A stretch of 51,123 bases of DNA from contig VBEG01000028.1 in NCBI GenBank assembly GCA_005882115.1, forward strand, positions 1-51,123, given 5' to 3'. The notes beneath the pieces are model-generated. The model searched no databases. It was not told the origin of the DNA and was given only the letters and a program-made list of their open reading frames with translations. The DNA is from Chloroflexota bacterium (GTDB lineage Bacteria > Chloroflexota > Dormibacteria > Dormibacterales > Dormibacteraceae). The translations under genes were made by a program, and so were the position numbers. Below are positions 1-51,123 of this stretch, in pieces; the stretch's first letter is position 1, and each line of letters starts with the position of its first letter.

Positions 1-2
1 CG

Positions 3-314
3 TACGCGGGTGGGTGGCGAATCATTCGCACGCTCGGCTGGAGCATTTTCAAACTCGAGCCGGCAACTGGATTCTCTGCCCAGCTGATGGGAGCAAGCGT
101 TATCCAGGGCGCCACGCTCATCGGTCTTCCAGTCAGCACAACACACGTTGTCACAGGGTCGGTACTGGGGGTTGGCGCAAGCCGCAACCTCGGGGCAGTC
201 CGCTGGGGGGTTGGCGCAAACATCGTTGCGGCGTGGATCATCACCATCCCCGCCTCAGCCCTCATCGCCTGGGTCGCGTTTGCGATCCTTCACACAGCAG
301 GCCTGCGCGGCTAG
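3..314 (+). CDS. pit: Inorganic phosphate transporter, PiT family (C-terminal part, truncated by window edge)
   Basis: The first in-frame codons of the window already encode a transporter tail that ends with TAG at 312-314; the start lies outside. Seen: a GASVIQGATLIGLPVSTTHV segment followed by VTGSVLGVGASRN and two hydrophobic helices near the C-terminus. The PVSTTH signature and following GxGxS/R region are typical of the second conserved repeat of PiT/Pho-4 sodium- or proton-coupled phosphate transporters of the cytoplasmic membrane. About 103 residues are visible out of some 330-400 expected. The gene before it, possibly a PhoU-like DUF47 protein, cannot be seen. Confidence 0.85.
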   Translation, partial: YAGGWRIIRTLGWSIFKLEPATGFSAQLMGASVIQGATLIGLPVSTTHVVTGSVLGVGASRNLGAVRWGVGANIVAAWIITIPASALIAWVAFAILHTAGLRG

Positions 315-400
315 CAAAGGCTCTTTCATTAAGTGGCACCTCGCGTTTAAACTGGCGCTCAGCGCTGAGCCCAAACGTTTCAGCAGACGAAGGAGCAACG

Positions 401-823
401 GTGGCAACAAAGATCCTTGATGTTGCGGATGTAAGCGTGATCAGAGCTGCGGGCGGGGTCGTCGTCAGGAATTCGCGGTCGGGTGAGCCCGAGATCGCGG
501 TCATCCATCGTCCCGAATACGACGACTGGACTCTGCCGAAAGGCAAGATCGAGCCCGACGAAACTCCCGAAGACTGCGCGCTGCGTGAGGTTCGCGAGGA
601 GACGGGCCTGCGATGCGACCTGGTGCGGCCGCTCGGGTGTACCGCTTACGTCGACCGTCGCGGGCGCGACAAGGTGGCGTGCTACTGGGTGATGGAGGTG
701 CGCGGCGGACGCTTCAAACCGGGGATAGAGGTCGACAAGCTGCTGTGGCTTCCCCTGGGCCATGCGTTGAAGCGCCTAACCTACGGCCGCGACAAGACGC
801 TGCTGCTGCAGCAGGATCTCTAA
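401..823 (+). CDS. NUDIX hydrolase (MutT/Ap(n)A-hydrolase-like)
   Basis: A 140-residue protein with a complete Nudix box, G-x5-E-x7-R-E-x-x-E-E-x-G-x, beginning at GKIEPDE and ending REVREETGL (residues about 48-70). This motif binds the metal that hydrolyses a nucleoside diphosphate linked to another moiety. The sequence 'DDWTLPKGKIEPDE' resembles the small Ap(n)A/MutT1-like clade, but substrate cannot be set from sequence. The reading frame is open much further upstream (to base 14), but the real start is GTG 401: AGGAG lies at 391-395 and the upstream part has no conserved character and overlaps the transporter end. Cytosolic; probably its own transcription unit ahead of the thi genes. Confidence 0.9.
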   Translation: MATKILDVADVSVIRAAGGVVVRNSRSGEPEIAVIHRPEYDDWTLPKGKIEPDETPEDCALREVREETGLRCDLVRPLGCTAYVDRRGRDKVACYWVMEVRGGRFKPGIEVDKLLWLPLGHALKRLTYGRDKTLLLQQDL

Positions 824-895
824 GGAAGGGAACTCTTCCCCATTCATGGGGGGTGGCCCGAAGGGCAGAAGGGGCCCTCCCGTATTCTTGGATGT
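824..895 (+). promoter_or_regulatory. Short spacer with GC-rich hairpins and a possible -10 element for thiG
   Basis: The gap between the NUDIX stop and thiG holds a GGGAA/TTCCC hairpin (828-840), a GCCC-GAA-GGGC hairpin near 857-867, and TATTCT at 883-888, seven bases before the thiG GTG. No Shine-Dalgarno sequence stands before that GTG, so a leaderless transcript is possible. I see no TPP riboswitch core in this 72-base gap. Confidence 0.3.
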
Positions 896-1690
896 GTGCA
901 AATCCTGACGCACGCCGACCCTCTCGTCGTCGCCGGCGTGACGTTGCGCTCGCGCCTGTTTCTCGGCACCGGCAAGTACGCGAGCGATGAAGCGATGCTG
1001 GCCGCGCTCGAGGCCTCCGGATGCGAGCTCGTCACCGTCGCCCTGCGCCGCCTCGACCTCGACGACCCGAAAAAGAAGACGCTCCTGGACGCGATCGACT
1101 GGTCCCGCTACCGCATCCTGCCCAACACCGCGGGCTGCCGCACGGCCGAGGAGGCCATCCGCATCGCGCGCCTGGCCCGCTCGATGGGTCTCTCGGACTG
1201 GGTCAAGCTCGAGGTCATCCCCGATCCGCGCTACCTCTTCCCCGACCCCGAGGAGACGCTGAAGGCCGCGCGCATCCTGGTCGAGGAGGGGTTCAAGGTC
1301 CTGCCCTACATCAACGCCGACCCGGTGCTTGCGCGCAAGCTCGAAGAGATCGGCACCGTCACTGTCATGCCTCTGGGCTCTCCGATCGGGTCCGGCCAGG
1401 GCCTCCAGACCCTCGAGCAGATCCGGATCATCGTCGACGAGGCTCACGTGCCTGTCGTCGTCGACGCCGGCATCGGCGTTCCATCCGACGCCGCCCTGGC
1501 GATGGAGCTGGGCGCGGATGCAGTGCTCGTGAACAGCGCGGTCGCGCTCGCGAAAGATCCGGCGCTCATGGCCGAGGCGATCAAAGAAGGGGTCGAGGCG
1601 GGACGCAAGGCGTACCTGGCCGGCCGCATCCCCAGGCGCGGCGAAGCCAGCGCGAGCTCGCCGACCGAGGGGGTTTCGCGACCCAGCTAA
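896..1690 (+). CDS. thiG: Thiazole synthase ThiG
   Basis: ThiG condenses 1-deoxy-D-xylulose 5-phosphate, dehydroglycine and the sulfur carried on ThiS thiocarboxylate to give thiamine thiazole phosphate. Seen in this 264-residue protein: [12 protein letters not shown] at residues 19-30, VTVALRR near 47, the [13 protein letters not shown] loop near 75, the KLEVIPDP segment with the Schiff-base lysine near residue 104, [12 protein letters not shown] near 157 and [20 protein letters not shown] near 182, all hallmark ThiG features in the right order and length. The start is GTG 896; an ATG at 892 is in another frame. A possible -10 (TATTCT) ends seven bases before the GTG and no ribosome site is obvious. 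It heads the thiG-tenI-thiS set. Confidence 0.95.
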
Positions 1691-1704
1691 CCCGGCCGGT
1701 TGCA

Positions 1705-2211
1705 ATGGCGATCGTGTCGAGCGCGGACGGCGGCCTCCGCGCGGCTTCCCTGGCCACCATCCTCCAGCTGCGCGCGCCTTCCCTCACCGCAAAACAGCTC
1801 GAGCAGGAAGCGATGCGCCTGGTCGTCGCGTCACCGGTTCCGGTGCTGATCAGCTCCCGATGCGATATCGCCGTCGCCACCGGCGCTGCGGGGGTCAACC
1901 TGCCCGAGCGGGACATCGGAATCGAATTCGCCCGCGGCTTGATCCGGCGCGGACTCGTCGGCCGCTCGGTCCATTCCCGTATAGCCGCGCAGCGCGCGCA
2001 GTCCGAGGGCGCCGATTTCGTCATCTTCGGTCCGGTTTGGGAGAGCACGACGCACCCGGACACCAGAGCCGTCGGCCTCGACGCGCTGAATGCCACCGCC
2101 CACTCGCTTCGCATCCCAGTGCTCGCGATCGGCGGAGTCACTGAGACCCGCATCACCGAATGCCTCGCAGCCGGCGCGGCGGGCTACGCCGCCATCAGAC
2201 TCTTCGAATGA
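1705..2211 (+). CDS. tenI: Thiamine phosphate synthase family protein, probably TenI-like thiazole tautomerase
   Basis: A short (168 residue) member of the ThiE/TenI TIM-barrel family. Seen: GRSVHS followed by GADFVIFGPVWEST and PVLAIGGVTE, plus AAGAAGYAAI at the C-terminus, all phosphate-binding elements of the family. The position of the ThiE Mg/pyrophosphate 'NDR' motif reads SSR, and GVNLPERD replaces the usual GVHLGQxD. Those losses together with the exact GRSVHS string fit TenI, which aromatises the ThiG product, better than ThiE; placement between thiG and thiS agrees. The start ATG 1705 is chosen because it lies just before the first beta strand; the ORF is open upstream inside thiG in another frame. 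The stop TGA overlaps the thiS ATG (ATGA). Confidence 0.8.
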   Translation: MAIVSSADGGLRAASLATILQLRAPSLTAKQLEQEAMRLVVASPVPVLISSRCDIAVATGAAGVNLPERDIGIEFARGLIRRGLVGRSVHSRIAAQRAQSEGADFVIFGPVWESTTHPDTRAVGLDALNATAHSLRIPVLAIGGVTETRITECLAAGAAGYAAIRLFE

Positions 2212-2462
2212 TCTCCCTGCAGGTGAACGGCAAGAAGGTAGAGCTCGATCAGCCAACCTCCCTGCTCGACTACCTCGAGCGGCTGGGCGTCAACCCGCGC
2301 ACGGTCGCGGTGGAGCACAACGGCGAGATCATCCCGCGCACTTCGTTCACGCGCGTCACATTCCGCGATGGGGACACTGTCGAGATCGTGCGCATGGTAG
2401 GCGGCGGTTCACGCCCCTCTCCCCAGATCCCTCTCCCCGACGGGGAGAGGGTGCCTGGCTAA
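2208..2462 (+). CDS. thiS: Sulfur carrier protein ThiS with a C-terminal extension beyond Gly-Gly
   Basis: A ubiquitin-fold sulfur carrier that, as C-terminal thiocarboxylate, donates sulfur to ThiG. Seen: VNGKKVELDQPTSLLDYLE, VAVEHNGEIIPR and DTVEIVRMVGGG, a standard ThiS of 67 residues. Oddly the frame does not stop after GGG (residues 65-67) but adds 17 residues, encoded largely by a palindromic repeat (2429-2451), before TAA 2460-2462. The extended tail would block adenylation by ThiF unless it is cut off. Start ATG 2208 overlaps the tenI stop. The 3' end overlaps the murE stop on the other strand by four bases. Confidence 0.88.
   Translation: MISLQVNGKKVELDQPTSLLDYLERLGVNPRTVAVEHNGEIIPRTSFTRVTFRDGDTVEIVRMVGGGSRPSPQIPLPDGERVPG
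2429..2451. repeat. REP-like palindrome inside the 3' end of thiS
   Basis: Perfect 10-bp stem, arms CCCTCTCCCC (2429-2438) and GGGGAGAGGG (2442-2451), with a 3-base GAC loop. A second copy of the left arm lies at 2415-2424. Nearly the same stem recurs at 47207-47230, so this looks like a dispersed repetitive extragenic palindrome rather than a thiS-specific structure. It may also act as a two-way terminator between the convergent thiS and murE genes; no U-run follows. Confidence 0.8.
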
Positions 2463-3940
2463 CCCCGCTCGCGAATCGCGGCCTCGGCCTCGGCGCGTTC
2501 GTCCCACGGTTCCGACCCGCGCGAGGTCCGCATCGAACGTTCGTGGCCCTTGCCGGCAAGGAGGACGGTGTCGCCGGGTCGCGCGATCTCGATCGCGCGA
2601 CGGATGGCGGCCCGGCGGTCGATGACGACCTCGTAATCGAGGCCGGGCGCCTTGCTGGACGCGCCCGCTTGCACGTCGCGGGCGATCTCCACCGGATCTT
2701 CAGACAGCGGGTCGTCGGTTGTGATGATGAAGAAGTCCGAGAACTCGGCGGCCGCGCGGCCCATGCCCGGGCGGTCATGGTCAGAGCGGGCCGTTGAACC
2801 GAAGACGACGATCAAGCGTCCCTGTGTGAACGGACGCAGCTCCGCGAGCGCGCTCGCAAGCGAGCCGGCCGCATGCGCGAAGTCGATGTAGACGCGGAAG
2901 TCCTGACCGAGGTCGACAGGCTCCAGCCGGCCGCGCACGCCTTCGAACCCGGCGAGGCCACGCCCGATTTCCTCCACCGGCACGCCCATGGCGACGCAGA
3001 CGGCCGCCGCGCACAGCGCGTTGTAGATGTTGAACTTGGCGGGCACGTTGAGCGTGACCTCGGTCTCCCCCAGCGGCGTCTTCATGCGAAACCGTGAACC
3101 GGACCCCGTGATGGACAGGTCGAGCGGATAAAAATCGGCTCCGGTTTTCAGGCTGTACGTCCAGCGACGAGAGATCGGCCTTCGCGCGAGGCGCTCGTAG
3201 CTGGGGTCATCGCGATTCAGAACAGCGGTCTTTTCGACTCCCTTGTCCGCGGCATTGGCTGTGAGATCGATGAGCCGAGCCTTCGCCTCGAGGTAGTCCT
3301 CCCAGGTCGCGTGGTAGTCGAGGTGGTCGCGGCCGACGTTGGTGAACGCGGCGACGTCGAACTCGCATGCGCGGACGCGCTCCTGCACAAGTGCATGTGA
3401 CGTGGTCTCGATCACGACACACTGCGCGCCCGCGTCCACCATCCTGCCGAGCCACGCCTGGACCTCGGGCGCCTCCGTCGTCGTCTGCCCGCTGACGTTG
3501 TCGACCTCGCGACCACTCACCTTGAAGGCCACCGTGCTCATCGCGCCGGCCAAGATGCCGCTTGCCTGCAGGATGTGCTCTGACATGTGGGTCACCGTCG
3601 TCTTGCCGTCGGTCCCTGTGATGCCGGCGAGCTTGAGCCGCCGGGACGGCCGTCCAAAGAACTCGGCGGAAAGCTCCGCCAGACCGATGCGCGTAGAGGG
3701 CATGCGCAGCACGGGCACCCCCGCCGGCACCTTGACGTCGCGCTCCAGCGCGATCGCCGCCGCGCCCTGGGCGGCGGCCTCGGTGACGTAATCGTGGCCG
3801 TCGACGTGAATGCCCTGGACCGCCACGAAGAGGTCACCAGGACCGACGCGTCGAGAGTCGTAGACGATGCCGCTGATCTCGACGTCGCCATCACCGTCGA
3901 GCACCGCACCAGCTCCGCGCGCGAGATCGGCCAGCCGCAC
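2459..3940 (-). CDS. murE: UDP-N-acetylmuramyl-tripeptide synthetase MurE
   Basis: Adds the third residue of the peptidoglycan stem peptide to UDP-MurNAc-L-Ala-D-Glu in the cytosol. Seen: N-terminal DSRRVGPGDLFVAVQG (Mur ligase N domain), ATP loop GITGTDGKTTVTH, TTTEAPEVQ, TNVGRDHLDYH, and the C-terminal domain with GRLEPVD and LAGKGHE. The substrate-selecting position, DNPR in meso-diaminopimelate enzymes, reads DDPL here, so the third residue may be Lys or Orn; this is inference. An ORF is open to 4264, but the first 108 residues are the complement of folP; GTG 3940 gives the normal N-terminus (493 residues). A -10-like TATCCT lies seven bases before this GTG and overlaps that of the divergent folP. 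Confidence 0.92.
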   Translation of the reverse strand: MRLADLARGAGAVLDGDGDVEISGIVYDSRRVGPGDLFVAVQGIHVDGHDYVTEAAAQGAAAIALERDVKVPAGVPVLRMPSTRIGLAELSAEFFGRPSRRLKLAGITGTDGKTTVTHMSEHILQASGILAGAMSTVAFKVSGREVDNVSGQTTTEAPEVQAWLGRMVDAGAQCVVIETTSHALVQERVRACEFDVAAFTNVGRDHLDYHATWEDYLEAKARLIDLTANAADKGVEKTAVLNRDDPSYERLARRPISRRWTYSLKTGADFYPLDLSITGSGSRFRMKTPLGETEVTLNVPAKFNIYNALCAAAVCVAMGVPVEEIGRGLAGFEGVRGRLEPVDLGQDFRVYIDFAHAAGSLASALAELRPFTQGRLIVVFGSTARSDHDRPGMGRAAAEFSDFFIITTDDPLSEDPVEIARDVQAGASSKAPGLDYEVVIDRRAAIRRAIEIARPGDTVLLAGKGHERSMRTSRGSEPWDERAEAEAAIRERG

Positions 3941-3946
3941 AGTCCG

Positions 3947-3956
3947 CAGGATAATC
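3947..3956. promoter_or_regulatory. Overlapping divergent -10 elements between murE and folP
   Basis: Only 21 bases separate the two GTG starts. On the plus strand GATAAT (3950-3955) ends six bases before the folP GTG (3962). On the minus strand TATCCT (3953 to 3948) ends seven bases before the murE GTG (3940). The two hexamers share four base pairs. Both spacings would place transcription starts at or next to the start codons. No Shine-Dalgarno sequence precedes either gene. The promoter role is inferred; -35 boxes would lie inside the opposite gene. Confidence 0.5.
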
Positions 3957-3961
3957 GCGTC

Positions 3962-4771
3962 GTGATCGCCGAAATCGGAGGGCGGCGTTTCGAATGGGGA
4001 ACCCGCACGTACGTGATGGGCATCGTCAACGTCACGCCGGATTCGTTCAGCGGCGACGGCCTCGGCACGGACGTCGAGGCCGCGGTCGCTCAAGGACTCC
4101 GCATGGTCGAGGAAGGTGCCGACATGCTGGATGTCGGAGGCGAGTCGACCCGTCCCGGCCACGTGCAGGTCTCCACGGTCGAAGAGATCAGCAGGACCGA
4201 GGCCGTGGTCAGGCGCCTGGCAGGCCCGGCCAACGTCCCGATCTCGATCGACACCTACAAGCAACAGGTCGCAGAATCAGCCATCGCGGCCGGCGCGACG
4301 ATCCTCAACGATGTGTGGGGCCTGAGCCGATCGCCCGCGATCGCGGACCTGGCGGCGAGCCACGGATGCGCGATGGTCCTGATGCACAACCAGGACGGGA
4401 CCGATTACGCGGGCGACCTGTTGCAAGAGATCAAGCGCTTTCTTGGCGCGGCCGCCGCGCGTGCAGTTTCCGCCGGCGTGCCGAAGGAGAAGGTGATCCT
4501 GGATCCGGGCATCGGCTTCGGCAAGACGGCCGAGCACAACTGGGAGGTGATGCGGCGGCTCCATGAGCTGAAGGAGCTCGGCCATCCCATCCTGATCGGC
4601 ACCTCACGCAAGTCGTTCATCGGCAAGCTGCTCGACCTCCCGGTCACGGAACGGCTCGAAGGCACGGCGGCGACGGTGGCGGTGGGGGTGCTGCGGGGAG
4701 CAGACATCGTGCGCGTGCATGACGTCCTGCAGATGACGCGCGTCGTGCGCGCCGCCGACCATATGCGTTGA
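3962..4771 (+). CDS. folP: Dihydropteroate synthase FolP
   Basis: Joins 6-hydroxymethyl-7,8-dihydropterin diphosphate with p-aminobenzoate in folate synthesis; target of sulfonamides. Seen: the first DHPS signature MGIVNVTPDSFSGDG (residues 18-32), the second DMLDVGGESTRPG near residue 54, SIDTYK near 96, NDVWGL near 116, DPGIGFGKT near 183 and GTSRKSFIG near 212. Length 269 residues is normal. Start GTG 3962 is the first start in the unique part of the frame; upstream codons belong to the complement of murE. The stop TGA is overlapped by the TTG start of folK (TTGA), so the two are translationally coupled. folB is not between them. Confidence 0.95.
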   Translation: MIAEIGGRRFEWGTRTYVMGIVNVTPDSFSGDGLGTDVEAAVAQGLRMVEEGADMLDVGGESTRPGHVQVSTVEEISRTEAVVRRLAGPANVPISIDTYKQQVAESAIAAGATILNDVWGLSRSPAIADLAASHGCAMVLMHNQDGTDYAGDLLQEIKRFLGAAAARAVSAGVPKEKVILDPGIGFGKTAEHNWEVMRRLHELKELGHPILIGTSRKSFIGKLLDLPVTERLEGTAATVAVGVLRGADIVRVHDVLQMTRVVRAADHMR

Positions 4772-5184
4772 CCACTGTCTACCTCGGCCTCGGATCCAAC
4801 CTCGGAACACGCCCCAGAAACCTCAGCGCCGCGCGACGACGCTTGCGCGAAAAAGGCGTACGCATCCTTCGTCAAAGCCACGTCATCGAGACCGAGCCCT
4901 GGGGCGTGGCCGACCAGCCGAAATTTCTCAACCAGGTGGTCGAGGGCGAGTGGGAAGGGTCACCTCGTCAGCTCTTGCGCGCGGCCAAGGCCGTCGAGCG
5001 CGAGGGCGGGCGGCGAGCGGCGAAGCGATGGGGACCCCGGGCGATCGACGTCGACATCCTTCTGTTCGGGACTCAGCGCGTCAAAGAGCAAGACCTCGTC
5101 ATCCCGCATCCGCTCATCGCGGCGCGCCGATTTGTGCTCGACTCGCTCGGGGAGCTAGGAGTTAAGCCGGGCGCGCGTTCGTGA
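4768..5184 (+). CDS. folK: 2-amino-4-hydroxy-6-hydroxymethyldihydropteridine diphosphokinase FolK
   Basis: HPPK transfers pyrophosphate from ATP to 6-hydroxymethyl-dihydropterin, making the FolP substrate. Seen: YLGLGSNLGTRPRNL at the N-terminus, the TEPWG and QPKFLNQVVEGE segments, and the HPPK signature RWGPRAIDVDILLFG near residues 86-100, with the metal-binding Asp pair in IDVDI, then IPHPLIAARRFVL. Length 138 is typical. It starts with TTG overlapping the folP stop. Its last 23 bases overlap the end of the convergent response-regulator gene. Confidence 0.94.
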   Translation: MTTVYLGLGSNLGTRPRNLSAARRRLREKGVRILRQSHVIETEPWGVADQPKFLNQVVEGEWEGSPRQLLRAAKAVEREGGRRAAKRWGPRAIDVDILLFGTQRVKEQDLVIPHPLIAARRFVLDSLGELGVKPGARS

Positions 5185-5878
5185 AGCGGTAGCCGATCCC
5201 CGGCACCGCAAGGATGTAATAAGGACGCGAGGGCTGCGTCTCGATCTTGCGGCGCAGGTTGCGGATGTGCACGTCGATCACGCGCGTCTCGATCGGGTAC
5301 TCGTAGCCCCAGATCGAGTTGAGGATCTTCTCCCGGCTCAGGACCTTACCCGCGTTGCTGGCGAGGAACGTCAGCAGGTCGAACTCGGTGTGGGTCAGCT
5401 CGACCTCTTTGCCCGCCTTGTACGTCCTGCGCTCGTTGACGTCGATCGTCAGATCGCGGAACTCGAGCCGGCTGCGCATCGCCTCAGCGTTTTCCAGCCG
5501 CGCGCGTCGCAGATGGGCGGCCATGCGGGCCACGAGCTCGCGGAGCCGGAGGGGCTTGGTGACGTAGTCGTCGGCGCCGATCTCGAGGGCGACCACAGCG
5601 TCGATCTCGTCCGACCGGGTGCTCATCATGATCACCGGGACTCCCGGGTCCATCTTGCGCAGCTCGCGGCAGACGTCGAAACCGGCCGCGTCTGGCAGGG
5701 TCACCTCGAGCAGCACCACGTTGGGCCTTGAGCTCTCGACCTGGCGCAACGCCTCGGAGCCGGCGTCGGCCTCCACGACCAGGTAGCCGTCTTGCTCGCA
5801 CGCGACCCTGATCTCGCGCCGTGTCAAGTTATCCGGCTCCACGACAAGGACCTTGCGCGAAGACTCCGCCACACCCAT
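5162..5878 (-). CDS. OmpR/PhoB-family response regulator with Glu in place of the phospho-acceptor Asp
   Basis: Receiver domain (residues 1-120) followed by a winged-helix DNA-binding domain (about 138-234, with LTHTEFDLLTFLASNAGKVLSR split across it, and RVIDVHIRNLRRKIE). The switch lysine is kept (TKP, K108) and a Thr is at 87, but the acceptor site reads VVLLEVTLPD with Glu at residue 58 (codon GAG at 5705-5707), and the acidic cluster is EPD rather than DDD. Such receivers cannot be phosphorylated normally and may be locked in an active-like state. ATG 5878 follows AAAAGGG and a TAGGAT hexamer. It lies 30 bases after the FemAB gene on the same strand; no histidine kinase is next to it. 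Confidence 0.92.
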   Translation of the reverse strand: MGVAESSRKVLVVEPDNLTRREIRVACEQDGYLVVEADAGSEALRQVESSRPNVVLLEVTLPDAAGFDVCRELRKMDPGVPVIMMSTRSDEIDAVVALEIGADDYVTKPLRLRELVARMAAHLRRARLENAEAMRSRLEFRDLTIDVNERRTYKAGKEVELTHTEFDLLTFLASNAGKVLSREKILNSIWGYEYPIETRVIDVHIRNLRRKIETQPSRPYYILAVPGIGYRFTNARPA

Positions 5879-5908
5879 CCCTTTTATCCTAACCGATTTG
5901 AAGGATTG

Positions 5909-6883
5909 TTAGGGAATGTTTCGTTTCAAGCCCCGAATGTAGGCTCGTGTTTTCCGCTCTGCGCTCAGCAACCGGGCGCCGACAGTCGAGAGCACCAGCT
6001 CCCACGAGCCCGCGTAGGCGACCTCCTCGCCGCCGAACTCCGACTTGAAGAAGCCCAGACCGTGCCATGGGTGGTCGGGCCCGGCGCCCGGGGGCGGCAC
6101 TCCCCAGAGGTCGAAGTCGTCGCAGCCCGCCTCGGCGGCGGCTGAGATGGCCGACCACCAGGCGAGGTCGTTGCCCATCAGCTCGGGATGCGCACCGCTC
6201 CGGCCCGCGAACAGGCTGTAGGCGCGGCCCGCGTGCCGCGCCACCAGCACGGTCGCCAGCGGCTCGTGCTTGTCAGGTGAGAACGCGGTGTAAGTGCGGC
6301 ACCACGGCAGCAGGCTGAGCAGCAGGTCGTAGTACCGCCTGTCGGGAAGGTTGATCGACTCCCTGCGCTCCACGGCAGCCGACTGCCGCGCGAGCTCGGC
6401 CGCGTCCTTGCCTTCCTCGACGACGACACCGCGTTTGAGTCCGGTCCGGATGTTGTAGCGGCGACCGTGACGAAAGGTCGTTAACAACTTTTCGGGAGGG
6501 AGCAGCTTGATGATGCGGGTGTGCTGCGGCTGTGTCGGACTCGTCCGCGTGAATCCTCTCTCCTTCAAGGGGTCGCGCAGATCTTTCGACGCCTCGGGCT
6601 CGACGACGATCTTCGCTACCCGTGACCGACGCGCCCACTTGACAAGGCCGTCGATCGCCTCGATCGTGGCGGGCAGCGGGCCACGCGGCACATACACCTC
6701 ACGCGCGAGGCCGACTTTGCGGATCTGCACGCTCGCCATCGCGCCACCTGGCGAGATGCGCAGACGCTCGACGCTCCATCCCGCGCGCGACTGCACCTCT
6801 CCCCAACCCCACGACTGGAGAAGCGGAGCGCGTGGCGCTCGCTCCGCGAGCTCGCGATCCCACAGCTCGGCGTCGGCGGTCAT
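5909..6883 (-). CDS. FemAB-family aminoacyltransferase (peptidoglycan bridge formation, GNAT fold)
   Basis: A 324-residue protein with the double-GNAT layout of FemX/FemA proteins, which load amino acids from aminoacyl-tRNA onto the stem peptide of lipid II or UDP-MurNAc peptide. Seen: LLQSWGWGEVQSRAGW near residue 21, REVYVPRGPL near 61, the KLLTTFRHGRRYNIRTGLKR segment near 134 (the usual 'K..RR.I..A' FemAB stretch), ATVLVARHAGRAYSLFAGRS near 211, and DLWGVPPP near 259 with WHGLGFFKSEFGGE after it. Its ATG overlaps the TGA of the upstream phosphatase gene (ATGA). Together with the atypical MurE motif it suggests cross-bridged, non-DAP peptidoglycan; the amino acid added is unknown. Confidence 0.85.
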   Translation of the reverse strand: MTADAELWDRELAERAPRAPLLQSWGWGEVQSRAGWSVERLRISPGGAMASVQIRKVGLAREVYVPRGPLPATIEAIDGLVKWARRSRVAKIVVEPEASKDLRDPLKERGFTRTSPTQPQHTRIIKLLPPEKLLTTFRHGRRYNIRTGLKRGVVVEEGKDAAELARQSAAVERRESINLPDRRYYDLLLSLLPWCRTYTAFSPDKHEPLATVLVARHAGRAYSLFAGRSGAHPELMGNDLAWWSAISAAAEAGCDDFDLWGVPPPGAGPDHPWHGLGFFKSEFGGEEVAYAGSWELVLSTVGARLLSAERKTRAYIRGLKRNIP

Positions 6884-7596
6884 CTGGATTCGTGCGCCCT
6901 ACTCGCGCCCGGCGAACCGACTTCGGTGATCAATCCCGGCTCGAGATGGGCGATATCGTTCACGCCCCCGATCACCATGCGACCGTCACGCCTCTCGATC
7001 AGCGAGATCGAGGCGTTCTGAATCCTGAAAGGAAAGATGCCCTGCGGCGGCTTGCCGACGATCCTGTGCAGCGCTGCCTGGATCACGCCGCCATGCGTGA
7101 CGACCAACACATCGCCGTGCTGATGCCGTCGCATGATCGTCTCGACCGCGGCGCCAACTCTCGCATCGAAGATGGCGGCGCCTTCGCCACCAGGCACTAC
7201 ATCCCAGTCCGGCTCTTCGACCCAGCTCGCCCAGGCTTCGGGAAATCGTTCGGCCATCTCCTCGGTGCGCAGCCCCTCCCACTCACCGAGGTAGATCTCG
7301 CGCAGCGTTTCGGTCGGCTCGGGTCGCACGCCGACCGCCTTACCGATCACCTCCGCGGTCTCGAAGGCGCGCTTCAGGTCACTCGCATAAAGGCCACTGA
7401 ACTTGCGACCGGCAAGTCGCGCCCCGACGAGGGCGGCCTGCCGGCGCCCTTCGTCCGAAAGTGGAGGGTCGAGCTGGCCCTGGATGCGATGCTCGCGGTT
7501 CCAGGTCGACTGCCCGTGGCGGATGAGGAAGAGGCGCGCGGGAGATGGCCGCGCCGGTAGCGGGAGTTCAGGAGGCTCCGGGCGCGCAGGTCTGAT
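6880..7596 (-). CDS. Histidine phosphatase superfamily protein (phosphoglycerate-mutase-like), ATC start proposed
   Basis: The catalytic RHG motif lies in ARLFLIRHGQSTWN, followed by LDPPLSDEGRRQA, YASDLKRAFETAE, GEWEG, and VLVVTHGGVI with the second catalytic His. These are the phosphohistidine and acid/base elements of GpmB/CobC-like phosphatases. The frame is open from a stop at 7621-7623, but contains no ATG, GTG or TTG before the RHG motif; the first such codon is GTG 7350, which would remove the active site. Two ATC codons lie at 7602 and 7596, just after a TAGTAT/TATAGG sequence; 7596 is chosen for spacing (238 residues). Substrate unknown. Coupled by ATGA overlap to the FemAB gene. 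Confidence 0.8.
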   Translation of the reverse strand: MRPARPEPPELPLPARPSPARLFLIRHGQSTWNREHRIQGQLDPPLSDEGRRQAALVGARLAGRKFSGLYASDLKRAFETAEVIGKAVGVRPEPTETLREIYLGEWEGLRTEEMAERFPEAWASWVEEPDWDVVPGGEGAAIFDARVGAAVETIMRRHQHGDVLVVTHGGVIQAALHRIVGKPPQGIFPFRIQNASISLIERRDGRMVIGGVNDIAHLEPGLITEVGSPGASRAHESR

Positions 7597-7605
7597 CTCG
7601 ATGCC

Positions 7606-7612
7606 TATACTA
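7606..7612. promoter_or_regulatory. Overlapping divergent -10-like elements, phosphatase / DUF4388 gene
   Basis: TATACT (7606-7611, plus strand) and TAGTAT (7612-7607, minus strand) are nearly the same seven base pairs read both ways. The plus-strand element would give the DUF4388 gene a leader of about 45 bases containing an AGGAG site; the minus-strand element lies 4 or 10 bases before the in-frame ATC codons of the phosphatase. No convincing -35 boxes. Inference only. Confidence 0.35.
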
Positions 7613-7660
7613 ACTTTCTCTTAGATCTCGATCGGGCTGGGCCGATCTCAGGAGAACGCC

Positions 7661-9232
7661 TTGCAATCTCACGGCTCGTTGGCCGAAACCCCCCTTCGCT
7701 CGCTGTTGGAATCCGCTCAGGGCGAGCGGTCCACCGGCACCCTCGTCGTCCGCAATGGGAACGGGCAGTCCACGTCCCTGTACTTCCTGTTCGGGCACCT
7801 GTTTCACGCCCAGGGCGAGGGCAGGTCGGGCGACGACGCGGTGGTGAGTGCCCTCAACTGGACGAAAGGCGACTTCGAGTTCGACGCCAAGGCAAAGCTG
7901 CCGGCCGATGAGACGGTCAAGGCAGGAATCCCAGAGCTGGTCCACGCCGCGGAGTCCGCACCCAAGCCCGTCGGCGCCGAGACCACCAAGCCTGAGCCGC
8001 CCGCGGAGCGGCCCCAGCCGCGCGCAGATCAGAGCCCAGAGCCAAAAAACGAGAGGAAGGAGCATGCTGAATCGGAACGAAAGGTGGAAGCACCGCAGCC
8101 GAGGCGTGGCGTGAAGCACCGCCCGCAACCGAAACATGGCCGCGAGCCGATCCCTGTCCCGGCGGGGCAGATCCTCTACGACTCGCTGAAGACTTCCTTC
8201 GTCGATTTCCCTCGCCTGCTGACCACGCTCGAGCGCGAGGGCTACACCGGTTATGTACGCCTACTCACCGATGACGCGGCCGGTCTGATCCTGTTCCGTG
8301 AAGGCTCCGCGCTCGAGTGCCTGTACGACGGCGCCGCCGACGCGGGCAGCCTCGTCCTTGGCAAGCCGGCCTTGATGCACTTCAACGACGACGTAACGGC
8401 GGGTCACGGCGTGCTGGACGTCGTCGGCCTTTCCGCTGAGCTGATCGACGGCCTTTACGAGCTGACCGTTTCCCGGCCCATGTACACCGAGCTGTACGCG
8501 GGATGGGTCGACATGAAGGCGCTGCTGAGCTTCTTGAGCGATCGCAAGCTGAGCGGTAGCGTGATGATCCGCTCCGGCGCGGGCACCGGGGTCCTCATCC
8601 TCGCGCACGGCGAGCTCGCGGGGGCGTACACGAGCGAGTCTCGCGACATCTCCGACAAGCCGGACCGTGCGCTCGCGCTCTGCGACGACCCCAACGCGAT
8701 GATCGAGGTGAAATCGGCGGACGCGACCAAGCACCCTCCGCTCGACGTCGACGAGGTGGTGAGCGGGCAGAGGAATCGCGCTGCCGCGCAGGCTCCGTCG
8801 TTTGCTCCAGCCCCTGCCCCCAATCCCGAACCGGTCGCCGCGACCGCGACGCTGCCGGTGATTCCGCCCATGGCTGCGGAGCCTCCGACAGCGCAGATCC
8901 CCACGGGCTCCTTCTCCAACTACACACAGCCGACGCCGCCGACCCAGCCGACCAACCCATCGGTGCCGGTGGCGCCGACCACGCCGCCAAGGCCGGCCGG
9001 ACCACAGCTCGACTGGGGCAGCATCGTCTCTGAGCTCCAGGCCATGGCCGAGGAAGCACTCGGAAACAGGGCGCGCAAGGTGAAGGACATCCTGGGCGCC
9101 GCGGACCCGTCGCTCGCCGGGATCGAGGCGGCGATCGACCAGATCCCGAGCATCTCGCTCCTGTTCGTCGACTCTTCGCGACTGGAACAGCTGGCCCAGG
9201 AGATGAGGGCGCGCCTCAAGTCCCACCTCTAG
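7661..9232 (+). CDS. DUF4388 (PATAN-type) domain protein with proline-rich linkers
   Basis: Begins with TTG 7661, preceded by AGGAGA (7650-7655). Residues about 5-90 form a DUF4388 module: GSLAETPLRSLLE, STGTLVVRN, LYFLFGHLFHAQGEG and LNWTKGDFEFD. A Pro/Glu/Lys-rich linker (about 100-165) leads to a second globular region (about 168-370) with DFPRLLTTLEREGYTGYVRL and another LSGSVMIRSG...GVLILAHGELAGAY repeat that looks like a diverged copy of the same fold. A Pro/Thr-rich linker (about 380-440) precedes a short helical C-terminal domain. No signal peptide. Such domains occur in signalling and motility proteins; the role here is unknown. 523 residues. Confidence 0.8.
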   Translation: MQSHGSLAETPLRSLLESAQGERSTGTLVVRNGNGQSTSLYFLFGHLFHAQGEGRSGDDAVVSALNWTKGDFEFDAKAKLPADETVKAGIPELVHAAESAPKPVGAETTKPEPPAERPQPRADQSPEPKNERKEHAESERKVEAPQPRRGVKHRPQPKHGREPIPVPAGQILYDSLKTSFVDFPRLLTTLEREGYTGYVRLLTDDAAGLILFREGSALECLYDGAADAGSLVLGKPALMHFNDDVTAGHGVLDVVGLSAELIDGLYELTVSRPMYTELYAGWVDMKALLSFLSDRKLSGSVMIRSGAGTGVLILAHGELAGAYTSESRDISDKPDRALALCDDPNAMIEVKSADATKHPPLDVDEVVSGQRNRAAAQAPSFAPAPAPNPEPVAATATLPVIPPMAAEPPTAQIPTGSFSNYTQPTPPTQPTNPSVPVAPTTPPRPAGPQLDWGSIVSELQAMAEEALGNRARKVKDILGAADPSLAGIEAAIDQIPSISLLFVDSSRLEQLAQEMRARLKSHL

Positions 9233-9262
9233 TCGTTTGGTGTAAACCCTTAACAGGGTGGG

Positions 9263-9291
9263 TTGGCGCTCGATCGATTTCAGGTTAGCCT
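9263..9291 (+). promoter_or_regulatory. Possible sigma-70-type promoter before the lipoprotein gene
   Basis: TTGGCG (9263-9268), 17-base spacer, TAGCCT (9286-9291). If used, the transcript begins near 9298, which would exclude the GTG at 9258 and favour TTG 9306 as the start. Weak matches in a GC-rich genome, so low confidence. Confidence 0.3.
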
Positions 9292-9305
9292 CGCTCCAGG
9301 TTGGT

Positions 9306-10943
9306 TTGGCTCGGGGGAGGGGGCCGACGGGAGAGGGAGGGCCCAAGAAGGGGCGCGCCATTTTGGCGGCGGCCGCTCTCGTGGTCGGTCTAGCCGTTAC
9401 AGGTTGCGGGGGCGATCCGCCGCAGATCGTTGACTACGCGCCGCAGCGCAACACGATCGACGTCTCGACGGCGGCGCCCATCCGCATCACGTTTGACCAC
9501 GATGTGGACCAGGCCTCGGTCGCGTCACGGCTCCGTCTCGCGCCGGCCACCATCGGCTCCGTCAGGTGGCTCAGCGGCCGCCAGCTCATCTACGACCACG
9601 TAACCCTTCTCACGAACACGAACTACGAGGTCATCCTCGAGTCTGGCTACCGCGACCCCGCCGGCAACACGTACACGCTTCGCCACCACTGGTCGTTTGT
9701 CACCGAGGGCCCGCCTGGACTCACAAGCTCGAAACCGGCCAGCCGCGAGACGGGCGTCGATCCCTCTGCTTACCTCAGCCTCCAGTTCTCGCGCGGCATG
9801 GATCCGGTCCATCTGAAGGACGCTATCTCGATTCAACCGAGTGTCCCATTCGACGTCAAGCTCGACCCGACGGACAACCGGCGCGCGATCATCGCGCCGT
9901 CCCAGCTGCTCGCCGCACATACCGAATACCAGGTCGCCGTCAACGTCGGCGCAACTGACGTCGACGGCAATCAGCTTGGGCGGTACGCCAGCATCAGCTT
10001 CACGACTGGCGCTGTCCTGCCGCTCCGCAACTGGATTGCATTCGCGGCCGATTCGACGGGCGGATCACCGGCCGGTCTGTGGATCGTCAACGACGAGTAC
10101 GGATTTCCGCGCCAGCTTTTCGATGCGACAGTGGTCCATTCGTTCAGCTGGTCTCCGTCGGGCGACTCGCTGCTGATCCAGGGCCAGGACGAAAGCTGGG
10201 TGCAGTTCACGCCAGGCAGCCCGGCCGCACCGCTCACCTTCAAGGGCGTTTGGGCGGCGGCGCTTGCCGCGGGCATGGGTTATGTCTACATTGACGATTC
10301 CGGCGTGCTGCATCGTCGGACCGCAAGCGGCGGCGACGAGGTCATCACGAACGACGTCGAAGAGGCGGCGGTTGCTCCCAACGGGCTTCGAGTCGCCTTC
10401 ATCCACCGCACGTCGAACGCGAACGAAGTGTGGGGATATGACGTCGGCCTGCGTGCGAGCTACCTGCTCGTGCTGGACTCCGCGCCTGTGAGCTCGGTGT
10501 CATGGGACCCGGCCGGCAAGCGCATCGCCTACCTTCGTCACGACCTGAGCACGACCAGCCTGCGCGTGCGCAACCTGACCGGTGCCGCGGCGACTTCGAC
10601 GATCACGAGCGGCCAGATCGGACGGCCGGCCTGGCTGCCCGACTCCACGCATCTCGTTTTCGCCGCCGCCGTCACGACACCGACCGCGACGCTGCAGAAG
10701 GCGTTCGTGGTCAACGTGGCCTCGCCGCCCTCGGCCCTCAGTCCTACGACCGCGATTCCTGCCGATCCAGGCATCGAGGTCGCGTCGCCGGTCTCATCGC
10801 CCGACGGACATCAGATCGCCTTTCTCAACGGCGATCAGGTCTGGCTGATGAACGCGGACGGCACGCGCCCGACCGCGTTGACCAAAGAGGACCCTGCCTC
10901 TTTTCCCTATTCCTGCCGCGCGCTTGCGTGGACGCGGACCTGA
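9306..10943 (+). CDS. Secreted lipoprotein with Big_5 Ig-like repeats and TolB-like beta-propeller
   Basis: The N-terminus has a basic stretch, a hydrophobic helix (ILAAAALVVGLAVTGC) and a lipobox VTGC, then GGDPP: a type II signal peptide. Two SbsA/Big_5-type domains follow, each with the pattern 'P...I.I.F....D.ASV...' and 'Y.V.......D..GN' ending in WSFVTEG and ISFTTGA. From about residue 235 WD40/TolB-like blades appear (SFSWSPSGDSLLIQG, SVSWDPAGKRIAYLR, PVSSPDGHQIAFLNGDQVW). The usual role of such propellers is binding at the cell surface; no enzyme motif is seen. TTG 9306 is preferred over GTG 9258 because a promoter-like element lies between them; this is uncertain. About 545 residues. 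Confidence 0.8.
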   Translation: MARGRGPTGEGGPKKGRAILAAAALVVGLAVTGCGGDPPQIVDYAPQRNTIDVSTAAPIRITFDHDVDQASVASRLRLAPATIGSVRWLSGRQLIYDHVTLLTNTNYEVILESGYRDPAGNTYTLRHHWSFVTEGPPGLTSSKPASRETGVDPSAYLSLQFSRGMDPVHLKDAISIQPSVPFDVKLDPTDNRRAIIAPSQLLAAHTEYQVAVNVGATDVDGNQLGRYASISFTTGAVLPLRNWIAFAADSTGGSPAGLWIVNDEYGFPRQLFDATVVHSFSWSPSGDSLLIQGQDESWVQFTPGSPAAPLTFKGVWAAALAAGMGYVYIDDSGVLHRRTASGGDEVITNDVEEAAVAPNGLRVAFIHRTSNANEVWGYDVGLRASYLLVLDSAPVSSVSWDPAGKRIAYLRHDLSTTSLRVRNLTGAAATSTITSGQIGRPAWLPDSTHLVFAAAVTTPTATLQKAFVVNVASPPSALSPTTAIPADPGIEVASPVSSPDGHQIAFLNGDQVWLMNADGTRPTALTKEDPASFPYSCRALAWTRT

Positions 10944-12214
10944 GCTCGCTCGACGACTCCGTCGAACAGGTCCTCTAGACGGTCCGCGGTCCGATTCCAT
11001 GAGAACCGCTGTGCGAGGAGGCGTCCCCGCCGTCCCATCTGCGCGGCGAGCTCGGGGTTGTCCAGGAGGCGCCCGATCCGCTCGGCGTAGGCCGCAGGGT
11101 CGTGACCACCTATCAGGTATCCGCTGACCTCGTCGCGAATTACCGATCGCAGGCCGGTGACGTCCGACCCGACGACTGGCCTGCCACACGCCTGAGCTTC
11201 GAGACCGACTAGCCCGAACGACTCGCTGTAGGACGGCATCACGCAGACGTCGGCGGCGGCGTAGAAGAAGGGAAGCTCGTGGTGGGCGACGGAACCGAGG
11301 AAATCGACTCGATCGCGAACGCCGTGCTCGGCGGCCACCGCCTTCAGCCGGTCCTTCTCGCTCTCATCGCCCTCCTTGCTGTCCTCACCGAGGATCAGCA
11401 AACGGACGTCGTCGTGAGTGCGGTCGCGCAGCAGCGCCAGCGCGCGAATCGCGACCTCGACGCCCTTCAGTCTCTCGAGCCGGCCGACAAAGACGAGCAA
11501 GCGGCCCGGCCCGTAACCGATCTTCCGCCGCGCTTCGCTCCGGTCGATGGGCTGAAACATCGAGAGGTCGACGCCAGGCGGGACGACAAACACGCGCTCT
11601 GGGTCCGCCCCATATGCGTTGACGAGCTCGTCGCTCTCGTCCGCAGTCGACGCAATCAAGAGGTCGGCCTGCTGAGCGATCTCGCCTTCGACGCGGATGC
11701 GCAGCGCGGGTTCCGGACGAGCCCCTGTCGCCAGCGTCTGATTCTTCACCAGGCCCAGCGTGTGCGCGATGTGCGCCCAGCCGCCCGCGAACCCAGGACG
11801 CAGCAGGCACGCGACCTCGCCCGACAGCCAGTAGTGAGAGAAGAGCAGGTCGTAGGTGATGCCTTCTCGCTCGGCGAACTCCGCAATCCGCAAGGCGAAC
11901 CCGGGCACCTCGTCGTAGAGCGAGTATTTGTCAAGCCCGCGACCGACAGGCAGGTAGATGACTCGAGACAACTCGGCAAGCTGCTCGATGGAAGGGTCGT
12001 CGGGCGTCTGGCGCCGGGTGAAGATGTCGGTCGCGATGCCTCGCTCGCTGAACGCGGTAGCGACTTCCCGGACGTAGACATTGAGGCCGCCGTTGCCGTT
12101 CTGGCCCAGCGAAGCCGTCGGCGACGTGTGCATGGAAATGACCGCGATCCGCCGAGCGGCGCGGTCGGAGATCAGGCGAGTCGCTTCAGCCACGGTACGC
12201 CGATCTCGTGTCAA
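10907..12214 (-). CDS. Glycosyltransferase family 4, MshA / sucrose-phosphate-synthase-like
   Basis: GT-B fold, retaining, cytosolic or membrane-associated. Seen: RIAVISMHTSP and GNGGLNVYVREVA in the N-terminal acceptor domain (similar to the GGMNVYV of the mycothiol enzyme MshA), VVPPGVDLSMF, LLVFVGRLERLKGVE, and the donor-site block CVMPSYSESFGLVGLEAQACGRPVVGSDVTG with E-x7-E near residue 345. Products could be a sugar phosphate glycoside as in MshA, but no other mycothiol gene is in the window, so this is left open. Start is TTG 12214 or GTG 12193, neither with a good ribosome site. The 3' end overlaps the end of the convergent lipoprotein gene by 37 bases. Confidence 0.85.
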   Translation of the reverse strand: MTRDRRTVAEATRLISDRAARRIAVISMHTSPTASLGQNGNGGLNVYVREVATAFSERGIATDIFTRRQTPDDPSIEQLAELSRVIYLPVGRGLDKYSLYDEVPGFALRIAEFAEREGITYDLLFSHYWLSGEVACLLRPGFAGGWAHIAHTLGLVKNQTLATGARPEPALRIRVEGEIAQQADLLIASTADESDELVNAYGADPERVFVVPPGVDLSMFQPIDRSEARRKIGYGPGRLLVFVGRLERLKGVEVAIRALALLRDRTHDDVRLLILGEDSKEGDESEKDRLKAVAAEHGVRDRVDFLGSVAHHELPFFYAAADVCVMPSYSESFGLVGLEAQACGRPVVGSDVTGLRSVIRDEVSGYLIGGHDPAAYAERIGRLLDNPELAAQMGRRGRLLAQRFSWNRTADRLEDLFDGVVERAQVRVHASARQE

Positions 12215-12349
12215 GCCAGCGTCGAGAGACGCAGCAAAAGCCGGAACGGGAGACCGGCGAGCAAGATCCCATAACCCCTAAAACCCACCCCTCCGCGGGG
12301 TATTCCGCCCGCCACCCTCGTGAACTAGGCTAGATATGATTTGGCCTCG
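12215..12349. promoter_or_regulatory. Divergent intergenic region with hairpin and -10-like TATGAT
   Basis: Holds a small hairpin ACCCC-TCCGC-GGGGT (12287-12301) and TATGAT at 12335-12340, nine bases before the cytochrome ATG at 12350 with no Shine-Dalgarno sequence. No clear promoter is visible for the glycosyltransferase on the other strand. Confidence 0.35.
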
Positions 12350-12925
12350 ATGAGGGTGACCCGCGGGCTGCTGCTGGCGCTCGGGATTCCGGTTTTTGTC
12401 GTCCTGACGGCGATGACCACGATGGCCGACAGCTCACCATCCCCTGCGCCGAGCGGATCGGCCGCCACGGGCTCGACGGCTCTTCCGGGCGACCCCAGCA
12501 AGGGGGAAACGCTCTATGCGCAGAACTGCGCGACCTGCCACGGCGCCGCCCTCGAAGGTGGGATCGGCCCCGCGCTCAACCCCATCGAGAAGCTACCCAA
12601 TATTGCGGATCCGCTCAGCGCGGCATTCTTGATCGACATCATCACCAACGGACGTCAGCCGCAGCCGGGTGACCCCAAGCAGGTCCCGATGCCGAAAAAG
12701 GGTGGCAACGACAACCTCACCGCGCAGGACGTCAAAGACCTGGCTGCGTTCATCATCCAGTCGAACCGCACTCCGGGAGGCGGCGCGCTCTCGCCAGGCG
12801 AGCTCGCCAAGCGAACCATTCTTTGGGTCAGCATCGGGATCATCGCCATGGTGTTCATCACGTACCTGCTGTCCACCTACAACATGCGATGGATCGCGCG
12901 CCGCGCAGCGGCGCGACGCAAGTAA
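12350..12925 (+). CDS. Membrane-anchored c-type cytochrome (mono-heme)
   Basis: N-terminal hydrophobic signal/anchor (residues 6-26), a Ser/Pro/Ala-rich linker, then a class I cytochrome c domain with CATCH (C60, C63, H64) for covalent heme binding and a probable Met axial ligand in QVPMPKKG near residue 118. The C-terminus has a transmembrane helix (about 146-165) and a basic tail, so the heme domain faces outside, tethered at its C-terminus. Similar to the small cytochromes that accompany cytochrome bc complexes in Gram-positives, but no other bc or oxidase gene is nearby. ATG 12350 is preferred to the in-frame TTG 12341. 191 residues. Confidence 0.9.
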   Translation: MRVTRGLLLALGIPVFVVLTAMTTMADSSPSPAPSGSAATGSTALPGDPSKGETLYAQNCATCHGAALEGGIGPALNPIEKLPNIADPLSAAFLIDIITNGRQPQPGDPKQVPMPKKGGNDNLTAQDVKDLAAFIIQSNRTPGGGALSPGELAKRTILWVSIGIIAMVFITYLLSTYNMRWIARRAAARRK

Positions 12926-14112
12926 CCGAAGGCCTCTCCCTCTACCCGACTCCAGCCGGCGGGTCGCCGCGCGTCCTCATCCTCTTCAGTGACACCGGCG
13001 GTGGACACCGGGCGGCTGCGCGTGCGCTGACCGACGCGCTCAAGCTTCTGGATCCATCCTGCGTCGTGACCGTCGCGGACCCGCTCATCGGGCAAGGGCC
13101 GATCGTCGTCCGTAGGCTTGCCTCGCTCTACTCGCCGGTGATCCGGCGCTCGCGCGCGGCATGGGGCGCCGTTTATCACTCGAGCAACACGAGGCCGACC
13201 TTCGCCGCCATCCGCGCCGTCTTCGGACCGGCAGTCCGCCGGGTGATGTCGCAGCTCTTGCAACAGCACGATCCCGACGTCGTGCTCTCCGTGCATCCGC
13301 TGTTCAACCATGTCGCTCATCAGGCGATCCGCAAGAGCGGCCGCCCGCGGGCGCTCATGACCGTGATCACCGACCTCGTGGATTTTCACCGCGGATGGAC
13401 GTTCAGCCAGGCTGACCTCGTCGTCGCGCCGACCGAGGATGCCCGCAAGGTCGCGCTGCGCCGCCGCGTGCCGGCCGACCGCGTGAAGCTCCTCGGATTG
13501 CCGGTCGACCTCCGGTTTCGGCCGCCCGCACCAGGAGAAAAGGAAGCACTCAGGCGCCGCTTCGGACTTGATGAGCATCGGTTCACCGTGCTGGTCATGG
13601 GCGGCGCGGCAGGCGTCGGCCACGTCGCCGCCCAGGTCCGAGAGCTGAGCGATGAGGTGAATGCGTGGCAGCTGATCGTGGTGTGCGGCCGCAACGAAAA
13701 ATTGCGACGTCGTGTCCTGGAGCTCGAACGGTCCACCCCGATGCTGGTGCTCGGTTTCGTCGATTACATGCCGGAGCTCATGCGCGCGTGCGACCTCATG
13801 GTCACCAAGGCCGGGCCCGGCGCGATCGCAGAGGCACTTGCGACGGGCTTACCGCTTGTGATCACGGGCTTTTTGCCCGGTCAGGAGACGCCCAACGTCG
13901 ACTTCGTCGTCGCGTCTGGGATCGGCGCCTTCGCGCCGAAGGAATCCGACCTCCGTGACGAGGTCCGGGTGCTGGCCGAGGGCGGCCCAACCTGGCGCGA
14001 GATGTCGCGCCGCGCCGAAGAGCTGGCCCATCCGTACGCGTCATCAGACATCGCGCGCGAGTGTCTGCTGCTCGCGGCCCGCTACAGAGCTGCTGCGCAC
14101 GCAAGCCGATAG
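12889..14112 (+). CDS. MGDG-synthase-like glycosyltransferase (GT28 family)
   Basis: Probable diacylglycerol or lipid glucosyl/galactosyltransferase. Seen: N-terminal LILFSDTGGGHRAAARAL, the MGDG synthase/UgtP loop that contacts lipid and diphosphate, VVLSVHPLFNH, VITDLVDFHRGW, LLGLPVDLRF, and the GT28 C-terminal donor site with VLVMGGAAGVGH and VTKAGPGAIAEALATGLPLV followed by ITGFLPGQE. ATG 12889 overlaps the last 37 bases of the cytochrome gene; an in-frame GTG/ATG further upstream is possible but the first conserved strand begins near residue 28. 407 residues. The 3' end overlaps the convergent helicase gene by 31 bases. Confidence 0.85.
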   Translation: MDRAPRSGATQVTEGLSLYPTPAGGSPRVLILFSDTGGGHRAAARALTDALKLLDPSCVVTVADPLIGQGPIVVRRLASLYSPVIRRSRAAWGAVYHSSNTRPTFAAIRAVFGPAVRRVMSQLLQQHDPDVVLSVHPLFNHVAHQAIRKSGRPRALMTVITDLVDFHRGWTFSQADLVVAPTEDARKVALRRRVPADRVKLLGLPVDLRFRPPAPGEKEALRRRFGLDEHRFTVLVMGGAAGVGHVAAQVRELSDEVNAWQLIVVCGRNEKLRRRVLELERSTPMLVLGFVDYMPELMRACDLMVTKAGPGAIAEALATGLPLVITGFLPGQETPNVDFVVASGIGAFAPKESDLRDEVRVLAEGGPTWREMSRRAEELAHPYASSDIARECLLLAARYRAAAHASR

Positions 14113-16718
14113 GGGCACAACCGGCAGCGGCGCCGTTCGGGTTTCGGCTCGAAACCTCCCGACGTGATGCCGGCCGCTACGGCCGCGCCTTCGGCCTCGG
14201 CGTCGTGCTTAAGCGAATCCACCTTATCCACATGGACAGACTCACCCGACGCGAGATAAACCACCTCCAGCTCGACGGGGTCAAGCCGCAAGGCCGAGGT
14301 AGCACCCAGCGCATAGAGCGCGACCTGCAGGTCGCGCCGCCTGCGAGCGATCGGCCTGCCGCTCTTGTAGTCGATGATCCGCCAGCCCTTCTCCGTCCGG
14401 TCGATGCGATCGATCACACCGCGCAGCTGCCAGCCGTCGACCGCGATGTCGAACGGCTGCTCCACATAAGCGGGAACGTCCATGAAGCCACCCCGCGCTC
14501 GGTAAGCCTCGAGCTCGGCCGCGCCGTTGCGCTTGAACGCCGGCGCGCGCCGCGGGTCCGGGAAAGGCGTGGTGCTCCAGACAGTCTCGTGAATCGACTT
14601 CAGACTCGACTTTGTGACCGGCTTGCCCTGTTTCCTCAGCTCGCCCGCGCGGCGCAGCACCTCGTGGACGATCACGCCGTGCACCGCCTCCGCGCTCTGG
14701 ATGACCGGAAGGTGCTTGACGTGCCGGTACCAGTACTGGCGCGGGCAGTCCATGTACGCGGTGATCGCGCTGTAGGAGAGCACCACCTCGCCAGGGTGGC
14801 GATGTCCGTTCACGCGTGCCGGCGCCACGGCGTCGGCCGGAATGTCCTTTTCCACGATCCCGCCGCCAAGCTCCTTCAGAAACCGCGACTCGCGCCACCT
14901 GCGGCCACCGTCGTAGTGCGAGGCACATGTGAGGTAGAGCCGCCCACGGGCGCGCGTCATCGCGACATACAGGAGCCGGCGCTCTTCGGCGATCACGTCC
15001 TCGCGCCCCCGCACCAGAGGCTCGAGCACAAAAGGTGGAAGCTCGAAACGCGGAGAGCGTGCCGACTGCGGAAGTCGGCCCTCGACCAACGACGGAACGA
15101 ACACGGCGTCGAACTCGAGGCCCTTCGATTGATGGATCGTCATGACCTGAATGGCGTCGCCCTGCTCGGGCGCGGCTGGCTCCTCGTCCTCTCCTGACAG
15201 GAGTACCAGCTCGAGGTGGCGCAAATAGGCATGCAGAGAATGGTCGGGCGACGTCTCGCAGAACTCGGCGATCTGCTCGCCAAACCGGCTGACATTGGCC
15301 GTAGCTCGCTCCGCCTCACTGGCTTCCAGGCTTGCCCGCAGGTGATCGAGGTAGCGTGTCCGCTCCATCAGATCGAAGAACAGGTCGCGAACGTCGATCC
15401 GCGTAGCCGCCGCGGCAAATGACTCGAGCAGCGGCCGCAGGGCGACGGTCGCGGGCCTGTCGTTGATGCGCTCGAGCGCGACGAGATCGGCCGGATCCCA
15501 TACAGCACGAAGCACAGCGATGAGGTCTTTGACCTCAGGCCGGTCGAGGAATCCATGACCGCCGAACACAACATGGGGCAGGCCGGCGGCGACCAGGGCC
15601 GCCGCGATCGGCCGCGCGATCGCGTTGGTGCGGCAGAGAATGGCGACCGTGGACAGCGGGACTCCGCTCGCCGCGAGGTTGCCGGCCTCGCGCGCGATCG
15701 ACGCGGCCTCGGATGACCCGTCGGCGCAGCGCCAGACCTCGACCGCCGGTCCGGTCTGCTCCGCCCGAAGCCGCTTGAGGAGGCGCTCTGGGTTGTGTCC
15801 GATCAGCGCCGACGCGGCCGCGACGATCCGGGTCGAGCTTCGCCGGTTAACCCCCAGCGTGACTGTCCGCGCCTGGGGAAACGTGCGGAGGAATCGCTCG
15901 AGGCTCGCCCTGGACGCTCCGCGGAAGCGATAGATCGACTGGTCGTCGTCGCCGACGATGAATGGATCACGGCTGGCCGCCACCAGCTCGACCAGGCGCT
16001 CCTGGGCGAGGTTCAGGTCCTGGTACTCGTCGACAAGCACATTCGGGAATCGGCTCGCGTAGCGCTCGAGCACCGCGGGGCTCTTTTCCAGCATCCTCAC
16101 GGCGAGCAGCAACAGGTCGTCGAAATCGAGCAGCCGCTGCTTGCGGCACTCCCTCTCGTAAGCGCGAAACAGCCTCACGCAGGCGCGCATGAGCTCTGCG
16201 CTCTCGGCCTCGTCGCTCGAGGCGGCCCATCTCTCGATGCGATCGAGCGGCACCAGCTCTTGCTTCATGCGTTCGAGCATCTGCAGGACCGGTGAGACCA
16301 GGTCGTCCGGTCGCTCGTCTCCGACCAGCGCGCCGTCGCCGATCTTCCACATCAGCTCGCGAGCGAAGATCCAGCGCTCAGCGCCGGTGAGGATCCGAAA
16401 ACCAGGCTGCACCCCGATCGTCCGGCCGTCCTCACGCAGCCAGCCGAGAGCGATCGAGTGAAATGTGCCGACCCCGGGGGCCGGAGCGTCGATCAGCTCC
16501 TCGATGCGCTGCCGCATCTCGCGTGCGGCCCGCTCGGTGAAGGTCATCACGAGCACCTGGTCAGGCGAGATGCCGCCCGCCACGAGTCGCCGGTATCGCT
16601 CCGCAATCACGGCCGTCTTGCCGGTGCCCGCGCCTGCGACCACCCGTACCGGTCCGCCCGTGATGGCCGCGGCGAGTTGCTGCTGGCGACCGAGCCTGAG
16701 TCCGGCGCGAGAGCTCAT
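14082..16718 (-). CDS. UvrD/PcrA-type SF1 helicase fused to a PD-(D/E)XK nuclease domain with Fe-S cysteines
   Basis: An 878-residue ATP-dependent 3'-5' DNA helicase-nuclease. Helicase motifs in order: AGAGTGKT (residues 28-35), VMTFTERAAREMR, GTFHSIAL, VDEYQDLN (motif II), GDDDQSIYRFRGA (motif III), VTLGVNRRS (motif IV), IHQSKGLEFDAVF (motif V) and LLYVAMTRARG (motif VI). The C-terminus from about residue 650 has the RecB-like nuclease: YMDCPRQYWY, GVIVHEVL, RGVIDRIDR, WRIIDYKSG (the D...DYK catalytic set), ending in CRLCPYRLAC, which with the earlier Cys gives a 4Fe-4S cluster as in AddB/AdnB-type nucleases. The ATG overlaps the dciA stop (ATGA), placing a repair/recombination enzyme in the recF operon. 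Confidence 0.92.
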   Translation of the reverse strand: MSSRAGLRLGRQQQLAAAITGGPVRVVAGAGTGKTAVIAERYRRLVAGGISPDQVLVMTFTERAAREMRQRIEELIDAPAPGVGTFHSIALGWLREDGRTIGVQPGFRILTGAERWIFARELMWKIGDGALVGDERPDDLVSPVLQMLERMKQELVPLDRIERWAASSDEAESAELMRACVRLFRAYERECRKQRLLDFDDLLLLAVRMLEKSPAVLERYASRFPNVLVDEYQDLNLAQERLVELVAASRDPFIVGDDDQSIYRFRGASRASLERFLRTFPQARTVTLGVNRRSSTRIVAAASALIGHNPERLLKRLRAEQTGPAVEVWRCADGSSEAASIAREAGNLAASGVPLSTVAILCRTNAIARPIAAALVAAGLPHVVFGGHGFLDRPEVKDLIAVLRAVWDPADLVALERINDRPATVALRPLLESFAAAATRIDVRDLFFDLMERTRYLDHLRASLEASEAERATANVSRFGEQIAEFCETSPDHSLHAYLRHLELVLLSGEDEEPAAPEQGDAIQVMTIHQSKGLEFDAVFVPSLVEGRLPQSARSPRFELPPFVLEPLVRGREDVIAEERRLLYVAMTRARGRLYLTCASHYDGGRRWRESRFLKELGGGIVEKDIPADAVAPARVNGHRHPGEVVLSYSAITAYMDCPRQYWYRHVKHLPVIQSAEAVHGVIVHEVLRRAGELRKQGKPVTKSSLKSIHETVWSTTPFPDPRRAPAFKRNGAAELEAYRARGGFMDVPAYVEQPFDIAVDGWQLRGVIDRIDRTEKGWRIIDYKSGRPIARRRRDLQVALYALGATSALRLDPVELEVVYLASGESVHVDKVDSLKHDAEAEGAAVAAGITSGGFEPKPERRRCRLCPYRLACAAAL
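14224..14232 (+). other. Perfect DnaA box inside the helicase gene
   Basis: TTATCCACA, a perfect match to the bacterial DnaA-box consensus, about 5 kb from the dnaA-dnaN gap. It encodes part of VHVDK in the helicase. Could be chance or a DnaA titration site. Confidence 0.35.
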
Positions 16719-17011
16719 ATCGGCGTCGCCCGGCCGATCCGCACCCGCAGGGTGCGCACCTTGCGTCCCAGGTCTGACTGGTTGAGCCTGGCGACGATCG
16801 TCTCGGAGTCCAGCCGCAGCTGGTGAGCCAGGGCCGGGCTCGAGGTCGTGACCAGCAGGGTCCCCGCGCGCAGCTCGACCTCATCGCACAACCGGGCCAC
16901 TTCGGGACCGATGAGAACCCGAAAAGCAGTCGCCACCTGCATGCCCATCAGGCGGGCTCCGCCGGGTTGCCGGCGGAGGATTCTCGGCAGGATATTGCCC
17001 AATTTATCCAC
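16715..17011 (-). CDS. dciA: DciA-like DUF721 protein
   Basis: Small DUF721 protein of 98 residues. DciA proteins promote loading of the replicative helicase DnaB in bacteria without DnaC/DnaI. Seen: VDKLGNILPRIL, FRVLIGPEVARLCDEVELRAGTL split over the core, LVTTSSPALAHQLR and the C-terminal KVRTLRVRIG strand, the usual DUF721 layout. GTG 17011 is chosen because GGAAGGA lies nine bases upstream; an in-frame TTG at 17020 is right on that site. The start lies inside the last codons of recF and the stop overlaps the helicase start, so all three are coupled. A perfect DnaA box (17004-17012) covers its start. Confidence 0.85.
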   Translation of the reverse strand: MDKLGNILPRILRRQPGGARLMGMQVATAFRVLIGPEVARLCDEVELRAGTLLVTTSSPALAHQLRLDSETIVARLNQSDLGRKVRTLRVRIGRATPI

Positions 17012-17012
17012 A
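17004..17012 (+). other. Perfect DnaA box at the recF-dciA junction
   Basis: TTATCCACA spans the recF stop and the dciA GTG. The location suggests possible DnaA control of dciA and the helicase, but the site is coding in both genes. Confidence 0.4.
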
Positions 17013-18089
17013 GGGCTCAATCCTTCCGCTGTTGACGGTCCAGACCATGGCTTGGGCGATCAAAGCTGGCGGAAACGGGCCGGCCTCGACGGAGGTCACG
17101 ATCACCTGGCCACCTGAACCGACTTCTTCCAGCAAGGCAGCCCGACGCTCGCCGTCGAGCTCCGACAGGACGTCGTCCAGCAAGAGCACCGGCCGTTCAC
17201 CTGCGCGCTGGCCGATCAGGGCCGCTTCGGCCAGCTTCAGGCTCACGACCGCCGTCCGCTGCTGACCCTGGGACGCGTACGAGCGAGCCTCGTGGCCGTC
17301 GAGCATGACCTTCAGATCGTCGCGATGGGGACCCACGCTGGTCGTGCCTCGGCGAAGGTCTTCGGCAAGTGAGTTATTCACAGCCTCGGCCAGGTTTTCC
17401 GGAGGCCCCTCGTAGCTGATTTCAAGGCTCTCGCCGGAGGCGATCCGAGCATGACATCGTGCGGCTTCAGGTTCGAGCTCGCGGATGGCTTTGGCGCGCG
17501 CCTCGACGATCTCGCTCCCGACCTTGACCAGCTCGTGGTTCCAAGGGTCGAGCATGTCCTCACCACTCTCGCCCGACGCTATGCGCTTCAAGAGGTTGTT
17601 GCGCTGCTCGAGCACGCGCCGGAGGCCCGCGATGGCCCGCGCATAGCCCGGCTCGACCTGGACCAGCATCTGGTTGAGGAACCGGCGCCGCAGCTCGGGG
17701 CCGCCCTTGACCAGGCCCAGGTCGTCGGGCCAGAACAGCGTCACCCGGAAGTTGCCGGGCAGGTCGACCGCCCGCCGGCGTGCCCCGTCGACCTCGATCG
17801 TCCGACGCGCGCGCCCGCCCTCGACATCGAGCGTGATCGCCAGCTCCCGCCTGGAGCCACCGGTCTCCACCTCGGCCTCGATCCGAGAGGCGGGTCCGAC
17901 CGGACCGACGAGCTCCACCTCGCGGCGCGCCCGCGGCGACGAGGACAGGGCGAGCATCGCGACCGCCTCCAGGAGGTTGGTCTTGCCCTGGCCGTTGGGG
18001 CCGATGAAAACGTTGATGCCAGGGCCCGGCGACAGCTCCAGCTGCGCGTAGTTGCGATGGTTGCGAAGGCGCAGGCGACGAAGGCGCAC
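17004..18089 (-). CDS. recF: DNA replication and repair protein RecF
   Basis: SMC-like ATPase that with RecO/RecR loads RecA at gaps. Seen: MRLRRLRLRNHRNY at the N-terminus, Walker A GPNGQGKTN (residues 30-38), NFRVTLFWPDDLGLVKGGPE (family-specific), the signature SQGQQRT near residue 270, and Walker B VLLLDDVLSELD near 297. Length 361 is normal. GTG 18089 lies 13 bases after the dnaN stop, typical of the dnaN-recF operon. Confidence 0.95.
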   Translation of the reverse strand: MRLRRLRLRNHRNYAQLELSPGPGINVFIGPNGQGKTNLLEAVAMLALSSSPRARREVELVGPVGPASRIEAEVETGGSRRELAITLDVEGGRARRTIEVDGARRRAVDLPGNFRVTLFWPDDLGLVKGGPELRRRFLNQMLVQVEPGYARAIAGLRRVLEQRNNLLKRIASGESGEDMLDPWNHELVKVGSEIVEARAKAIRELEPEAARCHARIASGESLEISYEGPPENLAEAVNNSLAEDLRRGTTSVGPHRDDLKVMLDGHEARSYASQGQQRTAVVSLKLAEAALIGQRAGERPVLLLDDVLSELDGERRAALLEEVGSGGQVIVTSVEAGPFPPALIAQAMVWTVNSGRIEPCG

Positions 18090-18102
18090 CTGTCTGGTGC
18101 GC

Positions 18103-19248
18103 TTAAGACATCGCGACCCGCACGGGCATGATCACGTAGAGGTAGTGCTCCTTGCCCGGCGGTCGCATGAGCCCCGGGCTGAGTGGACCGTCGAACAGCA
18201 GCTCGACCTCATCCTCTCCGATCACCCCCAGGGCGTCCAGGACGTAGCGGGCATTGAACGCGATCTGGATGTCCGAACCGTCGACGTTGGCCGCCATCTC
18301 CGCCTTGCTGTCCCCCACCTCATTTGTGGTTGCGGAAAGGGTCAACGCTCCGGCCTGCGCTTTGACGCGGATCACGTTGGCGCTGTCCCGGGCGAAGAGC
18401 GAAACCGCACGCACGGTCTGCGTGAGCTCACTCGTGGCAACGAGAACCGTGGTTGAGCTCTTGCTGGGGATAACCTGTGCGTAGTTTGGATACTTTCCGT
18501 CGATAAGCCTCGAGGTCAGCTCGGAGCTGCCGGCGCGGAAGAAAACCTGGTTGCGGGCCTTGGAGATGATCACCTCGACCTTGCCAGGCTCGCCCTTGAG
18601 GACGCGCGAGAGCTCGGCCAGCGCGCGAGCCGGAACGATCAGGCTCGCCTCGAGGTCCGTGGGCCCGGCGGCCGCCAGCTTACGCACCGCAAGGCGGTGG
18701 CCATCCGTCGCCGCCAGGGTCAGGCTGCCGCCCTGCACCTGGACCAGGACCCCGGTGAGCACCGGACGTGCCTCGTCGGTGGACGCCGCCATCTGGGTCT
18801 GCTCGACAGCGCTCACCAGGTCGTCCAGCGCAACCTCGAGACGGTCACCCTCATCCGGGCGAGGTCCGGGAGGAAATTCCTCCGCTTCGATGCATTTGAT
18901 GTGCGTGTCGAAACGCGCGCAGCGCAGGTTGAGCGACTGGCTCGCACTGTCGAGCGTCATCTCCAGGTCGTCATCCGGCAGGGTACTTACGAAATCGGTC
19001 AACAACCGGGCCGGGGCGGTGGTCGATCCTTCAGATGCGACCTCGGCGGGAACCAGCTTGCGAATGCCGATCTCGAGGTTGGTCGCGGTGAGGGCAAGTC
19101 CGTCGGATGTCGTTTCGATCAGGATGTTGTTCAAGATCGGCAGCGTCGTCCGGCTGGAGATGGCCCGCGACACCACCTGGAGCGCTTGGCCCAGCACTGC
19201 GGGCCTGCACGTCACCTTCATCTGAGTTGCAAGAACTTTGGCATTCAC
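18103..19248 (-). CDS. dnaN: DNA polymerase III beta subunit (sliding clamp) DnaN
   Basis: Ring-shaped processivity clamp. The 381-residue sequence shows three clamp repeats: VVSRAISSRTTLPILNNIL near the N-terminus, FDTHIKCIEAEEFPP near residue 113, GVLVQVQGGSLTLAATDGHR near 167 (conserved TDGHRLA), SLFARDSANVIRV near 285, and the C-terminal YVIMPVR, part of the protein-binding pocket. GTG 19248 is preferred: GGGGGA lies eight bases before it. An internal ATG at 19218 also precedes the first conserved strand. First gene after dnaA on the same strand, 238 bases away. Confidence 0.96.
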   Translation of the reverse strand: MNAKVLATQMKVTCRPAVLGQALQVVSRAISSRTTLPILNNILIETTSDGLALTATNLEIGIRKLVPAEVASEGSTTAPARLLTDFVSTLPDDDLEMTLDSASQSLNLRCARFDTHIKCIEAEEFPPGPRPDEGDRLEVALDDLVSAVEQTQMAASTDEARPVLTGVLVQVQGGSLTLAATDGHRLAVRKLAAAGPTDLEASLIVPARALAELSRVLKGEPGKVEVIISKARNQVFFRAGSSELTSRLIDGKYPNYAQVIPSKSSTTVLVATSELTQTVRAVSLFARDSANVIRVKAQAGALTLSATTNEVGDSKAEMAANVDGSDIQIAFNARYVLDALGVIGEDEVELLFDGPLSPGLMRPPGKEHYLYVIMPVRVAMS

Positions 19249-19486
19249 GACAGTTGTCCCCCGTTAAAAGAGATTCTCTTTATAGAAGTCATCCGTAACC
19301 GATAACAGTAAGCGCTGTGCGAACTGTGGATGTCGAGATCGTTTACAGATCGGAACGGTCCGTGGATAACGTCTGCGAAATCTTGCCCGGACCGGCCTAT
19401 CGCTGTTGATGAGGTGGGGAGGAAACAGCGCCGGTGCATCCGTCCCACACGTGTCCCGACCCGGATCTCATAACTTGTGGAAACAG
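19249..19486. other. dnaA-dnaN intergenic region, candidate part of oriC
   Basis: A 238-base gap with AT-rich sequence at 19259-19310, a palindrome AAAGAGA-T-TCTCTTT (19267-19281), and DnaA-box-like sites TGTGGATGT (19325-19333), CGTGGATAA (19361-19369, one mismatch from TGTGGATAA) and TGTGGAAAC (19476-19484). In many bacteria the origin lies here or just before dnaA. Which of the two flanks is unwound cannot be told from sequence alone. Confidence 0.5.
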
Positions 19487-20863
19487 TCACTGCACGTAAA
19501 GCTTCTCGCGGATCGACTGCACCTCGTAGCGCAGCCGCTCGTCTTCCTTGAGCTCGTTGGCGATCTTCTCGATGGAGTGCAGGGCCGTCGTGTGGTCGCG
19601 TCCGCCGAAAGCCTTACCGATCGCCGGAAGGGAGGATGGCGTCTCTTCGCGCACCAGGTACATCGCCACCTGGCGGGGGAACACGATGTGCTTGTCACGT
19701 CGTTTTCCCTTCATGTCATCGAGGGTGACGTTGTAGTAGTCGGCAACGAGGGCCTGTATCCGGTCGACGTTGATCGGTTTTCGCGTGCCGGCCGGGATGA
19801 TGTCGGACAGGAGCCGCGCGGCCTCTTCTTCGTCGATCTGCCTTTGGTGCACGGCGGCGAAAGCCTGGATCCTCGTCAATGCACCTTCCAGCTCCCGGAT
19901 GTTGCGCTGCACTTTGTGTGCAATGAAGCTCAACACTTCCTCCGGGATGAGGCTCTCGTTGTCGCCGAGCTTGGAATGAAGGATGGCGAGCCGCGTCTCG
20001 AAGTCCGGAGGTTGGATGTCTGCGATGAGCCCCCATTCGAACCTCGACCGGAGCCTGTCCTCGAGGGTGGGGATCTCCTTCGGCGGGCGGTCCGACGAGA
20101 TGACGATCTGCTTGTTGATCTCATGTAGTGCGTTGAAGGTGTGGAAGAACTCTTCTTTCGTTCGATCCTTGCCGGCCAGGAACTGGACGTCGTCGATGAG
20201 CAGCACGTCGACGGTGCGGTACTTGTGACGGAACTCGCCCATCCGAGCGGTGGCGATGGAGGTGATCACCTCGTTGGTGAACTGCTCGGAAGTGAGGTAG
20301 ACGACGCGCTTGCGAGGGAAGCGATCGTGCACCTCGTGACCGATCGCGTGCATGAGATGGGTCTTGCCGAGGCCCACGCCTCCATAGAGGAACAGCGGGT
20401 TGTAGCTGTCGCCGGGCGCCTCAGCCACGGCTTTCGCCGCGGCGTGAGCGAACTGAGAGTTATGACCAACGACGAATGAGGAGAACCGAAAGCGGGCTTG
20501 CAGCTCTGACGGCGTGATCACGTTGACGTCAGGTGCGCCATCGCCCGCGTTCTCGTGACCGTTCTCCGGGATATGGTCGTCGTCTTCATCGAACAACGTG
20601 TGCGCGGGCCGATGGCCGGAGGGAGCGATCACAAAATCGATGTCGACCTCGGAACCCGTCACCGCTTGCAGCGTCTCCTGAATGAGCCCTGAGAAGCGAT
20701 CCTCAAGCCAGTCCTTCGCGAGCTTGCTCGGTACACCGATGCGAAACGTGCCGCCATCCGCCGAAACCACCGATGTGTTCTTCAGCCACATGTCGTAGGT
20801 CCGCTTGGCGAGCTGAAAGCGCAGCTCCTCCTGGACCTGTGACCAGATCTGGTCCTGGTTCAC
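19487..20863 (-). CDS. dnaA: Chromosomal replication initiator protein DnaA
   Basis: AAA+ initiator that binds DnaA boxes and melts the origin. Residues 1-75 are domain I (IWSQVQEELRFQLAKRTYD), 80-125 a variable linker, 126-340 the AAA+ domain with Walker A GGVGLGKT (161-168), Walker B LLIDD (221-225) and sensor SSDRPPKE, and the C-terminal domain IV carries the box-binding signature GGRDHTT (420-426). 458 residues. The frame is open to 21115, but GTG 20863 is the real start: AAGGAGG lies seven bases upstream and the conserved N-terminus begins there. Flanked on both sides by DnaA-box-like sequences. Confidence 0.97.
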   Translation of the reverse strand: MNQDQIWSQVQEELRFQLAKRTYDMWLKNTSVVSADGGTFRIGVPSKLAKDWLEDRFSGLIQETLQAVTGSEVDIDFVIAPSGHRPAHTLFDEDDDHIPENGHENAGDGAPDVNVITPSELQARFRFSSFVVGHNSQFAHAAAKAVAEAPGDSYNPLFLYGGVGLGKTHLMHAIGHEVHDRFPRKRVVYLTSEQFTNEVITSIATARMGEFRHKYRTVDVLLIDDVQFLAGKDRTKEEFFHTFNALHEINKQIVISSDRPPKEIPTLEDRLRSRFEWGLIADIQPPDFETRLAILHSKLGDNESLIPEEVLSFIAHKVQRNIRELEGALTRIQAFAAVHQRQIDEEEAARLLSDIIPAGTRKPINVDRIQALVADYYNVTLDDMKGKRRDKHIVFPRQVAMYLVREETPSSLPAIGKAFGGRDHTTALHSIEKIANELKEDERLRYEVQSIREKLYVQ

Positions 20864-21335
20864 CCCACCTCCTCCTTTTCCAACCCGCGCCACAGCCTGT
20901 GGATTGGGCTCCCCCCACCTGTGGAGCGCCGCCGCGCTCGCCTGGCAAAACCTGTGGACAAACTGGGGTCGACCGCTCCGACATCGGTGAGCACGCAGCC
21001 ACCCGGCCTGCGACCACGAGATCGCGCCGCTGGCGACCACGGATTCAACCGAAGCTCTTCGAGCATGAGCTCCGCCTCCTTGGTGCCTGTGGAAAAGAGC
21101 GGACCGGATTTCCACAGGCTGGCGGCGCCGACCTGTCCGAAATCCCCTATCCGGCCATTCCCGAAATATGGAAGCGGTGCTGTATGACTAAGTGTTGCTT
21201 ACTTGTAAGTATTGGTTAGATCAGGTGCCGAGATTCGTACTGTGACGAAGTTTTGTGAGTTTGCCTGCCTGCTTCCGGCCGGGGAATATAACACCGGCCT
21301 GTGGATACCGCAAGGCACTTTGCGCGCGTGATGAA

Positions 21336-21354
21336 GTGATACAAGCGGTATCAC
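21336..21354. promoter_or_regulatory. Operator-like inverted repeat upstream of rpmH
   Basis: Perfect 7-bp arms GTGATAC (21336-21342) and GTATCAC (21348-21354) with a 5-base spacer. It lies 22 bases before a TACACT hexamer (21377-21382) that could be the rpmH -10, so a protein bound here would cover the -35 region. The regulator is unknown. Confidence 0.45.
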
Positions 21355-21376
21355 GAGCCCCCAGAATCGGCTCCGG

Positions 21377-21382
21377 TACACT
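21377..21382 (+). promoter_or_regulatory. Possible rpmH -10 element
   Basis: TACACT ends six bases before the ATC codon at 21389 that aligns with the first residue of L34. No Shine-Dalgarno sequence is present, so a leaderless rpmH transcript is plausible. Confidence 0.35.
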
Positions 21383-21388
21383 GGCGCG

Positions 21389-21526
21389 ATCAAACGGACC
21401 TACCAACCCAAGAAGCGGTATCGCCGGCGCGTCCATGGATTTCTGCGCCGGATGAGCTCGCGCGGCGGGGCGCGCGTGCTGCAGAACCGGCGTCGCAAAG
21501 GACGCCAGAGGCTGGCCGCCTCGTAG
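21389..21526 (+). CDS. rpmH: 50S ribosomal protein L34, apparent ATC start
   Basis: Translation gives (I)[17 protein letters not shown] and then [20 protein letters not shown], ending RQRLAAS: a full L34 of 45 residues with the universally conserved KRTYQP start, RxHGFxxRM and RRxKGR segments. The residue aligned to the initiator Met is ATC at 21389-21391. The frame is closed upstream by TGA at 21332 and has no ATG, GTG or TTG between that stop and the conserved N-terminus. So either ATC initiates or the assembly carries a base error. It heads the rpmH-rnpA-yidD-yidC-jag cluster, the standard neighbourhood on this side of dnaA. Confidence 0.93.
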
Positions 21527-21545
21527 TAGAGCGCGCCACCCAAAA

Positions 21546-21905
21546 GTGAAAAAGGGCTTGCGTCTCCGCCAACGCTCGGTCTTCCAGGCAGCGGTCAAAG
21601 GCCATCGATTTCATTCCGGCCGCGCCCTGGTCGGATTTGCTGTTCCCAACGCGGAAAGCCAGTGCCGGGTCGGGGTCACCGTCAGCCGCGCGATCAAGAC
21701 TTCGGTCGAGCGCAACCGGGCCCGCCGGCGCCTGCGCGAGGTGGCAAGGGGGGCACTGCTCGGTATGGGTTCGCCGCTCCGCCAGGTGGGAATACGATAT
21801 GACGTGGTCCTGATCGCCCGCCCGGCGGCGCTCGAGGTTTCGTTCGCCGACCTGAAGGCGGAGGCTTCGCTGGCAGCGCTCAGGCTCGCCAAGTTCAAGC
21901 CATGA
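21546..21905 (+). CDS. rnpA: Ribonuclease P protein component
   Basis: Protein subunit that helps the RNase P RNA mature tRNA 5' ends. Seen: [20 protein letters not shown] at the N-terminus (the F..v...G.r...), [20 protein letters not shown] followed by RLRE (the RNR motif that binds the RNA), and [11 protein letters not shown]. 119 residues, normal length. GTG 21546 is 19 bases after rpmH. Its stop TGA overlaps the yidD ATG (ATGA). Confidence 0.95.
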
Positions 21906-22111
21906 CGAAGCTTTTCCTGCTGTTGATTCGCGGTTATCAGCTCACCATCGCCCGGATCCTGCCGCCCGCCTGCCGCTACTACCCGTCCTGCTCGCACTAC
22001 ACCTATGAGGCGATCGAGCGGTACGGATGGGCCAAGGGCGGATGGATGGGAGCCGCGCGGATCGCCCGCTGCCATCCGTTCGCTGCCGGCGGATACGATC
22101 CGGTCCCTTAA
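21902..22111 (+). CDS. yidD: Membrane protein insertion efficiency factor YidD
   Basis: 69-residue Yid[21 protein letters not shown], then [16 protein letters not shown] and [15 protein letters not shown] with the conserved three cysteines, ending GGYDPVP. It assists YidC-dependent membrane insertion. It starts on the rnpA stop and its TAA (22109-22111) is in the same frame as, and immediately before, yidC. Confidence 0.94.
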
Positions 22112-22123
22112 GGAGATCAGCAC

Positions 22124-23104
22124 ATCTTTCTAGCCAGCTCGCCTTTCGACATCTTCCACCCCATCCACTCGCTGTGGTGGAACGTCTTCGGCGTCACCCT
22201 GCAGTCCGCCCTGTCGTTCATCTACTCGCACGTCGTGGGCATTCCGGTCCTCGACGTGATCGGACCGTATGGGGTCGCGATCATCCTCCTGACAATCGTC
22301 ATCCGCCTGATCCTTGCGCCGCTGCAGCAGTTCCAGCTGGTCAACCAGAGAAAGACGATGGTCGAGCAGCGAAAGCTGGCGCCGGAGATGGCCGAGCTCT
22401 CCAAGAAATACAAGAAGGACCCGCAGCGCCTGAACGCGGAGCGCATGAAGCTGATGCAGGAGCACGGCGTCAACCCGTACGGCATGCTCCTGGGCTGTCT
22501 ACCGCTGATCGTCCAGCTGCCGATCCTGACCGCGCTCTACTACGTGTTCACTGGTTTTGCGCGCAGCAACAATGTGATCGCGCACTTTCTGTTCATCCCG
22601 AACCTGAACGAGAATCCCAACCACCACCTGCTGTTCAGCGGTCTCCCCATCCCGACCATCGCGTACCTGATCTTCCCGCTGCTGGCGGCGATCACGACGC
22701 TGGTCCAGTCGCGGATGCTGCAGATGCCGCCCTCGCCGACCCCAACCGATCAGGAGCAGCAGACGCAGCAGATGCAGCGGACGATGTTGTGGATCTCGCC
22801 GTTGATGATCGGCTACTTCGCGCTGAACGTTCCCGCCGGCCTCGGGCTGTACTGGTTCGTCGGGAACCTGGTCAGTATCATTCAGCAGAGTTTCGTCGTG
22901 GGGTGGGATAACGTCCTTCCTGCCCGTTTCAGGAGAGGCACTGGAGGAGCGCCGTCGGCGCCGGCCAAGGGGATGCAGAACGGTCAGAAAGGCCCGCCGG
23001 GGAGTCGCAAGGCTCTGCCGCCCACGGTGCAGAAAGCTCCCCCACCCGCGACCTCCAGCAAAACCAAGAAGCCCAACCACAAACCGAGGAGTGATCGCAA
23101 GTGA
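22124..23104 (+). CDS. yidC: Membrane protein insertase YidC, apparent ATC start
   Basis: Short Gram-positive-type YidC/Oxa1. Seen: LWWNVFGVTLQSALSFIY and GVAIILLTIVIRLILAPLQ (the first conserved helices, with the key Arg in VIRLIL), KMxxL-like QRKTMVEQRKLAPEMAELSK, LLGCLPLIVQLPILTALYYV, MLWISPLMIGYFALNVPAGL, and a basic C-terminal tail. The frame is bounded by the yidD TAA at 22109. No ATG, GTG or TTG occurs before GTG 22235, which would remove the region leading into the first conserved helix. ATC 22124 lies eight bases after AAGGAG formed with the yidD stop, an ideal ribosome site. 326 residues from ATC. The stop overlaps the jag GTG (GTGA). Confidence 0.93.
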   Translation: MFLASSPFDIFHPIHSLWWNVFGVTLQSALSFIYSHVVGIPVLDVIGPYGVAIILLTIVIRLILAPLQQFQLVNQRKTMVEQRKLAPEMAELSKKYKKDPQRLNAERMKLMQEHGVNPYGMLLGCLPLIVQLPILTALYYVFTGFARSNNVIAHFLFIPNLNENPNHHLLFSGLPIPTIAYLIFPLLAAITTLVQSRMLQMPPSPTPTDQEQQTQQMQRTMLWISPLMIGYFALNVPAGLGLYWFVGNLVSIIQQSFVVGWDNVLPARFRRGTGGAPSAPAKGMQNGQKGPPGSRKALPPTVQKAPPPATSSKTKKPNHKPRSDRK

Positions 23105-23748
23105 AATCTGCAGAAGGGCGGGGCCGCACCCTCGACGAGGCGGTCGACGCGGCGCTGATCGAGCTCCAGGAGAGCCGCCGCCACGTCGACGTCAAGATCC
23201 TTAGCGAGACGGCGGAGGAGACGATCGTCGAGGTCACCGTCCTGGAGGAGAACGCCGGCGCACCCGCGGCGGCGCCGGCCGCCGCCAACGGCAAGGCCGA
23301 AACGGCGCGCGGTCTGGTCGAAGGTCTGCTGAAACACATGGGCGTCCGCGCCCAGGTGAGCGTCCGGACCGGCTCCGACCCGATTACTCTCGATATCAGC
23401 GGGCGCGACCTCGGTGCGCTGATCGGATGGCGGGGTGAAACTCTTCGCGCGCTGCAGGCCGTCACCAACGTCATGGTCGGCAAGCATCTCGCCGAGGGCG
23501 AGCGCATCATCGTCGACGTCGAGCGATACCGGCAGCGGCGGGAGCACACAGTGCGCGAGATCGCGATGCGCGCCGCGCGCCAGGTGAAGATGACAGGCGA
23601 CGCGATCACGCTCGATGCGATGCAGCCGTTCGAGCGCCGAGCGATCCACCTCGCGCTCGAGGGCGATCCCGACGTGACCAGCTCGAGCATCGGCGAAGAA
23701 CCCGAGCGGCGGGTCGTCGTGGGACCGCGCAAGCCAGCTGACGAGTAA
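23101..23748 (+). CDS. jag: RNA-binding protein Jag/KhpB
   Basis: Jag_N domain (residues 1-50, GRTLDEAVDAALIELQ), Ala-rich linker (about 52-66), KH domain with ISGRDLGALIGWRGETLRAL (the GxxG loop reads GWRG) and R3H domain with RRIAIHLAL-type ending, here RRAIHLALEGDPDVTSSSIG (the R3H 'R..H' motif). Function in other bacteria: RNA binding with KhpA, linked to cell division and envelope regulation. 215 residues. GTG 23101 overlaps the yidC stop. rsmG, mnmE and mnmG, often next, are absent here. Confidence 0.93.
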   Translation: MKSAEGRGRTLDEAVDAALIELQESRRHVDVKILSETAEETIVEVTVLEENAGAPAAAPAAANGKAETARGLVEGLLKHMGVRAQVSVRTGSDPITLDISGRDLGALIGWRGETLRALQAVTNVMVGKHLAEGERIIVDVERYRQRREHTVREIAMRAARQVKMTGDAITLDAMQPFERRAIHLALEGDPDVTSSSIGEEPERRVVVGPRKPADE

Positions 23749-24022
23749 CGGAGCCGGCGGCAGCGCCGCGGTCCGGATCCGCAGGGCGATCGCGCTTATC
23801 AACGCGGTCGCGGACGAGGCCGGCGACGAGGAGATCACGCCGACCGAGATCGCCGAGGCGATTCGCGACTGCCTCGAGCTGCCTGAGGTCGACGAGGTGC
23901 CCAACGTCCGGCGCTACCTCGGCGAAGCACTCGACGCCGTTTCCGATGGCATGCCGGCGGATTTCGTCGCGATGACGCTTTACGCGGCGCTCGGCGCCTT
24001 ACGCGAGGGCGGCATCAACTAG
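23738..24022 (+). CDS. Small unrecognised protein after jag, no canonical start
   Basis: An open frame ending TAG 24020-24022 has a strong coding look: third positions are almost all G or C and the translation is a plausible soluble helical protein with AVRIRRAIALINAVADEAGD, EEITPTEIAEAIRDCLELPE, VPNVRRYLGEALDAVSDG and FVAMTLYAALGALREG. It contains no ATG, GTG or TTG until an internal ATG at 23951. CTG 23738, overlapping the jag coding end, gives 94 residues; ATC 23777 is another option. I do not recognise the family. It fills the gap between jag and the M16 peptidase. Confidence 0.55.
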   Translation: MTSNGAGGSAAVRIRRAIALINAVADEAGDEEITPTEIAEAIRDCLELPEVDEVPNVRRYLGEALDAVSDGMPADFVAMTLYAALGALREGGIN

Positions 24023-24028
24023 GCCTCT

Positions 24029-24034
24029 TATACT
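24029..24034 (+). promoter_or_regulatory. Possible -10 element of the M16 peptidase gene
   Basis: TATACT, a strong -10 match in GC-rich surroundings, ends ten bases before the ATG at 24045; no Shine-Dalgarno sequence follows, so the leader would be only a few bases long. Confidence 0.4.
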
Positions 24035-24044
24035 TTGCGATCCC

Positions 24045-25316
24045 ATGGTCTCCCCGCATCGCGTACACGCGCTGCCTGGGGGCGCCCGTCTGGTCGTCGA
24101 GTCGATGCCCGAGCGGCATTCGACGAGCGTTGTCCTGATGTTTGCGGGCGGATCCCGTCTGGAGGACGAGCGCCTCGCCGGGGTCTCACATTTCATCGAG
24201 CACCTCTACTTCAAGGGCACCCAACGACGGCCGTCGTCTAAAGAGATTGCCGACGCGATCGAAGGTGTCGGGGGCTTTATCAACGCGTCGACCGACAAGG
24301 AGCTGACCGCTTACTGGGCGAGGGTGCCATCGGAGCACATGGCGCTCGGGCTCGACGTCCTGTTTGACGTCGTGACCAACTCCAAGCTGGATCCGGCGGA
24401 CGTGGAGCGCGAGCGGATGGTCATCCTCGAGGAGCTCCGCATGTACCAAGACCAGCCGCAGGATTACGTGCAGAACCTGTTCGAGGAGTTGATCTGGCCC
24501 GGCCATGCATTGGGCCGGGACATCGCGGGCACCGAGGAATCGGTGTCTCGTCTCACCCGCGACGACATCCTCGAGTACGCGGACGCGCGCTACCGGTTGC
24601 CTAACCTCGTCGTCGGGGCGGCGGGGTCGCTCGAGGAGACGGAGACCCTGGGCATGGTCGCGACTGCGCTTTCTCTTCCTGGTGACCTCGATGGCGCTCT
24701 CAGCGCCTCACCCCCGCCGGCTCTGGATGGCCCGCGCGTCCTGGTCCGTCGACGCGGCACCGAGCAAGCGCACATCTGTCTGGGTACTCGCGCGCTCAGC
24801 TACCTGCATCCCGATCGTTACGCCCTCGACCTCTTGAACACGGTGCTCGGCGAGGGCATGAGCTCTCGTCTCTTCTTGAACATCCGCGAGCGTCTCGGTC
24901 TCGCCTACGACGTGCACAGCTTTACGCAGAAGCACCGTGATACGGGTTACCTCGGCGTTTACATCGGAGTCGATCCGAGCAAGGCGGCCGATGCGGTCAA
25001 CGCGGCCATGGCGGAGCTGCGAGCGCTCGGTGAGAGCGAGGTTTCCCCCGAAGAGCTGACACGCGCCAAAGAGTTCACGAAGGGCCGTCTGCGGTTGGAG
25101 CTCGAGACGACCAACGGTGTCGCGTTCTGGCTCACCTACCAGGAGCTGCTGCTCGGCGAGATCAAGAGCATCGACGAGGAGGTCGCCCTGGTCGATGGTG
25201 TGACGGCAGCGGATGTGAGGCGGGTCGCTCAAGAGGTGCTTGGCGGTCCGATGCAGATGGCCGTGATCGGCCCGTTCACGCGCGACAGCGCGTTCCGGCT
25301 CGCGATCGGCGCTTAG
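24045..25316 (+). CDS. M16 family zinc metallopeptidase (processing-peptidase-like)
   Basis: 423 residues. The inverted zinc motif HFIEH (H49, E52, H53) is in GVSHFIEHLYFKGT, with the third ligand in ERERMVILEELRMYQDQP near residue 129. The C-terminal half carries the second M16 domain with NTVLGEGMSSRLFLNIRERLG followed by LAYDVHSF. This is the PqqL/YmxG/mitochondrial-processing-peptidase-beta type found in many bacteria; substrates are peptides, exact role unknown. No signal peptide. Its stop lies two bases from the stop of the convergent lepB. Confidence 0.92.
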   Translation: MVSPHRVHALPGGARLVVESMPERHSTSVVLMFAGGSRLEDERLAGVSHFIEHLYFKGTQRRPSSKEIADAIEGVGGFINASTDKELTAYWARVPSEHMALGLDVLFDVVTNSKLDPADVERERMVILEELRMYQDQPQDYVQNLFEELIWPGHALGRDIAGTEESVSRLTRDDILEYADARYRLPNLVVGAAGSLEETETLGMVATALSLPGDLDGALSASPPPALDGPRVLVRRRGTEQAHICLGTRALSYLHPDRYALDLLNTVLGEGMSSRLFLNIRERLGLAYDVHSFTQKHRDTGYLGVYIGVDPSKAADAVNAAMAELRALGESEVSPEELTRAKEFTKGRLRLELETTNGVAFWLTYQELLLGEIKSIDEEVALVDGVTAADVRRVAQEVLGGPMQMAVIGPFTRDSAFRLAIGA

Positions 25317-25318
25317 CG

Positions 25319-25966
25319 CTAGGCGGCAGCCTTCAGGGGAACCGACCCGACGACGACCGAACCAGTTTCGAGCACCGGCACCTGTGTGTAGATGTTGCCG
25401 AAGTGATCGAGCGGCCAGATGCGAAACCAAGCTTTGCCGTCGATCCGGTCGCGGGTGATGGGACCGAAAAAGCGCGAGTCTTGCGATTTGTTTCGGTTGT
25501 CGCCCATCACGAAGTATTGGTTGGCCGGGATGAGGGCACCATCGCCGAGGCTCCATGGCTGAGGATTGGTCTGCAGAGTCCAGGCCTCGGGCAGGTAGGG
25601 CTCGTCGAGCCTATGGCCGTTGATGTACACGACACCGTCGCGAATCAGCAGCCGTTCGCCAGGCAAGGCGATGACCCGCTTGATGAAGTCGGTGGTGTTG
25701 TTCGTCGGCGGCCGGAGGATGACGATGTCGCCGCGCTGCGGGGCGTGCAGCCGATAGTCGATCTTGTTCGCGATCAGGTAGTCGTTGTCGTCCAGGGTCG
25801 CGAACATGGAGAGGCCTTCGACATGCACCGCCTGAACCGCAAAGCTGATTCCGAAGTAGAGGATGACGGCGAGAACGACAACCTCAGCAACCTCACGCAA
25901 GAGGGACGAGGCCGCGGAGCGTTCATTTGGGGCGGCGCCAGCCGCGTGTTCTTGTTGGGCCGCCAT
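25319..25966 (-). CDS. lepB: Signal peptidase I LepB
   Basis: Type I leader peptidase of the cytoplasmic membrane. One N-terminal transmembrane helix (about 27-46) is followed by the catalytic box VEGLSMFATL with Ser53, KRVIALPGERL with Lys96 (Ser-Lys dyad), and the GDNRNKSQDSRFFGPI box near residue 155. The usual SMxPTL reads SMFATL, lacking Pro, a mild oddity. 215 residues. The gene begins five bases after the parB stop, so it is likely transcribed with parA-parB. Confidence 0.93.
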   Translation of the reverse strand: MAAQQEHAAGAAPNERSAASSLLREVAEVVVLAVILYFGISFAVQAVHVEGLSMFATLDDNDYLIANKIDYRLHAPQRGDIVILRPPTNNTTDFIKRVIALPGERLLIRDGVVYINGHRLDEPYLPEAWTLQTNPQPWSLGDGALIPANQYFVMGDNRNKSQDSRFFGPITRDRIDGKAWFRIWPLDHFGNIYTQVPVLETGSVVVGSVPLKAAA

Positions 25967-25971
25967 TGCGT

Positions 25972-26814
25972 CTAGGAAACGAGCTTAGCGCAGACTCGTT
26001 CCAGCTCTTCGCGGGTTGAGTAGCGAAGCTCGATCTTTCCGCGATTGAGGCTGCCCGTCAAACTCACGGGCAAGCCCAGGGTCGATTCCACGTCCGCGGC
26101 GATGGCCCGAAGCTCGGCCGAGGTAGCCGCGTGGCTGCGCCGCCGCGGCCGGTACGTCCTCACCCAGTTCTCGGTCTGGCGCACTGAGAGATGCTTCGCC
26201 ACGACGACCTTGAGTCCGTGCTCCTGCGCCGCCTGAGTCTCGAGCGCGACCAACGCGCGCGCGTGACCCGCGGTGATCACGCCGGACGCGACCGCCGATT
26301 GGACCGCGGCGCATCCGGTGAGGAGGCGCAGCGTCTGCGTCACCGAGACCCGATGCTTACCAAGTCTTTGCGCGACCTCCTCGTGCGTGAGGCCGAACTC
26401 CTCGATCAAGCGTCGCAGGCCCCGTGCCTCCTCGATGGGATCGAGGTCCGTCCGCTGGAGATTTTCGATGAGGCCGAGGACCAACTGCTCCTCGTTGCCC
26501 GCCTCGCCGCGCACGACCGCGGGCACCTGGCTCAAACCCGCAAGGCGCGCGGCACGCCAACGCCGCTCGCCGGCGATGAGCTCGAATCCGTCGGTGAGCT
26601 TGCGCACCAGGATGGGTTGCAGCACGCCGTGCAGCCGGATCGATTCGGCGAGCTCGCCCAGCGGCTCGGCCTCAAAACGTGACCTGACCTGCTGGCGTGA
26701 CGGCCTGATCTGGTCGACCGCGATCATCTGCGGAACGAGCGCTTCGCCCTCGCTCGACATTGGGATCAACGCATCGAGTCCGCGACCGAGTCCGCGTGGG
26801 CGTGGTTGGCTCAT
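25972..26814 (-). CDS. parB: Chromosome partitioning protein ParB
   Basis: CTP-binding clamp that loads at parS and recruits SMC. Seen: N-terminal RGLGRGLDALI, QMIAVDQIRPSRQQVRSRFE, LAESIRLHGVLQPILVRK, the GERRWRAARLAGLSQVPAVV box (CTP-binding GERR), LGLIENLQRTDLDPIEEARG, and the helix-turn-helix LTHEEVAQRLGKHRVSVTQT. 280 residues. The ATG overlaps the parA stop (ATGA). Confidence 0.95.
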   Translation of the reverse strand: MSQPRPRGLGRGLDALIPMSSEGEALVPQMIAVDQIRPSRQQVRSRFEAEPLGELAESIRLHGVLQPILVRKLTDGFELIAGERRWRAARLAGLSQVPAVVRGEAGNEEQLVLGLIENLQRTDLDPIEEARGLRRLIEEFGLTHEEVAQRLGKHRVSVTQTLRLLTGCAAVQSAVASGVITAGHARALVALETQAAQEHGLKVVVAKHLSVRQTENWVRTYRPRRRSHAATSAELRAIAADVESTLGLPVSLTGSLNRGKIELRYSTREELERVCAKLVS

Positions 26815-27626
26815 CTTTCAAGCAGCTCCTTCGCGAGGGCGCGGTAGGCCGCCGCGCCCCGGCATGTAGGGTCGTATTCGATCACTGATTTGCCGTGACT
26901 GGGCGCCTCGCTGATCCGGACGTTGCGTGGGATCAACGTCTCCAGGACGTGGTGCGGATGCGTGCGGCGTACGGTTTCGAGCACGTCCCACGCCAGGGTC
27001 GTGCGCGCGTCAAATTGCGTCATCAGGATGCCCGCGATGGCAAGCCTCGGATTGAGCCGCGAGCGGACGAGCTGATGCGTGTACATCAGATGCCTTAAGC
27101 CCTCGAGCGCGAAGTATTCGCACTGGGTCGGGATCAGCATGCTTGTCGCCGCGACCAGAGCGTTGAGGGTCAGCAGGCCGAGCGACGGGGGGCAGTCGAT
27201 GAGCACGATCTCGACGTCTGCCGGAATGGAGGCAAGCGCCTTGCGGAGCAAGCTCTCGCGGTCAGGCATGGAAGCAAGCTCGATCTCGGCGCCCGCAAGG
27301 TCGATGTGGGAAGGCACCAGCATGAGGCCGCTCGTTCCCGTCGGCTGCACGACCTGCTCCACCGTCGCCTCGCCGGCGAGAAGGTGGTAGGCGTTCAGCC
27401 GGGCGCGAGCCGGGTCGAGGCCGAGACCCGAAGTCGAGTTGGCCTGGGGGTCCAGGTCGACCAGCAAGGTGGGATGGCCGACCTCGGCCATCGCGGCGGC
27501 GAGGTTGATCGCGGTCGTGGTCTTGCCCACTCCGCCTTTCTGGTTGACCACGGCCAGCACGGGTGGAGATGGGGTTGCCAACATGTTGGGCTTGGCCTGG
27601 CTTACGGATCCTATATCTGGGGCCAT
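26811..27626 (-). CDS. parA: Chromosome partitioning ATPase ParA (Soj)
   Basis: Walker-type ATPase: deviant Walker A KGGVGKTTTAINLA (from residue 30), LLVDLDPQANSTSGLG (Walker A'), VLIDCPPSLGLLTLNAL (Walker B). 271 residues including a poorly conserved N-terminal 22. ATG 27626 is used; an internal ATG at 27584 would also keep all motifs. TAGAAT lies eight bases before ATG 27626 with no Shine-Dalgarno sequence. It opens the parA-parB-lepB set. Confidence 0.95.
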   Translation of the reverse strand: MAPDIGSVSQAKPNMLATPSPPVLAVVNQKGGVGKTTTAINLAAAMAEVGHPTLLVDLDPQANSTSGLGLDPARARLNAYHLLAGEATVEQVVQPTGTSGLMLVPSHIDLAGAEIELASMPDRESLLRKALASIPADVEIVLIDCPPSLGLLTLNALVAATSMLIPTQCEYFALEGLRHLMYTHQLVRSRLNPRLAIAGILMTQFDARTTLAWDVLETVRRTHPHHVLETLIPRNVRISEAPSHGKSVIEYDPTCRGAAAYRALAKELLER

Positions 27627-27634
27627 TGGACGAG

Positions 27635-27640
27635 ATTCTA
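27635..27640 (-). promoter_or_regulatory. Possible parA -10 element
   Basis: TAGAAT on the minus strand, eight bases before the parA ATG. A short leader or leaderless transcript would result. Confidence 0.35.
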
Positions 27641-27672
27641 GCCCTGGGTCAGGAGCCTGACCAGTCAGTCTG

Positions 27673-28680
27673 TTAACGGTGCCTCCAGATGGCGTAGGCC
27701 GACACGGCGATTAATACGACTTCGAGCACGATGGCGACGTTCAGCGCGGCGCCGGCGATACCGATGCCAACCAACAAGTTGTAGCTGACGTGACAGGCAC
27801 ACGAGGCTGTGGTGTTCGTGTACTTGCGGACGAAGCCGAGGCCCAGGGCGAGCACGAAAACGGCCAGCGTATCGATGGAGAGGCCGTATTCGGTGTGGAT
27901 CGACGTGAAGAGGAGGGCGGTGGCCAACACGCCGATGCGAGGCTGGAGGGCGCCCCGAAACAGCACCTCTTCGCAAATCCCCGGCAGCAGCGCGAGGGCG
28001 GCGATGCCCAGTGGTCCGCCCAGCTGGCCGAACACATGCTGAGTGGTGTTGTCCACCCGCCGCGCGATGTCGGGGGTGAGGCTATGGCTCAGGATGTCCG
28101 AGGCCTGGCTCAGGACAAGGAACAGGCCGGCCACCGCAAGGGCCAGGATCACATGCCGCCAGGCCGGAACGACCAGCCCCAGTCGTTCGGCGGCCTGGCG
28201 GGCGTTGCGACGCATGAAGACGCCGACCCCCGCCGCCGCGATGATCAGGAACGGCGCCTCGCCCTCGAGCACGTCGACGACGTTCAGCGGCGGTTGGGCG
28301 AGGTTGCTCCCCAGGACGTCGGTGAAGGCGATCAAGGTCACCTGGGTGCCCAGCAACAGCGTCGATAGGACAAGCGCAAGCGTGTGAACAGGGTTCTCGG
28401 GGTCGATCGGAAGGAACGCCGCCATGTCCCGGCGGATAGGTTGGAACAGGAACCCGGCCGCCGCCGCCGCGGTCACGATCACACCCGCGTCGACCGCAAA
28501 CCTACGCTGGGCTGGCAGAGCCTGCGACAGCAACTGGAGTCCGGCGAGGTCGGCCAATCCGAACAAAGCGACGAGGGCGACTGTGAAGGCCGCGAGCAGC
28601 GTGCCGGCGCCGGAAGCCCAGGGCTTGCCGACGAACGTATTCGCGGCTATGACTAGCGGGAGCGGCATCAGCTCCACCAC
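27673..28680 (-). CDS. CPBP (CAAX-like) intramembrane protease
   Basis: 335-residue multi-pass membrane protein with about eight to nine hydrophobic segments. All three CPBP motifs are present: EEVLFRG (E237, E238, R242), FTSIH (F258, H262) and HVSYN (H297, N301), the glutamate/histidine set of the Rce1-type active site. In bacteria these proteins act in membrane proteolysis, bacteriocin self-immunity or protein processing; the substrate here is unknown. GTG 28680 is the first standard start; the frame is open a further 30 bases to overlap the slipin stop (CTGA), so the true N-terminus may be longer. Confidence 0.88.
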   Translation of the reverse strand: MVELMPLPLVIAANTFVGKPWASGAGTLLAAFTVALVALFGLADLAGLQLLSQALPAQRRFAVDAGVIVTAAAAAGFLFQPIRRDMAAFLPIDPENPVHTLALVLSTLLLGTQVTLIAFTDVLGSNLAQPPLNVVDVLEGEAPFLIIAAAGVGVFMRRNARQAAERLGLVVPAWRHVILALAVAGLFLVLSQASDILSHSLTPDIARRVDNTTQHVFGQLGGPLGIAALALLPGICEEVLFRGALQPRIGVLATALLFTSIHTEYGLSIDTLAVFVLALGLGFVRKYTNTTASCACHVSYNLLVGIGIAGAALNVAIVLEVVLIAVSAYAIWRHR

Positions 28681-28712
28681 GAGCGTGCCGGCGTCGAGGG
28701 GGAGTAGCCCGG

Positions 28713-29531
28713 TCAGCCGGTCTTCGGTTCCCTGTCCGGTAGTGGTTTCGGGGGTGCGCCGTCGACGACCGACTTGCCGAACTCGATCAGCGGCTTGAAC
28801 AGCTCGATCGGCAGCGGCAGGATCACAGTCGTGTTCTTCTCCGACCCGATCTCGACCATCGTCTGCAGGAATCGGAGCTGCAGCGCTCCCTGCTGAGAGG
28901 AGATCACCTGCGCCGCGTTGGCCAGCGTCTGCGATGCCTGGAACTCACCGTCGGCGTTGATGATCTTGGCTCGCTTCTCGCGCTCGGCCTCGGCTTGCTT
29001 GGCCATCGCGCGCTGCATCGTGCTCGGCAGCTCGACGTCCTTGATCTCGACCACCGCGACCTTGATGCCCCAGGGCTCGGTCTGCTCGTCGATGATCCTC
29101 TGTAGGTTCTGGTTGATCTTCTCTCGGTTCGCGAGCAGCTCATCCAGGGTGCTTTGGCCCAAGGCTGCGCGCAACGTCGTCTGGGAGATCTGTGACGTGG
29201 CGTTGATGTAGTTGAGGACCTGCGTCACCGCGCGCCGCGCGTCGACGACCTGGAAGTAGATGACCGCGTTGACCTTCGCGGTCACGTTGTCGTTGGTGAT
29301 GATCTCTTGCGGAGGCACTTCGAGCGTGATCGTGCGGAGGTCGATCTTCACCAGCCGGTCGACCCCGAAGGGGATGATGAAAAACAGGCCTGGACCCTTG
29401 AGCGGGATCAGCCGGCCCAGGCGGAACACAACCCCGCGCTCGTACTCGTTGGCGATCCGGAGGCTGGAGAAGACCCCGATCAGAACGATGACGAGGACGA
29501 CCACGAGTATCGAAACCGAACCGAAATCCAC
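28713..29531 (-). CDS. Slipin / stomatin-like SPFH-domain protein
   Basis: N-terminal transmembrane helix (residues 6-23), SPFH domain with VVFRLGRLIPLKGPGLFFII, VDLRT-like VKIDLRTITLEVPPQE, NVTAKVNAVIYFQV, and a long helical segment IKDVELPSTMQRAMAKQAEA. C-terminal LRFLQTMVEIGSEKNTTVIL closes the family pattern. Slipins form membrane-bound scaffolds and pair with NfeD proteins; here the partner is directly upstream (stop and start are adjacent, GTG 29531 after TAA 29532). 272 residues. Confidence 0.93.
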   Translation of the reverse strand: MDFGSVSILVVVLVIVLIGVFSSLRIANEYERGVVFRLGRLIPLKGPGLFFIIPFGVDRLVKIDLRTITLEVPPQEIITNDNVTAKVNAVIYFQVVDARRAVTQVLNYINATSQISQTTLRAALGQSTLDELLANREKINQNLQRIIDEQTEPWGIKVAVVEIKDVELPSTMQRAMAKQAEAEREKRAKIINADGEFQASQTLANAAQVISSQQGALQLRFLQTMVEIGSEKNTTVILPLPIELFKPLIEFGKSVVDGAPPKPLPDREPKTG

Positions 29532-30860
29532 TTAAACCTTCTCCTTGGCCTGTCCGTTCTCCGGCGCGACCTGCAGCTCGAGGCCCTGGCGTCCGACGAC
29601 TCGCACCGTCGACCCGGCGGGGATCGGCTTTTCAGCGGTCGCTTTCCAGAGCGCGCCCTGCACAAAGACTAGACCCTCGGGCGCGAGCTCTTCGCGAACC
29701 TCGCCGACCGCCCCGAGCATCGCCTCGCCGCCCACGAAGGCGGGCTGACGCCTGGCGGTCCAGACCTTGCGAATGAAGAAGACGAAGAACGCGAGGGTGA
29801 TCACGGCCACGGCCAGGGAGACCAGCGGGTTGACGCCAAGGCCGATGGGGCCGGTGTTGATCAGAAACGCCATTCCGAGGAGGAGCGCGAAGACGCCTCC
29901 CACGCTAAGAAAGCCATGAGTCGGGGCCTTCAGATCAGCGATGAAGAGGAGCAGCGCGAGCAGCATCAGCAGCGCCGCGGCGATGTTCACGGGCAGGTTC
30001 GCCAGGGAGACGATCGCCAACACGGCTGCGATCCCGCCCACGACCCCTGGCAGGATCAGGCCCGGGTTGGAGAGCTCGGTGATGATGCCGTATCCAGCCA
30101 CGATGATGAGAAGCGCGGCGATCGTCGGATCGATGAGCGCGTTCAGGAAGACCTGCCAGAAGGGCATGGGGTTGTCGCTGATCACGGCGCCGGCGCTGTG
30201 GATGACAAGGCTTCCGTTGGCGCGGGGCACCGAGCGACCATCGACCTGGCTCAGCAGCGACCCGATGTCCGTGGCCTCGAGGTCGGCCACGTGCAGGCGG
30301 ACCGCCTCCTCGGCGTTGATGTTCACGCTGTTGCGCACCGCCTGTTCCGCCCAATCGGCGTTGCGGCCGTGCATTGTGGCGAGGTTACGAACGCGGGTCA
30401 CCGCGTCGTTGAGGACCTTGGCTCCGAGGTCGCCTGTGAGGTCCGCGCCCGTTGCCTGGATCGGGTGCGCGGAGCCGATGTTCGTGCCGGGGGCCATCGC
30501 CACCACGTCCGCCGCCTGGGCCACGAAGAGGCCGGCCGAGGCGGCGCGTGCTCCCGACGGATACACGAAAACGATCACGGGGACCGTGCTGTTGACGAGG
30601 CTCGTCACGATGTCGTCCATCGAGTTGGAGATTCCCCCGGGCGTGTTCAGAATCACGAGCAGCGCGTCAGCGTGATCGGCTTCCGCGCGACTCACTGACG
30701 CTCCGATGTATGAAGCGGTGATTGTATTGATGTCGCCGTTGAGGTCTGCCTGCTCGATGTGCGGCGCGGCCGCCGCGGCGTGGACGGGCAGGAGCGCTGT
30801 CGCGACGCCCAGAACCAGCCAGGCAAGCCGTAGGATGCGAAGCGCCACCCGCGCGCGCAT
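29532..30860 (-). CDS. NfeD family membrane serine protease (ClpP-class)
   Basis: Long-type NfeD of 442 residues. Signal peptide (RILRLAWLVLGVATALLPVHA), ClpP-like protease domain with LNTPGGISNSMDDI, VYPSGARAASAGLFVAQAAD (catalytic Ser in the GARAASAG block) and NIGSAHPI, a conserved Lys-bearing position AKVLNDAVTR, then four or five transmembrane helices and a C-terminal OB-fold (GEVREELAPEGLVFVQGALW). It cleaves slipin C-termini in archaeal homologues. ATG 30860 is chosen: it precedes the signal peptide and lies six bases after CATACT (30872-30867). An upstream open frame to 30914 adds unconserved residues. Confidence 0.92.
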   Translation of the reverse strand: MRARVALRILRLAWLVLGVATALLPVHAAAAAPHIEQADLNGDINTITASYIGASVSRAEADHADALLVILNTPGGISNSMDDIVTSLVNSTVPVIVFVYPSGARAASAGLFVAQAADVVAMAPGTNIGSAHPIQATGADLTGDLGAKVLNDAVTRVRNLATMHGRNADWAEQAVRNSVNINAEEAVRLHVADLEATDIGSLLSQVDGRSVPRANGSLVIHSAGAVISDNPMPFWQVFLNALIDPTIAALLIIVAGYGIITELSNPGLILPGVVGGIAAVLAIVSLANLPVNIAAALLMLLALLLFIADLKAPTHGFLSVGGVFALLLGMAFLINTGPIGLGVNPLVSLAVAVITLAFFVFFIRKVWTARRQPAFVGGEAMLGAVGEVREELAPEGLVFVQGALWKATAEKPIPAGSTVRVVGRQGLELQVAPENGQAKEKV

Positions 30861-31006
30861 GCACCGAGTATGGCAACCCTCAGCCACAGCCGCTCGATGT
30901 AAAACGTGGAACATCCGGCCATCTCCCTACCCGGGGGGAGGTCGGCGGCGAGAGCCGCCGGGTGGGGGCAGGAAGCCATTCCGACCGAGCGTAGAATCGG
31001 TCAGCG
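30861..31006. promoter_or_regulatory. Divergent promoter region nfeD / sigma-like gene with GC-rich hairpin
   Basis: Minus strand CATACT (30872-30867) sits six bases before the nfeD ATG. Plus strand TAGAAT (30992-30997) sits nine bases before the sigma-like ATG. Between them, GGCGGC-GAGA-GCCGCC (30944-30959) forms a hairpin, with ACCCGG and CCGGGT as alternative outer arms; this looks like a dispersed GC-rich repeat. TGTAAAACGTGGAACA at 30898-30913 has one good half of a ParB site. Confidence 0.45.
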
Positions 31007-31621
31007 ATGGGGGCGCAGCGCGTGCATTCCGATGGCGACGACGCCGTGATGCGAGATCTGCGTCAGCAAGTGCGGACCACCCCGCCGCTTCAGGCGGGCG
31101 AGCAGGAGAGGTTGCTCGCGCGAATCGCCCTCGGTGACCGAGCAAGCCAGGATCGCCTCGTCGCGACCAACCTCGCCATGGTGATCCGAATGGCGGAAGC
31201 TCGCCGGGAGCGAGGCCTTTCCGTTTCTGACCTCGTCTTGGAAGGATCTTTGGGTTTCCTCGAGGCCATGAACACGTTTGTTCAGAGCAAGAGCGCGGAC
31301 TTCATCGCGTTCGCCGAACGCAAGGTCGGCGACCAGATGGACACCGCGATCGCCTCCGAGGCCGCCGCAGTCCGCGACGCGGAGCTGCTCGTCGCGGCCG
31401 CGACCGACTACGAGCGCACCGAGCTCTTACTCGCCAGGGTCCTGCGGCGTGCACCGATGGAAGCCGAGATCGCGGAAAAGCTCGAATGGACCGTCGAGCG
31501 CACCCGTTATGTGGCGCAGGTCGTCGCCGAAGCAAGGCGTCGCCATGACGAGGAGCTGCTCGCCTTCATCGACCCTGAGGCTCTCGACCCCGAAGCGTTC
31601 GACGACGCAGTTGACGGCTAG
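31007..31621 (+). CDS. Sigma-70-like protein with regions 2-3 only
   Basis: 204 residues. Residues about 45-125 align with sigma-70 region 2: RLVATNLAMVIRMAEARRER, GLSVSDLVLEGSLGFLEAMN (the DL..EG..GL..A...F core) and FAERKVGDQMDTAI. Residues 145-175 (RRAPMEAEIAEKLEWTVERT) resemble region 3. Nothing resembling the -35-binding helix-turn-helix of region 4 follows; an acidic tail ends the protein. It may bind RNA polymerase without normal promoter recognition, or be a regulator. The last 11 bases overlap the gcvT TTG start, so it is coupled to the glycine cleavage genes. Confidence 0.75.
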   Translation: MGAQRVHSDGDDAVMRDLRQQVRTTPPLQAGEQERLLARIALGDRASQDRLVATNLAMVIRMAEARRERGLSVSDLVLEGSLGFLEAMNTFVQSKSADFIAFAERKVGDQMDTAIASEAAAVRDAELLVAAATDYERTELLLARVLRRAPMEAEIAEKLEWTVERTRYVAQVVAEARRRHDEELLAFIDPEALDPEAFDDAVDG

Positions 31622-32735
31622 CGCCCTGCAACGGACGCCGCTCTACGATCGCCATATCGCCCTCGGTGGACGGATGGTGGACTTTGGCGGCTGGGAGATG
31701 CCGCAGCAATACACATCCATCCGCGACGAGCATTTCGCCGTTCGCCAGGCGGCCGGCCTGTTCGACGTCTCGCACATGGGACGTTTTCGCGTCGCCGGCG
31801 CATCCAGCCGGCAATTTCTGCAAGGCCTGGTCACCAATGACATCGCCCCTCTCGTCCATGGTCAGGCCCAGTACAACCTCATGTGCAACGAGGAGGGCGG
31901 GATCATCGATGACCTGGTGGTGTACTGCGGAAGCGAGGGCTTCTTCGTCGTCGTCAACGCGTCGAATCGCGAAAGGGACCTGAGTTGGTTTCGCGAGCAC
32001 GCGCCCGCCGACGTTGAGGTCGAAGATCGGACATTCGAGCTCGCGCTCATCGCCTTCCAGGGCCCGCGCGCGCAGGAGCTGCTGCCATGCGACGGACTCG
32101 ACGCGATCCCGTACTTCGGCTTCGGGCATGGGGACGTGGCGGGGATCCATGCCCTGATCTCGCGGACGGGTTACACGGGCGAGGACGGATTCGAGCTGTT
32201 CATCGACAGCGACCGGGTGGGCGACGTGTGGGACGCCATCCTCGCGGGCGGCAAGAAGGCGGGCGTACTTCCGGCAGGCCTCGGTGCTCGCGACGCGACC
32301 CGACTCGAGGCGGCACTTCGTCTGTGGGGAAACGATATGGACGAATCGGTCAACCCATACGAGGCGGGGCTTGGTTGGACGGTCAAGCTCGGCAAGGGCG
32401 ACTTCATCGGCCGCGACGTGCTCCAGAAAGTGAAGGCTGACGGAGCCCGGCGCCAGCTCGTCGGCCTGAAGATGCAGCCAGGCGACATCGGCCGACACGG
32501 TGCGGCCGTGTCCACCCAAGGCAAGTCCGTGGGCGTCATCACCAGCGGCACGCACTCCTTCTTTCTCGGCTACCCGATCGCCCTCGCAATGGTGGAAGCG
32601 CGATCATTTCAAGTCGGAGACAGGGCTGTGGTCGAGGTTCGGGGCAGGGAGGCCCCGGCCGAGGTCGTAAAGCTACCTTTCTATCGGGGCTCGGCCCGCT
32701 CACTCAGCGAGAAGAAGGAGAGTCGCCATGGCTGA
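31611..32735 (+). CDS. gcvT: Glycine cleavage system T protein (aminomethyltransferase)
   Basis: Transfers the methylene unit from the H-protein arm to tetrahydrofolate, releasing ammonia. Seen: TPLYDRHIALGGRMVDFGGW near the N-terminus, FDVSHMGRFRVAG, LVTNDIAPL, NEEGGIIDDLVVY, SRTGYTGEDGFELF, GLGARDATRLEAALRLWGND and GVITSGTHSF. 374 residues from TTG 31611, the first start before the conserved N-terminus; an open frame reaches back to 31278 inside the sigma-like gene. Overlaps gcvH by eight bases. Confidence 0.95.
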   Translation: MTASALQRTPLYDRHIALGGRMVDFGGWEMPQQYTSIRDEHFAVRQAAGLFDVSHMGRFRVAGASSRQFLQGLVTNDIAPLVHGQAQYNLMCNEEGGIIDDLVVYCGSEGFFVVVNASNRERDLSWFREHAPADVEVEDRTFELALIAFQGPRAQELLPCDGLDAIPYFGFGHGDVAGIHALISRTGYTGEDGFELFIDSDRVGDVWDAILAGGKKAGVLPAGLGARDATRLEAALRLWGNDMDESVNPYEAGLGWTVKLGKGDFIGRDVLQKVKADGARRQLVGLKMQPGDIGRHGAAVSTQGKSVGVITSGTHSFFLGYPIALAMVEARSFQVGDRAVVEVRGREAPAEVVKLPFYRGSARSLSEKKESRHG

Positions 32736-33105
32736 CCGCCGCTACACCAAGACGCATGAGTGGGTCACGGTCGACGGCAAGCACGCCACGATCGGCATCA
32801 CAGATTTCGCCCAGTCGCAGCTGGGCGATGTGGTCTTTCTGGAGCTGCCGAGCGCGGGCCGCAAGGTCGCGGCTCGCGAGACATTCGGCGTCATCGAGTC
32901 AGTCAAGGCGGCGAGCGATCTCTACTCGCCTGTCGCCGGGAAGATCAGCGAGGTCAACGAGAAGCTGGCATCCAAACCCGAGCTCATCAACTCCGACCCG
33001 TACGGTGAGGGCTGGATCCTGAAGCTCGAGCTGGCCGGGGACCTTCCGGCCGACCTGCTCGATGAAGCCGCGTACAAGAAAGTGGCCGAGGCTTCTTCTC
33101 ACTAG
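32728..33105 (+). CDS. gcvH: Glycine cleavage system H protein
   Basis: Lipoyl carrier shuttling the aminomethyl group between P, T and L proteins. Seen: YTKTHEWVTVDGKHATIGIT, QLGDVVFLELP, and the lipoylation site GVIESVKAASDLYSP with Lys60. Ends with ELINSDPYGEGWILKL. 125 residues. ATG 32728 is preceded by AAGGAGA at a good distance. It lies in the operon gcvT-gcvH-gcvPA-gcvPB. Confidence 0.97.
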   Translation: MADRRYTKTHEWVTVDGKHATIGITDFAQSQLGDVVFLELPSAGRKVAARETFGVIESVKAASDLYSPVAGKISEVNEKLASKPELINSDPYGEGWILKLELAGDLPADLLDEAAYKKVAEASSH

Positions 33106-33106
33106 C

Positions 33107-34399
33107 TTGCCGTACCTCGTCCACTCTCCCGAGGACCGGTCGGCGATGCTCGAGACCCTCGGCGTGCGCTCCATGAACGACCTTCTGGTTGACATCCCGC
33201 AGTCACTGCGCCTCGAGTCGCTGCAGCTGCCGAACGGCCTCTCTGAATTCGAGACGATGGCGCAGGTCTCGTCCCTGGCAGAGCGCAACCATGTATATCC
33301 CGATCGTCTGACGTTTCGCGGCGGCGGAATCTATCGTCGCTTCATCCCGGCTGCAGTGTCCGCGGTCACATCGAAACCGGAGTTCTACACCGCGTATACG
33401 CCCTACCAGGCGGAGGCGAGCCAGGGCACGCTGCAGGCCATCTTTGAATTCCAGACGCTGATCGCCGAGCTGACCGCCCTCGACGTCTCGAACGCATCGC
33501 TCTACGACGGCGCCACGGCGGTCGCGGAGGCCGCGATGATGGCCTACGTACACACCGGCCGCAACGAGGTGCTCGTGTCGGGTTACGTCCACCCCGAGTA
33601 CGTGCAGGTGCTTCGGGCATTCGGTGAGGGCCGTGGCATCAAAGTCCGCAAGGGCGCCGAACCGAACAAGAAAACCGCGGCGATCATCTTTCAGCAACCC
33701 GACTTTCTGGGCCTGCTCGTCGACGCCAGGAGGCTGACGCAGGCGGCTCACGACGTCGGCGCGCTCGCGATCGCGTGCGTCGACCCGATCAGCCTCGCCA
33801 TGCTGGCGCCGCCCGGCGAGTACGGCGCCGACATCGCGGTCGGCGAAGGGCAGCAGCTTGGTCTGTCGCCCAGCTTCGGCGGACCGCACGTCGGATTCAT
33901 CGCGTGCAAGCGCGAGCTGGTGCGAAAGCTGCCGGGACGTCTGGTCGGCACCGCGCACGACGCGCATGGCCGACGCGGATTCGTGCTCGCGCTCGCGGCC
34001 CGCGAGCAGCACATCCGGCGCGAGAAGGCGACCTCCAACATCTGCACGAACCACTCGCTTTGCGCCCTGGCGGCGGCGGTATACCTGACTTACATGGGCC
34101 CGTATGGCCTGCGGCAGATCGCCGACGTCAGCTTCCGGCGAGCGCATTCGCTTGCGGACCGCCTGGCCCGGCTGCAGGGTTGGGAGCCTGCCTTCCCGGA
34201 GCGCCAGTTCTTGAACGAGTTCCCGTTCCGGGTGCCCAAGGCGCGCTCGGTGGTGCGCAAGCTGGCCCGCAAAGGAATCCTGGGCGGGCTCGAGGTGAAC
34301 CGCTGGTTTCGCGAGCTGAAGGACGTCCTGACGTTCACGTGCACCGAGGTCAACGACCCCCAGGCGCTCGACGAACTGATGGCGGTGCTCGAGTCATGA
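33107..34399 (+). CDS. gcvPA: Glycine dehydrogenase (decarboxylating) subunit 1
   Basis: N-terminal half of the split P protein; forms an alpha2beta2 enzyme with gcvPB that decarboxylates glycine on PLP. Seen: PEDRSAMLETLGVRSMNDLL, FRGGGIYRRFIPAAV, YTPYQAEASQGTLQAIFEFQ, LYDGATAVAEAAMMA, GPHVGFIACKRELVRKLPGR and ICTNHSLCALAAAVYL. 430 residues. TTG 33107 lies one base after the gcvH stop and just ahead of the conserved PYLVHSPEDR. The TGA overlaps the gcvPB ATG. Confidence 0.95.
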   Translation: MPYLVHSPEDRSAMLETLGVRSMNDLLVDIPQSLRLESLQLPNGLSEFETMAQVSSLAERNHVYPDRLTFRGGGIYRRFIPAAVSAVTSKPEFYTAYTPYQAEASQGTLQAIFEFQTLIAELTALDVSNASLYDGATAVAEAAMMAYVHTGRNEVLVSGYVHPEYVQVLRAFGEGRGIKVRKGAEPNKKTAAIIFQQPDFLGLLVDARRLTQAAHDVGALAIACVDPISLAMLAPPGEYGADIAVGEGQQLGLSPSFGGPHVGFIACKRELVRKLPGRLVGTAHDAHGRRGFVLALAAREQHIRREKATSNICTNHSLCALAAAVYLTYMGPYGLRQIADVSFRRAHSLADRLARLQGWEPAFPERQFLNEFPFRVPKARSVVRKLARKGILGGLEVNRWFRELKDVLTFTCTEVNDPQALDELMAVLES

Positions 34400-35928
34400 G
34401 CGAGCCCCTCAGCTTCGAGCTCAGCCGTCCCGCCGTCGACCCTCCGCGCCTGCCGGAGGCCGAGGTCGCCGGCCCTGCGCCGGCCGACGTCCTGGGGCGA
34501 GAGATGCTGCGCGCAAGGCCGCCGGGCCTGCCCCGGCTCAGCGAGCCCGAGATCATGCGCCACTACAGCCGGCTCGCTTCGCTCAACTACTCGATCAGCG
34601 AGAACTTCTACCCGCTTGGCAGCTGCACCATGAAGTACAACCCGGTCGTCAACGAGGCGGCCGCCGCGCTTTCGGGGTTTGCCGACCTCCACCCCTACCA
34701 GGACGAAGACTCGGTCCAAGGCGCCCTCGAGCTCATGTGGCGTCTGGAGCGCGCGTTGTGCGCGATCGTCGGCGTCGAGCGTGTGACCCTTCAGCCGGCC
34801 GCCGGCGCTCATGGTGAATGGACCGCCCTGCGCATGATCGCCGCGTTCCATCACTCGCGCGAGGAGAACCGCACCGAGGTCCTGGTGCCGGACTCGGCCC
34901 ACGGCACGAATCCCGCCAGCGCCGCTCTAAGCGGGTTCCACGTGATCGAGGTCCGCTCCGGAGACGACGGCCGGATCAGCCTGGCCGACCTGGAATCCAA
35001 GCTCTCCCCGCGGACAGCCGCCCTGATGCTGACAAACCCCAACACCTTGGGCCTGTTCGAGCGGGAGATCCTGGATATAGCGGAAATGGTGCACGCGACC
35101 GGTGCGATGCTGTACTACGACGGCGCCAACCTCAACGCCTTCATGGGCATCTGCCGGCCGGGCGATATGGGCTTCGACGCGGTGCACATGAATCTGCACA
35201 AGACCTTCACCACCCCGCACGGCGGTGGCGGCCCGGGCGCCGGCCCGGTCGGGGTGAAGTCAGAGCTGGTGCCTTTCCTACCTGCCCCGACGGTGGAGCG
35301 CACCAACGGCCACCTGAGGCTGGATTTCAAGCGCCCTCAGTCGATCGGGCGCGTGCGCAGCTTCTACGGCAACTTCGGCATGCTGGTCCGTGCCTACACC
35401 TACATCCTTGCGATGGGAGGCGACGGCCTGAGCCAGGCCTCGCAGGACGCTGTCCTCTCGGCGAACTACCTGCGCAAGCTGGTGGAAGGGGACCTCGACA
35501 TGCCGCACGAGGGCCCGTGCATGCACGAGTTCGTCGCCAGCGCGCAGAACCTACACGAGGAGGGCGTGAGGGCGCTGGACATCGCGAAGGCCCTCCTCGA
35601 TCGCGACTTTTATGCGCCGACGGTCTACTTCCCGTTGGTCGTCCCCGAGGCCATCATGGTCGAGCCGACCGAGACCGAGAGCAAAGCCACGCTGGATGCC
35701 TTTGCAGGCGCGATCAAGGAGATCGTCGCCAAGGCGAAAAGCGACCCTCAGAGCCTCCACGAGGAGCCGACAAAGCTGCCTGTGGGGAGGCTGGACGAGG
35801 TGAGCGCCGCGCGCCGGATCAACGCCTACCTACAGGGGCTGAGCGAGGACCCGGTTCTGCGCTGGAAGGCCCCCGCGGAGGCGCCCGAAACGGCCCCCCA
35901 ACAAACCCTTCAGGAAAGCCCCTGTTAA
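34396..35928 (+). CDS. gcvPB: Glycine dehydrogenase (decarboxylating) subunit 2
   Basis: C-terminal, PLP-bearing half of the P protein. Seen: NYSISENFYPLGSCTMKYNP, LQPAAGAHGEWTALRMIAAF, PDSAHGTNPASAALSGF, NPNTLGLFER, the PLP-lysine motif MNLHKTFTTPHGGGGPGAGP with Lys269, and MHEFVASAQ near the C-terminus. 510 residues; the last 20 or so (PAEAPETAPQQTLQE) are a low-complexity tail. ATG 34396 overlaps the gcvPA stop (ATGA). Confidence 0.95.
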   Translation: MSEPLSFELSRPAVDPPRLPEAEVAGPAPADVLGREMLRARPPGLPRLSEPEIMRHYSRLASLNYSISENFYPLGSCTMKYNPVVNEAAAALSGFADLHPYQDEDSVQGALELMWRLERALCAIVGVERVTLQPAAGAHGEWTALRMIAAFHHSREENRTEVLVPDSAHGTNPASAALSGFHVIEVRSGDDGRISLADLESKLSPRTAALMLTNPNTLGLFEREILDIAEMVHATGAMLYYDGANLNAFMGICRPGDMGFDAVHMNLHKTFTTPHGGGGPGAGPVGVKSELVPFLPAPTVERTNGHLRLDFKRPQSIGRVRSFYGNFGMLVRAYTYILAMGGDGLSQASQDAVLSANYLRKLVEGDLDMPHEGPCMHEFVASAQNLHEEGVRALDIAKALLDRDFYAPTVYFPLVVPEAIMVEPTETESKATLDAFAGAIKEIVAKAKSDPQSLHEEPTKLPVGRLDEVSAARRINAYLQGLSEDPVLRWKAPAEAPETAPQQTLQESPC

Positions 35929-38025
<2,097 letters not shown>

Positions 38026-38036
38026 GACTGTCCGTT

Positions 38037-39014
38037 GTGCGAATAGCGGTCGACGCCATGGGCGGCGATCACGCGCCAGAGGAGATCGTCAAAGGCGCCG
38101 CCCGGGCGGCAGTCGAATATGGGATCGACATCTCGCTCGTCGGCATCCCCGCATCGGTGCAGCCGCTCCTCGACAGCCATCCGCGGCTGCAGCTCGTGCC
38201 ATGCACGCAGGTCGTGGCGATGGACGAGCACCCGGCGCGGGCGGTGCGCAACAAGCCCGACTCGTCGATATCGGTCTGCGCGCGGCTGTGCAGGGACGGG
38301 CGCGCGGACGGTTGGACATCCGCGGGAAATTCCGGCGCGGTGATGGCGGCTGCCCTGTTCATCCAGGGCCGGATCAAAGGCGTAGAGCGACCCGCGCTCG
38401 GGTCCATCGTTCCCACACAGGAAGGCTTTGCGTACTTCCTGGATGTCGGCGCCAATGTCGACTCGAAACCTGAGTACATGGCGCAGTTCGCCGCGATGGG
38501 CGCCGTCTACGCCCGAGAGATGCTTGGCCTGCCCGAGCCGCGCATCGCGCTCCTCAGCAACGGAGAAGAGGAGGGCAAAGGCGACGAACGGGTTCGCGAG
38601 ACGACCAGGCTGCTCAAGGGATCACTGGCGGGCTTCATCGGCAACGTCGAGCCGAAGGACATCTATGGTGCGCGCGCGGACGTCGTCGTGGCCGATGGGT
38701 TCGTGGGCAACGTGGCGATCAAGATGGCGGAGGCGACAGCCGATTTCCTCTTCCGTACGCTGCGCGAGGAGATTCCCAAAACGCTGTCCGGCATGCTCGG
38801 AGGATTGCTGATCCGACCCGGCGTGCGGCAGATCCGCGACCGGATCGACTGGCGGGAGTTCGGCGGTGCGCCTCTGTTGGGCATCGACGGGGTCGCGGTA
38901 GTGGCTCACGGGCGATCCGACGCGCGGGCGATGAAGAACGCGATCCGGGTTACACGCGACGCGATCGAGAACCAGCTCGTCGGTAAGATTCGAGCGGAGG
39001 TGGGGAGGGCATGA
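38037..39014 (+). CDS. plsX: Phosphate acyltransferase PlsX
   Basis: Converts acyl-ACP to acyl phosphate for phospholipid synthesis. Seen: IAVDAMGGDHAPEEIVKGA at the N-terminus, DGRADGWTSAGNSGAVMAAA, LDVGANVDSKPEYMAQFA, LLSNGEEEGKGDERVRE, FIGNVEPKDIYG and VVADGFVGNVAIKMAEA. 325 residues, normal. GTG 38037. Placed between gyrB and fabF; its TGA overlaps the fabF ATG. Confidence 0.96.
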   Translation: MRIAVDAMGGDHAPEEIVKGAARAAVEYGIDISLVGIPASVQPLLDSHPRLQLVPCTQVVAMDEHPARAVRNKPDSSISVCARLCRDGRADGWTSAGNSGAVMAAALFIQGRIKGVERPALGSIVPTQEGFAYFLDVGANVDSKPEYMAQFAAMGAVYAREMLGLPEPRIALLSNGEEEGKGDERVRETTRLLKGSLAGFIGNVEPKDIYGARADVVVADGFVGNVAIKMAEATADFLFRTLREEIPKTLSGMLGGLLIRPGVRQIRDRIDWREFGGAPLLGIDGVAVVAHGRSDARAMKNAIRVTRDAIENQLVGKIRAEVGRA

Positions 39015-40291
39015 ATTCAGTAAGTCCCATCCATAAGCGGCCTGCCGCCAAAAATGGTCAGACCCGCGTCGTCGTGACCGGGATGGGGACGGTCAACCCG
39101 CTCGGCAAGGACCTCGAGGAGTACTGGCACGGGCTCATCGAGGGTCGCAGCGGCGCAAGCCCCATCGAGCGCTTTCCCACCGACCGCCTCGCGACGAAGT
39201 TCGCCTGCCAGGTCAATACCTTCGATCCGCAGGACTACATCGAGCGAAAGGCTGCCCAGCGTATGGCGCGCTTCTCGCAGATGGCGGTGGCGGCGTCGCG
39301 GATGGCGCTGACGGATTCGGGCCTGGACCTCGCCAAGGAGGATGACTTTCGCGTCGGGGTGGCGATGGGCACCGGGATCGGAGCATTCGACGATATGACG
39401 CAGGGTGCGGCTTCATTTCTCAGCAAAGGCCGGCTGAACCCCCTATACGCGCCGACGATCATTCCGAACATGGCGGGCGCGTCTGTCGCGATGCAGTTCC
39501 ATCTCCGTGGTCCCAACACGACAGTCACGACGGCATGCGCAGCCTCGACGCAGACGCTGGGTGACGCGACCCGAATGATCCAGCACGGCGACGCGGACGT
39601 GATGCTCGCAGGCGGGAGCGAAGCCTCGTTGTGCGAGGTAGGCCTGGCGTCGTTCAATGCCATCCGCGCACTTTCGACGCGGAATGATGCCCCCGAGAAA
39701 GCGAGCCGGCCCTTCGACCTGGATCGAGACGGTTTTGTGCCCGGCGAGGGTGCGGGAATCTTGATCCTCGAGTCACGCGAGCATGCGATCACTCGCGGCG
39801 CACGCATCTACGGCGAGATCCTGGGATATGCGACCACCAACGATGCGTTCCACCAAGTCGCACCCGACGAGACGGGCGAGGCGCCCGCCAAAGCGGTGAC
39901 GCTCGCCCTGAAAGATGCCGGCATCGACGCCAGCCAGGTCGACTACGTCAACGCACACGGCACGTCGACGCAACTCAACGACGCTGGCGAGACGAAGGCG
40001 CTGAAGATCGCACTGGGTGAGCACGCTCGCAAGGTCGCGATCAGCAGCACGAAGTCGATGATCGGCCACCTGCTGGGCGCCGCGGGCGCCGTGGAGGCGA
40101 TCGCGACCCTGCTCACGATCAACCGCGGCATCATCCATCCGACGATCAATTACGAAAATCCAGACCCGGAGTGTGACCTCGATTATGTCCCCAACCAGGC
40201 GCGGCGCCACGACGTGCGTGTGGCGATCTCTAACGGCTTCGGGTTCGGTGGGCACAACGCGGTCGTGGTCCTGGCGAAGTACGAGGAGTAA
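39011..40291 (+). CDS. fabF: 3-oxoacyl-[acyl-carrier-protein] synthase II FabF
   Basis: Elongating condensing enzyme of fatty acid synthesis. Catalytic triad visible: TTACAAST with Cys176, VNAHGTST and MIGHLLGAAGA with the two His. Also VVVTGMGTVNPLG at the N-terminus and GFGFGGHNAVVVLAKY at the C-terminus. 426 residues with a short basic N-terminal extension. plsX-fabF together make a small lipid module; no acpP, fabD or fabG is present. Confidence 0.96.
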   Translation: MNSVSPIHKRPAAKNGQTRVVVTGMGTVNPLGKDLEEYWHGLIEGRSGASPIERFPTDRLATKFACQVNTFDPQDYIERKAAQRMARFSQMAVAASRMALTDSGLDLAKEDDFRVGVAMGTGIGAFDDMTQGAASFLSKGRLNPLYAPTIIPNMAGASVAMQFHLRGPNTTVTTACAASTQTLGDATRMIQHGDADVMLAGGSEASLCEVGLASFNAIRALSTRNDAPEKASRPFDLDRDGFVPGEGAGILILESREHAITRGARIYGEILGYATTNDAFHQVAPDETGEAPAKAVTLALKDAGIDASQVDYVNAHGTSTQLNDAGETKALKIALGEHARKVAISSTKSMIGHLLGAAGAVEAIATLLTINRGIIHPTINYENPDPECDLDYVPNQARRHDVRVAISNGFGFGGHNAVVVLAKYEE

Positions 40292-40298
40292 ATAGGGG

Positions 40299-42781
<2,483 letters not shown>

Positions 42782-42785
<4 letters not shown>

Positions 42786-43090
42786 CCCCGACCGACGCCG
42801 ACCTGGCCTGGATCGGGATCTGGCTGCTGGTCGTGGCGGCCATTGTGATCGTCGCCGAGACGGTGCTCGCAGGCATTTGGAGCGCGCGAATTGCCCGGCA
42901 CTCGCAGGATCTCTCTGCGCGCCTTGCCGCCGAGCAGTCGCGTTTGCATGCTGACGTAGAGCGGCTGCGTGAGGCGCTCGCTGAAACGGCCGTCCTGTGG
43001 CAGCCGTATGGACGCCTCCTGCGCTGGCTGAGCCATCCGCTTGCGATCGCCCTGATGCAGTCGTACGCGCGGCGAAGGGCGGCCCGTTGA
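42782..43090 (+). CDS. Small membrane protein with coiled coil, possible sensor partner of the next kinase
   Basis: 102 residues: one transmembrane helix (about 10-32, [20 protein letters not shown]), then a heptad-like helix ([20 protein letters not shown]), then a second weakly hydrophobic stretch ([17 protein letters not shown]) and a basic end. No known domain. The ATG overlaps the gyrA stop (ATGA) and the stop overlaps the TTG of the histidine kinase (TTGA). It could anchor or sense for that kinase, which has no sensor domain of its own; this is inference. Confidence 0.7.
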
Positions 43091-43743
43091 GCCCGGTGCG
43101 ATCACGGACGCAAAGCCGCAGCGACACATTTGCCCAGCAGGCGGTCGAGGACGCAGTGGCGCGGGAGCGCGCGCGGATCTCGCGGGAGCTGCATGACGGA
43201 ATCGCCACTGAGCTTGCCGGCGCGATCTCATTGTTCAAGGTCTATCTGGAAAGTCGAAAGGGGCAGCCCGACGAAACCCTAAAAAACGTGTTCGACATCC
43301 TTGAGCGATCCCTCAAGCACGTACGTGAATCGCTGGCCGAGCTGCGCCCGGCGGCGATCGGACCGGATGGCGTGCTCGGGGATGTGCGTCACCAGGCCGG
43401 GGAATTTGCTCGCGTGTACGGCATTCGAGTCGAGCTCTCGAGCAACGGCACTGAAGACATGCTGTCGCCACACCACCGAGAGGTGGTGGCGCAGGTCGTA
43501 CGGGAAGCGTTGACGAACGTAAGGCGTCACTCGGGCTCCACGATCTGTCGCGTGAAGATGGGCTTTGCGGCGCGTCCGTTCTTGATCGAGGTTTCGGACG
43601 AGGGCCGAGGATTCGCCGGGGTCGGACCGTCAGGCTACGGGCTGATGGGCATGCGCGAGCGGGCCGCTGGAATCGGTGGCCGGCTCGAGGTTGTCAGCAC
43701 GGAAGGCCGAGGAACAACGGTGTTCCTTTTTGGTCCGAACTAG
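43087..43743 (+). CDS. Sensor-less NarL-type histidine kinase (HisKA_3 + HATPase)
   Basis: 218 residues. H-box ARERARISRELHDGIATELA with His36, dimerisation helix AGAISLFKVYLESRKGQ, then ATP-binding N-box VREALTNVRRHSGS, G1 EVSDEGRGFAG and G2 GYGLMGMRERAAGIGG, ending GTTVFLFGPN. This is a complete DHp/CA catalytic core of the NarX/DegS class, but with no transmembrane or PAS/GAF domain. TTG 43087 overlaps the previous stop. The open frame to 42997 is inside the preceding gene. Partner regulators would be of LuxR type normally; the nearby regulators are different (see neighbours). Confidence 0.9.
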   Translation: MSPVRSRTQSRSDTFAQQAVEDAVARERARISRELHDGIATELAGAISLFKVYLESRKGQPDETLKNVFDILERSLKHVRESLAELRPAAIGPDGVLGDVRHQAGEFARVYGIRVELSSNGTEDMLSPHHREVVAQVVREALTNVRRHSGSTICRVKMGFAARPFLIEVSDEGRGFAGVGPSGYGLMGMRERAAGIGGRLEVVSTEGRGTTVFLFGPN

Positions 43744-43762
43744 TCCCCGGTTCCGTTCCAGG

Positions 43763-44398
43763 TCATATCCGAAAAGCTCGCCGTTTCATCTCCACGATCG
43801 GAAAGGTCAGGTCATCCGCGGTGACCGATTGCATCTTCTTGGTCACCCGATCGACCAGCGCGCGGGCGTGTCGGTCGTCGGTGCGGACTGCGCGGGCGAT
43901 CTCGGACGATGAGAGCCCGTAGCTCAGAAGCTGGAGGACTTCGCCCTCGTCTTCCTTGAGCCGGCTCAGCGGCCGCTTCAGCGCCGCGACGAGAGGAGCA
44001 AGGCTGCAGCCGAGTGTGTGCGCGTACGCGACATCCTCTTCCGAGTACCAGTGGTCCTGCCGGCAGCCGATGACTAGCAGTCCTATCGGTTGCCGACCGA
44101 TCTCGCCGATCGGCGTGTAAAGAAGGGCGGGCCAGTCGAGCTCCCAGTCATAGCTGTTCGCGGTCCCCGGCTTTTCAAATACGGAATTGAGGACCAGGGG
44201 TCGCTTTTCGTACAGCGCGCGTCGCGCCAACGCCATCAGCGGGCGGCCGTGCAGAAAGCGGGGCGAGACCTCTGAACCGGTGATCGGATGCATCGAGCCG
44301 TGGCGCAGATAGCCGAGCACCCAGCGGTCGTGGCAGACGGCGCTGAGGGCCAGTCCCAGCCGGCGCCTGGCGTCTTGTAGGTCTGGGAGCTGGCCCAT
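43763..44398 (-). CDS. GAF-like domain protein with degenerate LuxR-type helix-turn-helix
   Basis: 211 residues. The N-terminal two thirds look like a GAF sensor: LGLALSAVCHDRWVLGYLRH, LVLNSVFEKPGTANSYDWEL, PALLYTPIGEIGRQPIGLLV and WYSEEDVAYAHTLG. The C-terminal part (LKEDEGEVLQLLSYGLSSSE, IARAVRTDDRHARALVDRVT) matches the LuxR 'E..VL.L...G.s..EIA..L....TV..H...I' pattern, with the recognition part degenerate. No receiver domain. Convergent with the kinase gene, ends 19 bases apart. May sense a ligand and regulate the cluster. Confidence 0.75.
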   Translation of the reverse strand: MGQLPDLQDARRRLGLALSAVCHDRWVLGYLRHGSMHPITGSEVSPRFLHGRPLMALARRALYEKRPLVLNSVFEKPGTANSYDWELDWPALLYTPIGEIGRQPIGLLVIGCRQDHWYSEEDVAYAHTLGCSLAPLVAALKRPLSRLKEDEGEVLQLLSYGLSSSEIARAVRTDDRHARALVDRVTKKMQSVTADDLTFPIVEMKRRAFRI

Positions 44399-44499
44399 GT
44401 CAGGCAGGTTATGCAGAGCTGGACGTCCTGACCTCAGCCCTGGCTCAGCGTTTCCTCAAGAAACCCTGAACCTGTTACTTTGCGGCGGGGATTGGAGGC

Positions 44500-45177
44500 A
44501 TGACCGCCAAGTTGCTGGTGGTTGATGACGAGCCGCGCACGGCGGAGCTGACTGCTGAGATCTTGCGTCGGGCCGGATATTCAGTCGACGTGGCGGGAAG
44601 CGGCACGGAAGCCCTCGAGCGAGTGCGCCTGGGGTCGCCGGACCTGATGTTGCTGGACTACGAGATGCCGGACATGGAGGCGCCCGAGGTACTCGATTCG
44701 CTTCGTTCCGGCGGTGAGCGGATCGCCTTTCCAGTGATCATCCTCACCGGCGCCAGGCATTCACCCGCAGATCAGGTGGTCGGCATCGAGCGCGGCGCGA
44801 CCGATTACATCGTCAAAGGCACCGACCGCCAGGTCATGCTCGCCCGGGTCCGAGGCGCGTTGCGCGAGCGAGCGTCAGCGCCGGGCGCTGTGGTGCGCGG
44901 GCGGCTTCATGTCGACGCGTTTCGGGGAGAGGCGCGTCTGGGTGACCGGCACCTCAAGCTCGAACGCAGGCCGCTGCTGATGCTCCAGCTGTTGGCCAAT
45001 CGGTCCGGCGAGGTGGTGCCGCGGTCCGAGCTGCTGGAGCGGGTGTGGGGCAGCTCGTATACGGGCTTTGAGCACAGCATGGAGCAGGCGGTGCACCAGG
45101 TCCGCCGCGAGCTGCGGGAGCCCGGATGGATAGAGACGGTCCGTGGGATCGGATACCGGTTCGTCGTCCAGAACTGA
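44500..45177 (+). CDS. OmpR-family response regulator
   Basis: Receiver with acidic pair DDE (D9, D10), acceptor Asp53 in LMLLDYEMPDME, Thr83 and switch Lys106 in DYIVKGTD, followed by a Trans_reg_C winged helix (HLKLERRPLLMLQLLANRSG, VPRSELLERVWGSSY, EQAVHQVRRELREPG, VRGIGYRFVVQN). 225 residues. ATG 44500 is preceded by GGAGG too closely to be ideal. The kinase of this cluster is NarL-type, so pairing is uncertain. Divergent from the GAF/LuxR gene with 101 bases between, in which no clear promoter is seen. Confidence 0.93.
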   Translation: MTAKLLVVDDEPRTAELTAEILRRAGYSVDVAGSGTEALERVRLGSPDLMLLDYEMPDMEAPEVLDSLRSGGERIAFPVIILTGARHSPADQVVGIERGATDYIVKGTDRQVMLARVRGALRERASAPGAVVRGRLHVDAFRGEARLGDRHLKLERRPLLMLQLLANRSGEVVPRSELLERVWGSSYTGFEHSMEQAVHQVRRELREPGWIETVRGIGYRFVVQN

Positions 45178-45679
45178 GCTCGCGGGGGCGCTGCACCGCC
45201 TGCGGTCGGCGCTGGCGAGGGCCCGGGCCGAGCTCGAGCTCGCTCAGACCGATGGCGAACCGGTGCCGGCGGATAGGCTCGTCGGCGACCTCGGTGAGGC
45301 GCTGGAGCTGTTAGGAGCGGTAGAGGCGGCCGCATTCGCGATCGTCCCGGTCCTCGTGCTGGACGACGATGATCGGCTGGCGGAGTTGACAGCCAGAGGT
45401 CTTCGACGATTGGGCTACGAGGCAGAGTCAGCGGGTCGCCTCCGAGCGCTGAGGCCGCGCGAGGTGGTGGTGTTCGACCTGGGGTTGTCGGCGTCCCTCG
45501 ATGCGGCGCAGCGGGGGGCGCTCCGGGCGGCGCGGCCGATCGTCGTCACTGGCGCAGCCGACCCTGGATCCCGAGCCATCGCGGAGGATCTCGGGGCGTT
45601 CGACTACATGGTCAAGCCGGTCGAGCTGGAGGATCTCGCGGCGGCGATCAGCCGCCGAATGGCTCAAGAGCGACACTAG
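45143..45679 (+). CDS. Receiver-domain protein with helical N-terminus
   Basis: 178 residues. After a helical N-terminal part (LAGALHRLRSALARARAELE) a receiver begins near residue 69: VLVLDDDDRLAELTARGLRR, acceptor Asp112 in VVVFDLGLS, Thr in VVTGAADPG, switch Lys158 in FDYMVKPVE. The receiver has a shortened middle and no output domain, like a stand-alone CheY/Spo0F-type relay. GTG 45143 overlaps the end of the OmpR-type gene by 35 bases in another frame. The start is uncertain, but the receiver is clear. Confidence 0.75.
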   Translation: MGSDTGSSSRTELAGALHRLRSALARARAELELAQTDGEPVPADRLVGDLGEALELLGAVEAAAFAIVPVLVLDDDDRLAELTARGLRRLGYEAESAGRLRALRPREVVVFDLGLSASLDAAQRGALRAARPIVVTGAADPGSRAIAEDLGAFDYMVKPVELEDLAAAISRRMAQERH

Positions 45680-45759
45680 AATCGCGCCGTCTTGTTGTCG
45701 ATGTAGGCGAAAGTCCTATATGAGACAGCGTTTTGCGGGCGCAGACTCAAAAGAGGCGC

Positions 45760-46785
45760 ATGACTGGCAGGCCGCGGACAGCGGTGGCTTCCGTCCTTGG
45801 GCTGACGACCTTCGTTTGCTTGGGCGTGTCAGCCACCACGGCTGAGGCATCTTCCGGACGCGAGCACATTCGTGCCGGAGTAGAAGTCCTGGACTTCGAC
45901 CCGCTGATGGACGATGGTCTCCCGCTCACCATCGCCCGAGGCTGGAATGACCCCGTCCCGCTGCAGACGCAGTACATCGGCGACGTGGCGACTGCGAGCG
46001 CCGGCATCGTCACCCACCGGTTGGTGCACACATCGGTAATCCGCTCCTACCCCGAGAAGCCGAATGGGTTTCGCCTCACGAACGCGAACTACCAGGGGTG
46101 CTTCGTCGAAACCCCGCCCGATTACTGCAAGGCGCTGATCGACTATGGCGCGGTGCTCAACACGGTTTTCGACCGCCGCTCAGGGAGTGCATGCGATGCC
46201 CTCCGGCAGGGTCGCGTCGATGAGGTCTGGCTTTGGGGAGGACCCTGGTTTGGCTATCTCGAATGGCAGCTGGTGTCCCCGCAGACCCTGTGCCCGGCCG
46301 TTCGCAACCCCTTTGTCGTGATGGGTTTCAGCTACGAGCGGGGCGAGCCGGAGATGCTGCACGACCTGGGCCACCGCGCCGAAGGGCTGATACAAGCCGG
46401 CATTGGCTTTGGGATCTGGGATCGTTTCGACGGGCAGCGCGGACGTTACGGCCAGGACTTCGCCTGCCCTGCGCAGCCCGACGCCACGCATCCCGAGGTG
46501 GACGCTGCGATGACGCATGCGGGCAATGTGCACTTTCCCCCCAACGCCTACTGCCACTACCAGTACGACCGTGACCTGCCGGTCATATCGGACGCTGACG
46601 ACTGGGCAAACTTTCCCGACCTGACCGGGCACCGCACCGTGATCAACTCCAGCACGTGGGGTGGCACCCAGCAAGGTTTCCTAGTGTGGTGGCTCGGCCG
46701 GTTTCCTCGGTCCCCAGGGTCTTCGGCCGGGGTCGAGCGCGACTGGTGGCGTTACGTCTACCTAGAAACCCGACGAATCGATTAG
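45760..46785 (+). CDS. Secreted protein of unknown function
   Basis: 341 residues with a Sec signal peptide (MTGRPRTAVASVLGLTTFVC then LGVSATTAEA) and cleavage expected near ASS. Mature part: VLDFDPLMDDGLPLTIARGW, DEVWLWGGPWFGYLEWQLVS, an HDLGHRAEG segment with two His and a Glu that could be a metal site, several Cys pairs (CFVETPPDYC), and WANFPDLTGHRTVINSSTWG near the end. It reminds me of uncharacterised secreted proteins carrying a DEVWLWG-like motif, but I cannot name the family. ATG 45760 is preferred to TTG 45733 because the signal peptide begins there and AGAGG precedes it. Confidence 0.75.
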   Translation: MTGRPRTAVASVLGLTTFVCLGVSATTAEASSGREHIRAGVEVLDFDPLMDDGLPLTIARGWNDPVPLQTQYIGDVATASAGIVTHRLVHTSVIRSYPEKPNGFRLTNANYQGCFVETPPDYCKALIDYGAVLNTVFDRRSGSACDALRQGRVDEVWLWGGPWFGYLEWQLVSPQTLCPAVRNPFVVMGFSYERGEPEMLHDLGHRAEGLIQAGIGFGIWDRFDGQRGRYGQDFACPAQPDATHPEVDAAMTHAGNVHFPPNAYCHYQYDRDLPVISDADDWANFPDLTGHRTVINSSTWGGTQQGFLVWWLGRFPRSPGSSAGVERDWWRYVYLETRRID

Positions 46786-46850
46786 GACGCCTCCTAGTCG
46801 GCTCGCACGGCAGCTGAGGGACCTTCGGGGCGGCGTCGCCGTGAAGCTGT

Positions 46851-46882
46851 GGCGGGTTGGTTCAACGAATCCGACACCCGCC
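46851..46882. other. Imperfect hairpin downstream of the secreted-protein gene
   Basis: Outer arms GGCGGGT (46851-46857) and ACCCGCC (46876-46882), inner arms GGTTC and GAATCC with one bulge, loop AAC. It could be a terminator or the end of a small RNA; no U-run follows, so this is open. Confidence 0.4.
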
Positions 46883-47206
46883 CTGGGCTCAAGCTTTCAC
46901 GCACACCAGCTTGATCGTGCCGCGAGCGGGCCACGACCGTCCCCCGGCGGATCAGGACCCGTGCCATCCCTAGGACTTGCCGAGGTCAAACAGCCGCGGG
47001 GCCATGTCTCGACTCCAGGCGCGCTCCACGGAAATTTCGACCCAGTGGAGACGTCGCCGCGTTGATATGGTCCTAAACAGCGCTACAAGCCTGTCGAAAA
47101 TTGCCATTTCGCGTCCCTCCGAATGGAGGTCTACGCGGTTGGGAACGAAGCCGCAATCGTCATTGCGCCCTTGGACCGGGACGAATGCCTAGCAAGGAGG
47201 AGGCAG

Positions 47207-47230
47207 CCCTCTCCCATTGCTGGGAGAGGG
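47207..47230. repeat. REP-like palindrome, second copy
   Basis: Perfect 10-bp stem: CCCTCTCCCA (47207-47216) and TGGGAGAGGG (47221-47230), loop TTGC. Nine of ten stem pairs equal those of the palindrome in thiS (2429-2451), 45 kb away; only the loop and the innermost pair differ. Confidence 0.8.
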
Positions 47231-47400
47231 GTGGCGGGTAATTACCACGTCACGGAACTGATAACGCAGTACACCTCCAGATCGGTCCCCGCCATCTGAG
47301 GCACCCAGCGACGGGCGATTCCCGAGCCGGCACCCACCAATTGAGGTCTATACCATTCCGTCAACGTTGCTATCGCTTACGGCACAGGAGGACGTGAGTA

Positions 47401-47841
47401 ATGACTCCGAAGACAAACCGTGAGGTCGTTGAGCAATACGTCAAGGCTCTTATCGCCCGTGATCTCGACCTGCAGGCCGAGGTATGCAATCGGGACATGG
47501 TCGTCGACTACCCCCAGTCGGGCGAACGGATCCGCGGTTGGGACAATTTTCGCGCGGCCCATGAGAGCTATCCGGGCGGTCTTCCGCAGGGTGCCGCGGC
47601 CAAGGTTGTCGGCAGCGAGGACAAATGGGTGCTAGGCCCAAGTTTCAACATCCTGCGAATCGAAGGGACGGGTGACATCTACACCCTCGTCGGTTCCGCC
47701 AGATACCCCGACGGCAGGACGTGGCAGGTAATGGCGCTCCTTGAGTTGCGTTCGGGCAAAATCGCCAAGACGACTGAGGTTTATGGTGCCCCCTTCGACC
47801 CACCGGCGTGGCGGGCGCAGTGGGTTGAGCGTACGACCTGA
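47401..47841 (+). CDS. SnoaL-like / NTF2-fold protein
   Basis: 146 residues with the pattern of SnoaL-like cone-fold proteins: EVVEQYVKALIARDLDLQAE (first helices), the DMVVDYPQSGERIRGWDNFR strand with Tyr/Pro pocket, and strands IYTLVGSARYPDGRTWQVMA and KIAKTTEVYGAPFDPPAW. Members include polyketide cyclases, limonene epoxide hydrolases and many uncharacterised enzymes, so function is not set. ATG 47401 has AGGAGG at 47387, a strong ribosome site. Stands alone. Confidence 0.8.
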   Translation: MTPKTNREVVEQYVKALIARDLDLQAEVCNRDMVVDYPQSGERIRGWDNFRAAHESYPGGLPQGAAAKVVGSEDKWVLGPSFNILRIEGTGDIYTLVGSARYPDGRTWQVMALLELRSGKIAKTTEVYGAPFDPPAWRAQWVERTT

Positions 47842-47917
47842 CGTCAAGCACGACTCGAGCCGCAGGCGTAAACAGCCACGCCTCTGACGGGGCGCTGATT
47901 GGATCGCACAAGGCCGC

Positions 47918-47974
47918 TCAGCCGGCGAAAGGTGGAAGTGTGACGGTGAAGACCGCTCCGTGGGGAAAGCGAAC
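47918..47974 (-). pseudogene. Histidine-kinase 3'-end remnant A
   Basis: The minus strand reads VRFPHGAVFTVTLPPFAG then TGA, the last strand of a HATPase domain. It matches the end of the kinase at 50849 (RRGAVFTVVLPPYVG). Only about 19 codons are preserved and nothing kinase-like lies upstream. Confidence 0.6.
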
Positions 47975-47979
47975 CGACG

Positions 47980-48064
47980 TTAGCCGGCGGAGGGCGACAG
48001 TACAACGGTGAACACGGCGTTTCGGCGGGTACCCGCGAACAAAAGCTGACCTTGATGCCAGCGC
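47980..48064 (-). pseudogene. Histidine-kinase 3'-end remnant B
   Basis: The minus strand reads VRWHQGQLLFAGTRRNAVFT then VVLSPSAG and TAA. The same region in the kinase at 50849 is VREHQGQLIYEGNRRGAVFT. Upstream similarity continues weakly for a few codons in a shifted frame, then stops. Confidence 0.65.
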
Positions 48065-48207
48065 ACGGCGACCTCCTGTATGAGTCGGACCTTGTCCACC
48101 TGGCGGCCCAAAGATCGGCTCCGACGTGACCTCAGGCGGGTCACGTTTGGAGGCGCGGCTCTGGCGCCGCTCATGGAGTACCCTTTGGGCCAACTGGTCC
48201 GCACAGC

Positions 48208-49086
48208 GTGGGTAAAACGATGCAAGAAGCGAAGCTCGAAGCCAGGTTCCAGATGTGGGTTGCGCGCGGGGGACGCGTGCGCCTGGAGCCGACGGAGCGA
48301 CGCGTGCGAGCTAGGCTCGGAGGCATTACGGTTGCGGACAGCCGGCGGGCTCAGCTCCTCTATTTGCCGCCGCCCTTCAACGCGTATGCCTTCCCCCGGG
48401 ACGACGTGCGATGGGAGCTACTGCACGAATCCGGAATCGCCTCGACCATGCCGGCTGTTGGCGAGGTGAAACAGTGGACTGTCGCGGCCGGTGGACAGGT
48501 TCGCGACGGTGCGGTGTGGACCTTCCCTCAGCCACCACCCGGCTTGGAGCCGCTGGTTGGGCTGGCAGTTATTCGCTGGCAAATGATGGACGCATGGTTT
48601 GAAGAGGACGATGAGGTGTTCGTCCACCCGCGGGATCCCTATCACCGCGTCGATGTTCTTAACTCGTCGCGCCATGTAAAGGTGAGCGTGGGCGGCGAAG
48701 TCGTCGCCGAGACGCGCAGACCACGCCTGCTGTTCGAGACCAGCCTGCCTGTCCGGTACTACATCCCAATGCTCGATGTGAGGATGGACCTGCTCGAATC
48801 AAGCGACACGATCTCACGCTGTCCCTATAAGGGTGTCGCATCCTACTGGTCCGTTCGTCTTGGGGGAACACTCCACGCCGACCTCGCCTGGTCGTACAGA
48901 TCGCCGATTCCGGAGTGCCCCAAAATCGAGAACTTGATCGCCTTTTTCAACGAGCGCGTCGACCTCGATATCGACGAAGAGCGCGTGCAGCGCCCGCAAA
49001 CGCCATGGTCCGTTGGCCCAGACGGTCAAGCGCCCAACAGGGTCGCGGATCGTGCTGTACCGCCAGCGGACAATGGAAGCGTGTGA
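48208..49086 (+). CDS. Protein with two DUF427 domains
   Basis: 292 residues with tandem DUF427 modules. First (about 20-130): RVRLEPTERRVRARLGGITV, ADSRRAQLLYLPPPFNAYAF, PRDDVRWELL. Second (about 145-260): HPRDPYHRVDVLNSSRHVKV, ETRRPRLLFETSLPVRYYIP, DVRMDLLESSDTISRCPYKG and VASYWSVRLGG. The family is widespread in soil bacteria and fungi, sometimes beside nucleotidyltransferase genes; its activity is unknown. GTG 48208 or ATG 48220 starts the frame. It is flanked on both sides by kinase remnants on the opposite strand. Confidence 0.88.
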   Translation: MGKTMQEAKLEARFQMWVARGGRVRLEPTERRVRARLGGITVADSRRAQLLYLPPPFNAYAFPRDDVRWELLHESGIASTMPAVGEVKQWTVAAGGQVRDGAVWTFPQPPPGLEPLVGLAVIRWQMMDAWFEEDDEVFVHPRDPYHRVDVLNSSRHVKVSVGGEVVAETRRPRLLFETSLPVRYYIPMLDVRMDLLESSDTISRCPYKGVASYWSVRLGGTLHADLAWSYRSPIPECPKIENLIAFFNERVDLDIDEERVQRPQTPWSVGPDGQAPNRVADRAVPPADNGSV

Positions 49087-49547
49087 TGTCAACCGCTTCC
49101 CGACCCAAGCGGCCGGGTGTGGGTCGGGCCGCGCGCCTGCTGGCTGCATCCTTTGTTGCTGCGCCCCCTTGTGCAATCTGCGGGCGCGGACACGCCCAGA
49201 GCTGCTGGCATCTCGATCCGATGGGCGGTATGCACGGTCGCTGCCCGAGCTGCACCGATATCCAAGCGTCTGCCGCAACGATGCCGAAATCAGCCTCCTC
49301 GCCCGCGAACTAGCCGCGACTCACAGAGCGTTCGAACCGCGGAAGAACCACGGTGAACACGGCCCCATGGCGATTGCCTTCGAACAAAAGTTGGCCCTGA
49401 TGCTCGCGCGCGACTGTTTGCCATATGAGGCGCAGCACTCATCGATTCGCGATGGCGTCGGACAAACAACCCCAACGTGTGAACGTAAGCGCGATCCAGT
49501 GCCCGAGCGCCGTAACTGACTGCTCAAACGGGCCGTTTCGACAGCTA
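49087..49547. other. Intergenic region with kinase remnant C
   Basis: About 460 bases. A 168-codon open frame (49013-49519) crosses it but is Cys/Arg-rich without conserved features and is judged spurious. The only recognisable element is a minus-strand kinase remnant (49310-49440). Confidence 0.55.
49310..49440 (-). pseudogene. Histidine-kinase 3'-end remnant C
   Basis: The minus strand reads VAREHQGQLLFEGNRHGAVF then TVVLPRFERSVSRG and TAG. It is the closest of the remnants to the kinase at 50849 (IVREHQGQLIYEGNRRGAVF). Upstream, ASYG matches the MSYG of that kinase but in another frame, so the copy is frameshifted and truncated. Confidence 0.7.
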
Positions 49548-50753
49548 ATGAAGCCTCCGATCACCCTTGTCGCCGCTGTCGTTGTCATCGGGTGCACGAC
49601 CTCGAACCCTCAGGGCGCCGTGACATCGCCCACAGCCATGGTCTCGTCGAACGCGGCACAGCCGTCTCCGTCCGGGAGCTCGAATCCGAGCTCCACGCCG
49701 AGCCCGAGCGATCTCCAGTTGGGCACCGTGGACGGCACGTGCCAGCTGCCGGTCGTGACATTGACGCAGAACCTCGCAAACAACTCCGCCACATACGTAG
49801 GCGGTTTCGTGAGCTTCACGGAGCCGCCGGCGGTTCTTGCACCGGTCTTCAGGCCGGACTCCAGCGGTGTGATTCGCGCGCGCTGGGATTACGCGGACCT
49901 GGCCACCGACACGATGCCGATTCTGTACGGCAATCCTCAATCAGGAACTCACGCACCGTCATACGACGCGTCTCTTCGACGTTGGATCCCGGCCGCTGCA
50001 TCGCAGTTGACGCCGGACCACACCCGTTATGCATACGCGAGTGGCAACGACCAGACGACCATTCACGTCGTCGACGTTGCGCAAGGGACGGAGGCTCAAT
50101 TTGCCGTGGCGACTCATGGACCTCTGGCGGGAACACCACAGGTCACTGATTTCGATGGTTCCAGTGTCTTCTTCCTCGTGAACGTAGCGGGAAACGATGG
50201 GACCGATATCTGGCGACTGGATCTAGCCTCGGCCACCGCCATCAAGCTCGCACCGATGCCCGGGGTAATGATGGTTCGCGGGGGCTACGCCTGGGTCGGC
50301 CGAACAGATCCTCGCGATCCATCGCCGCCTACAGCCCCCTTCCCCGAGCAAAAGTTCAACAGCATCGTCAGAGTCGACCTCGGCAGTGGGGCCGAGACAA
50401 TTTGGTACTACCGCCCGGGTACAGAGGTGTGGATCGGCGGGCTGAGCCCGACGGGCTCGCCCATCGTGAATGTTGCGTCCGGCCCCCAGTTCCACAGCCC
50501 AGGCGAGATCAGGCAGGTCGTTCAACCCGGCGAACAGGGCATGCTCATATACAGCGGCGGCCTCGGATTCGCTGGCCCACATGTCGATGTGATCGATCTT
50601 TCGCCCGCTGCGCGTTCGTTTGATCGTTTTTGGTTTGGCAACGGCCTGGGCCTTTACCTCTACACGCAATCCGGCGGGATGCGCAAAGTGTTCGATATAC
50701 CCAGCAGTCTGAGCGCCAACGGAGGGATCTTCCCTGCGGGCGATTGCCGATAA
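49548..50753 (+). CDS. Lipoprotein with beta-propeller-like repeats
   Basis: 401 residues from ATG 49548. MKPPITLVAAVVVIGCTTSN is a type II signal peptide with lipobox VIGC. A Ser/Pro/Ala/Asn-rich linker (about 25-58) keeps the domain away from the membrane. The body has repeated strands of a propeller: TRYAYASGNDQTTIHVVDVA, SSVFFLVNVAGNDGTDIWRL, GYAWVGRTDPRDPS, NSIVRVDLGSGAETIWYYRP and HVDVIDLSPAARSFDRFWFG. No catalytic motif. The open frame back to 49425 lacks conservation. Similar surface lipoproteins are common in Dormibacterota- and Chloroflexota-like genomes; function unknown. Confidence 0.82.
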   Translation: MKPPITLVAAVVVIGCTTSNPQGAVTSPTAMVSSNAAQPSPSGSSNPSSTPSPSDLQLGTVDGTCQLPVVTLTQNLANNSATYVGGFVSFTEPPAVLAPVFRPDSSGVIRARWDYADLATDTMPILYGNPQSGTHAPSYDASLRRWIPAAASQLTPDHTRYAYASGNDQTTIHVVDVAQGTEAQFAVATHGPLAGTPQVTDFDGSSVFFLVNVAGNDGTDIWRLDLASATAIKLAPMPGVMMVRGGYAWVGRTDPRDPSPPTAPFPEQKFNSIVRVDLGSGAETIWYYRPGTEVWIGGLSPTGSPIVNVASGPQFHSPGEIRQVVQPGEQGMLIYSGGLGFAGPHVDVIDLSPAARSFDRFWFGNGLGLYLYTQSGGMRKVFDIPSSLSANGGIFPAGDCR

Positions 50754-50848
50754 CGCATAAAGGCAGTGCTACCGCGACTCGGCTACTCTGAACATGTACC
50801 CCAACCGCTGTTGGGCAATGGCTCAGGGAGGCGGATGACAGTCGCGGA

Positions 50849-51123
50849 TCAGCCGACGTATGGCGGAAGAACGACAGTGAAGACCGCGCCGCGGCGATTC
50901 CCTTCGTAAATTAGTTGGCCTTGATGTTCTCTGACAATTCCATAAGACATGAAGAGCCCAAGTCCGGTCCCGCTTTCCTTCGTGGTGAAGTGTGGCTCGA
51001 AAAGATGGTGGCGATTTTCATCGGATACTCCTGGGCCGTTGTCTGACACGCTGAAAAAAGGCCAGCCGTTGCCACGTTTTCCGGTCGTCAAATAGACGCG
51101 TCCGTTCGAGGGGGCGGCATCGA
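50849..51123 (-). CDS. Histidine kinase, C-terminal part (truncated by window edge)
   Basis: The minus strand from the window end reads into a HATPase domain: SVSDNGPGVSDENRHHLFEP (G1 box), HFTTKESGTGLGLFMSYGIV (F/G2 box) and REHQGQLIYEGNRRGAVFTV before VLPPYVG and TGA at 50849-50851. At least 91 residues are seen; the sensor and DHp parts are outside. Its end is the model for the three remnants at 47.9-49.4 kb. The G boxes are intact, so this copy is probably functional. Confidence 0.9.
   Translation of the reverse strand, partial: DAAPSNGRVYLTTGKRGNGWPFFSVSDNGPGVSDENRHHLFEPHFTTKESGTGLGLFMSYGIVREHQGQLIYEGNRRGAVFTVVLPPYVG

Follow-up and report, generated by a model that had tools for sequence, protein, structure and literature searches.

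Why should the last codons of one histidine kinase gene recur between unrelated genes that are read in the opposite direction? The question is raised by the window, i.e., the whole contig C115 (51,123 bases) of the draft genome G000 (147 contigs, 96.5% complete), whose host is most likely a soil bacterium of the Dormibacterota, from a family without cultured members. An earlier note on this DNA described four minus-strand copies of a kinase C-terminus. It proposed that they mark either recurrent recombination at the kinase 3' end, which brings in genes and behaves as a boundary, or the debris of a tandem kinase family. Most known examples of single-gene cassettes lined up at one fixed position come from integrons and dif modules. 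We know of no cultured mobile-element model in this phylum.

Kinase ends in the window

Searches by tblastn and a sequence profile found the minus-strand copies where they had been placed, with small coordinate corrections (Table 1). Two full displaced copies, a truncated one and a remnant are present in the window, together with a single intact kinase 3' end. The copies reported at 47918-47974 and 47980-48064 are both real: they are a truncated unit and, next to it, a full one. The repeat is indeed the kinase 3' end, as claimed, but it also includes an arm of about 27 bp that is not kinase sequence. To the four copies of the earlier note, a further remnant of the ancestral end has to be added. 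That only the last copy leads into an intact HATPase was confirmed by extending the sequence to the right. The end of contig C104 equals that of C115 over 131 identical bp, and the joined sequence encodes an uninterrupted histidine kinase of 465 aa. A NarL-type regulator lies beside the joined gene in the opposite reading direction, as in relatives. All genomes are drafts and the kinase meets the window through this overlap; relatives have the same gene order.

Table 1 Features of the window. The profile used for unit positions was built partly from the window's own copies; tblastn was run with the full kinase as query
Feature	Position	Strand	Internal parts	Evidence and remarks
Response-regulator-like gene, 178 aa, left anchor	45143..45679	+		Pfam Response_reg below cut-off; position conserved in relatives
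Ancestral kinase 3' end remnant	45646..45675 (approx.)	-		Overlaps end of anchor gene; 83% to 50847-50876 (repeat search); blastn 45648-45689 to kinase end, 77%, E 0.07; homologous to empty-site overlap in G009
Inserted gene, 350 aa	45733..46785	+		No Pfam match; similar gene after same anchor in G003 (L056:5867-6895), similarity at N-terminus
SnoaL-like cassette gene	47401..47841	+		Pfam SnoaL_2
Truncated displaced kinase 3' end	47919..47963	-	Second half of unit only	Profile positions 60-104; tblastn 47921-47959, 77%, E 0.11 alone; blastn E 1.4e-4
Full displaced unit	47981..48084	-	Arm 48059-48084; core CCTTGATGC (+ strand) 48050-48058; kinase tail codons 47983-48049	Profile E 4e-23 (unit in model); tblastn 47983-48066, 68% identity, E 2.7e-6
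DUF427 cassette gene	48208..49086	+		Pfam NTP_transf_9/DUF427 E 1e-46
Full displaced unit	49327..49429	-	Arm 49404-49429; core 49395-49403; then kinase tail, stop codon lost	Profile E 5e-25 (unit in model); tblastn 49334-49414, 74% identity, E 2e-8
Lipoprotein-like cassette gene	49551..50753	+		No Pfam match; weak homologue in G051 array, 27%; mechanical ORF start 49425 is inside the unit's arm, 49551 is the start chosen by the analyst
Kinase 3' part (HATPase_c)	50849..51123	-	Current tail 50849-50926; core 50919-50927	Pfam HATPase_c E 3e-15; runs off contig, continues in C104

The strong additional matches of the full kinase in the window concern only its last ~28 codons. Other histidine kinases of G000 are 24-33% identical to the kinase query, apart from one partial paralogue (58%), while the fragments reach 66-71%. 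Since the fragments match this kinase far better than the other kinases do, they are copies of the end of this gene, and their similarity exceeds that of generic HATPase C-termini. The 58% match is a second kinase copy on contig C29 of the same genome (L066:3393-4244), aligned over codons 18-303 at the amino acid level and cut by the contig end. Its neighbour resembles one at the main locus, and the copy may be a paralogue or a contaminant.

One locus across the family

Kinase orthologues are present in most genomes of family f1. The synteny comparison proposed in the earlier note revealed one locus across the family, in the order gyrA, histidine kinase, LuxR-like gene, response regulator, 178-aa receiver-like gene, variable stretch, and convergent kinase. 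Between the anchor and the kinase, the variable stretch holds between 0 and 6 displaced copies, each corresponding to the final ~28 codons of the kinase. It is absent at the empty sites of G006 and G009, where the anchor and the kinase are 42 bp apart or overlap by ~31 bp. An ancestral layout with several full kinases was not seen in the relatives, which have single kinases with an empty convergent junction. One to six displaced tails were found in ten genomes (G000, G007, G008, G010, G016, G017, G046, G047, G051, and G056), and the arrays of in-frame tails at this locus extend over several genera. The tails are all in kinase orientation and alternate with unrelated, horizontally shared genes, so that the alternation and the presence of the 3' segment beside other accessory genes are not peculiar to the window.

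The array counts are lower bounds, as many contigs end inside the kinase. This was observed for C115, C104, and C29 of G000 and for the kinase contigs of G004, G007, G012, G016, G017, G024, and G051. Such contig ends suggest repeats or strain variation at the locus, and the array may explain the assembly breaks. Another observation concerns the kinases of G006 (L062) and G014 (L063). Their N-terminal sensor part is 39% identical to the query and their C-terminal half 79-82%, which suggests that the sensor part was exchanged as well.

Anatomy of the displaced unit

When aligned, the displaced copies read left arm CTCATATAGSAA...GTCGTGCGC, followed by GAG or TGG and then GCATCAAGG, after which come ~70 bp of in-frame kinase tail with a stop codon. 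The ~27-bp arm (CTCATATAGSAA...GCGC) opens nearly all full displaced copies, and its edge ATATGAG is conserved. Kinases are devoid of the arm and carry their own coding sequence (TTCATGTCNTAYGG...) at this position. At 0-1 mismatch, the arm was located at these arrays and in two solitary copies (G047, G002). The core GCATCARGG covers the codons for His-Gln-Gly, which come right behind the HATPase G2 box. On inspection, roughly half of the displaced copies have inverted repeats resembling GCTGGC-ATCAAG-GCCAGC on both sides of the core, the others having one half-site only. For 13 displaced units, RNAalifold predicts no pairs in the consensus fold.

Most differences between tails, whether displaced or still part of a kinase, affect third codon positions. 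Several displaced copies have since decayed through loss of the stop, new stops, or deletions. The third-position bias and the later decay fit tails that ended working kinases until they were displaced.

Other functions of the unit were considered and rejected. TATATG and TTGATG in the arm were considered as promoter elements with a spacing of about 19, but the scan was negative and several of the genes downstream are read in the opposite direction. The start codon of a small ORF begun by AGGAGG...GTG in the arm is not conserved. As for a terminator-like hairpin at 48045-48062, such sites are fewer than in shuffles.

Some copies depart from the common pattern. In genus g23 (L080 in G056, L081 in G057), a 3-bp insertion and a distinct sequence are common to the kinase tail and the displaced copies; these displaced copies nevertheless carry the common arm. 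In G047, a solitary full arm-core-tail copy (L075:9568-9671, contig C1) has no kinase beside it and is flanked by two large RCC1-repeat genes resembling those of the G047 array. About 4.7 kb from it lies a Ccr-related large serine recombinase (L075:3332-4903). In G002, where the kinase was not found in the genome, a solitary arm with a decayed tail (L086:2049-2121, contig C72) lies downstream of a predicted tRNA-SeC, some 30-80 bp away.

Before/after comparisons and the breakpoint

The MarR-cupin cassette adjoins the kinase in G046 and is third in the array of its congener G047. Displaced copy 2 of G047, which borders this cassette towards the kinase, equals the G046 kinase tail and 60 bp beyond, at about 88-90% identity. 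The homology begins abruptly at GCATCA, and to the left of it G047 has an arm and a hydrolase cassette. The G047 kinase differs from that of G046 in its tail and downstream DNA, with new cassettes on the kinase side. Tail identity amounts to 0.905 between the G046 kinase and G047 copy 2 and to 0.757 between the two kinases, with a cross-genome mean of 0.656 (sd 0.073). In the second pair, the kinases of G008 and G016, identity per 67-bp window is 82-93% in the final ~540 bp ahead of the core but 61% for the stretch from the core to the stop. Moreover, the empty site of G009 can be aligned with G046 across the anchor gene and the ancestral tail, as far as the arm. These three comparisons place the crossover within about nine bases and show that the incoming DNA supplies the new end of the kinase.

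The tail G007_3 resembles G046_k and G047_2 yet adjoins SnoaL, and the DinB pair G005_k/G046_1 displays no tail linkage. As similar tails stand beside different genes and the DinB pair is unlinked, later reshuffling must be assumed. When body identity was set against tail identity for every pair of kinases, the 80-bp body windows were too noisy to test a correlation.

Cassette content and exchange

The units measure ~0.6-6 kb and comprise one to a few genes each. Their contents are accessory. Pfam matches include SnoaL, DUF427, DinB, cupin/MarR, hydrolase, SDR, glyoxalase, RCC1, and DUF5063, and further products are lipoprotein-like or unknown proteins. No conjugation or mobilisation genes were found among the Pfam content of the cassettes. 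A cassette protein of G007 (L069:1980-2615) has a sub-threshold match to the C-terminal family of the T6SS immunity protein Tdi1.

Several cassettes are shared. The SnoaL gene of the window has a cassette homologue in G007 (L069) with 79% aa identity (blastp). A G007 cassette is 92% identical at the DNA level to a cassette of a different genus, G017 (L069/L079). The MarR-cupin pair of G022 is 85-88% identical in DNA to that of G046 or G047, while flanking core regions are mostly at 70-79%. Such identities indicate that cassettes move between genera. Regarding possible viral carriers, two sequence patterns had no match in IMG/VR. A search of genome contigs with the arm-plus-core pattern, aimed at occurrences outside family f1, returned four contigs only, which match known members of the family.

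Proposed mechanism and alternatives

The relatives, the before/after pairs, and the horizontally shared cassettes all favour the first reading of the earlier note, namely recurrent recombination with the kinase 3' end as boundary. The kinase 3' end is probably an attachment site, at which small cassettes integrate site-specifically at GCATCARGG, each bringing its own kinase tail. A unit would consist of one to a few genes with the ~27-bp arm in front and a homologue of the last ~28 kinase codons at its end. Recombination at the His-Gln-Gly codons would integrate the unit, presumably from a circular intermediate, and join the kinase body to the incoming tail, so that the kinase stays intact. 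The old tail, now behind the incoming arm, would move downstream. Repeated rounds would generate the order kinase-tail1, gene1, arm-tail2, gene2, arm-tail3, with the ancestral tail in last place, where it overlaps the convergent response-regulator gene. The recombinase would act in trans and could be provided by a transient mobile element or be the conserved Xer-like tyrosine recombinase. The sequences themselves show that there is one hot spot, how the unit is built, where the breakpoint lies, that tails are replaced, and that genera share genes; the recombination event is deduced from them. Short and diverged tails, a narrow breakpoint, and a conserved arm make site-specific recombination the most likely explanation. 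It is weakened by the lack of a recognised recombinase, by inverted repeats in only about half of the copies, by the later reshuffling that has to be assumed, and by the draft state of the data.

Alternatively, circles or linear DNA with a kinase 3' end could recombine through the general recombination of the host (Campbell-type), with no site-specific enzyme. The tails are homologous over ~80 bp, the product junctions would look identical, and the missing recombinase would be expected. Nevertheless, this route seems unlikely: tails that are ~66% identical on average are short for RecA-type recombination, and the conserved arm is left unexplained. In G046/G047, the old-tail identity resumes a few bases from the core, which places the crossover in about 9 bp. 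Less probable still is an integron-like accretion inside the array, in which crossover at the outer edge of the arm would insert cassettes between displaced copies with the kinase uninvolved. The homology of shared cassettes does stop at this edge (L069/L079, L074/L075), and the edge is conserved, but conserved arms make it uninformative, and the model does not predict the replacement of kinase tails in G046/G047 and G008/G016. Finally, debris of duplicated kinases, all but one cut to their 3' ends with other genes filling the gaps, would account for co-oriented, in-frame tails but is very improbable, as kinase sequence upstream of codon ~437 accompanies 0 of about 30 displaced copies in family f1, the full copies begin alike with a non-kinase arm, empty sites hold one kinase only, and different genera have cassettes in common at high identity.

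Search for the recombinase

For the site-specific integration favoured here, a recombinase was sought. None was recognised among the cassette ORFs examined. Serine recombinases (PF00239) are absent from most array genomes and not conserved across them, and among the tyrosine recombinases of family f1 (PF00589) no extra one is conserved across the array genomes. In G008, G017, and G056, arrays are present together with a single, Xer-like tyrosine recombinase each. Two typed proteins of the conserved tyrosine-recombinase type (L099, L101) match XerC models best, below the curated cut-off, and score far below the cut-off for the integron integrase IntI. The enzyme may be a Xer-like protein, the integrase of a transient element, or none if general recombination suffices. 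A more specific proposal is tentative: a host recombinase, e.g., the conserved Xer-like one, might capture single-gene cassettes in trans, each capture also replacing the C-terminal strands of the kinase. If true, gene acquisition would be coupled to the diversification of the kinase tail in an integron-like system with a protein-coding attachment site.

Comparison with known systems

Genomic islands at gene 3' ends (ICE, IME, CIME) combine insertion, restoration of the target, and tandem accretion (reviewed in PMC5704250). PAISt at bacA is an example (PMC4057263). The islands resemble the kinase array in that the element brings a new 3' end for its target, the old end persists as a displaced direct repeat, and successive insertions line up in tandem. 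The units studied here differ in their small size of one to a few genes, among which neither integrase nor transfer genes were recognised; as many as six displaced copies stand in a row, the ~80-bp tails are strongly diverged, and the target is a sensor kinase. As in CIMEs, direct repeats of the target 3' end bound the insert and the target gene is restored; among the cassette ORFs examined, neither an integrase in the element nor a related autonomous element at the site was found.

The likeness to integrons lies in single-gene cassettes with a recombination site each, in exchange between species, and in an ordered array at a fixed chromosomal platform. The array is, nonetheless, not an integron: it has no recognised integron integrase (IntI) and no conserved attC fold, its site lies in the coding sequence of a kinase, and the kinase receives a new C-terminus with every insertion. 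The dif modules (pdif, XerC/XerD) of Acinetobacter plasmids are small modules that shuffle via the host Xer system (PMC6449649, PMC13141974). Like the cassettes, they are small gene modules without their own recombinase, but the sites of the array are chromosomal, coding, and not recognisably dif-like by eye. SCC elements, which depend on the Ccr recombinase, also insert at the 3' end of a conserved gene (rlmH) and form composite arrays. In contrast, the target here is a histidine kinase and no ccr is present in the arrays, a Ccr-related large serine recombinase being found near the solitary copy of G047 only (L075).

No report of such an array was found in the literature, and, as far as the searched literature reaches, gene capture in which a sensor kinase gets new C-terminal strands each time is undescribed. 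An independent array with the coding 3' end of a signalling kinase as its site would demonstrate another route of cassette capture beside integrons and dif modules. It would offer a test of which recombinase can use coding sequence as a site, and a hot spot for finding horizontally acquired genes in Dormibacterota.
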